DNA from: Sedimenticola sp.
Lineage (GTDB): Bacteria > Pseudomonadota > Gammaproteobacteria > Chromatiales > Chromatiaceae
Length of the DNA: 43,456 bases
Assembly: GCA_027068795.1 (NCBI GenBank)
Contig: JAMOMB010000063.1
Location: 1-43,456, forward strand
Reading direction: 5' to 3'
Under the pieces are notes generated by a model that did no database searches, was not told the DNA's origin, and saw only the letters and a program-made list of their open reading frames with translations. This document shows positions 1-43,456 of the stretch, piece after piece. Numbering within the stretch: the stretch's first letter is position 1; every line of letters begins with the position of its first letter. The translations under genes and the position numbers were made by a program.

Positions 1-1
1 C

Positions 2-379
2 CGGAAAGCATTGCAAATCGAAGTGGACATCGATGCGCCCTGCTCCCTTCCCTTCGATCAGAACGATATGCTGGAGCTGCTGGGCAACCTTCTCGACAAC
101 GCCGCCAAATGGGCCAGGCACAAACTACGCCTGCGGCTCACCGCAAACCACAAGCTGGTGCTACTGCTGGAAGATGACGGCCCGGGCATCGAACCCCACC
201 TGCGCAAAGCCCTGCTGGCGCGGGGAAAACGCCTGGACGAAAACCGGCCCGGATACGGGCTGGGACTCGCCATTGTCAACGATATTGCGCAGCTCTATGG
301 AGGTGACATGCAACTGGATCAATCCCCGGATCTCAAGGGGCTGCGCGTTATCGTTACCCTGCCTTTGTTCAATGCATAG
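2..379 (+). CDS. Sensor histidine kinase, C-terminal ATP-binding part (PhoQ-like), 5' truncated by window edge
   Basis: HATPase motifs in ORF 11..379: ELLGNLLDNAAKWA (N box), DDGPGI (G1), GYGLGLAIV (G2). The frame is open to the window start. Confidence 0.85.
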   Translation, partial: RKALQIEVDIDAPCSLPFDQNDMLELLGNLLDNAAKWARHKLRLRLTANHKLVLLLEDDGPGIEPHLRKALLARGKRLDENRPGYGLGLAIVNDIAQLYGGDMQLDQSPDLKGLRVIVTLPLFNA

Positions 380-420
380 CGGAACACCCAAGACGGCTGA
401 TGCATTGCATCATGGATGGC

Positions 421-573
421 CTATTTTGCATTGCCCGTATCCGGCTTCCTGCAGCAATACCACCACTTCACGCCTGCCGGGGTGATCTCCGGGTACAGCC
501 CCTGCCCGTCATTGAGACGCCGCAGCTTTTCCCCCGGCTTTGCCGGGTCCACTTCCGTTGCTGTCAGCTTCAT
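421..573 (-). pseudogene. Truncated tyrosine-recombinase (P4-type integrase) N-terminal fragment, DUF4102/arm-binding-domain-like
   Basis: MKLTATEVDPAKPGEKLRRLNDGQGLYPEITPAGVKWWYCC resembles the N-terminus of tRNA-targeting integrases (MxLTxxxVxxAKPGEKxxKLxDGxGLYLxVxPxGxKxWxxxYR), then stops after about 50 aa. It lies immediately 3' of a tRNA gene in the same orientation. Confidence 0.75.
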
Positions 574-591
574 TTTTCCACCAAGATTTTC

Positions 592-651
592 AAAAATACC
601 CAACAGGTTTTGAAAATACCCGGTTTTCTACCCAATTTTTTTGGGTATTTT
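592..651. repeat. Cluster of ATACCC/TACCCAA direct and inverted repeats (possible integrase arm-type sites)
   Basis: ATACCC at 596-601 and 616-621, CTACCCAA at 628-635, and inverted TTGGGTATTTT at 641-651. TACCCAA-N5-TTGGGTA is a perfect 7-bp inverted repeat. Confidence 0.6.
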
Positions 652-689
652 GTGGGGTCTCCTGATACGCCCCGGGAACCGACCAGCAC

Positions 690-714
690 AAAAAAGCCCG
701 CGGTTATGCGGGCT
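690..714 (-). terminator. Rho-independent terminator downstream of tRNA-Val
   Basis: Minus strand reads AGCCCGC-ATAACC-GCGGGCT followed by TTTTT: a 7-bp GC-rich stem with a U tract. Confidence 0.8.
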
Positions 715-741
715 GTTATGGGTCTTCATGCTACCGGTATC

Positions 742-817
742 TGGTAGGCGCGAACGGAATCGAACCGCCGACCCCCACCATGTCAAGGTGGTGCTCTAAC
801 CAGCTGAGCTACGCGCC
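742..817 (-). tRNA. tRNA-Val (anticodon GAC), CCA encoded
   Basis: Reverse complement GGCGCGTAGCTCAGCTGGTTAGAGCACCACCTTGACATGGTGGGGGTCGGCGGTTCGATTCCGTTCGCGCCTACCA folds as a cloverleaf with anticodon loop TTGACAT and GGTTCGATTCC T-arm. Confidence 0.96.
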
Positions 818-1101
818 TGTTGCGAGGGCGAACTATACACGGGATTCCCCGGTTTCTGCAAGTACCTGGCCGCCAGGTTCGGTAGAATAAACGGATTGAG
901 CGGCGGGCCATGGCTTATCACACCGGCAGCCGGGGAATACTTGGTCGCCAGTATAATGATCGTTGAGCAACGACGCGCCAGCAGCAGGAAGACTCTGTAC
1001 ATGAATGCACCTGCACCAAAGGTGCTATGGCGAAAAACTCTCCCTCAAGGAAGTCATCGCCATGGAAGGATGGCTGCTGGCAGGCTATGTGGGAACGACT
1101 G

Positions 1102-2130
1102 ATGGAAGATGTAAATATTGCTTTGATCCTGGTGATTGCCGCGGTTGCTCTTTATGATTTTACCAATGGCTTTCATGATGCCGCCGACATGGTGGCGGCA
1201 GCTATTGCTTCCCGCGCCATGCGGCCCGGGGTTGCCATCGGCATCGTCAGCATTTTTACCTTGATCGCGCCTTTTACCATCGGACTTGCCGTCGCAGACA
1301 CGGTTGGCACTTTTGTGGACATCAGCCAGGTTTCTTCCCAGACCGGCGAAGCCGTGGTGATTGCCGCATTGCTGGCCGCCATCAGCTACAATCTGTTTAC
1401 CTGGTTGCTCGGTTATCCTTCTTCCTCCTCCAATTCTTTGGCGGGCGGACTGGTTGGCGCCGGCCTGTATGCCGTAGGCAAAGAACATATCAACTGGGGG
1501 GTAGGCGCCTTGTTCGATTTCGAGCTGCAGGGGGTAATGAAAGTTTTTACCGGATTGCTGGTTTCTCCCCTGTTCGGCTTCATCATCGGCTTTCTGGTCA
1601 TGAAGTTTTTCATCCATGTTTTCAGACATTTCTCTCGTCGTATCCGTCCGCTGTTCGTGATAACGCAATATTTCAGCATTGCCTGGCTGGGTTTTTCCCA
1701 TGGCGCCAATGACGCGCAGAAAGGGATGGCGATCATCGGCATGATGCTACTGGCCAGCGGAACCACGCAGACCTTCAGCATTCCGCACTGGGCGGTGCTT
1801 TTATGCGCGTCCTCCATCACCCTGGGAACCATGTTTGGCGGCTGGCGCATAATCAAGACCCTGGGATTCGGGCTGTACCGGCTGCGAACCATTCACGCTG
1901 TTGCCAATCAGCTCGGATCCGCATTGGTGAACAGCATCGCCACCAGCATTGGCGCGCCTACTTCCACCACCCAGGTGGTTACCGCAACCCTGTTGGGTAA
2001 CGGCTCCGCAGAAAAACCGCAACATGTGAAATGGAAGACGGCAGCGGGCATTACCGCCGGGTGGTGGTTGAATATCCCCGTATCCATGCTGCTCGGCGGC
2101 GGATACTGTTTTCTATATCTAGGAATATAG
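1102..2130 (+). CDS. Inorganic phosphate transporter, PiT family
   Basis: NGFHDAADMVAAAIASRA and GFSHGANDAQKGM signature motifs; multiple TM segments. Likely start ATG at 1102 rather than 1027. Confidence 0.92.
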   Translation: MEDVNIALILVIAAVALYDFTNGFHDAADMVAAAIASRAMRPGVAIGIVSIFTLIAPFTIGLAVADTVGTFVDISQVSSQTGEAVVIAALLAAISYNLFTWLLGYPSSSSNSLAGGLVGAGLYAVGKEHINWGVGALFDFELQGVMKVFTGLLVSPLFGFIIGFLVMKFFIHVFRHFSRRIRPLFVITQYFSIAWLGFSHGANDAQKGMAIIGMMLLASGTTQTFSIPHWAVLLCASSITLGTMFGGWRIIKTLGFGLYRLRTIHAVANQLGSALVNSIATSIGAPTSTTQVVTATLLGNGSAEKPQHVKWKTAAGITAGWWLNIPVSMLLGGGYCFLYLGI

Positions 2131-2132
2131 CC

Positions 2133-2753
2133 ATGGGCTTCATCAGCAAATACCTGCTACCGAAAGAAATCGACTTCAATGCAGCGCTGCTACAGCAGGC
2201 GCACATCAGCCGGACGATGGTTGAAGACTTGCATCAGGCCTGCATCAATGAAGACAAAGCCATGCTTGCCTCCATATCCACTGCCGCTCTTCAGGCCCGC
2301 GAACTCAAGACACGGAACATGTCGCAGCTACTGGATGTGTTCATTACACCCTATGACAAGGAATCCATCTACCGCATGATCACCCAGCTGGACTGGATCA
2401 CCCTCAGCGTCAAACATTTCCTGCTGGAGACGGAAGCCTACGGCATCCGTGCGCTGGCCGGATATGCGCCCATATTGAAGATACTGGTCGCCATGGCAAC
2501 GGCCCTGGAAGAGGGCATCTCAAAGCTGTCCGCAAAGGCGCTGGACGCGATCACCCCCAAAACCGATCAGATCCATGATCAATACGATGAAGTGGTGGAA
2601 GCCTGCGCCAGCGCTACCGCGCAGTTGCTGGCACAAGACGACATCAAACACATCATCCGTCACAAGGATATACTGCTGCAGCTCAAGGAGATCGCAAAAA
2701 GAATACAGGTTACCGCCAATACCCTTGAAGACATGGCGATCAAAATCGTTTAG
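2133..2753 (+). CDS. DUF47/TIGR00153 family protein (PhoU-like Pit accessory protein)
   Basis: Follows the PiT gene directly; all-helical sequence typical of DUF47. ATG at 2133 is 2 nt after the pit stop. Confidence 0.85.
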   Translation: MGFISKYLLPKEIDFNAALLQQAHISRTMVEDLHQACINEDKAMLASISTAALQARELKTRNMSQLLDVFITPYDKESIYRMITQLDWITLSVKHFLLETEAYGIRALAGYAPILKILVAMATALEEGISKLSAKALDAITPKTDQIHDQYDEVVEACASATAQLLAQDDIKHIIRHKDILLQLKEIAKRIQVTANTLEDMAIKIV

Positions 2754-2765
2754 CCGCAACCATTC

Positions 2766-4160
2766 TTACAGTGCAAACGACTGATGCAGCTTGGGCATTC
2801 TGACCTGGGTGTTATTCAATTTGCTTGCAAATGCCTGCATGGTTTCTTCTTCACCATGCACCAGAAACGTGGTTTGCGGGTTGCCGGTATGCCGGTGCCA
2901 GGCCAGCAGCCCGGCCTGGTCCGCATGGGCGGAAAAACCGCCAATGGTGTAGATGCGCGCCCGCACGGGGATTTCCTCGCCAAAAATCCGCACCTTCTCT
3001 GCACCATCGATAATTCGGCGGGCCAGGGTTCCTCTGGCGGCATAGCCGACGAAAATCACGCTGCTCTCCTTGCGCCACAGGTTGTGCTTGAGATGATGGC
3101 GGACGCGCCCTCCGGTACACATGCCCGAACCGGCCATGATCACCGCGCCACTATCGATCTGGTTGATCAGCATGGATTCCGCCGTTTCGCGGGTAAAATG
3201 CAAGGCGGGCAAACTGAACGGGTTATTGCCGTCATTGGAAATTTTCAGGGTTTCCGTGTCATAGCATTCCGGGTGCCGTTCAAATATGCGGGTTGCGGAA
3301 ATCGCCATGGGTGAATCGAGAAAGACATTGGTGAAGTGCGCAAGCTGTTTGCTCTCCACTCCTTCACGCAAATAGTAGAGGATCTCCTGGGCGCGCTCCA
3401 GGGCAAAGGTGGGAATGATGACATTTCCTCCCCGCTCCATGGTTTCATTGATCGCCGTGTAGAGTTCATCGATGGACGGCTGCAATTGCTTGTGCAGGCG
3501 GTTGCCATAAGTGGTTTCCATGACCACCGTATCTGCCTTCGGCGGCGGAGTCGGGTCGCGCAATATGGCGCGGCCACTATAACCAAGATCGCCGGAAAAG
3601 AGCAGGCGGTGCTTGCGCCCTTCTTCTTCCAGTTCCAGGAAAATACTGGCTGAACCCAGAATATGGCCGGCATTGATATAGGTTGCCGTTATTCCCGGCG
3701 CAAGCTGCAACGGCTGATCGTAATCGGCCTTCCGGCCAAAATAGTCGAGGCTGTTGAGCGCATCCAGCACCGTGTACAGCGGCTCGATCCGCTTGTCGTG
3801 ATTTCCGCCACGGCGACGCGCCTTGCGCTGCTGATAGCGCGCCTCTTCTTCCTGCAACCCGGCTGCATCCAGCATCACCAGCCTTGCCAGCTCAACGGAC
3901 GCCCCGGTGGTGATGATCTCGCCGCGAAAACCGCGCCTGGCCAGCAAGGGAATCCGCCCGCAATGATCGAGGTGTGCATGGGTAAGCAGCAGGAAGTCGA
4001 TCTCGGCAGGATCAAAGCCAAAGGGTTGGGAATTTTCCTCGGCAAGCTCACGGCCGCCCTGATACAGTCCGCAGTCGATGAGGATCTTCTTTCCGGAACA
4101 TTCGAGCAGATGGCAGGAGCCGGTTACGCCCAGATCCGCCCCGTGAAAGGATAGTTTCAT
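2766..4160 (-). CDS. MBL-fold beta-CASP ribonuclease/metallohydrolase with RNA-specificity domain
   Basis: LLTHAHLDHCGRIP zinc motif, FSGDLGY, beta-CASP region, GSGMCTGGRVRHHL and GFSAHADQ C-terminal motifs. Confidence 0.9.
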   Translation of the reverse strand: MKLSFHGADLGVTGSCHLLECSGKKILIDCGLYQGGRELAEENSQPFGFDPAEIDFLLLTHAHLDHCGRIPLLARRGFRGEIITTGASVELARLVMLDAAGLQEEEARYQQRKARRRGGNHDKRIEPLYTVLDALNSLDYFGRKADYDQPLQLAPGITATYINAGHILGSASIFLELEEEGRKHRLLFSGDLGYSGRAILRDPTPPPKADTVVMETTYGNRLHKQLQPSIDELYTAINETMERGGNVIIPTFALERAQEILYYLREGVESKQLAHFTNVFLDSPMAISATRIFERHPECYDTETLKISNDGNNPFSLPALHFTRETAESMLINQIDSGAVIMAGSGMCTGGRVRHHLKHNLWRKESSVIFVGYAARGTLARRIIDGAEKVRIFGEEIPVRARIYTIGGFSAHADQAGLLAWHRHTGNPQTTFLVHGEEETMQAFASKLNNTQVRMPKLHQSFAL

Positions 4161-4170
4161 CACCAATCTC

Positions 4171-5022
4171 CTAATCGAGCTTCCTGCCGGAAACAAAAAT
4201 CAGGGCGCCGCCCTGGTCAGCAGTATTCCATGACAGCACCAGTTTGCCACTGACCAGGCTGAAGCTGGTGGCATTGCCCAGACTCTGCAAAAAATCACCT
4301 TCCATGCGCATGACATCATCCGCACAGATCTTGCGGGTGCTGCCCACGGGGCCGAGTTTTACCCTGCCAGCGGCGCCCTCCAGGTCTTTCATGTCGGAAA
4401 AATAGCTGTTGCAACCCGCATTGCCCTTGACCTGGCCATCATCATACGCCAGGCTGATCTGCAAGTCTTCCGGCACGGGTTCGCCGTTGAGCCGGGTGAG
4501 GATCCATTCTCTGCCGCCAATGTCTTCGGCTGACAGCCTTCCCGTCAGTTTCACCGGCAGCTCCTTGAAGCTCCCGTCAGTTTCACGGATCCAGGTTCGC
4601 GTTGCCTTTTGCGCCGGACAGCAAGCAGGATCGGCAGCCCCATGCTCGATCAGATTGACAATGATCTTGTTGCCTTCTATCCCCCCACCGAGGATCTGCA
4701 CCCTGTCACCAATAAAAATAGACCGGCTGGATATCCGGTCGTTTTCCAGATCCAGGATCAGCAGATAGTTGAAAACCCCGCTACCCCCGGGAGCATCCCA
4801 GAGGGCCAGCACGATTTCTTCCTCATCATCCCCGTCCAGATCTCCTCGAAATCGAAACCCATCGATCAATCCACGGGTTTGCCCGACAGGCTCTTCCAAC
4901 GCCTCGGAAGCCGCATCAGCCGTTCCTTGTCGCGCATCCTCCGCCGAAACAGCCGCCGAGCAAAGCGAAACAGACATCCCGGCAAGAAACAATAGTTGCA
5001 GTATTTTCGGGTTGAAAATCAT
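4171..5022 (-). CDS. Secreted META-domain (HslJ-like) protein
   Basis: Signal peptide MIFNPKILQLLFLAGMSVSLCSAAVSA; C-terminal GREWILTRLNGEPVP...GNAGCNSYFSDM...STRKICADDVMRMEGDFLQSL is META-domain-like. ATGA overlap with the upstream gene. Confidence 0.75.
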   Translation of the reverse strand: MIFNPKILQLLFLAGMSVSLCSAAVSAEDARQGTADAASEALEEPVGQTRGLIDGFRFRGDLDGDDEEEIVLALWDAPGGSGVFNYLLILDLENDRISSRSIFIGDRVQILGGGIEGNKIIVNLIEHGAADPACCPAQKATRTWIRETDGSFKELPVKLTGRLSAEDIGGREWILTRLNGEPVPEDLQISLAYDDGQVKGNAGCNSYFSDMKDLEGAAGRVKLGPVGSTRKICADDVMRMEGDFLQSLGNATSFSLVSGKLVLSWNTADQGGALIFVSGRKLD

Positions 5023-5759
5023 GGCCAGCCGTTTTCCATATTCCTGAGCAGCAGTTTTACCGATTCGATGGATGTCTCCAGGTTTTTCTGTATGTCCTGC
5101 ATGGTAATCGGCCCCCTTCCCAATCCCGCTGCCCAATTGACCACCAGGGACAGATGGGCGAAGCACAAGTCCAGCTCTCTTGCCAGTGCAGCCTCCGGCA
5201 TGCCGGTCATTCCCACCAGATCACAACCGTCGCGGTGCATGCGCTGGATCTCGGCTGCGGTCTCCAGGCGCGGCCCCTGGGTGGCGCCATAGGTTCCTTC
5301 CGTCTTGATCCGTACGCTGGCGCGCCTGCCTGCCTGAATCAGGATATCCCGCAGCTGCTGACAGTAGGGCTGGGAAAAGTCCACATGCTTTACCGGCGCA
5401 TCACAGCAATCGACGAAGGTATGCTCCCGGCCCCAGGTGTAATCGATAATCTGGTCGGGTATGCACAATATGCCTGGTTCCATGGTGATTCCCCCTACGG
5501 AGGCGACGCTGATAATGCTTTTGATGCCTATGGATTCGAGGGCCCAGATGTTTGCGCGATAGTTGACCCGGTGCGGCGGAATGGTATGTCCCCCGCCGTG
5601 GCGAGGCAGAAACACGACAGGCAGCCCGGCAAAGCGGCCGAACGTCAGGGGCGCGGACGGTTCGCCATAAGGCGTCGCCACGACCTTCTGGCGTTCCACC
5701 TCCAGCGCCTCCAGCCAGGCAAGCCCCGAGCCGCCCACGATTGCTATTCGATCAGTCAT
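5019..5759 (-). CDS. S-methyl-5'-thioinosine phosphorylase / purine nucleoside phosphorylase family
   Basis: MTDRIAIVGGSGL, FLPRHGGGHTIPPHRVNYRANIWAL, TYGATQGPRLETAAEI, GMTGMPEAALARELDL, VVNWAAG; sits beside hpt and nagZ. Confidence 0.85.
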   Translation of the reverse strand: MTDRIAIVGGSGLAWLEALEVERQKVVATPYGEPSAPLTFGRFAGLPVVFLPRHGGGHTIPPHRVNYRANIWALESIGIKSIISVASVGGITMEPGILCIPDQIIDYTWGREHTFVDCCDAPVKHVDFSQPYCQQLRDILIQAGRRASVRIKTEGTYGATQGPRLETAAEIQRMHRDGCDLVGMTGMPEAALARELDLCFAHLSLVVNWAAGLGRGPITMQDIQKNLETSIESVKLLLRNMENGWP

Positions 5760-6312
5760 GTTGTTCTTCCTGTATGAAATATATGCCCGGAGCGTTACGC
5801 CAATAACCCTTGTAATCCATACCATAGCCAAACAGGTATTTATCCGGCGTATCCAGGCCGACGATGTCCGCCTGCAACCCGTTGCAGCGCTGATGGATTT
5901 TCCTCACCAGCACCACGGAAACAATCTCTTTCGCACCCGCTTCCCGGCAATAATCCACAATCGCCTGCAAGGTATAGCCTTCATCCAGAATATCATCCAC
6001 GACAACCACGGTTTCCCCCTCCAGGGAATATTCCGGCGTTTTCTTCCACTGCAAATCCGTGCCGAAGGTGCGTTCACGGTAGCGGGTTGCGTGCAGATAA
6101 TCCACACGCAAGGGAAAATCCAGGCGTGGCAGCAGCATGCCCAGGGGAATCAGCCCCCCGTTCATTACCGCCAGCAATATGGGGTTGCGCGAAGCCAGCT
6201 TCCCGGTGAGTTTTGCAGCCATGCGATCCAGGGCGGCTTCCACTTCCTCACGGGAGTAGAGAAGCACTGCATTGTTTCTGATTTCTTGCATGTCTTGTGC
6301 GGGCTTGTTCAT
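5752..6312 (-). CDS. hpt: Hypoxanthine-guanine phosphoribosyltransferase
   Basis: PRPP-binding motif VVVVDDILDEGYTLQAI; DKYLFGYGMDYKGYWRN C-terminal HGPRT signature. Confidence 0.88.
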   Translation of the reverse strand: MNKPAQDMQEIRNNAVLLYSREEVEAALDRMAAKLTGKLASRNPILLAVMNGGLIPLGMLLPRLDFPLRVDYLHATRYRERTFGTDLQWKKTPEYSLEGETVVVVDDILDEGYTLQAIVDYCREAGAKEIVSVVLVRKIHQRCNGLQADIVGLDTPDKYLFGYGMDYKGYWRNAPGIYFIQEEQHD

Positions 6313-6315
6313 CGC

Positions 6316-7368
6316 TTATAAATCCAGATCCAGAGATGCTTCCGCTTCCAGAAGATTCAGGTATTCCATGGCGCGCAACCAGCGCGGATCTTCCCGGATG
6401 TCTTTTGCTGTAAAACGCCCTTTGCCGTGCATGCGCGCCAGGCGCGCCTGGCTGACGGGTTCACAGTAGTCCGCCAGGGAATCCAGCACTTCCCGCGCGC
6501 CTTGCGGGTTGTTGCATACCAGAATCATGTCACATCCTGCTTGCAGGGCCGTCGCCGCCCTTTCTGCGTAACTGCCGGCGGCATTGGCGGCAACCATGCT
6601 CAGGTCGTCGCTGAACACCACGCCGTCAAAGCCCATGCGCCGCCGCAGCACCTCCTGAATCCAGTAGGGCGAATAGCCGGCAGGCACGTCATCGACTGCA
6701 GAATACAGCACATGGGCAGGCATAAGGCCTTCCATGCGGTTGTTCGCCATATGCCTGAAGGGCCGTAGATCCCTGTCCCAGATCTCGGAGAAACGGCGCG
6801 TATCCACAGGCAGGTCGTAGTGCGAATCCGCTTCCACACAGCCATGGCCGGGGAAATGTTTACCCACCGACGGCATTCCGGCTTCCCGCGCCCCCGCGGC
6901 CCAGCTGAAAGCCAGCTTGCCCACAATCAGCGGATCGGCGGAAAACGCCCGGTCGCCAATCACCTGGCTAATGGCCGTTTGCAGATCCAGCACCGGCGCA
7001 AAGCTGAAATCAATGCCGACTGTGCGCAATTCCGCCGCCATCAGCCATCCGATGTGATGCGCTGCATCAAGGGCTTTTTGCGGATGGCTGTCGTACAGGG
7101 CGCCCAGTCTGGAAGCCGCTGGCAGCAGGGTAAAGCCCTCCCGCAAGCGCTGCACCCGCCCGCCTTCCTGGTCCACTGCCACCAGCAGGGACGGCGAACG
7201 CAAGGCATGGATCTCCTTTATCAGGCCATGCAGCTGTTCCGGCGCCTCATAGTTTCTGCTGAACAGTATTACCCCTCCGGTAGCCGGGTGCAACAGCAGC
7301 TCCCGTTCTTCCGCTGTCAGAACAGGCCCTTCCAAATCGAGCATCAATGGTCCATGAGTCATAGGCAA
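6316..7368 (-). CDS. nagZ: Beta-N-acetylhexosaminidase, GH3
   Basis: VAVDQEGGRVQRLREGFT, KHFPGHGCVEADSHYDLP, FSDDLSMVAA are NagZ signatures. Confidence 0.95.
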   Translation of the reverse strand: MPMTHGPLMLDLEGPVLTAEERELLLHPATGGVILFSRNYEAPEQLHGLIKEIHALRSPSLLVAVDQEGGRVQRLREGFTLLPAASRLGALYDSHPQKALDAAHHIGWLMAAELRTVGIDFSFAPVLDLQTAISQVIGDRAFSADPLIVGKLAFSWAAGAREAGMPSVGKHFPGHGCVEADSHYDLPVDTRRFSEIWDRDLRPFRHMANNRMEGLMPAHVLYSAVDDVPAGYSPYWIQEVLRRRMGFDGVVFSDDLSMVAANAAGSYAERAATALQAGCDMILVCNNPQGAREVLDSLADYCEPVSQARLARMHGKGRFTAKDIREDPRWLRAMEYLNLLEAEASLDLDL

Positions 7369-7377
7369 GGCAAGCCG

Positions 7378-7860
7378 CTATTGTCGGATGTCCACGATCA
7401 TATTATTCGAAACAGCATCAAATAAGTTGACCAAATCATTGTTATTCATGCGAATACACCCATGAGACACGGGTTGACCAAGAAGCGATTCCTGATCCGT
7501 TCCATGGATATAGATAAAGCGTCTGAGGGTATCACAATCTCCGCCCCGGTTTTTCCCCGGCTCCAACCCGCTCAACCACAGGATCCTCGTCAGCACCCAA
7601 TCCCGGTGCGGATATTCCCGTCCCAGTTCCGGGGTATAAATCTCTCCCGTGGGTCTGCGTCCGACAAAGACCGTGTTCAACGGGCATTTCTCACCAATCT
7701 TCAGGCGAATATGATGCTTTCCAAGGGGGGTGCAACCACTGCCGGCACGCATCCCCGGGCCATTTGCCGCAGTGGATACAGGATAGGCGACGAGCAGTTT
7801 TTCATCCTCCAGGAGCCGCAGCTCCTGGGTCGCCAGCCGCACCTGCAAATGCAGGCTCAT
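7378..7860 (-). CDS. L,D-transpeptidase (YkuD) family protein
   Basis: IHGTDQESLLGQPVSHGCIRMNNNDLVNLFD catalytic HGT...SHGCIRM motif. Start ATG at 7860 overlaps the upstream stop. Confidence 0.9.
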   Translation of the reverse strand: MSLHLQVRLATQELRLLEDEKLLVAYPVSTAANGPGMRAGSGCTPLGKHHIRLKIGEKCPLNTVFVGRRPTGEIYTPELGREYPHRDWVLTRILWLSGLEPGKNRGGDCDTLRRFIYIHGTDQESLLGQPVSHGCIRMNNNDLVNLFDAVSNNMIVDIRQ

Positions 7861-8336
7861 GCATCTGCCTCCCAATAGCAATAGGGAAGCTTGCTCAGGT
7901 TGCTGTTGTAATAGCGCGCATCGGTTGAAATTTCCCGGCCCAGCCAGGCGGGACGCTGGAAGACTTCTTCCACCGAGGCCAATTCGATCTCGGCCACAAC
8001 CAACCCGCTGTTCTCACCGTGAAACTCATCCACTTCCCAACAATGATCTGCAACATGCAGGATATGGCGGGTTTTCTCTACAAGAGGGCGATGGGCGACC
8101 TTGTTCAACAGCTCCCGGGCATCGGCCATGGGAATGGGGTATTCGTATTCCAGACGATAGATTCCATCCCGGGTGCTTTTGATATTGATGTCCGCCTGAT
8201 CATTGCAGATGCGCACCCGCACCGATGACTGGGCATCATGGCTGAGATAGCCCTGGCGCATCTCCAGGGATTTCTCCACCTCATCTCTCCAGGCATCGGA
8301 TGAAAGCAGAAACTTTCTTTCGATCTCCACGCCCAT
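7857..8336 (-). CDS. CYTH-domain (triphosphate tunnel metalloenzyme) protein
   Basis: N-terminal MGVEIERKFLL (ExExK motif), RVRI, IKSTRDGIYRLEYEY, WEVDEFHG, VAEIEL. Confidence 0.92.
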   Translation of the reverse strand: MGVEIERKFLLSSDAWRDEVEKSLEMRQGYLSHDAQSSVRVRICNDQADINIKSTRDGIYRLEYEYPIPMADARELLNKVAHRPLVEKTRHILHVADHCWEVDEFHGENSGLVVAEIELASVEEVFQRPAWLGREISTDARYYNSNLSKLPYCYWEADA

Positions 8337-8337
8337 G

Positions 8338-9669
8338 TCAGTCCTTTACAAACAGCGCAACGGATTCGACATGAGCCGTGTGCGGAAACATGTCCATGAC
8401 GCCCGCGGAAACCAGGCGATAACCCAGCTTGTTTACCAGTTCGGCTGCATCTCTGGCCAATGTTCCGGGATAGCAGGAGACATAGGCGATGCGCTCCGCC
8501 CCCATTCGCGGCAAATGGCCGAGCACTTCCCATGCCCCGCTGCGGGGCGGATCCAGCAGGACTTTGTTGAACTGCTGCCGCAACCAGGGCTCATGCTCCA
8601 GAGACTCATACAGGTTGGCCGCATGAAAACTGACGTTGTCCAGGCGGTTGCGCCGCGCATTGTCCCTGGCGCGGCCAACCAGCTCCTCTGCGCCTTCCAC
8701 GCCAGTCACCCTTCCCGCCCTGGTGGCCATGGGCAGGGTGAAGTTACCGACGCCGCAAAACAGATCCAGCACCTGATCCTGTTTTTCCAGGGCAAGGAGA
8801 TCAATGACCCGGCCAACCATCTGGCGGTTGATGCCGGTATTGACCTGGGTGAAATCCGTCGGCTGAAAATACAGCTCCAGCCCGAACTCAGGCAGCGCAT
8901 AATGCAGATCAGCCTCTTCATCCAGGGGTTTGACCGTATCCGGGCCGCCTTCTTGCAGATAGATGATGAAATCGTGATGGCGGGCGAATTCTCGCAGCTT
9001 TTCTCCGTCTGCATGCGTCAATGGCTCCAGGAGCCGAAAGATCAGCACACAGCGCAGATCATCCATCGCAACTTCAATTTGCGGAATGCGCGCCGCTATG
9101 GACAGGCTCCCGATCAGGGTGGACAACTCCCCAAGAGCCCGGCCAATCTTTGGATGCAATACCTCGCAACTGTCCATATCCGCAACAAAACTGGCGTTGC
9201 GTTCACGAAAACCCACCAGCACCCTTCCCTTCTTCAATACCTGCTTTACTCCCAGGCGCGCCTTGCGGCGGTACCCCCAGGGCGTCTTGTTTGTCAGGGG
9301 CGGCAGGATTTCTTCCGGCATGATCTTGCCGATGCGGGAAAAGGCATCCAGCAGGGTTTGTTGCTTGTACTGGATTTGCGCGGCGGCCCGCAGGTGTTGC
9401 AGGCTACAGCCTCCACACAGGCCAAAGTGCGCACATTCCGGCGTTACCCGCTGTTCACTGGCTTCCAGCACTGCCACGACTTCTCCCTCGTCATGGCTTT
9501 TCCGTTTGCCGGTATAGCGGAACAGAACGCGCTCGTCCGGCAAGGCGCCATGAATGAAGGTCGCCTTGCCATCGATTCTCGCCACACCGCGCCCATCGTG
9601 GCTCAACGACGCAATTTGTGCTTCAACCGGATCCTGGGGCAGCTTCTGCTTGCGCCGTCTGCGCGCCAT
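8338..9669 (-). CDS. rlmD: 23S rRNA (uracil(1939)-C(5))-methyltransferase RlmD
   Basis: TRAM domain at the N-terminus, C-x5-CGGC Fe-S motif (CAHFGLCGGCSLQH), DLFCGVGNFTLP, LLDPPRSGA, YVSCYPGTLARD. Start ATG at 9669. Confidence 0.95.
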   Translation of the reverse strand: MARRRRKQKLPQDPVEAQIASLSHDGRGVARIDGKATFIHGALPDERVLFRYTGKRKSHDEGEVVAVLEASEQRVTPECAHFGLCGGCSLQHLRAAAQIQYKQQTLLDAFSRIGKIMPEEILPPLTNKTPWGYRRKARLGVKQVLKKGRVLVGFRERNASFVADMDSCEVLHPKIGRALGELSTLIGSLSIAARIPQIEVAMDDLRCVLIFRLLEPLTHADGEKLREFARHHDFIIYLQEGGPDTVKPLDEEADLHYALPEFGLELYFQPTDFTQVNTGINRQMVGRVIDLLALEKQDQVLDLFCGVGNFTLPMATRAGRVTGVEGAEELVGRARDNARRNRLDNVSFHAANLYESLEHEPWLRQQFNKVLLDPPRSGAWEVLGHLPRMGAERIAYVSCYPGTLARDAAELVNKLGYRLVSAGVMDMFPHTAHVESVALFVKD

Positions 9670-9670
9670 G

Positions 9671-10570
9671 TCAATGCCGACCCGGGTCAAAGATGCCGGT
9701 GGACAAATAGCGGTCGCCGCGGTCGCAGACAATGGCTACCAGCATGGCGTCTTCCAGCTCAAGGGAAAGCCGGAGCATGGCGGCAACCGCCCCTCCGGAA
9801 GATACGCCACAGAAGATGCCTTCCTCCGCCGCCAGCCTGCGCGTAATCTCTTCCGCCTCCTCCTGGGACACGTCCATTTCCCGGTCCACCAAGGAGGGAT
9901 CGAAGATGCCGGGCAGATATTCCTTCGGCCAGCGGCGAATGCCGGGAATCTGCGCGCCCTCTTCCGGCTGTACGCCAATGATCTGCACACCGCGGTTCTG
10001 TTCCCTGAGAAACCGGGAAACGCCTACAATGGTGCCCGTGGTGCCCATGGCGCTGACAAAATGGGTGACGCCCCCGGCGGTGTCCCGCCACAGTTCCGGT
10101 CCGGTGCCAAGGTAGTGGGCAAGGGGATTGTCCGGGTTGTCGAACTGATTCAGCAGCTTTCCCTGTCCCCTGGCCTGCATCTCGATGGCCAGATCCCGCG
10201 CCCCTTCCATGCTTTCTTCCTCACTCACCAGAATCAGCTCGGCGCCATATGCCGCCATCGCCGCCTTGCGCTCCATGCTCATATTGTCCGGCATGACAAG
10301 CTTGATGGGATACCCTTTTATGGCCGCCACCATGGCCAGGGCAATGCCTGTATTGCCGCTGGTCGCTTCGATCAAAGTATCTCCGGGACGGATCTCGCCC
10401 CGCTGCTCGGCCTGCTCGATCATAAACAGGGCAGGACGATCTTTCACCGATCCGGCAGGGTTGTTTCCTTCCAGCTTCACCAATAGCGTATTGCTGGTAC
10501 GACCGGGCAGGCGCTGCAGCCTCACCAGCGGAGTATTTCCAATCGTGGAAGAAAGGGTCTGAAATTTCAT
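9671..10570 (-). CDS. cysM: Cysteine synthase B (O-acetylserine sulfhydrylase)
   Basis: IGNTPLVRLQRL, NNPAGSVKDRPA (PLP Lys), EATSGNTGIALA, GTTGTIVGVSRFL. Confidence 0.95.
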   Translation of the reverse strand: MKFQTLSSTIGNTPLVRLQRLPGRTSNTLLVKLEGNNPAGSVKDRPALFMIEQAEQRGEIRPGDTLIEATSGNTGIALAMVAAIKGYPIKLVMPDNMSMERKAAMAAYGAELILVSEEESMEGARDLAIEMQARGQGKLLNQFDNPDNPLAHYLGTGPELWRDTAGGVTHFVSAMGTTGTIVGVSRFLREQNRGVQIIGVQPEEGAQIPGIRRWPKEYLPGIFDPSLVDREMDVSQEEAEEITRRLAAEEGIFCGVSSGGAVAAMLRLSLELEDAMLVAIVCDRGDRYLSTGIFDPGRH

Positions 10571-10698
10571 GATTTATTTGCGATAAATGGCGTCGGTTCG
10601 TATTTTACCGCGCCTGGCGCAGATAGGAACCGCCTTTTGCATAGACGCGGGCTTTCCGATTCCCTCCGCCATTGCATCCATGCATTTTTCTGCAACAG

Positions 10699-10727
10699 TT
10701 CAAGAATGCTCTCCAAGTTGCTATAGT
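10699..10727 (+). promoter_or_regulatory. Candidate sigma70-type promoter for the gacS/barA-like gene
   Basis: TTCAAG (10699-10704), 17-nt spacer, TATAGT (10722-10727), about 45 nt upstream of the start codon. Confidence 0.5.
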
Positions 10728-10771
10728 AATTGCCAATTATTCCAAGGAGGAGCAGTTGGCGAGACAGGCCG

Positions 10772-13522
10772 ATGCGGAACATCCGACAACAAATTCTCTT
10801 TATCGCCCTGCTGCCGGCACTGCTGCTCATTGCGGTGCTGTCCGTGTACTTGCTGCTTACCCGCCTGGAAGATCTGGAGCGGCAATTTTACGCCCGGGGC
10901 AAAGTGCTTGCCGGACAACTGGCGACCGCCTCCATCAACGGCGTTTTGTCCAACAAGCACAATACGCTGGCTATGCTGGCCGAAGAAACACGTCATTTGC
11001 ACCCGGACATTCTCGGTATCAAGGTGCTGGATTCCCACGGCCTGGTTCTACTCCAGACCGGTGAGGATTCCACTCCGGAACCTTCCATCGACAACCTGTT
11101 CGAGGCAACCATCACAACTGCCTATGATTTGCAGGGCATCTATCATTACTTCCCGGATCAACCGGTGCCGCAGCCGGAAAACGGCCACTTGGATCTGGGA
11201 AAGGTCCTGCTTTGGCTCGATCCTGCCCCCATGCTGGGAAAAAAGCGGGACATCATCGCCACCACATTGGTGCTTACCCTTTTGGGCCTGCTGCTGACCG
11301 CCCTGCTGGCCCTGTTCCTCAGCAAGCGCCTGGCAAAACCACTGGAAGAACTCACCCGCGCCGCCCGCAATCTACGCAAGGGGAAATTGGACACCCGGGT
11401 AAAAGTCGACGCCAGCGGAGAGATCGGCGAGTTGCAGGCGGCTTTCAACGAGATGGCGGACGAGATCAGCATCGCCAGCGAAAACCTGCACGCCCAGGTT
11501 GACCAGGCAACCATCGAACTGCAGGAAAGCATGGAGATACTCGAGATCAGAAATGTGGAACTGGATCTGGCGCGCAAGAGAGCCGTGGAAGCAAGCCGCA
11601 TAAAATCGGAATTCCTCGCCAATATGAGCCATGAAATCCGCACCCCCATGAACGGCATTCTCGGTTTTACCAACCTGCTGCGCAATACCCGGCTGGACAG
11701 AACGCAAACCGAGTACCTGGATACGATAAAGATATCCGCAAACAACCTGTTGATGATCATCAACGACATCCTGGACCTGTCCAAACTCGAAGCAGGCAAG
11801 CTGGTTCTCGAAAACCGCAGCTTTTCCCTGCGCCAGTGCCTGCACAACGCCATCTCCCTGCTGGCGCCCATGGCTCATCAGAAACAACTGGAGCTGATTC
11901 CCCTTATCTACAACGACGTACCCGATTATTTGCAGGGCGACCCCACGCGAATCGCCCAGATCATAACCAATCTGGTCAACAACGCCATCAAGTTTACGGA
12001 TGAAGGGGAGGTGGTGCTGCGCGTGATGGTTGAAGCGGAAAGCGAAACCAAGGTGGTTCTCAAGGTGTCCGTCACCGATACAGGCATCGGCATTCCGGAA
12101 GAGGAGCAAACCGAGATATTCTCCGCATTTTCCCAGGGAAAAACCTACAGTGCAAAAACCACCGGCGGTACGGGCTTGGGCCTGAACATCTGCAAGCGGC
12201 TGGTGGAAGCCATGCACGGATCCATATCCGTGCACAGCAGCCCCAACAAGGGCAGTTGCTTCGAATTTCATATTGAGCTGAGAAAAGATGCTCCGCCTGT
12301 TGCGGCCATTGACAGCAGCAGCCTGCTTTCCGGCCGGAATATCTGGGTGGTGGAGCCAAACCCCGTCTATCAAACCGCACTGAGAAACATGCTGTCTGAC
12401 CTTGGAGTGGCGGGGCATGAATATTCCAGCTATCAACATGTAATCGAGGCATTGAAGCAAAGCGAAACACCCGAGCTGATTATTCTCGCGGTAGCGGCCA
12501 GGGAATTTGCCGATGAAGCCGTGGCGGAGAAAATCGAAATCATCATCGAGTACTCGACAGCACCGGTGCTGGTTCTTCTGGGTAGCTCCGCCCAGGAGGA
12601 TAGCAATCACGTTCTGGATCTGGGAGCCGCCCGTTGCCTGAGCAAACCCATCAAACCCGGTGTTCTGGCCCAGGCGATAAACGATGTCCTGTTGTCCGAC
12701 AACGACATAGAGGAATCGGATCTTGCGGCCCAACCCCCCTCCTACCCGGCAAACTGGCTTGCCGGCACAAGAGTGCTGGTGGCGGATGACAACGCCATAA
12801 ACCGAAAACTAATGGAGAGCCTGCTGCACAACCATGCAGCAACAGTTATCTGCGCGGAAGATGGCAGGCAGGCTGTGGAAGCCGTGAAGGCGGGGGAAAT
12901 CGATATTGCGCTCATTGATATACATATGCCAATCCTGAACGGCTTTGGCGCTGCCGAGCAAATCCGGCAGCTTCCCCATGGGGAAAATCTTCCCCTGGTT
13001 GCCATGACAGCGGACGCCATGGGCAGAAACCGCACGGAAATCAAACACAGCGGTTTTAGCGCCCACCTGATCAAGCCCATAGAGGAAGAGGAACTGCTCT
13101 CCACCATCGCCGGATTTCTGCACAAGGAATTTTCTGGCGCCTTTGTACACCCACACGGTCAACAAAGTACGCACAGAAGCAGGCAGGAGCTTCCCGTCTA
13201 TGACCGGCACCAGGCCATGCGCATCACGGGCAATTCACCGAATATCGCCGCAACCATGCTCAATCAATTGATGGACATACTTCCTTCCAGCATGGACGAG
13301 ATTTCCCGCCTCGTTGGCGAAAAGGACTGGCAAGCCTTATGGCAGAGCATCCACAAATTGCAAGGCGCGGTGGCCGTATGCGCTGTTCCGGCGTTTTCCG
13401 CAGCCCTGAACCGCCTGCAACTGGCAGTGCAAAACGAAAATGCCGATGCGACAGAAAGCGAGCTGAAGGAAGCCCGGTCAGAAATGCAGCGTCTGATTCA
13501 TTATCATGCGGAAGCGCAATGA
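10772..13522 (+). CDS. gacS: Hybrid sensor histidine kinase GacS/BarA
   Basis: TM, HAMP, HisKA ([23 protein letters not shown]), HATPase ([16 protein letters not shown]), REC ([14 protein letters not shown]...[14 protein letters not shown]) and HPt ([12 protein letters not shown]) in BarA order; divergent from cysM-rlmD as in Pseudomonas gacS. Confidence 0.9.
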
Positions 13523-14238
13523 ATGAGGCGCTTCATTTCCCGAACCGCCTCCTCCAGGCCGGTGAATACCGCCCGGGAAACGATGGCGTGGCCAATATTG
13601 AGTTCCCGTACGCCTTCAATAGCGGCAATCTCCACAACATTATGGTAGTCCAGACCATGACCTGCATTCACCTGCAACCCGAATGATTCGCCAAGCTTTA
13701 CGGCTTCTACGATTTTGCTCAGTTCCCGCGCCCGTTTTTCCGGGTTTTCCGCATCCGCAAAATGTCCGGTATGAATCTCTACCACTGGCGCCCCGATCTT
13801 CGCTGCCGCCTCCAACTGCCTGGGATCCGCATCAATGAAAAGCGATACCCGGACATCTGCTTTCGCCAGCCGCGCGCAATACGCTTGCAGGCGCGGAACA
13901 TCGGCAGCTGCATTCAACCCGCCTTCAGTTGTCAGCTCTTCCCGCCGTTCCGGCACCAGGCAACAATCTGCGGGCCGTATGCCTGTGGCGATAGCCAGCA
14001 TTTCATCCGTCGCCGCCATCTCCAGGTTCATGCGTGTTTGAATGATGTCTTTCAGGAATTCCACGTCCCTGTCCTGGATATGCCGCCGATCTTCCCGCAA
14101 ATGCAGGGTAATGGCATCCGCCCCGGCCTGTTCGGCAATCAGGGCGGCCTGAACCGGATCCGGATAAGGCGTGCCTCGTGCCTGACGCAGTGTGGCCACA
14201 TGGTCGATATTGACACCGAGTAGTTTTCCCTGGTGCAT
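13504..14238 (-). CDS. pdxJ: Pyridoxine 5'-phosphate synthase
   Basis: [52 protein letters not shown]. Confidence 0.97.
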
Positions 14239-14277
14239 ACTGGATACCCTCCAATTAATTGATAGGAATCTGTGGAT

Positions 14278-15003
14278 TCAGCCTGGTGTATAGAAAAATT
14301 CCCGGCTCTTCAATGGTCTGTCACCCAGATAAAAGCCCAGTATATGCCGCATCAGCTCCCTGGCTTCCCGACTCTGGCGCACATCCAGCGCCTGCTGCCG
14401 GGCCAGCGCCATCAGCGTATCCCCTTGGGCCAGAAACCCCGCCTCCTGCGGCACTCTTCGCAGCCCTGTCTCTGATTCATAGTGGTAGTACGCCTGCGCA
14501 CTGACCGCCACGCCGGACTGGCCTTCATGCAGCAGATCCACGCCATAGCCAAGGGTTTGCAGCAGTTCCAGCTCAAAGCAGCGAAGCGGCAAATCCAGCG
14601 CCAAACCATCGCCCAGGCTCTCGATGGTCTTTTCATAGCTGCGAAACAGTTCCGGCATGGGTTCATATTGATCCACCAGCCGGATGAGCAGTTCGTTCAG
14701 GTAAAACCCGCTGAACAACGCCTTGCCCCGGGGAAGCACATAGCAGGAACGGTTTTCCACCTGCTTCAGATTGGCGATCCTGCCTCTTCCGGACCAGGTG
14801 ATCAACAGGGGATTGAAGGGCTGTAACATACCCCGCCTGGTACTTTTGGCGGCTGCTCCGCCACGCACCATGAGAGGAATCCTGCCTGCAGAACAGCTAA
14901 ACATATCCACCAACAGGTGGTGCTCGCCATATTTGCGGGAGTGCAGAACATAGGCGGGAGTCAGCTCATCAGACAATACGGGATCATCAAACTTATTCGG
15001 CAT
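14278..15003 (-). CDS. recO: DNA repair protein RecO
   Basis: AYVLHSRKYGEHHLLVDMFS, YLNELLIRLV, CFELELLQTLGYGVDL; located in the era-recO-pdxJ order. Confidence 0.94.
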   Translation of the reverse strand: MPNKFDDPVLSDELTPAYVLHSRKYGEHHLLVDMFSCSAGRIPLMVRGGAAAKSTRRGMLQPFNPLLITWSGRGRIANLKQVENRSCYVLPRGKALFSGFYLNELLIRLVDQYEPMPELFRSYEKTIESLGDGLALDLPLRCFELELLQTLGYGVDLLHEGQSGVAVSAQAYYHYESETGLRRVPQEAGFLAQGDTLMALARQQALDVRQSREARELMRHILGFYLGDRPLKSREFFYTPG

Positions 15004-15880
15004 ATCCCAAACGGCTCAGGCTGGCCTGGTCGGCAGACCAGCTCTTCTTCACCTTCACCCACAGACGCAGGTAAACTTTGGTCTGGAAAAAATCTTCCAG
15101 CTGTTTACGCGCTTCCGTCGCAGTTTCCTTGAGCGCCAGGCCGCCCTTTCCCACCAGGATGCCCTTTTGGTTGTCGCGTTCTACCCAGATAATGGCCCCA
15201 ATACGATAGATATGGGGCTGCGCATCGAATTCCTCGATTTCAACCGTCGCGGAATAAGGCAGTTCCTTGTGGTAGCGCCTGGTTATCTGCTCCCGTATCA
15301 GTTCCGCGGCGAAAAACCGTTCCGGACGGTCGGTAATTTGCTCCTCGGGATAAAAGTTTTCCCCTTCCGGCAACAACGCCAGAATCACCTGTTGCAATTG
15401 ATCACAGTTGTCCCCCGTGCGGGCGGAAACAGGGATCACGCTGGTCAGGCCGGTTCGCTGCGTAAGTTCGGCGAGTATGGGCAGGAGTTCTTCACGACGA
15501 GGAATGGTATCAATCTTGTTCACGACCAGAATTGCCGGAAGCCCGCTGTTTTCAATCCGCTGCAAAACCATTTCGTCTTCTTCTGTCCAGTATTTGCTAT
15601 CGACGACGAATACCGCAAGATCCACCCCGGACAAGGCGCTGGTGGCGGTTCTGTTCAGGTAGCGGTTCATGGCCTTGTTGCCACGCTGATGGATGCCTGG
15701 CGTATCGATATAGACGATCTGCCCCTCATCCAGGGTGTTGATGCCCAGTATGCTGTGGCGCGTAGTTTGGGGCTTGTGCGAGGTAATCGCCAGCTTTTGG
15801 CCAAGCAGATGATTCAGCAAGGTGGACTTGCCGACATTTGGACGCCCGACCAGGGCCACATGTCCCGCACGATGCTTCAC
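14993..15880 (-). CDS. era: GTPase Era
   Basis: GRPNVGKSTLLNHLLGQKLAITSHKPQTTRHSI, DTPGIH, NKID, KH domain EERDNQKGILVGKGG-like (VERDNQKGILVGKGGLALKE). Likely GTG start at 15880, 4-bp overlap with the rnc stop. Confidence 0.96.
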   Translation of the reverse strand: MKHRAGHVALVGRPNVGKSTLLNHLLGQKLAITSHKPQTTRHSILGINTLDEGQIVYIDTPGIHQRGNKAMNRYLNRTATSALSGVDLAVFVVDSKYWTEEDEMVLQRIENSGLPAILVVNKIDTIPRREELLPILAELTQRTGLTSVIPVSARTGDNCDQLQQVILALLPEGENFYPEEQITDRPERFFAAELIREQITRRYHKELPYSATVEIEEFDAQPHIYRIGAIIWVERDNQKGILVGKGGLALKETATEARKQLEDFFQTKVYLRLWVKVKKSWSADQASLSRLGYAE

Positions 15881-16557
15881 GAATCCGATGCTCCGGTTTT
15901 GGCAAGCGCCCTGTAAGCGGCCTGCTGTTCCGCCTTGCGTCTGCTCGCTCCCTCTCCCTGCTCGGTGACGCCAAGACTCTCCACCCGGCATTCGACGACA
16001 AAGCGCTGCTCATGGGCGCTGCCCTCTATAGAGACGACCTGATATACGGGGAGTGATTTCCCTTGCGCCTGAAGATATTCCTGCAACCGGGTTTTTGCAT
16101 CCTTGGGTTGCGCTTCCGGTGAGATTTCCAGAATTTCCTTGCGCAAGATACGGCGAACCAGCGCCCGCGCCGATTCCATATCTGCATCCACGAATACGGC
16201 AGCGATGATGGCTTCCACCGCATCCGACAAAATGGAGTCTCTGCTCTGGCCGCCACTGCGCAGCTCTCCCGCGCCCAGAACCAGATAGTCTCCCAGTTCC
16301 AGCCGCCTGGCCACGGCCGCCAGGGTTTCTCTTTTGACCAGCTGGGCCCGCGCCCTGCTCAGCTCTCCCTCACTGGCGTTGGGGTGCTCTCGATACAGGT
16401 TTTCGGCAATCTCGAACCCCAGGATCGCATCGCCCAGAAACTCCAGCCGCTCATTGTTCCTGGCTCCGGCGCTACGATGGGTGAGCGACTGGACAAGCAG
16501 GCTTTCATCCCGGAACTCATACCCAAGGTTACGCTGCAAACGCTTGAGATCTAACAC
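15877..16557 (-). CDS. rnc: Ribonuclease III
   Basis: NERLEFLGDAILGFEIAENLY signature and C-terminal dsRBD. Confidence 0.97.
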   Translation of the reverse strand: MLDLKRLQRNLGYEFRDESLLVQSLTHRSAGARNNERLEFLGDAILGFEIAENLYREHPNASEGELSRARAQLVKRETLAAVARRLELGDYLVLGAGELRSGGQSRDSILSDAVEAIIAAVFVDADMESARALVRRILRKEILEISPEAQPKDAKTRLQEYLQAQGKSLPVYQVVSIEGSAHEQRFVVECRVESLGVTEQGEGASRRKAEQQAAYRALAKTGASDS

Positions 16558-16573
16558 CCTGCCGGTTCCATAT

Positions 16574-16945
16574 CTATTTCCAGTCCACCTCTTTGTGGAA
16601 GGTCATGAGCACTTCAACATTGCCGGCCACAGGTTTGCGTACTTCATAATCCAGCACCATGCTGGTCTTTCCCTTGCTGCGGTCAATTTTCAGATTCTTG
16701 GGATCAAAATCATAAATGCCGTTGATGTCTATGCGGCGATTGAATATCTTGCGCAACTGTTTGGGAGGGGCTTGCCGGTATTTTGGATCTTCCTTGATGC
16801 TCTCAAGAACCTCGCTCATGGAGTGGAACTCCAGGTAGCTGGGCACCATTTTCACGCCGAGCAAAACGAAAAACAACGTAATCGCAATGAGGAAAATCCA
16901 TGAAGTAATGGTGAGTCCCTGCTGCGGTCTCTTCAGATATTGCAT
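16574..16945 (-). CDS. DUF4845 family single-TM protein
   Basis: Short protein between lepB and rnc with one N-terminal TM (GLTITSWIFLIAITLFFVLLGVKMVPSYLEF), matching the usual DUF4845 protein at this position. Confidence 0.85.
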   Translation of the reverse strand: MQYLKRPQQGLTITSWIFLIAITLFFVLLGVKMVPSYLEFHSMSEVLESIKEDPKYRQAPPKQLRKIFNRRIDINGIYDFDPKNLKIDRSKGKTSMVLDYEVRKPVAGNVEVLMTFHKEVDWK

Positions 16946-16957
16946 ATTTGTTCCCCT

Positions 16958-17848
16958 TTATTCAATAACTTCGCCAATGCGTGACCAATCGAATATTCCA
17001 GAGCGATTCCAATCAAGGCTTAACCATATCACAAAGGCTTTTCCAACCAAATTCCGCTCCGGCACAAAACCCCAGCAGCGGCTGTCGTTGCTGTTGTCAC
17101 GATTGTCTCCCATCATGAAGAAATGCCCTTCCGGCACGGTGACTTCACCATTGGCCAGCACCCTGCAGCCAGGCGGAAAATCTGGCGCACGGGGATTGAT
17201 CAGTATGGAATGCTCGACACCATCCAGGTTTTCTTTCAGCTCCCATCTGCCGGTCATTCCTTCACCGGATCCTACGCCCTGGTAGGTTCCCACCCTGGTT
17301 TGCGGAACGGCTTGCCCGTTCACATACAGCACCTTGTTCCTGTAACCGACGCGATCTCCCGGCAATCCAACCAGGCGCTTTATGTAATCCAGCTTCGGGT
17401 CTTCAGGATAACGAAACACCACCACATCGCCCCGTTCGGGCGTATCCACGTCAAGAAACTTGGTCTTGGTGACCGGAAACCGCAAACCATAGGCAAACTT
17501 GTTGACCAGGATAAAATCTCCAATCAGCAAGGTCGGCATCATGGAGCCGGAGGGAATGCGGAAAGGCTCGACAACGAAAGCCCGCAGCAGCAGCACAAAC
17601 AGGAAAATAGGGAAAAACGAGCGGGCGTAATCCACCATCAATGGCTCTTGCGCCGCCTTTTGCTTTTCCCTCCCCGGTGCGGATTTGCGCTTGAGCAGCA
17701 AGTACGCCCCCCAGATCAGGCCGGAAACCACGGTCGCGAAAGCCAGGGCGGCTTCTATGCCAAAAGAATACAGCACCCAGATGAAGGCGCCCGCAATTCC
17801 TGTCAGCGCGACGAATTCATACCATGGCGTTTCTTTTTGTTCTTTCAT
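16958..17848 (-). CDS. lepB: Signal peptidase I
   Basis: VEPFRIPSGSMMPTLLIGDFILVNKFAYGLR, KRLVGLPGDRV, FFMMGDNRDNSNDSR. Confidence 0.97.
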   Translation of the reverse strand: MKEQKETPWYEFVALTGIAGAFIWVLYSFGIEAALAFATVVSGLIWGAYLLLKRKSAPGREKQKAAQEPLMVDYARSFFPIFLFVLLLRAFVVEPFRIPSGSMMPTLLIGDFILVNKFAYGLRFPVTKTKFLDVDTPERGDVVVFRYPEDPKLDYIKRLVGLPGDRVGYRNKVLYVNGQAVPQTRVGTYQGVGSGEGMTGRWELKENLDGVEHSILINPRAPDFPPGCRVLANGEVTVPEGHFFMMGDNRDNSNDSRCWGFVPERNLVGKAFVIWLSLDWNRSGIFDWSRIGEVIE

Positions 17849-17872
17849 AAGGATTTCAGCTCCAAGTAAGCG

Positions 17873-19678
17873 TTACTTGTCTTTTCCCACATTCAATACA
17901 GCAAGGAAGGCTTCCTGGGGAATCTCCACCCGGCCTACCTGTTTCATGCGTTTTTTTCCTGCTTTCTGTTTTTCCAGCAGCTTGCGTTTGCGTGTAATGT
18001 CGCCACCATAGCATTTGGCGGTGACATTCTTGCGCAGCGCCTTCACCGTGGAGCGGGCAATGATCTTGCTGCCCAACGCCGCCTGTATGGCCACCTCGAA
18101 CATTTGCCGGGGAATGATTTCCTTCATCTTGTCCGTGAGTTCCCGGCCACGGCTTTCAGCGTAATCCCTGTGCACGATGAGCGACAAGGCATCCACGCGC
18201 TCCCCGTTGATGAGAATATCCAGCTTGACCAGGTTGGCCGCCTGAAAGCGATCCAGCTCATATTCGAACGAGGCATAGCCGCGGCTGACGGATTTGAGGC
18301 GGTCGAAGAAGTCCAGCACGACCTCATTCATGGGCAAGTCATAAACCAACTGCACCTGACCGCCAAGGTACTGCATATTTTTCTGCACCCCGCGTTTTTC
18401 GATGCACAGATTGATCACATTCCCCAGATAGTCCTGGGGAACCAGGATATGCGCCTCGATGATGGGCTCACGGATCTCTTCGATCTGACCGGGATCCGGC
18501 AGATCTGCGGGATTGTCCACCATGAGGATCTCGCCGTCGCTCTTCTCCACTTCATAGATGACCGTCGGCGCCGTGGTGATCAAATCGAGATCGTATTCCC
18601 GCTCCAGGCGCTCCTGGATGATTTCCATGTGCAACATACCAAGAAAGCCGCAACGGAATCCGAATCCCAGGGCCTGGGAAGTTTCCGGCTCGAAATGCAG
18701 CGCTGCATCATTCAGCCGCAGTTTGCGCAGGGCTTCACGAAAGTTCTCGTAATCATCCGAGCTGATGGGATACAAGCCGGCAAATACCCTGGGCTGCATT
18801 TCCTTGAATCCGGGCAGGGGTTCGGCGGCCTTGTTGTCCGCCAGGGTGATGGTGTCGCCCACGGGTGCGGCATCGATCTCTTTCATGCCGGCAATCAGGT
18901 AGCCGACTTCTCCGGTATCCAGCATCTCGGTATCGGTGCGCTTGGGCGTGAACACGCCAACCTTTTCCGCCTGGTAGCTGCGACCGGTAGACATGATCAC
19001 AAACTTGTCCCGGCGTTTGAGGCTGCCGTTCATCACCCGGATCAGGGAAATCACCCCCACATAGGGATCAAACCAGGAGTCGATGATCAGCGCCTGCAAG
19101 GGCGCATTCGGGTCTCCTTTGGGGGGCGGGACGCGCTCCACCAGGCTTTCCAGCAGCTCTTCGATGCCAAGCCCGGTCTTGGCGCTGACGCGCAAGGCGT
19201 CTTCAGCCTCGATGCCGATGATCTCCTCGATTTCCGTAATCACCCTTTCCGGCTCGGCGGACGGCAAATCGATCTTGTTCAATACGGGCACGACCTCCAG
19301 CCCCTGCTCGATTGCGGTATAGCAATTCGCCACGCTCTGGGCCTCCACGCCCTGCGCCGCATCGACCACCAGCAATGCCCCCTCGCAGGCTGCCAGAGAA
19401 CGCGACACCTCGTAGGAAAAATCCACATGCCCGGGGGTATCTATAAAGTTGAGCTTATAGGTTTCACCGTCCTTGGCGGTAAAATTCAGGGTCACGCTCT
19501 GCGCCTTGATGGTAATGCCGCGCTCGCGCTCCAGATCCATGGAGTCCAGCACCTGGGCTTCCATTTCCCTTTCCGTCAAACCACCGCAAAGCTGGATAAA
19601 GCGGTCTGCAATGGTGGATTTTCCATGATCGATATGCGCAATAATGGAGAAATTTCGAATATGGTCGAGCTTAGACAT
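17873..19678 (-). CDS. lepA: Elongation factor 4 (LepA)
   Basis: [30 protein letters not shown]-terminal [57 protein letters not shown]. Start ATG at 19678. Confidence 0.98.
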
Positions 19679-19885
19679 CAGTCCTCGGGGGTGGCGGAGT
19701 TCCGATTCCGCAATACACACGGCGGAACCAGGGAATTCCCAGAAAAATCAGCAACGGCGAATGATACTCCGGATCGGCAAGAATTTCCTGATGGATTTCC
19801 CGTAAAGTGAAATTTGAAGGCCGTGAAATGGCGGCGATTTTCTTTGATTTGCGGATGTTATTCACCCGGCGACCATTCGGTTTAT

Positions 19886-19993
19886 GCGCAGCCGTCACAA
19901 GCGCATGCATGGCGAGGCGACATCCCGCGGGCAGGACTGATCCCTGTCAACATGCGACAACGATGTTCACAGATACACTCGTGACGGCTGCGC
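19886..19993. repeat. 16-bp imperfect inverted repeat with 76-nt spacer between mucD and lepA
   Basis: Left arm GCGCAGCCGTCACAAG (19886-19901), right arm CTCGTGACGGCTGCGC (19978-19993). The one mismatch is a G-U pair in minus-strand RNA. Confidence 0.7.
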
Positions 19994-20051
19994 CTTGCGC
20001 CGGTTCACATCAAGGAGGAAAAACGCTACATGCCGGTTCGGCTTACAGCGG

Positions 20052-21482
20052 CTATTTTTCCGGCGTACGCAATGCGATGAACACCGGCCCTTGCGGTTTC
20101 AGCAGCAACAAGGCCACAGTCTTGCCTTTTGGAATGTCCCGGATGATTTTCTCCAGCTGCGGCAGCCCAGTGATCTTTTCTCCATCCACCATCAGCACGA
20201 TGTCGCCTGGCTTGACTCCCGCAGCAGCCGCAGGACCTTCCCTCACCTCTTTGATCCGTACGCCTTCATCTGCGGACAAATCCAGCCGTTCACGTTCTTC
20301 CGTGGCAAGTTCGGAAAACACCAGGCCCAGCTTGTTGCTTTCGGTCGCTTCCGGCGCCTTGGGCTTTTCCGGCTGTGGCTGATCATCTTCCGCGGGAAGT
20401 TTGTCGATACGCACCCGGAGGCTGATCTCCTCACCGTTCCTCAACACCTCCAGCGCCGCTTCCTCGCCCACGGCGGTTGCGCCCACCAACGGCGGCAGCT
20501 GCGAGGAATCATGCAACTGCTGTTGATTGAAGGCCAGGATAATATCGCCGACCTGCAATCCGCCCTTCTCCGCCGGTGAATCCTTGATCACCCTCGCAAC
20601 CAGCGCGCCCCGGGGACGGCTCATGCCAAAAGATTCAGCAAGATTGCGATCCACATCCTGAATCAGCACCCCGAGATAGCCGCGGGTCACATGTCCATCC
20701 TCGCGCAACTGCTCCACCACATGCATCGCAAGCTCGATGGGCACGGCGAAGGAAAGCCCCATGAAGCCACCGGAGCGGCTGAAAATCTGCGAGTTGATTC
20801 CTACCACCTTTCCCTGAAGGTCAAACAGCGGCCCCCCGGAGTTGCCAGGATTGATGGCCACATCCGTCTGAATGTAAGGCACATAGTTTTCACTGGGCAG
20901 GCTTCGTCCCTTGGCGCTGACGATACCCGCCGTCACTGTGGCGTCGAAACCAAATGGCGAACCGATTGCCAGCACCCATGCGCCGATCTTGAGATCCTTG
21001 CTGCTGCCGATCTTCACCGCAGGCAGATCTTCTGCATCGATTTTCAGCAGGGCGATGTCGCTGCCTTCATCCGAGCCGATCACCTTCGCTTCATAGGATT
21101 TGCGGTTGTTCAGGCGCACGATGACTTCATCTGCGCCATCCACTACATGGTGGTTGGTCAGCACATAGCCGTCTGTGCTGATGATAAAGCCGGATCCCAG
21201 GGATTCGCTTTCTTCAGGAGGTATCTGCCCCGGCCTGTCCTCGAAATAGCGCCGGAACAAATCGCTGAAAGGGTTGTTTTCCGGTAGCGGGGGAATATTC
21301 TGCGGCCCGTGAAACTGATGAAAATTTTTCTTGCCATGAGAAATCGTACTGATGTTGACCACCGCCGGGGCATTCTCTTCCACCAGCGCGGTAAAATCCG
21401 GCAATCCTTGCGCATATGCCCCGCCAAAAGACAGGAAAAAGCACAGCAAGAGCAGTATATTTTGTTTAGATAGTTTTCTCAT
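20052..21482 (-). CDS. mucD: DegP/DegQ-family periplasmic serine protease (MucD)
   Basis: Signal peptide; protease motifs LTNHHVVDGADEV, SDIALLKID, INPGNSGGPLFD; two PDZ domains; located last in the rpoE-mucABCD order. Confidence 0.94.
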   Translation of the reverse strand: MRKLSKQNILLLLCFFLSFGGAYAQGLPDFTALVEENAPAVVNISTISHGKKNFHQFHGPQNIPPLPENNPFSDLFRRYFEDRPGQIPPEESESLGSGFIISTDGYVLTNHHVVDGADEVIVRLNNRKSYEAKVIGSDEGSDIALLKIDAEDLPAVKIGSSKDLKIGAWVLAIGSPFGFDATVTAGIVSAKGRSLPSENYVPYIQTDVAINPGNSGGPLFDLQGKVVGINSQIFSRSGGFMGLSFAVPIELAMHVVEQLREDGHVTRGYLGVLIQDVDRNLAESFGMSRPRGALVARVIKDSPAEKGGLQVGDIILAFNQQQLHDSSQLPPLVGATAVGEEAALEVLRNGEEISLRVRIDKLPAEDDQPQPEKPKAPEATESNKLGLVFSELATEERERLDLSADEGVRIKEVREGPAAAAGVKPGDIVLMVDGEKITGLPQLEKIIRDIPKGKTVALLLLKPQGPVFIALRTPEK

Positions 21483-21483
21483 T

Positions 21484-21978
21484 TCATTGTATTTTCAGCA
21501 ATTGTTTTGGATCTACAGAGAAAGGACGCGGGCTTAGGACACGCAAGATTCTCGCTTGATAGCGGTTGTGGGCAGACAGCCGGGCGCCGGTTTTCCGCAC
21601 CATCAGCAACGCCAGGAAAAAGCCCGCAATGCCCGCGCCAGTACTGACAACCTCGACCATCAGCGGCGTATGTTGCGAAGCCAACCAGGTTCCGGCCATT
21701 GCGCCACCGATCATTCCCAGCAGCGGCACGATGTACAGGAGCAACGACGCGGTTTGCAGGGCCGATTCGTCCAGCCCGATGAGCACCCGGTCGCCCGCCT
21801 GGGCATGCACCGGGTTGCTTGCCCAAAAAGAGCGCTTGCGCTGCGGAAACAGACTGGCGAGCAAGGAAGTGCCGCAGCCGTTTTTCGCCGCGCAGGAACC
21901 ACAGCTGGATTTGTTTTCGGCAACGACCTTGGCGGCGTTCCCGCGAACGGACAGGACGACGCCCTGTTCTTCCAGCAT
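21484..21978 (-). CDS. rseC: SoxR-reducing system protein RseC family
   Basis: Cys-rich N-terminus SCGSCAAKNGCGTS, two TM helices, position between rseB and mucD. Confidence 0.9.
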   Translation of the reverse strand: MLEEQGVVLSVRGNAAKVVAENKSSCGSCAAKNGCGTSLLASLFPQRKRSFWASNPVHAQAGDRVLIGLDESALQTASLLLYIVPLLGMIGGAMAGTWLASQHTPLMVEVVSTGAGIAGFFLALLMVRKTGARLSAHNRYQARILRVLSPRPFSVDPKQLLKIQ

Positions 21979-22094
21979 CGCTCAATTCTCTCCCGCCACG
22001 AACCGGCAAAGAGGGTTTTGGCGAATTTCGAATAACGCCACCATGCCGCAACTCATTCCATGGCTTCCAGACATTCGGGGTACGAGACAACAGT

Positions 22095-23117
22095 TCACGG
22101 CTTGGCCAGGGTATTTTCTGCGCCTGCGTTGCTGTGAACGCTGCTGGCCAATAATTCCAGCGTCTTCTGGGGAACTTCGCCAACGACCGTCAGTTGATAG
22201 TCCTTCAATCTACGCCCGAGCACCCGTACCGAACCGAGGTTGGCGAAGCCCTCGAAGACCTTACCATTGTCCAGCGGCTCGAGATAAACGGAAACAGTGG
22301 CCAAGCCATCAGAAAATACAAAGTGCTCAAGGCCGGCGCGCGGCGACTTCTGGTAATCAATCAGGGAAAAACCGGACGGCAAGGAAGGAAAGTTCCAGGC
22401 GGGAGTCGCCGGCTCGGTCTGTAGCGGCACGCTTTGTACAGCGGGCGCATCGTCGGCGCCAGCAGCGCCCAGTTTCGCCAGCATCAGCGATTTTGCCGCC
22501 GCATTGTCTTCTTCATCCGGATGATGCAGGGACAACAGGTCTACATCCGTTATCTTGAGATCGGTAAACATGATCCGGGATTGCAAGGCGCCATCACGAT
22601 CCATCACCATGAGATCCAGAGGCAAAGCACTCATTTTGTCCAGGGTGAGACGGTAGCCATAACGCAGATTGTCATTGGGCATGAGATTGATGACAACACC
22701 CGGGCGTCCGGCGATGCGTGCGATTCCTCCCAGGGAAATACGGTAATTCTCCAGCAGCTTTTCCGGCTGAAGGGATTTCAGGGGAGAAAGCTTGCCTGCC
22801 GCGGGCTGTTGGGAAATATGCAGCTTGCCGTTTCTGTTGGTAATGATGGTGATGGACTTGCTGTCTCTGAGCACTTCCCTGGGCACCCCGGTAAGGGAGG
22901 AAAGCGACTCTCTGGGGCCATCCTCCCCAATTTGATGGCGCAAATGCATGGCTTCCAGGGAATCCCCGCACTGGCATACGAAATGGCCTTCGTAGTTCAT
23001 GCTGATTACCGCCAGATTCATTTTTTCCAGCCACTGCACAGCCGCGTTGCTGTTGGCGTCAGATGCCAGGCCTGTGCCACAAAGGCAGAACAGCAACGCC
23101 AGAAGTCCACTTCTCAT
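22095..23117 (-). CDS. rseB: Sigma-E regulatory protein RseB/MucB
   Basis: Periplasmic protein with AVQWLEKMNLAVISMNYEGHFVCQCGDSLEAMHLRH and GFSLIDYQKSP...HFVFSDGLATVSVYLEPL; downstream of rseA. Confidence 0.93.
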   Translation of the reverse strand: MRSGLLALLFCLCGTGLASDANSNAAVQWLEKMNLAVISMNYEGHFVCQCGDSLEAMHLRHQIGEDGPRESLSSLTGVPREVLRDSKSITIITNRNGKLHISQQPAAGKLSPLKSLQPEKLLENYRISLGGIARIAGRPGVVINLMPNDNLRYGYRLTLDKMSALPLDLMVMDRDGALQSRIMFTDLKITDVDLLSLHHPDEEDNAAAKSLMLAKLGAAGADDAPAVQSVPLQTEPATPAWNFPSLPSGFSLIDYQKSPRAGLEHFVFSDGLATVSVYLEPLDNGKVFEGFANLGSVRVLGRRLKDYQLTVVGEVPQKTLELLASSVHSNAGAENTLAKP

Positions 23118-23121
23118 GAGT

Positions 23122-23718
23122 TTATTTCTGCGGCTTGCCGTAGCTGACGAAAGAGGTATAGGGCATCACTCCCTGCACGCCACCAGGCGCCGCATACTGG
23201 CTATGCTGCTCCAGATAGCGATCCAGGCGACTGCGGGTCTCATCCTCGATGGTTTTCCAGTGATTTTCCTTCTGCGCCACCAGCGTGGGAGCGGGTGTTA
23301 CCTCGCCCACCGGCTGCGCCACCACCTGCAAGCCGCTGCTCGCAGGCGCCTGCATTTGCGTACCGTTGATGAACTGCGGCCCCAGAAGAATCCCCACTGC
23401 CGCCACCGAAGCGGCAAGGGCGGCGCCCGCCACCGGCTGCACCCAGCGGGGCAGGCGGGCGCGGCTTTTCACCGGGGCCAGAACCGTCGGTTCCGAGGCA
23501 AGGCGCTGACTGACCGCGTTCACCAGATCCATGGAAGAAAGATTGACTTCCTCGCCACGAAGACTGTCACTGATCAACTGGTACCGGGCCAGGGTCTCCT
23601 TGAGCGCCTGATCCTTGCTGATCTGATGGCTCACATGCAACATTTCCGGCTCGCTCAATTCATTGTCGATAGCAGCGGACAGCCAGTCTTGTTCTTTGTT
23701 GTTTCCGTATTCAGACAT
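23122..23718 (-). CDS. rseA: Sigma-E anti-sigma factor RseA/MucA
   Basis: WLSAAIDNELSEPEMLHVSHQISKDQALKETLARYQLISDSLRGE anti-sigma domain, single TM (WVQPVAGAALAASVAAVGILLG). Confidence 0.92.
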   Translation of the reverse strand: MSEYGNNKEQDWLSAAIDNELSEPEMLHVSHQISKDQALKETLARYQLISDSLRGEEVNLSSMDLVNAVSQRLASEPTVLAPVKSRARLPRWVQPVAGAALAASVAAVGILLGPQFINGTQMQAPASSGLQVVAQPVGEVTPAPTLVAQKENHWKTIEDETRSRLDRYLEQHSQYAAPGGVQGVMPYTSFVSYGKPQK

Positions 23719-23733
23719 GGTGCATTCCCGATT

Positions 23734-24312
23734 TCAATTCAATAAAGGTCGCAATCTCTTGTCAATCGCATCACGGGCGCGGAAGATACGCGACCGGACG
23801 GTACCAATGGGGCAATCCATTGCCTGGGCAATTTCTTCGTAACTAAGCCCTTCCAGCTCCCGCAAGCTGATGGCGACACGCAAGTCATCCGGCAACTCAT
23901 TCAACGCATCCCGAATAGTACGGGCAATCTCGTCCTGCAACAACAAACGCTCTGGCGTATCGAATTCCTTCAGCCTGGCGCCGGAGTCCATTTGCTCCGC
24001 AGTTACCGCTTCCACATCGTCTGCCGGCGGCCGGCGGCCCTTGGCGGCCAGATGGTTTTTTGCGGTATTGATGGCGATACGGTACAACCAGGTGTAAAAG
24101 GCGCTGTCGCCGCGAAACTTCGGCAGCGCCCGGTAGGCCTTGATGAAGGCCTCCTGGCTGACGTCGAATACCTCGCTGCTGTCATGGATATAGCGCGAGA
24201 TAATATTCGCCACCTTTTGCTGGTATTTCAAGACCAGCAGATCAAAAGCCTTTTTATCGCCGTTTTTTACCCGTTCCACCAATTTGAGGTCGGCTTCGGC
24301 ATTTGAAGTCAT
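23734..24312 (-). CDS. rpoE: RNA polymerase sigma factor RpoE/AlgU
   Basis: ECF sigma: DLLVLKYQQKVANIISRYIHDSSEVFDVSQEAFIKAYRAL and LRELEGLSYEEIAQAMDCPIGTVRSRIFRARDAI. Confidence 0.97.
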   Translation of the reverse strand: MTSNAEADLKLVERVKNGDKKAFDLLVLKYQQKVANIISRYIHDSSEVFDVSQEAFIKAYRALPKFRGDSAFYTWLYRIAINTAKNHLAAKGRRPPADDVEAVTAEQMDSGARLKEFDTPERLLLQDEIARTIRDALNELPDDLRVAISLRELEGLSYEEIAQAMDCPIGTVRSRIFRARDAIDKRLRPLLN

Positions 24313-24360
24313 GGCTCACTTCCCGAGCCATACATCCATGGCTTTTGCATCTTATGCCAA

Positions 24361-24387
24361 TGTGACATTCTTATTGTTATAAAGTTC
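24361..24387 (-). promoter_or_regulatory. Candidate sigma-E-dependent promoter upstream of rpoE
   Basis: Minus strand reads GAACTT (24387-24382), N16, TCACA (24365-24361), about 50 nt from the rpoE ATG; compare GAACTT-N16/17-TCTGA/TCNNA. Confidence 0.6.
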
Positions 24388-24475
24388 TGTTTCATGAATA
24401 CTTGATTGATCCGGCAACCCGGCAATGGAAAGCTCCGAACCCTGTGGCCAAAACCCAAAAAAATTAACCTCTATT

Positions 24476-26098
24476 ATGTCAAAAAAAACGGATTATGATG
24501 TTTTAATTATCGGCAGCGGCGCTGCCGGTCTCAGCCTGGCCCTGCGCCTGCCTGCCAATGCCAGTATCGCCGTGGTTTCCAAACGGGAACTGGTGGAGGG
24601 CAACACCCTCTACGCCCAGGGCGGCATCTCTGCCGTACTGGACGAGGCCGACTCCCTCGAATCCCACATCCAGGACACCATACGCGCCGGCGCGGGCCTG
24701 TGTGACGAGGAAGTCGTCAAGCTGGTGGTGGAAAACGGCCCGCAGAACATCCGCTGGCTGCTGAACCAGGGCGTTGAATTCACCCAGCAGCCGCCCACGG
24801 GATCATCGGGCTATCATCTGACCCGGGAGGGTGGTCACAGCCACCGCCGGGTCGTGCATGCGGCGGACGCCACCGGCAAGATGGTAGAGTTGAGCCTCGA
24901 AGGCCAGGCGCGCCAGCGCGCCAATATCACCTTGCTGGAGCATCATATCGCCGTTGACCTGATCTGTACGCCGCGAGGCAACGGCATGCAGGCCAGACGC
25001 TGCTATGGCGCTTACTTGCTGAATCTCAAGAACGACCAGGTAACCTCCATCGGCGCCCGCTGTGTGGTGCTGGCCACCGGCGGCTCGAACAAGGTCTATC
25101 TCTATACCAGCAACCCGGATGTAGCGACGGGAGACGGCATCGCCATGGGCTGGCGCGCAGGCTGCCGCGTAGCCAATATGGAGTTCATCCAGTTTCACCC
25201 CACCTGTCTGTATCATACCGAGGCCAAGTCATTCCTGATAACAGAAGCCGTGCGCGGTGAAGGCGGCGTTCTGGTGCTGCCCAACGGCAAGCGCTTCATG
25301 GACGCCTATGACAAGCGCGGGGAACTGGCCCCCCGGGACATCGTGGCCCGCGCCATCGACAACGAGATGAAGCAGCACGGCCTGGACAGCGTTTTTCTGG
25401 ATATCAGCCACAGGGATGAAAACTTCATCCGCAGCCACTTCCCCACCATTTACAACAAATGTCTGCAGCTGGGAATCGACATCACCCGCGAACCCATTCC
25501 CGTCGTACCCGCCGCCCACTACGCCTGCGGCGGCATCTGGACGGACAAAACGGCCCGCACGGACATTCAGGGCTTGTATGCGGTCGGTGAAACAGCCTAT
25601 ACCGGACTGCACGGCGCCAACCGCATGGCCAGCAACTCCCTGCTGGAATGCCTGGTATTCAGCGAGATCGCCGCCACAGACATCACCCGGCAGTTACAAA
25701 AAAAGGAAGCGCCCCGCCCTCCCCTGCTGCACTGGGATGAAAGCCGGGTCACTGATTCAGACGAGGCCGTGGTGGTGGCGCACAACTGGGATGAGCTGCG
25801 GCGCTTCATGTGGGATTATGTAGGCATCGTCCGCCGCAACAAACGTCTGGCCAGGGCCCGGCGGCGCATCAACCTGCTACAGCACGAAATCTGCGAATAC
25901 TACAGTAACTTTCGCGTAACCAATGATCTGCTGGAGCTGCGCAATCTCGCCGATGTGGCGGAACTGATCATCCTCTCGGCCATGCGCCGCCGGGAAAGCC
26001 GCGGCCTGCATTTCAACCGGGACTACCCCTGGCAGGACGAAAACCAGCGTCAACCCACCATCCTGATTCCCGACAACTACGTTTCCAGCAAGCGTTGA
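24476..26098 (+). CDS. nadB: L-aspartate oxidase
   Basis: [22 protein letters not shown]-binding motif, [49 protein letters not shown]. Divergent from rpoE. Confidence 0.97.
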
Positions 26099-26101
26099 CC
26101 C

Positions 26102-26587
26102 ATGATTGCAATCACTGTTGCCGACTATCAAAATCCCGCCCATCAACAAGCCATCCTGCATCTGCTGGACGCCTACGCCCTGGATCCCATGGGCGGCGGG
26201 CAGCCGCTGAGCAACGCTGCCAGACAGCGGCTGATCCCGGCCCTGATCAACCAGCCCGGCGCCCTGAGCGTTCTTGCATTCGATAAAGATGCGCCCGTGG
26301 GACTGGTCAATTGCTTTCAGGCCCTGTCTACCTTCCAGGCCAAACCATTGCTCAATATTCATGATGTCGTTGTCCTGCCAACGCACCGCGGGCAAGGCAT
26401 CAGCACCATGTTGCTGAAAAAGGTGGAGGAGATCGCCCGCCAGCGCGGCTGCTGCAAGATCACGCTCGAGGTGCTGGAAGGAAACCGGATCGCCAGGAAA
26501 GCCTACAGGAAACTCGGCTTCTGCGGCTACGAGCTGGATCCCGCCCTGGGCCAGGCGCTGTTCTGGGAGAAGAAACTCAGGTACTGA
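26102..26587 (+). CDS. GNAT family N-acetyltransferase
   Basis: LLNIHDVVVLPTHRGQGISTMLLKKVEEIARQRGCCKITLEVLEGNRIARKAYRKLGF acetyl-CoA-binding motif. Confidence 0.92.
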   Translation: MIAITVADYQNPAHQQAILHLLDAYALDPMGGGQPLSNAARQRLIPALINQPGALSVLAFDKDAPVGLVNCFQALSTFQAKPLLNIHDVVVLPTHRGQGISTMLLKKVEEIARQRGCCKITLEVLEGNRIARKAYRKLGFCGYELDPALGQALFWEKKLRY

Positions 26588-27614
26588 TCTTCAGCCGGCC
26601 ATTCTCCGACATGGCCACGGCAATGGCCCGGGTCTGGGGAAAATTGGCCAGAATGATCATGCTGATCACCGTGATCGGCACACTCAGAAACATGCCCGTC
26701 ACGCCCCACATCTGACCCCAGAACGACAGCGCCAGGATCACCACCAAGGGACTGAGATTGAGCGACGAGCCCATCAGGCGCGGTTCGAGGACGTTTCCGA
26801 TCAGCACTTGCAGCGTCCCCAGGGAAACCAGCAGGGTGACAAAAGGCCCGAAAGTGTCGAATTGCACCAGGGACAGCGCAGTCGGCAACAGCACGGCAAT
26901 GAGGGAGCCGATGGTGGGGATGTAGTTCAGCATGAAGATCAGCAAGGCCCAGAACGGCGCATAGTCCACGCCCACCCACAGCAAGACCGCATAGCTGAGA
27001 ATTCCGGTCAGGGCGCTTACCATGGTCTTGATATAGACATACTGGCGAATCTGGATCTGGATTGCATCCAGCATCCGGGTGACTTTCCTGCGCCTGTCGG
27101 CATCCGGGAACATGATGCGCAGCTTGATGCCAAAATAGCGCTCTTCCAGCAACAGGAAGACCACATAGATGGCAACCAGGCCAGCATTGCCGGCCAGCCC
27201 CATAATCGCCGCGGCAAAATCACTGACCATTTTTCCCATGTCCAGGCCACCGGCCCAATGCGCGATGGCGGGCGCCACTTCCACGCCAGTCAGGGCCGCC
27301 AGGCGTTCGAGGATCTTGCTCACGTTGTCCTGGTACTGTGGCGCGGCCACTTTCACCTGCTCCACCGTGCCGCCGATCATCTGCGCCACGCCACTGAGCA
27401 GCAATATGACCACAACCAGGGCGAGAAATACGCTTATATGCTGGAACGGCCGGAGGCCGAAAATCGAAAGACCGCGAATTTTCAGGGCAATGGCGTCGAT
27501 GATGTACCAGATGATCAGGGCGATGGCAAAAGGCACCAGCAGCGATTTGCCAACGACCAGGAAAGCGATTACCGCGGCGATGGTGACAATGGTTGCAGTC
27601 AGTCTTTGCGGCAT
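26577..27614 (-). CDS. AI-2E transporter family (PerM-like) permease
   Basis: Multi-TM; FMLNYIPTIGSLIAVLLPTALSLVQF and LEPRLMGSSLNLSPLVVILALSFWGQMWGVTGMFLSVPITVI. Confidence 0.92.
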   Translation of the reverse strand: MPQRLTATIVTIAAVIAFLVVGKSLLVPFAIALIIWYIIDAIALKIRGLSIFGLRPFQHISVFLALVVVILLLSGVAQMIGGTVEQVKVAAPQYQDNVSKILERLAALTGVEVAPAIAHWAGGLDMGKMVSDFAAAIMGLAGNAGLVAIYVVFLLLEERYFGIKLRIMFPDADRRRKVTRMLDAIQIQIRQYVYIKTMVSALTGILSYAVLLWVGVDYAPFWALLIFMLNYIPTIGSLIAVLLPTALSLVQFDTFGPFVTLLVSLGTLQVLIGNVLEPRLMGSSLNLSPLVVILALSFWGQMWGVTGMFLSVPITVISMIILANFPQTRAIAVAMSENGRLKIST

Positions 27615-27617
27615 GTT

Positions 27618-28199
27618 TCAGCTTCTCCTTGAAGCAACGATCATGGCCAGATCCGATAGCTCCGTGGGCGCGGAAAAGATCTTTCCGTCTTCCCGGTAAT
27701 AGCGCACTTGCAAGCCTTGAAACAAATGCAGCAATTCATTCGGCGCCAGACGCCATTCTTCTGTCGACGGCCCCCTGTTCAGATATACATCCCTGACGAA
27801 GGTCTGGTAAAAAATCATGCCCCCGGGCCGCAACGCCCGCATCAGCCGCGGAACCAGCCGCCGCTCGAGAAAGCAGGACACCAGAACCAGGTCGAAACTG
27901 TCAGGCTGCGGGGGATGGACCAGCACATCCCTGACCTGGGTCTGTATCTCCAGTTCATTCTTCCGCGCCTCTTCGTCCAGGCGCTCGATGGCGACGGCGG
28001 AGAAATCCCAGGCATGGGTCTCCAGGCCTGAACGCGCCAGGAACATGGCGTTGGCGCCTCGCCCGCAGGCAAGATCCAGCGCTTTTCCCCCTTCCGGCAG
28101 CAGATGCCGGTTCCTCAGCAACACCTGGGCGACCCTGCCCGAATCCGCCGCTTCGTGATGCCGCCGATTCCATTTTTCAGCATGGCCTTGGCCGTTCAA
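27618..28199 (-). CDS. Class I SAM-dependent methyltransferase (TehB-like)
   Basis: LPEGGKALDLACGRGANAMFLARSG motif I; FDLVLVSCFLERRLVPRLMRALRPGGMIFYQTF. Confidence 0.88.
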   Translation of the reverse strand: MNGQGHAEKWNRRHHEAADSGRVAQVLLRNRHLLPEGGKALDLACGRGANAMFLARSGLETHAWDFSAVAIERLDEEARKNELEIQTQVRDVLVHPPQPDSFDLVLVSCFLERRLVPRLMRALRPGGMIFYQTFVRDVYLNRGPSTEEWRLAPNELLHLFQGLQVRYYREDGKIFSAPTELSDLAMIVASRRS

Positions 28200-29392
28200 A
28201 GGCTGTCCAGTCCCCTGGCGAGATCCGCCTTGATATCGGCAATGTCTTCCAGGCCGACGGAAATCCGGATCAAGCCATCGCTGACACCGGATTCGGCCCG
28301 CTCCTGCGGCGTCAGACGGCCATGGGTGGTACTGGCCGGATGGGTAATCGTGCTCTTGGTGTCGCCGAGATTAGCGGTAATGGACAACAGCCGGGTGGCG
28401 TCGATCACCTTCCATGCCGCCGCCTGACCGCCTTCAACCTCAAAGGAAAGAACGCCACCGGGCAATTTCATCTGCCTGTCCGCCAGGGCTTTTTGCGGAT
28501 GACTGTCAAGCCCGGGGTAATGCACATGGGTCACCTTGGGCTGCTCCTGCAACCATCGGGCAAGCGCTGTTGCATTGGCGGAATGCGCCTTCATGCGCAA
28601 GTCCAGGGTTTCCAGGCCATGCAGAAACACCCAGGCGTTGAAAGGACTCATACTGGGCCCGGCAGTGCGCAGTACGCCATAGACCTCTTCGCCCACCTTG
28701 TTCCCGTCCCCGACAACAGCACCGCCCATGCAGCGCCCCTGGCCATCCAGGTACTTGGTGGCGGAATGGATAACAATATCCGCACCGAAGTCCAGGGGGC
28801 GCTGCAGCGCCGGGGTGCAAAAACAGTTGTCCACCACCAGCAGGCAATCATGCTCGTGGGCCAGATCAGCCAATGCCTGTATGTCGCCCAACTCTCCCAA
28901 CGGGTTGGAAGGCGTTTCCACGAACAACATCCTGGTGTTGGGCCGGATGGCGGCGCGCCAGGCTTCCACATCCCCCAGGGACACATAGCTGGTTTGGATC
29001 CCGAAGCGCCCCAGGTATTTGTTGAACAGGATCACCGTGCTGCCGAAGATGCTGCGGGAACTCAGCAGGTGGTCCCCCTGCTGCAACAGTCCCATGCAAG
29101 TGCTCATGATGGCGGCCATGCCTGTTGCCGTAGCCACGCATGTCTCGCCGCCTTCCATGGCCGCCAATCGTTCCTCGAAATTCCTTACCGTGGGATTGGT
29201 AAAGCGCGAGTAGATATTTCCGGCTTCATCACCGGAAAAACGGGCGGCCGCCTGGGCCGCGCTTTGATACACATAACTGGAGGTAGTGAAAATGGGTGGA
29301 GCATGTTCCCCTTCGGCAGTCCGGTGGTGGCCCGCGCGAACCGCCTTTGTCGCCATTTTCCAGTCAGAATAATCGTCCATTTCAGGCTCCAT
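28196..29392 (-). CDS. metZ: O-succinylhomoserine sulfhydrylase
   Basis: Cys/Met-metabolism PLP enzyme: [68 protein letters not shown]; adjacent to purF as is typical of metZ. Confidence 0.94.
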
Positions 29393-30896
29393 TATGCAAA
29401 TCGATCACGTCCGCCTTGGTATTCCGCGAGGCTTTGGCGTGGTCGTTGCGGTCATGCTCCAGCAGTTGCAGATAGTCGCTGGTCACGTCGCCGGTCACGT
29501 ATTCGCCATTGAACACCGAAGCATCAAAGCGATCCACCTTGACCATGCCTTTTTTCCGCACCGCATCAATCAGGTCTTGCAGATCCTGATAGATCAATTT
29601 GTCCGCACCGATGATCCGGCAGATTTCTTCCGTGCTGCGGTTGTGCGCTACCAGCTCCGAAGCCGCAGGCATGTCGATGCCATAGACATTGGGAAAACGC
29701 ACCGGAGGCGCCGCCGAGGCCAGATACACCTTGTTGGCCCCCGCATCCCTGGCCATTTGCACAATTTGCTTGGACGTTGTGCCGCGCACGATGGAGTCAT
29801 CCACCAACAGCACGTTCTTGCCCTTGAATTCCACATCGATGGGATTGAGCTTGCGGCGCACGGATTTCTTCCGCGCGGTCTGCCCCGGCATGATGAAGGT
29901 GCGGCCGATGTAGCGGTTCTTGATGAACCCTTCCGTATAGGGCAACTTGAGTTTGTTCGCCAGGCTCAAGGCGGCGGTGCGGCTGGTATCCGGTATGGGG
30001 ATCACCACATCGATATCATGATCCGGCCATTCGTTCTTGATCTTCTTCGCCAGCTTGACCCCCATGCGCAGCCGCGCCTTGTGCACGAAAATATCGTCGA
30101 TGATGGAATCGGGCCTGGCGAAGTACACGAACTCGAAAATACAGGGCGAACGCACGGTCTCTTCCGCACATTGCCTGGCATGGAGTTCGCCCGTGCGGGT
30201 GATGATGATCGCTTCGCCAGGCGCCACATCCCGCACCAGCTTGAACCCCAGGGTATCCAGGGCAACGCTTTCGGAAGCGACCATGAATTCCTTGCCGTTG
30301 GGCGTATCGCGCTCGCCAAACACCACGGGGCGAATGCCATGGGGATCCCGAAAGGCGATGACGCCATAGCCGGGAATCATCGCCACGGCGGCATAGCCGC
30401 CGCGGCAACGCTTGTGTACGGTTTCCACCGCCCGGAAAATGTCTTCCTTGTCCAGGGTCAGGTGCGGCGGATAGCTGCTGAGGCCATGAGCGAAAATGTT
30501 CAGCAAAATCTCCGAATCGGATTCCGTGTTGATATGGCGCAGGTCTTCACGAAACAGATCCTGCTTCAACTCATCCGCATTGGTCAGATTGCCGTTGTGG
30601 GCCAGGACGATGCCATACGGAGAGTTTACATAGAAGGGTTGCGCTTCCGCCGAAGAAGAACAACCCGCTGTGGGATAGCGCACATGCCCCACACCCATGT
30701 TTCCCCGCAAACGGATCATATGCTCGGTTTTGAACACGTCACTGGCAAGGCCGTTGTTCTTGCGCAAATGCAGCTTCCCGTTCTCGCAGGTGACAATGCC
30801 AGCAGCGTCCTGACCGCGATGCTGCAACACCAGCAACGCATCATACAGGGATTGATTGACGGGCTCTGTGCCAACGATACCTACAATTCCACACAT
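29382..30896 (-). CDS. purF: Amidophosphoribosyltransferase
   Basis: [10 protein letters not shown]-terminal nucleophile, [29 protein letters not shown]. Confidence 0.98.
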
Positions 30897-30968
30897 GTCA
30901 GAGTTTCCCGAAATGCATCATCAACAAATGGTTCATATTAATTCCTGCCCTGCAAACTGTACAAGCGG

Positions 30969-31544
30969 TTACTGGCCTGGCTGCGGCGCCGGGACGATGG
31001 TTTCCGGCAACGGCAATTCCGGCAGGCCGGGGGTCAAGAACTGAAACTTGTCCGCCACCTCTGGCGGCAGCAGCTCCTTCAGCCACAGCGCCAGTTCCTG
31101 AAAATAGGGAATCAGCACCGATTGCTGCCACCAGGGATCCTGGGGCAATGGAGTCAATCCGGCCAGCAACACCAGAATCGCCATCAGCACCACGCCCCTG
31201 GCAAGACCGAAAATCATGCCGATGAAACGGTCGCTGCCGCTCAAGCCGGTACTGTTGATAAGACGGATCACCAGGTAGTTCAACAATCCCCCCGCCATCA
31301 GGGACAGAATCAGGAGAATGACAAAGGCCACCCCCAGCCGCACCGATGGCGTAGCGATAAAAGGCTCCAGGCGCAGGGAGAAATCACGAAAGAAGGTCCA
31401 GCTGATCCAGAACGCCAGCACCCACACGGCCAGGGAAAAAGCTTCCCGCATGAAACCGCGAATGAGGCTGATCAGGGCCGATATCAGAATGATGCCCAGT
31501 ATGGCAAAATCCACCCAGATGAGCTGCGTATCCGCCATGCTCAA
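30969..31544 (-). CDS. cvpA: CvpA family membrane protein
   Basis: WVDFAILGIILISALISLIRGFMREAFSLAVWVLAFWISWTFF, four TM segments, upstream of purF. Confidence 0.95.
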   Translation of the reverse strand: MSMADTQLIWVDFAILGIILISALISLIRGFMREAFSLAVWVLAFWISWTFFRDFSLRLEPFIATPSVRLGVAFVILLILSLMAGGLLNYLVIRLINSTGLSGSDRFIGMIFGLARGVVLMAILVLLAGLTPLPQDPWWQQSVLIPYFQELALWLKELLPPEVADKFQFLTPGLPELPLPETIVPAPQPGQ

Positions 31545-32170
31545 GGATACCGGACGACCTGGCCCTTGACGCCAGAAATCTTGTTGATGCGCGGAAGCAG
31601 TCGTTGCGCGCGCTGCTTGTCGAGCTCCGGACCTACCCGCACCCGGTAATACTTCTTCCCGGCCACGGTGACTGCCGCGGGATCCATGGTATCCAGCCCG
31701 GCCTTGCGCAGCTTTTTCACCAGCCTTTCCGCGCTGGCCCGGGAGGAAAGGCTGGCGACCTGCACCACCCAGGCGGAAGGCGATGACGAGGGCTTGGGCG
31801 CAGCGGGCTTTTTCTCGGCTTTCTGCTCGGCTTTCTGCTCGGCTTTTGCCTCAGGCTTTTTCTCGGCGACCACGGGAGGCTCGGACTTTGCCGTGACAAC
31901 CGGCGCGACAGGCGTCGGGGGAGCAGCGGCAACAGGGGATTCCGGCATATGGCTCACGGGCGGAGTTTCCACGGTAGGAGGTTCTGTTTTCGGGGGAATA
32001 TCCTGCAGCAGAACAGGATCAAAACCGCGCACCGGCTCATCAGGGATGGAAGCCATTTTCCCGGGATGCTCGGCAACCGGCTTGTGACTAAGCAACATGG
32101 GCAAAAAAATGATTGCCAGAGCGATCAGCACCGACGCGCCAATCAGGCGGCGCTTTAACTGTTCATCCAC
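31541..32170 (-). CDS. dedD: SPOR-domain cell-division protein (DedD-like)
   Basis: N-terminal TM (LIGASVLIALAIIFLPMLL), low-complexity Pro/Lys/Glu linker, C-terminal SPOR domain (AWVVQVASLSSRASAERLVKKLRKAGL...YRVRVGPELDKQRA). Confidence 0.92.
   Translation of the reverse strand: MDEQLKRRLIGASVLIALAIIFLPMLLSHKPVAEHPGKMASIPDEPVRGFDPVLLQDIPPKTEPPTVETPPVSHMPESPVAAAPPTPVAPVVTAKSEPPVVAEKKPEAKAEQKAEQKAEKKPAAPKPSSSPSAWVVQVASLSSRASAERLVKKLRKAGLDTMDPAAVTVAGKKYYRVRVGPELDKQRAQRLLPRINKISGVKGQVVRYP
31805..31865. repeat. Short in-frame tandem repeat (12-bp unit ggctttctgctc) in dedD linker
   Basis: Units at 31817-31828 and 31829-31840 are identical; flanking copies are degenerate and encode (K)AEQKAEQKAE-type linker. 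Confidence 0.7.
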
Positions 32171-32267
32171 GGTTTGGATCCAGATCCGGGAACGTAAAAA
32201 ACATATTATAACCCGTGCGGATTTCCGTGCGAGGATGTTTTTCCGCCCGGAACGGCGACGCCTCGCT

Positions 32268-33548
32268 TCAGCCTGTATTGATTACAGGGCTTTTCAACGC
32301 GCCGGCAACGGTGTGAAATGAGCCGAAAATCACTACCCGGTCTCCCGGCTCCACTTCGCCAGCCACCGCCTGCATGGCCTTTTCAACGCGCTCATGCGCC
32401 TCCATGGGAAAAGATTGCGGCATCGCCGCGGCCTTGCCGGCAAGGGCTTTCGCCTTCAGCCCCCGGCTGTCTTCAAGGGTGGCGAAATGCCATTTTTGCA
32501 CCTGCTCCTGCAGTAACGCAAGGACGGCGGCTACATCCTTGTCGCCAAGCATGCCCAACACAGCCAGCGTGCGCCCAGGCACAGGGTTTTCCTGCAACCG
32601 ACGCTGCAATGCGGCCACGGCATGAGGGTTATGCGCCACATCCAGCACCCACTGTACCCCATCCTTTTCCAGCACTTGCTGTCTGCCGGGCAGGTTGACC
32701 CTTTCCAGTCCTTGACGGATGGCGGTCTGACTCACAATTACAGCAGGAGACAACAGCTCGAAAGCCATGAGCACGGCGGCGGCATTGTCCAGCTGATGTC
32801 TGCCGGGCAGCGCGGGAAACGGCAGATCCTGCAATGACCGCGAAGGGCTGCGCCAGTTCCAGTGATTTGCGCACACGTCAAGATCAAAGTCCCGTCCGCG
32901 GACATGGAGTTTGGCTTGCCGTTTTTTTGCCTCCCTGGCAATGCTTTCCGGCATGTCCCTGCCGGAAAACACGGCGGCTTTTCCCGGACGGAAGATCCCT
33001 GCTTTCTCCCTGCCGATGCTTTCCCTGTCGTTGCCCAGCCATTCCTGGTGATCCAGGGCGATGCTGGTAACCATGGCCAGATCCGCATCGATGATGTTCA
33101 CCGCATCCAGACGGCCTCCCAAACCAACCTCCAGGAGCACCACATCCGGCGTTTCCCGGGAAAAGATATGCAGGGCGGCCAGGGTGCCATATTCGAAATA
33201 GGTGAGGGGAATCTCTGCCCTGGCTTCGTCGATCACCTGGAAAGCCTCCACGATCTTCGCATCGGAAACAGGGATGCCGTCGAGACGGATGCGCTCGTTG
33301 TAACACAGCAAATGGGGGGAGGTATAACTGCCGGTGCTGTAGCCCGCCTGTCCCAACAGGGCTTCGAACAGGGCGACGGTGGAGCCTTTGCCATTGGTGC
33401 CGGCGATGCTGATCACCGTGCTCGGGGCAAGATCCGGAGGGCTGAGTTTTTGCCAGACCTGCTGCACCCGCGCCAGCCCCAGATCAATGGTTTTCGGGTT
33501 GAGAGCTTCCTGCCAGTTCAGCCAGTCATCCAGCCGGGTAAATCTCAC
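32268..33548 (-). CDS. folC: Bifunctional tetrahydrofolate synthase/dihydrofolate synthase
   Basis: VISIAGTNGKGSTVALFEALL, YTSPHLLCYNERIRLDG, VGLGGRLDAVNI, VLDVAHNPHAVAAL. Confidence 0.97.
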   Translation of the reverse strand: MRFTRLDDWLNWQEALNPKTIDLGLARVQQVWQKLSPPDLAPSTVISIAGTNGKGSTVALFEALLGQAGYSTGSYTSPHLLCYNERIRLDGIPVSDAKIVEAFQVIDEARAEIPLTYFEYGTLAALHIFSRETPDVVLLEVGLGGRLDAVNIIDADLAMVTSIALDHQEWLGNDRESIGREKAGIFRPGKAAVFSGRDMPESIAREAKKRQAKLHVRGRDFDLDVCANHWNWRSPSRSLQDLPFPALPGRHQLDNAAAVLMAFELLSPAVIVSQTAIRQGLERVNLPGRQQVLEKDGVQWVLDVAHNPHAVAALQRRLQENPVPGRTLAVLGMLGDKDVAAVLALLQEQVQKWHFATLEDSRGLKAKALAGKAAAMPQSFPMEAHERVEKAMQAVAGEVEPGDRVVIFGSFHTVAGALKSPVINTG

Positions 33549-33569
33549 GCCAGCTTCCTCGGCGGCTGA

Positions 33570-34439
33570 TCAGGGACAGGAACAAGCCGTGGCGTGATTC
33601 AGGATACCCAATACATTGTGCAGCCGCTCGCGCATCTGCTCCCGCGGCACGATCATATCGATGGCGCCATGCTCGAGAAGAAATTCACTGCGCTGAAAAC
33701 CCTCCGGCAGTTTTTCCCGCACCGTCTGTTCGATGACTCTCGGCCCGGCAAAACCGATGAGGGCGCCAGGTTCGGCCACGTTTACATCGCCAAGCATGGC
33801 CAGGCTGGCGGACACGCCGCCCATGGTCGGGTCCGTCATGACGGAGATAAAGGGAACACCTTTGTCCGCCATGCGCTTGAGCACCGCAGAGGTTTTGGCC
33901 ATTTGAAACAGGGAGAACAGGGATTCCTGCATGCGCGCGCCGCCACTGGCGGAAAAACACACATAGGGAATGCGCTTCTCCAGCGCAATATTGGCGCCCC
34001 GCACAAAGCGTTCCCCCACCACGGAACCCATGGAGCCACCCATGAAACGGAACTCGAATGCGGCCGCCACCAGATCCATGCCCTTGAGTTTGCCGCGCAT
34101 GACGATCAGCGCGTCTTTCTCTTCCGTGGCCTTTTGCGCAGCCGCAAGGCGATCCTTGTATTTCTTGCTGTCCTTGAATTTCAACGGATCTTCCGCCTGA
34201 AGATCGGCGGCAATCTCTACTCTTGGCTCCTTGTCCAGAAACAACTCCAGACGGCGGCGGGCGCCAATGCGGTTGTGATACCCGCACTTGGGGCAAACAT
34301 CCATGTTTCTTTCCATTTCCGCGCGATACAATATGGCGCCGCAACCGGGGCATTTGTTCCACAAACCTTCAGGCACCGCCTTTTTGGCGCTGCCTTCGGT
34401 GCGGATAACACTGGGGAGTAGTTTGTCAAACCAGCTCAT
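33570..34439 (-). CDS. accD: Acetyl-CoA carboxylase carboxyltransferase subunit beta
   Basis: Zinc finger [75 protein letters not shown]. Confidence 0.98.
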
Positions 34440-34469
34440 GGATTTACCTCAGTGGCTCAGAAATAACGC

Positions 34470-35276
34470 TCAGTTGGCATCCATGGCCGCGCGCATTTCA
34501 TGAAGCAGTTGCTTAAGTTCTGCGCCTATCTTATCAGGTTTGCTGAGATTTGCCTCTATTCTGGAGACCAGGGCGCTGCCCACCACCACCGCATCGGCGA
34601 TTTTCGCCATGGCGGCGGCCATGGGGGCGTCCTTGATGCCAAAACCCACGCCCAGGGGCATATCGGTGACTTCCCGGATCTCCCCCAGCTTTGCCGCCAC
34701 CTCCTCCAGCACCAGGTTGGCCGAGCCGGTCACGCCTTTCAGGGAGACATAGTAAACAAACCCGCTGGCGGCGTCGGCGATCATTTCCAGGCGCCGCCGA
34801 TGGCTGGTGGGTGCAGCCAGAAAAACCGCATCCAGGGCTTCTGCGCGCAACGCCTGCACCAAGTCGTGGCTTTCCTCGGGGGGCATGTCCACTGTCAGTA
34901 CGCCATCCACGCCGGCCTGCGCCGCGCTGCGGGCAAAGGCTTCATAACCCATGACCTCGACAGGATTGAGATAGCCCATGAGAATCACCGGCGTGCGGTC
35001 GTTGGCGCGGCGGAAGTTTCTCACCATATCGAACACATCATGCAGAGATACATGATGCGCCAGGGCGCGCTCACTGGCGCGCTGGATCACCGGGCCGTCC
35101 GCCATGGGATCAGAGAACGGTACGCCAAGTTCGATGATATCCGCCCCGGCTTCCACCAGGTCATGCATGAATCCGACGGTAAGATCCGGGTGCGGATCTC
35201 CTGCTGTAACAAACGGCAGCAAGGCGGTGCGGCCATGGCTCTTCAGATCGGAAAAACAGGCGCTGATACGGCTCAT
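34470..35276 (-). CDS. trpA: Tryptophan synthase alpha chain
   Basis: [50 protein letters not shown]. The extension of this frame to 35645 lies inside trpB and is not coding. Confidence 0.97.
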
Positions 35277-36463
35277 ATCTGAATGCCCTCGATAGCAGCC
35301 ACCGTATGCATATCCTTGTCTCCGCGCCCGGAAAGGTTGACCAGCACTTTCTGCTCCGGGCGCATGTCGGCAGCCAGTTTCAAGGCATAGGCCACGGCAT
35401 GGCTGGATTCCAAGGCGGGGATGATGCCCTCGGTGCGGGTGAGCAGATGGAAGGCGGCCAGGGCTTCCCCATCGTCGATGGCCACATAGTTGGCGCGGCC
35501 CATGTCCTTCAACCAGGCGTGCTCCGGACCCACCCCGGGGTAGTCCAGCCCGGCGGAAATGGAATGGGTTTCGATGATCTGGCCGTCCTTGTCTTCCATG
35601 AGGTAGGTGCGGTTGCCGTGCAGCACGCCGGGCTCGCCGGCGCACAGGGGAGCGGCATGATGACCGCTATCCAAACCTTCGCCCGCCGCTTCCACGCCGT
35701 AGATGGCTACATCCTCGTCATCGAGAAAAGGATAGAACAGCCCAATGGCATTGGAACCGCCCCCCACGCAGGCCACCAGGGCATCCGGCAGGCCGCCGCT
35801 CATGTCCTGGATCTGCTGGCGCGCCTCACGGCCGATGATGGCCTGGAAGTCACGCACCATGGCCGGATAGGGGTGGGGCCCCGCCACGGTGCCGATGATA
35901 TAGAAGGTGTCGTCAACAGTGGCCACCCAGTCGCGCATGGCTTCATTCAGCGCGTCCTTGAGGGTCTTCGAGCCGGAAGAAACGGAGCGCACTTCGGCGC
36001 CCAGCAGGCGCATGCGGTAGACGTTGGCCTCTTGCCGGGCCACGTCCACTTCGCCCATGTAGACCACGCACTCCAGGCCCAGACGGGCGGCAACCGTAGC
36101 CGTGGCCACGCCATGCTGCCCTGCCCCGGTCTCGGCAATGATGCGGCGCTTGCCCATGCGCTTGGCCAGCAGCGCCTGGCCAATGGTGTTGTTGACCTTG
36201 TGAGCGCCGGTGTGGTTCAGGTCCTCGCGCTTGAGATAGATCTGCGCGCCGCCGTTCTCCCGGCTCAGGCGTTCGGCATGATAAATGGGGGATGGGCGGC
36301 CCACATAGTGTTGCAGGTCGGCGTCCAGTTCCGCAAGAAAATCCGGATCAACCAGATATTTCTCATAGGCCCGGCGCAGTTCCTGCAATGCCTCCATGAG
36401 GGTTTCCGCCACGAATATGCCGCCATAAGGGCCGAAATGCCCCCGTTCATCGGGCATATTCAT
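35273..36463 (-). CDS. trpB: Tryptophan synthase beta chain
   Basis: [57 protein letters not shown]. Confidence 0.98.
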
Positions 36464-36470
36464 GAATGAT

Positions 36471-37094
36471 TCATTTTTCTCCAAGTTCCACACCTCGCAT
36501 GAATTGCTCTATCTTTTCCTGATCTTTGACTCCCTTCGAAATTTCCACGCCCCCGCTGACATCCACGGCATAGGGGCGCACGCTGCGCACTGCCGAGGAG
36601 ACATTTCCTGCGTCCAGGCCGCCAGCCAGTATGATGCGACCGGCCAACTCAACCGGGATGCGTTTCCAGTCAAAGCCCTCGCCAGTGCCGCCGGGAACTC
36701 CGGGCTTGTAGGCATCCAGCAGCAGCGCCGCGGCACCCTGGTAATCCCGGCTCATCCGCATCAGATCCACATCGTCTTTCATGCGTATGGCCTTGATCCA
36801 GGGGCGTCCGTGTTGGGCGCAATATGCCGGGGTTTCCTTGCCGTGAAACTGGATCCGGTCGATCCGTACTTTCCGCACCACTTCGGCAATACGCTCCCTG
36901 TCCGCATCCACGAACAAGGCGACAGTGGTTACAAACGGGGGAAGTTCCGCCACGATGCGCCCGGCCTGCGCCACGTCGATATGCCTTGGACTGGGCGGGT
37001 AAAACACAAAGCCCAGGGCGTCGGCACCGGCATTTACAGCCGCCATGGCATCTTCCAAACGGGTGATGCCGCAGATTTTGACTCGGGTTCGCAT
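36471..37094 (-). CDS. trpF: Phosphoribosylanthranilate isomerase
   Basis: [59 protein letters not shown]. Confidence 0.97.
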
Positions 37095-37103
37095 AGGGCG
37101 GGA

Positions 37104-37892
37104 TTATACCATCAGCAAGCCGGCATCCCGGGCAATTACCGGAATTTCATATTGCGCATCATAGTCCACCCGATGGAAATACAGGCCGTCCGCCGCGGCC
37201 GTCATGCCCCCCAGCCTCCTGTCTCTGTGCATCAGCACTTCTCCGGCCCAATCCGGATCACGCTCTCCCGAGCCGATGGCGATGAGCACACCGGCAATGT
37301 TTCTTACCATATGGTGCAAAAAACCATCTGCATGAACCTCCATGATCACGAAATCACCATGGCGGCTTACTGTTAGCGAATGCAGATTTCTCACCGGACT
37401 CTTCGCCTGGCAATGTACGGTGCGGTAGCTGGTGAAGTCGTGCCTGCCCCGCAGCGCCTGCCCCGCCTGGTGCATGAGGCCGGCATCCAGGGGACGGTGA
37501 ATCCAGGTCACCCGGCGGGAAAGAATGGCGGGGCGGCTCATGCGGTTCAGGATGAAATAACGGTAGGTTCGCCCCCGGGCGGAAAAACGCGCATGAAATT
37601 CCCGGGGCACCTCTTTGGCCCAGAGTACGCTGATATCTGCGGGCAGCTTGATATTTGCGCCCATGATCCAGCCATGGGAAGGACGGCGGGCATGGGTGTC
37701 GAAATGAACCACCTGGGCGTCAGCATGCACACCCGTATCCGTACGCCCCGCAGCATAGATCTGCACCTCATGATCCGCCACGGAGGAAAGCGCCTGCTCC
37801 ACTGCCAGTTGTACGGTGCGCACGCCGCTCTTTTGGGTCTGCCAGCCATGGAACTGGCTGCCGTTGTACTCTAGCCCCAATGCGATCCTCAT
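37104..37892 (-). CDS. truA: tRNA pseudouridine(38-40) synthase
   Basis: MRIALGLEYNGSQFHGWQTQ; YAAGRTDTGVHADAQVVHFDT; HDFTSYRT; FLHHMVRNIAGVLI. Confidence 0.97.
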   Translation of the reverse strand: MRIALGLEYNGSQFHGWQTQKSGVRTVQLAVEQALSSVADHEVQIYAAGRTDTGVHADAQVVHFDTHARRPSHGWIMGANIKLPADISVLWAKEVPREFHARFSARGRTYRYFILNRMSRPAILSRRVTWIHRPLDAGLMHQAGQALRGRHDFTSYRTVHCQAKSPVRNLHSLTVSRHGDFVIMEVHADGFLHHMVRNIAGVLIAIGSGERDPDWAGEVLMHRDRRLGGMTAAADGLYFHRVDYDAQYEIPVIARDAGLLMV

Positions 37893-37901
37893 TCTTCCTC
37901 C

Positions 37902-37929
37902 AAAAAGACAAGGGCGCCGAAGCGCCCTT
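37902..37929 (-). terminator. Rho-independent terminator downstream of fimV (UUCG tetraloop)
   Basis: Minus strand AAGGGCGC-TTCG-GCGCCCTT-GTCTTTTT: 8-bp perfect stem, UUCG loop, U-rich tail. Confidence 0.88.
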
Positions 37930-37952
37930 TGGAAGCATTCAACATGGAAAAA

Positions 37953-40622
37953 TCAGTCGTTGAGCTGCTCCAGCAACTGCAAGGCCAGCTCTTTTTGCTC
38001 TGGCGTACCGTCTTCCTCCACTTCCTGAAGAATACCGCGAGCGCCATCGGCATCGCCAATTTCAATAAAGGCCTTGGCGAGCTCCAGTTTGGTCTCCACC
38101 TCATCGCCAATAACCGAATCCTCGCCGGCGGATACTTCCAGATCGTCTTCCAGTCCGGAAATCTGGCTGTCCGGGGTGATCTCTTCATTCAGATTGGAGA
38201 AACGCTCGTCTTCCAGGTCAAGCGGCTCATCCAGAATCTGCGAGTCCGCCATCACCCCTTCCAGATCACCGGAAAGATCGGCCAGCGCCTCATCCAGGTT
38301 CGTGGTACCCACATCCAGATCGCTCAATTCGCTAATATCGAGCATTTCGGTATGCAGTTCGGTTTCCGACAACGCCTGATCGTCCGCGCTTGCCAGCTGA
38401 TCCGTGCCAATGCTGTCATCCGATTTATCGGCAGCGCCTTCTTCTTCGGTTTGCAGGCTGGAAAAATCCAGATCCAGCTCACTGAAACCTTCCACTGATT
38501 CACTATCCACGCTCAAGGCGGAGTCCACTTCCTCGGCCAGGGTGCTCAAGTCCAGGGACAGCTCGCTGTCATCCCCTACATAGTCACTCGTTTCCGTTGC
38601 AGCAGCGGTGGTAGCCGCAACAGCGGCAGAGACACCGGCGATGAACAAGGGGTTTGCCTTGTCCAGATCCCTGCCCATGGTCTGGATATGCTCCCAGGCC
38701 TTGGGGTCTTCCTCGTGCTGGCCGCTCTGCACCATTTCTTCCGCAAGAGATGCAAAAGCATCCTTCTTTTGCGTGGCGTAATAGACTTCCAGCATCTTGT
38801 ACTTCACTGCCGCCGAGTCATTCCCCGCCGCCATCGCTTCACGCAGGATTTCCTCTGCCTGCTGGTAGCGGCCATAGGCGATGTATACATCTGCTTCCGA
38901 GACAGGATCCACCTCTGCGGTGTCTTCCTGCAACCCCTTGAATTCCTCTGTGGAGTATTCACTGAGGAAGGAAGTATCGCCAACGGATCCCGCCGCCATA
39001 TGGTCCGCCACGGTATCGGCCAGGCTGGATTCTTCTTCCAGGAGAATGCTTTCCTGATCGACGGACGGCTCTCTGGTTTGCGAGGCGGGCATTGCGGCGC
39101 TGGCGGCTTCCTTCTTTCTCCTGCCAAAAATCAGTGCCAGCAACCCCAGGAAAAACGCGCCGCCAGCCGCCGCAGCCAACTGCCAGTTTTCCTGCACCCA
39201 GGTCAATGCCGTATCCACCAGAGAGGTCTTCGCCGGCGTCTCTGGCGCTTTTTCAGCCACGGCCGCCTGCGGCGCTTCCTCGACCATCACCGGTTCAGCA
39301 TCTGCAACGACTTCCTCTTCTACGACAGCGATTTCCTCGGCCGGCTCTTCTGCCTGCTGCTCCTGCAAGGCGGTATCAAGCTGCTCTTCTTCCACCGCTT
39401 CTATTTCAGCAACTTCTTCAGCAACTTCCTCGATTATTTCTTCAGGCTGCTGGCCGGCTTCCTCTTCCACTGCCGCATCTTCGCTTCCAGTATCCGTTAT
39501 ATCTGCCGCCTGGCCCATGCCTTCCTGCAAACGCGCCAGCTCCTCGTCTTTCAATTTGAGCAAGCGCTGTGTATCTTCGAGCTGCTGTTGCAAGTCATCC
39601 ATTTGATTGCGCAACTGCGCAGACTCCAACCGGGCGGTTTCCGCTTCTTCCTCGAGCAGCAACAATTTCTGCTTGAGGTCGATGCTGCCTTCTTCCGTTT
39701 CCAGGTCGGAAATTGCTTGCTCGGCATCCGCCGTCGCCAGTTCTTCCGCCGGAGCTCCGGCAATTTTCAGTTGAACCTCTTCCTCTTCGACATCGCTGGT
39801 TGCTGGCGTTGCAGATGCTTCTTCCGCCTGCTCCGTATCCGGACGCGGTGTTTCCGCCAGGCCGGCGTTGCTCATCCAGGCTTCCGTCTGTTGCTGAAAT
39901 TCGGAAACGGCCTGTTTTCGACCAATGCCGGTAATTTCTTCCGTCGATGGAACCTGCAGCACCCGGCCTTTCTTCAAGAGATTGATGTTGTTGTGCAGGA
40001 ACGCATCAGGATTGGCCTTGTACAGCGCCATCATCATTTGATGGATGGAGACCCCATCCGTTCTGAGGCTGTCTGCAATTTCCCAGAGCGTCTCGTTCGA
40101 CTGGATTGGCCCATATTCCCCCTCGGCCTGCGCTCGCTGCACCCTGGCGGATGCGGCGGCTGGCGCGGCGGAAACATCAGCCGGTTTTTTCCCCGCCGGG
40201 GCAACCTTGGGAGCACTCCTTTTGGTTAGGGTGGGCGGATCCAGGAGGGCAGTGTATTCCCGCACCAGCTGCCCGTTTGGCCAATCGAGCTTGACAAAGA
40301 AGTCCAGAAAAGGCTCCCGTATGGGGGCTTCACTGGTGACGCGAATAATGGCCTTGCCATTTTTCAGACGCATGGGAGTGAATTTCAGCCGCGTAAGAAA
40401 AAGACTGCGCTCCAGCCCAACACGGGCAAAAACCTCTGCCGGGGCCAGACTGACTCTGAGCGTGTCCAGGGAGCCTTTTTCCACCGAGATCAGCTCGATG
40501 TCCGCCTTGAATTTTTCGTTCAGCGCGGAATAGGTTTTCATGCCCCCCATACCCAACGCATAAACAGACATGGGCAGACTGCCCACCGCGAGTGAAACTG
40601 CTAATGCCAGTTTGCGGACCAT
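37953..40622 (-). CDS. fimV: FimV/HubP-family polar protein with LysM and C-terminal TPR-like domain
   Basis: Signal peptide ending VYALGMGG; FimV N-terminal domain (LNEKFKADIELISVEKGSLDTLRVSLA); LysM (YGPIQSNETLWEIADSLRTDGVSIHQMMMALYKANPDAF); acidic linker; TM; C-terminal ELAKAFIEIGDADGARGILQEVEEDGTPEQKELALQLL. Confidence 0.95.
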   Translation of the reverse strand: MVRKLALAVSLAVGSLPMSVYALGMGGMKTYSALNEKFKADIELISVEKGSLDTLRVSLAPAEVFARVGLERSLFLTRLKFTPMRLKNGKAIIRVTSEAPIREPFLDFFVKLDWPNGQLVREYTALLDPPTLTKRSAPKVAPAGKKPADVSAAPAAASARVQRAQAEGEYGPIQSNETLWEIADSLRTDGVSIHQMMMALYKANPDAFLHNNINLLKKGRVLQVPSTEEITGIGRKQAVSEFQQQTEAWMSNAGLAETPRPDTEQAEEASATPATSDVEEEEVQLKIAGAPAEELATADAEQAISDLETEEGSIDLKQKLLLLEEEAETARLESAQLRNQMDDLQQQLEDTQRLLKLKDEELARLQEGMGQAADITDTGSEDAAVEEEAGQQPEEIIEEVAEEVAEIEAVEEEQLDTALQEQQAEEPAEEIAVVEEEVVADAEPVMVEEAPQAAVAEKAPETPAKTSLVDTALTWVQENWQLAAAAGGAFFLGLLALIFGRRKKEAASAAMPASQTREPSVDQESILLEEESSLADTVADHMAAGSVGDTSFLSEYSTEEFKGLQEDTAEVDPVSEADVYIAYGRYQQAEEILREAMAAGNDSAAVKYKMLEVYYATQKKDAFASLAEEMVQSGQHEEDPKAWEHIQTMGRDLDKANPLFIAGVSAAVAATTAAATETSDYVGDDSELSLDLSTLAEEVDSALSVDSESVEGFSELDLDFSSLQTEEEGAADKSDDSIGTDQLASADDQALSETELHTEMLDISELSDLDVGTTNLDEALADLSGDLEGVMADSQILDEPLDLEDERFSNLNEEITPDSQISGLEDDLEVSAGEDSVIGDEVETKLELAKAFIEIGDADGARGILQEVEEDGTPEQKELALQLLEQLND

Positions 40623-40762
40623 ATTCCCTCCCTTTAGAGATTGCCGCCATGTATTCGAGGATGCTCCAGAATAACCATCCTGAAACAACCAAGTCCTGTT
40701 GCCTGGTTACGAATTCCGGTTGCCGTCTGATGCGAGAACACCCGAATTGAGCACCTGTGCAC

Positions 40763-40800
40763 TTGCCGGGCCATTTTCAGATAGCAACGCTGCCCGGCAA
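40763..40800 (-). repeat. 9-bp perfect inverted repeat in the putative fimV leader
   Basis: TTGCCGGGC (40763-40771), 20-nt spacer, GCCCGGCAA (40792-40800). Confidence 0.75.
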
Positions 40801-40847
40801 TCCCCCCAAGCAATGAATCTCAGGGTAAATGTAACAATTTACGGCTA

Positions 40848-40876
40848 ACTATAGCGTACGCCGGAATTTTTACCAA
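40848..40876 (-). promoter_or_regulatory. Candidate sigma70-type promoter for fimV
   Basis: Minus strand TTGGTA (40876-40871), exactly 17 nt, TATAGT (40853-40848). Confidence 0.6.
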
Positions 40877-40931
40877 ACAAAACAACTGCGGAACACCAAC
40901 GGATCATGCACAATTTGCGGCAATTCACGCT

Positions 40932-42047
40932 TCACTGCCGCAGAAGGATCATCAGCATGCGTCTCAGGGGTTCGGCTGCGCCCCACAGAAGCTGATCGCC
41001 CACGGTGAAGGCGGACAGATATTCACCGCCCATATTCATCTTGCGCAGGCGCCCCACAGGAACTTCCAGGGTGCCCGTGACCTTTGCCGGCGTCAGTTCC
41101 CGGGCAGTGATGTCACGCTCATTGGGAACCACTCTGGACCAGGGATTGGCCTCATCCAGCATGGCTTCGATCTCGTCCAGGGGCAGGTCTTTCTTGAGCT
41201 TGATGGTCAGCGCCTGGGAGTGGCTGCGCATGGCGCCGATGCGTACGCACAGGCCGTCGATAGGCACGGCATTGTCGGAACGGCCCAGGATCTTGTTGGT
41301 TTCCACCTGTCCCTTCCACTCCTCCTTGCTCTGGCCGTTGTCCAGCTTCACGTCGATCCAGGGAATCAGGCTGCCCGCCAGGGGCACGCCGAACTGCTCC
41401 GTGGGGAAGGCACCACTGCGCATGGTTTCCGTGACCTTGCGGTCGATGTCCAGGATGGCGGATGCGGGGTCGGTCAGCAGGTCGGCCACGGCATCTTCCA
41501 GGGCGCCCATCTGGGACAGGAGTTCGCGCATGTTGCGCGCCCCGGCGCCGGAGGCGGCCTGGTAGGTCATGGCGCTCATCCATTCCACCAGGTCGTTCTG
41601 GAACAGGCCGCCCAGGCCCATGAGCATGAGGCTGACGGTGCAGTTGCCGCCAATGAAATCCTTCACGCCATTGGCGATGGCGTCCTGGATGACGTTCATG
41701 TTCACCGGATCCAGGACGATGACCGTGTGATCGGCCATGCGCAGGGTGGAGGCCGCGTCGATCCAGTAGCCGTCCCAGCCGCTGGCGCGCAGGCCGGCGA
41801 ACACCTGCTTGGTGTAATCGCCCCCCTGGCAGGTGACGATGACCTCCATCTTCTTCAGTTCCTCGATGTCCGTGGCATCCTTCAGCAGGGGAATGTCCTT
41901 GCCGATGTCCGGCCCCTGCTGCCCGGCCTGGGAGGTGGTGAAGAACACCGGCTCCCCGATGGCATCGAAATCGTTTTCCTCGCGCATGCGCTGCATGAGG
42001 ACGGAACCCACCATGCCGCGCCAGCCTACGAAACCTACTCTTTTCAT
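40932..42047 (-). CDS. asd: Aspartate-semialdehyde dehydrogenase
   Basis: [53 protein letters not shown]. Conserved start at 42047; in-frame ATGs also at 42053 and 42083. Confidence 0.96.
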
Positions 42048-42073
42048 GTTCATGCTCTCGATTTGTTTGCGGG

Positions 42074-42096
42074 TCGCGGCCATGGGCCGCTCCTAC
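42074..42096 (-). repeat. REP-like element copy 1
   Basis: Minus strand GTAGGAGCGGCCCATGGCCGCGA; GTAG head plus hairpin GCGGCC/GGCCGC. Confidence 0.75.
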
Positions 42097-42113
42097 AGTT
42101 ATGTGTCTCCTAA

Positions 42114-42149
42114 CAGGATGTTGAAAAAAGCATGTTTTTCAACATCCTG
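42114..42149. repeat. Perfect 15-bp palindrome with 6-nt loop
   Basis: CAGGATGTTGAAAAA (42114-42128), AGCATG, TTTTTCAACATCCTG (42135-42149). Confidence 0.9.
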
Positions 42150-42157
42150 CCAATTCC

Positions 42158-42180
42158 GTAGGAGCGCCCCATGGGCGCGA
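42158..42180 (+). repeat. REP-like element copy 2
   Basis: GTAGGAGCGCCCCATGGGCGCGA, inverted relative to copy 1 with two paired substitutions that preserve the stem. Confidence 0.75.
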
Positions 42181-42205
42181 CCACCGGTATATGTCAACTA
42201 CGGCC

Positions 42206-43279
42206 TTACAAGGCAGAGACCACGGCGTCGCCCATTTCCTCGGTGCTCACTTCCTTCATGCCCTCGGCCATGATGTCCGGGGTGCGCAGGCCATCATCCA
42301 GCACCCGGTTCACCGCCGCCTCGATGCGATCCGCCATGCCCGCCTCATCCAGGCTGTAACGCAGCATCATGGCCACGGACAGGATGGTGGCCAGGGGATT
42401 GGCCCTGTTCTGGCCGGCGATGTCCGGGGCGGAGCCGTGGATGGGCTCGTACATGCCCTTGCCATTCTCATCCAGGGAGGCGGAAGGCAGCATGCCGATG
42501 GAGCCTGTGAGCATGGCGGCGCAGTCGGACAGGATGTCGCCGAACATGTTGGTGGTGACCATGACATCGAACTGTTTGGGCGCCCGCACCAGCTGCATGG
42601 CGGCGTTGTCCACGTACATGTGGCTCAGTTCCACGTCGCTGTAGTCCTTTTCCATGACCCGGGTGGCCACCTCCCGCCACAGCTCGGTGCATTCCAGCAC
42701 GTTGGCCTTGTCCACGGAGCACACCCGGCTGTCCCGCTTGCGGGCGATGTCGCCGGCCACGCGCACGATGCGCTCGATTTCGCTTTCCCGGTACACCAGG
42801 GTGTTGAAGCCTTCCTTCTCGCCGTTGTCCAGCTCGCGCACGCCCCGGGGCTGGCCGAAATAGATGCCGCCGGTGAGCTCGCGCACGATCATGATGTCCA
42901 GGCCGGACACCACTTCCGCCTTCAGGGTGGAAGCCTCCGCCAGCTGGGGGTAGAGAATGGCCGGGCGCAGGTTGGCGAACAGGTTCAGGCCCGCGCGCAG
43001 GCCCAGCAGGCCCTTCTCCGGGCGAATGGAGATATCCAGGGACTCCCACTTGTAGCCGCCCACGGCGCCCAGGAGAATGGCGTCGGCTTCCCTTGCCAGA
43101 TCCATGGTGGCGTCCGGCAGGGGGCCGCCGGTGGCGTCGATGGCGGCACCGCCCACCAGGGCTTCGTCCAGCTCGATGTCCAGGCCCTCGCCGGCCAGCT
43201 TGTCCAGCACCTTCACGGCCTGGTTGACGATTTCCGGGCCGATGCCGTCGCCGGGAAGAATCAGAATTTTCTTGCTCAT
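42206..43279 (-). CDS. leuB: 3-isopropylmalate dehydrogenase
   Basis: [65 protein letters not shown]. Confidence 0.98.
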
Positions 43280-43306
43280 GTCAGTTTCCAAAGATAAATG
43301 ATTTGA

Positions 43307-43456
43307 TTATTTACCCGGGATATCCCGATCCCCCAGTCGCGCCATGGTGTAGGCATCGACAAAACGACCATGCTGGTAGGCAAAATCCCTGTGGCGTCCT
43401 TCCTGTACGAAACCCAGTTGTTCATACAGGTGGATGGCGGGCTGATTGTCGACGAA
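43307..43456 (-). CDS. GNAT family acetyltransferase, C-terminal part (5' end outside window)
   Basis: Minus-strand translation FVDNQPAIHLYEQLGFVQEGRHRDFAYQHGRFVDAYTMARLGDRDIPGK* has the typical NxxAIxLYExLGF...GRxxDFAYxxGxxxDxYxMAR motif. Confidence 0.85.
   Translation of the reverse strand, partial: FVDNQPAIHLYEQLGFVQEGRHRDFAYQHGRFVDAYTMARLGDRDIPGK

Follow-up and report, generated by a model that had tools for sequence, protein, structure and literature searches.

Short repeats with a 5' GTAG tag have been described together with their dimers and the transposases that accompany them, as GTAG REPs and REP heterodimers (PMC3733652), REPINs (PMC3116915) and RAYTs (PMC2817692). The locus considered here has in common with these systems the GTAG tag, an element length of about 23 nt, a short GC stem closed by a 3-nt loop, inverted dimers of unlike stems and a RAYT gene flanked by REPs, the last being, according to two of these reports, a defining trait of a REP/RAYT system (PMC2817692; PMC3733652). 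A preference for heterodimers, including dimers with unlike stems, has also been described already and called unexplained (PMC3733652). Unlike the known GTAG REP systems, however, this genome holds few copies (18 in an 84%-complete genome), and the spacer of the dimer studied here is broken by an unrelated hairpin.

Multi-hairpin composite repeats of the BOX, ERIC/IRU and RU type are intergenic, modular and hairpin-forming, as is the MITE to which this hairpin leads. The same MITE resembles those of IS5-family ISs in its imperfect TIRs, held in common with an IS5-family element (NF033581), in its 4-bp YTAR duplication and in its dispersed copies with no coding capacity seen. It differs from them in that five hairpins in a row make up the full unit, and the first of them is also found solo (34-37 bp) with partial target duplications. 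At the level of titles and abstracts, there was no obvious description of Sedimenticola transposons or IS5-type MITEs of such kind.

The REP pair between leuB and asd

The window, i.e. the whole stretch of 43,456 nucleotides that was analysed, belongs to a fragmentary, Sedimenticola-like assembly (2.29 Mb in 238 contigs, 84% complete). Its leuB-asd gap and the adjoining genes comprise the following features.

40932 to 42047, minus strand: asd, aspartate-semialdehyde dehydrogenase (TIGR01745), the gene downstream of the gap
42074 to 42096, minus strand: GTAG REP with the G-type stem GCGGCC-CAT-GGCCGC, the type of 10 of the 18 genome copies
42110 to 42113, no strand: CTAA, the left 4-bp flank of the palindrome, read directly and fitting the YTAR target consensus
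42114 to 42149, no strand: 36-bp palindrome, recognised by its sequence as HP1, the terminal hairpin of a five-hairpin MITE of 161 bp with CAGGNTGTTGAAAAA terminal repeats, here standing solo
42150 to 42153, no strand: CCAA, the right 4-bp flank, equal to the left one in three of four letters
42158 to 42180, plus strand: GTAG REP with the C-type stem GCGCCC-CAT-GGGCGC, the type of 7 of the 18 genome copies
42206 to 43291, minus strand: leuB, 3-isopropylmalate dehydrogenase (TIGR00169), the gene upstream of the gap, with the coordinates of the longest ORF

The leuB stop codon and the asd ATG are 158 bp apart, in agreement with the gap of about 160 bp given in an earlier note on this DNA, which had described two 23-nt REP-like elements facing each other around a perfect palindrome. 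Both elements are present and could be identified as GTAG REPs, each with a GTAG tag at the 5' end and, next to it, a short palindrome (the range of the class being about 20-40 nt) that folds into a stem of 6 bp closed by a CAT loop; the REP pattern matched twice in the window as against no match in 100 shuffles. They differ solely at positions 10 and 18 of 23, and these do pair with each other in the stem, as had been claimed. Being inverted, separated by a short spacer and joined in a single hairpin, the two REPs have the organization of a REPIN or REP dimer. The facing arrangement reported earlier is retained, though not its wording as 'head to head', since the GTAG ends point inward, an orientation termed 'tail-tail' in PMC3733652. 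At 42047-42083, the loop ATG of the REP at 42074-42096 was seen to lie in frame with asd, where it would lengthen the protein by 12 residues relative to the homologous start, and an automatic caller may pick this wrong start.

The motif is not confined to this locus, and two of the checks proposed earlier, a genome-wide count and a search for a RAYT gene, both turned out in its favour. A strict pattern (exact matching of a loose consensus) detected 12 copies in the same genome and a search allowing up to 3 mismatches detected 18, while a reversed control pattern detected 0. Eighteen is below the more than 100 copies usual for such repeats, the genome being 84% complete, and extragenic position was checked for some of the copies. 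The genome contains a single Y1 transposase gene, on contig C198, whose product has the HVH motif and matches the NCBIfam model for REP-associated tyrosine transposases (NF047646, 147 bits against a cut-off of 80), and REPs flank this gene on both sides. Three direct tandem REPs with a 66-bp period were also observed beside the RAYT gene, reaching the contig end (L019 2183-2337). In short, the REP part of the earlier reading is right and ordinary.

The difference between the two stems had been regarded as a compensatory change indicating selection on structure. Across the 18 copies, pair 10/18 is G-C in 10, C-G in 7 and mismatched (A, G) in one, and amongst distinct REP sequences it is CG in 5, GC in 5 and other in 1; it is the only REP stem pair altered on both sides. 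The stem is thus kept in other copies, as that claim would have it, but the idea of selection at this locus was not borne out, as the changes are those of two standing, pre-existing REP subtypes and not of a local compensatory event. Five of the six close inverted REP pairs in the genome combine a G-type with a C-type member (contigs C63, C86, C107, C145, where one member is degenerate, and C202), the same-subtype pair being C198:5132/5177; with such small numbers this figure is suggestive only.

The central palindrome and a 161-bp MITE family

The perfect palindrome that had been placed between the REPs was likewise found, its 15-bp arms matching perfectly around a loop of 6 nt (fold z = -8.4). 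Its exact sequence occurs once in the genome; on leaving position 5 free, a second copy without adjoining REP appears in the same genome (C19:16661-16695), along with copies in five same-genus genomes and in one other genus of the family, and with a looser core of the palindrome one relative yields 23 copies. When 84,980 genomes were scanned for the ATCCTG form, nearly all matches fell in MAGs titled Sedimenticola; the exception is one Spirochaetales contig (L081 4768-4804) where the same palindrome has a 7-nt loop, owing to either horizontal transfer or mis-binning. In 24 HP1 hairpins, pair 5 is AU in 7, CG in 7, UA in 7 and GC in 3 and is never broken, in a search for perfect palindromes that favours intact copies though position 5 was left free; the outer ends of full units, unlike the hairpins, show A with G at this pair in 20 of 30 cases. 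No match to the palindrome was found in Rfam above the gathering score, plasmids and phages gave only weak partial matches, all in plasmids, and a literature search by words of its sequence gave unrelated matches only.

When one half-site was searched, many copies were recovered as an inverted pair spanning a constant 161 bp. These units have CAGGNTGTTGAAAAA-type ends and lie between direct repeats of TTAA, CTAA, TTAG or CTAG, with exact 4-bp direct repeats in 21 of 30 full MITEs, shuffled flanks giving 6.8 on average and 14 at most. In an alignment of ten units five hairpins are formed, 12 of their pairs being altered on both sides, and the first of these hairpins (HP1) is the palindrome of the window. 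Judged by sequence, the palindrome belongs, as HP1, to a distinct MITE family found across the genus and is not a part of the REP unit.

A complete relative (G007) carries two elements with a DUF772 transposase, 1303 bp each, that start with CAGGGTGTTGAAAAA and end with TTTTCAACGGCCTG and show 4-bp duplications, TTAA and TTAG, of the same type as the MITE; a third DUF772 copy has an identical left end, while its right end could not be delimited. The transposase belongs to the IS5 family (NF033581, 272 bits), and the IS ends, CAGGGTGTTGAAAA and TTTTCAACGGCCTG, closely match the terminal repeats of the MITE, imperfectly at the right end. This 1303-bp IS5-family element is a candidate for mobilising the MITE. 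Its two copies in G007, which look intact, are located at L165 1276-2578 and L166 394-1696. In the 84%-complete genome of the window, neither a full 161-bp MITE nor a DUF772 transposase was found, so that HP1 can at most be an insertion that is old or was made in trans; the two solo hairpins of this genome look like relics or in-trans insertions.

There is moderate evidence that HP1 may transpose alone. Seventeen solo hairpins lacking the remainder of the MITE were chosen by hand from a survey of duplications, and p values were obtained by shuffling the flanks. Exact duplications were observed in 5 of them (shuffle fraction 0.013), and flanks equal at 3 or more of the 4 letters in 11 (shuffle fraction 0.036). 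The CTAA and CCAA flanks of the window copy are a probable decayed target duplication.

Probable stacked insertions and the alternatives

The reading we favour, with a probability of roughly 0.88, is that two unrelated mobile repeats, the REP pair and the MITE hairpin HP1, are stacked in a permissive leuB-asd gap. The inverted GTAG REPs would constitute a REPIN-like heterodimer of a G-type and a C-type member, dispersed by the RAYT of contig C198 (HUH, IS200-like), and the hairpin located between them would be the terminal one of the Sedimenticola MITE family. As both ends of HP1 equal the terminal repeat of the full MITE, the hairpin could be mobilised by itself through a DDE transposase of the IS5 type, with duplication of a 4-bp YTAR target; the flanks in the window are CTAA and CCAA. 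Without HP1 and one of its 4-bp flanks the spacer would measure 21 bp, and since other GTAG-inward pairs of the same genome have spacers of 10, 21 and 29 bp, HP1 was probably inserted between REPs that were already paired. In the leuB-asd transcript the arms would join in a single hairpin, which might slow decay of leuB RNA from its 3' end or reduce read-through into asd, as a by-product rather than a conserved control.

The same gap was compared in eight same-genus genomes (G001, G002 and G004-G009), and in none of the eight does it contain the three-part element of the window. An inverted GTAGGTCGGGCTTCAGCCCGAC-like pair occupies gaps of 92-93 bp in G001 and G004 and of 207-224 bp in G002 and G008; a different palindrome is present in G006 and G009, another repeat-like stretch in G005, and G007 has a gap of 72 bp with no REP. 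Because the occupants differ among relatives, a permissive site fits better than a conserved element. Upstream of asd in relatives (L149 and L157), the GTAG of another REP class was seen to overlap the leuB stop codon (CTGTAGGTCGGG).

Selected intercistronic control, in which the long hairpin would set leuB versus asd mRNA levels, appears improbable but survives best amongst the alternatives. The RNA of the gap is predicted to form one very stable hairpin (-78.7 kcal/mol, z = -8.7; -57.0 kcal/mol without HP1 and one 4-bp flank), effects of REP and BIME sequences on mRNA decay are known elsewhere, and the inverted GTAG-REP-like pairs of G001, G004, G002 and G008, though different from that of the window, occupy the same gap. 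Such control is harder to reconcile with the short gap of G007, which lacks repeats of this kind, with the other palindromes of G006 and G009, and with the gap itself, where no terminator or promoter was called. A conserved regulatory role has no support.

Still less probable is that the palindrome is a host site, either for protein binding or as a bidirectional terminator, unrelated to transposition. Its perfect stem, the covariation at one pair and the many solo copies whose inspected flanks place them right at a stop codon or its reverse complement would suit such a site. However, the same sequence forms either end of a repeat of 161 bp that shows target duplications, and YTAR targets such as TTAA and CTAG share letters with stop codons, which accounts for the stop-codon bias of the solo copies. 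An intrinsic terminator was considered and rejected, as none was called and the palindrome lacks a GC stem with a U run, its A/T run lying within the stem.

Very unlikely is a single BIME-like composite of REP, palindrome and REP moving as a unit through the RAYT, as the earlier note had proposed: its three parts make a symmetrical set that folds into one hairpin, and structured spacers in REP dimers have been described (PMC3733652), but the palindrome belongs to a different family, bearing the TIR of DDE transposons, its exact form occurs once in the genome with no REP beside the related copy on C19, and the spacers of the other REP pairs (10-29 bp) are unrelated to it. The recurrence of the three-part arrangement, which the note had suggested checking, did not materialise, with one occurrence in the genome, and no copy of this palindrome was found near a GTAGGAGCG REP at any other compared locus. 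The whole composite as a recurring unit was rejected, since the mosaic is not repeated at other loci.

A possible modular core and its implications

Outside the window, HP2-HP4, the middle three hairpins of the 161-bp MITE, were also seen in further genomes, including some from another family, where wholly different hairpins form the ends (L199; L214 1501-1588; L215 881-1002; L213 1501-1607; L200 278-359; compare L068 1501-1661). Changes on both sides are shown by 14 of 33 core pairs. At least some of the core-bearing elements, when read by eye, seem to have 4-bp flanking repeats. The core had no match in Rfam above the gathering score, in plasmids or in phages. A modular MITE core with interchangeable ends is possible on the basis of these sequences, and it may tentatively be extended, at odds that we consider to be clearly against it, to a proposal where the palindrome is an end module of an undescribed MITE superfamily, with a core of HP2-HP4, swappable ends matched to ISs and a 35-bp end hairpin that transposes itself.

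The window itself is of little import, other than as a clean case of REP and MITE insertions piling up in a permissive gap, and it cautions that a symmetrical cluster of repeats need not be a single designed element. The MITE family to which the palindrome belongs may be of greater importance. Its three-hairpin core with different ends would serve as a natural experiment on the switching of transposase by non-autonomous transposons, and the minimum size of a unit mobilised by a DDE transposase could be tested on the solo 35-bp hairpins. If the proposal holds true, lineages of Gammaproteobacteria would pair a conserved HP2-HP4 core with ends fitted to different IS transposases, the 35-bp end hairpin would be among the smallest mobile units known, and the conservation of the core despite the swapping of its ends would suggest a role for it as an RNA or DNA structure.
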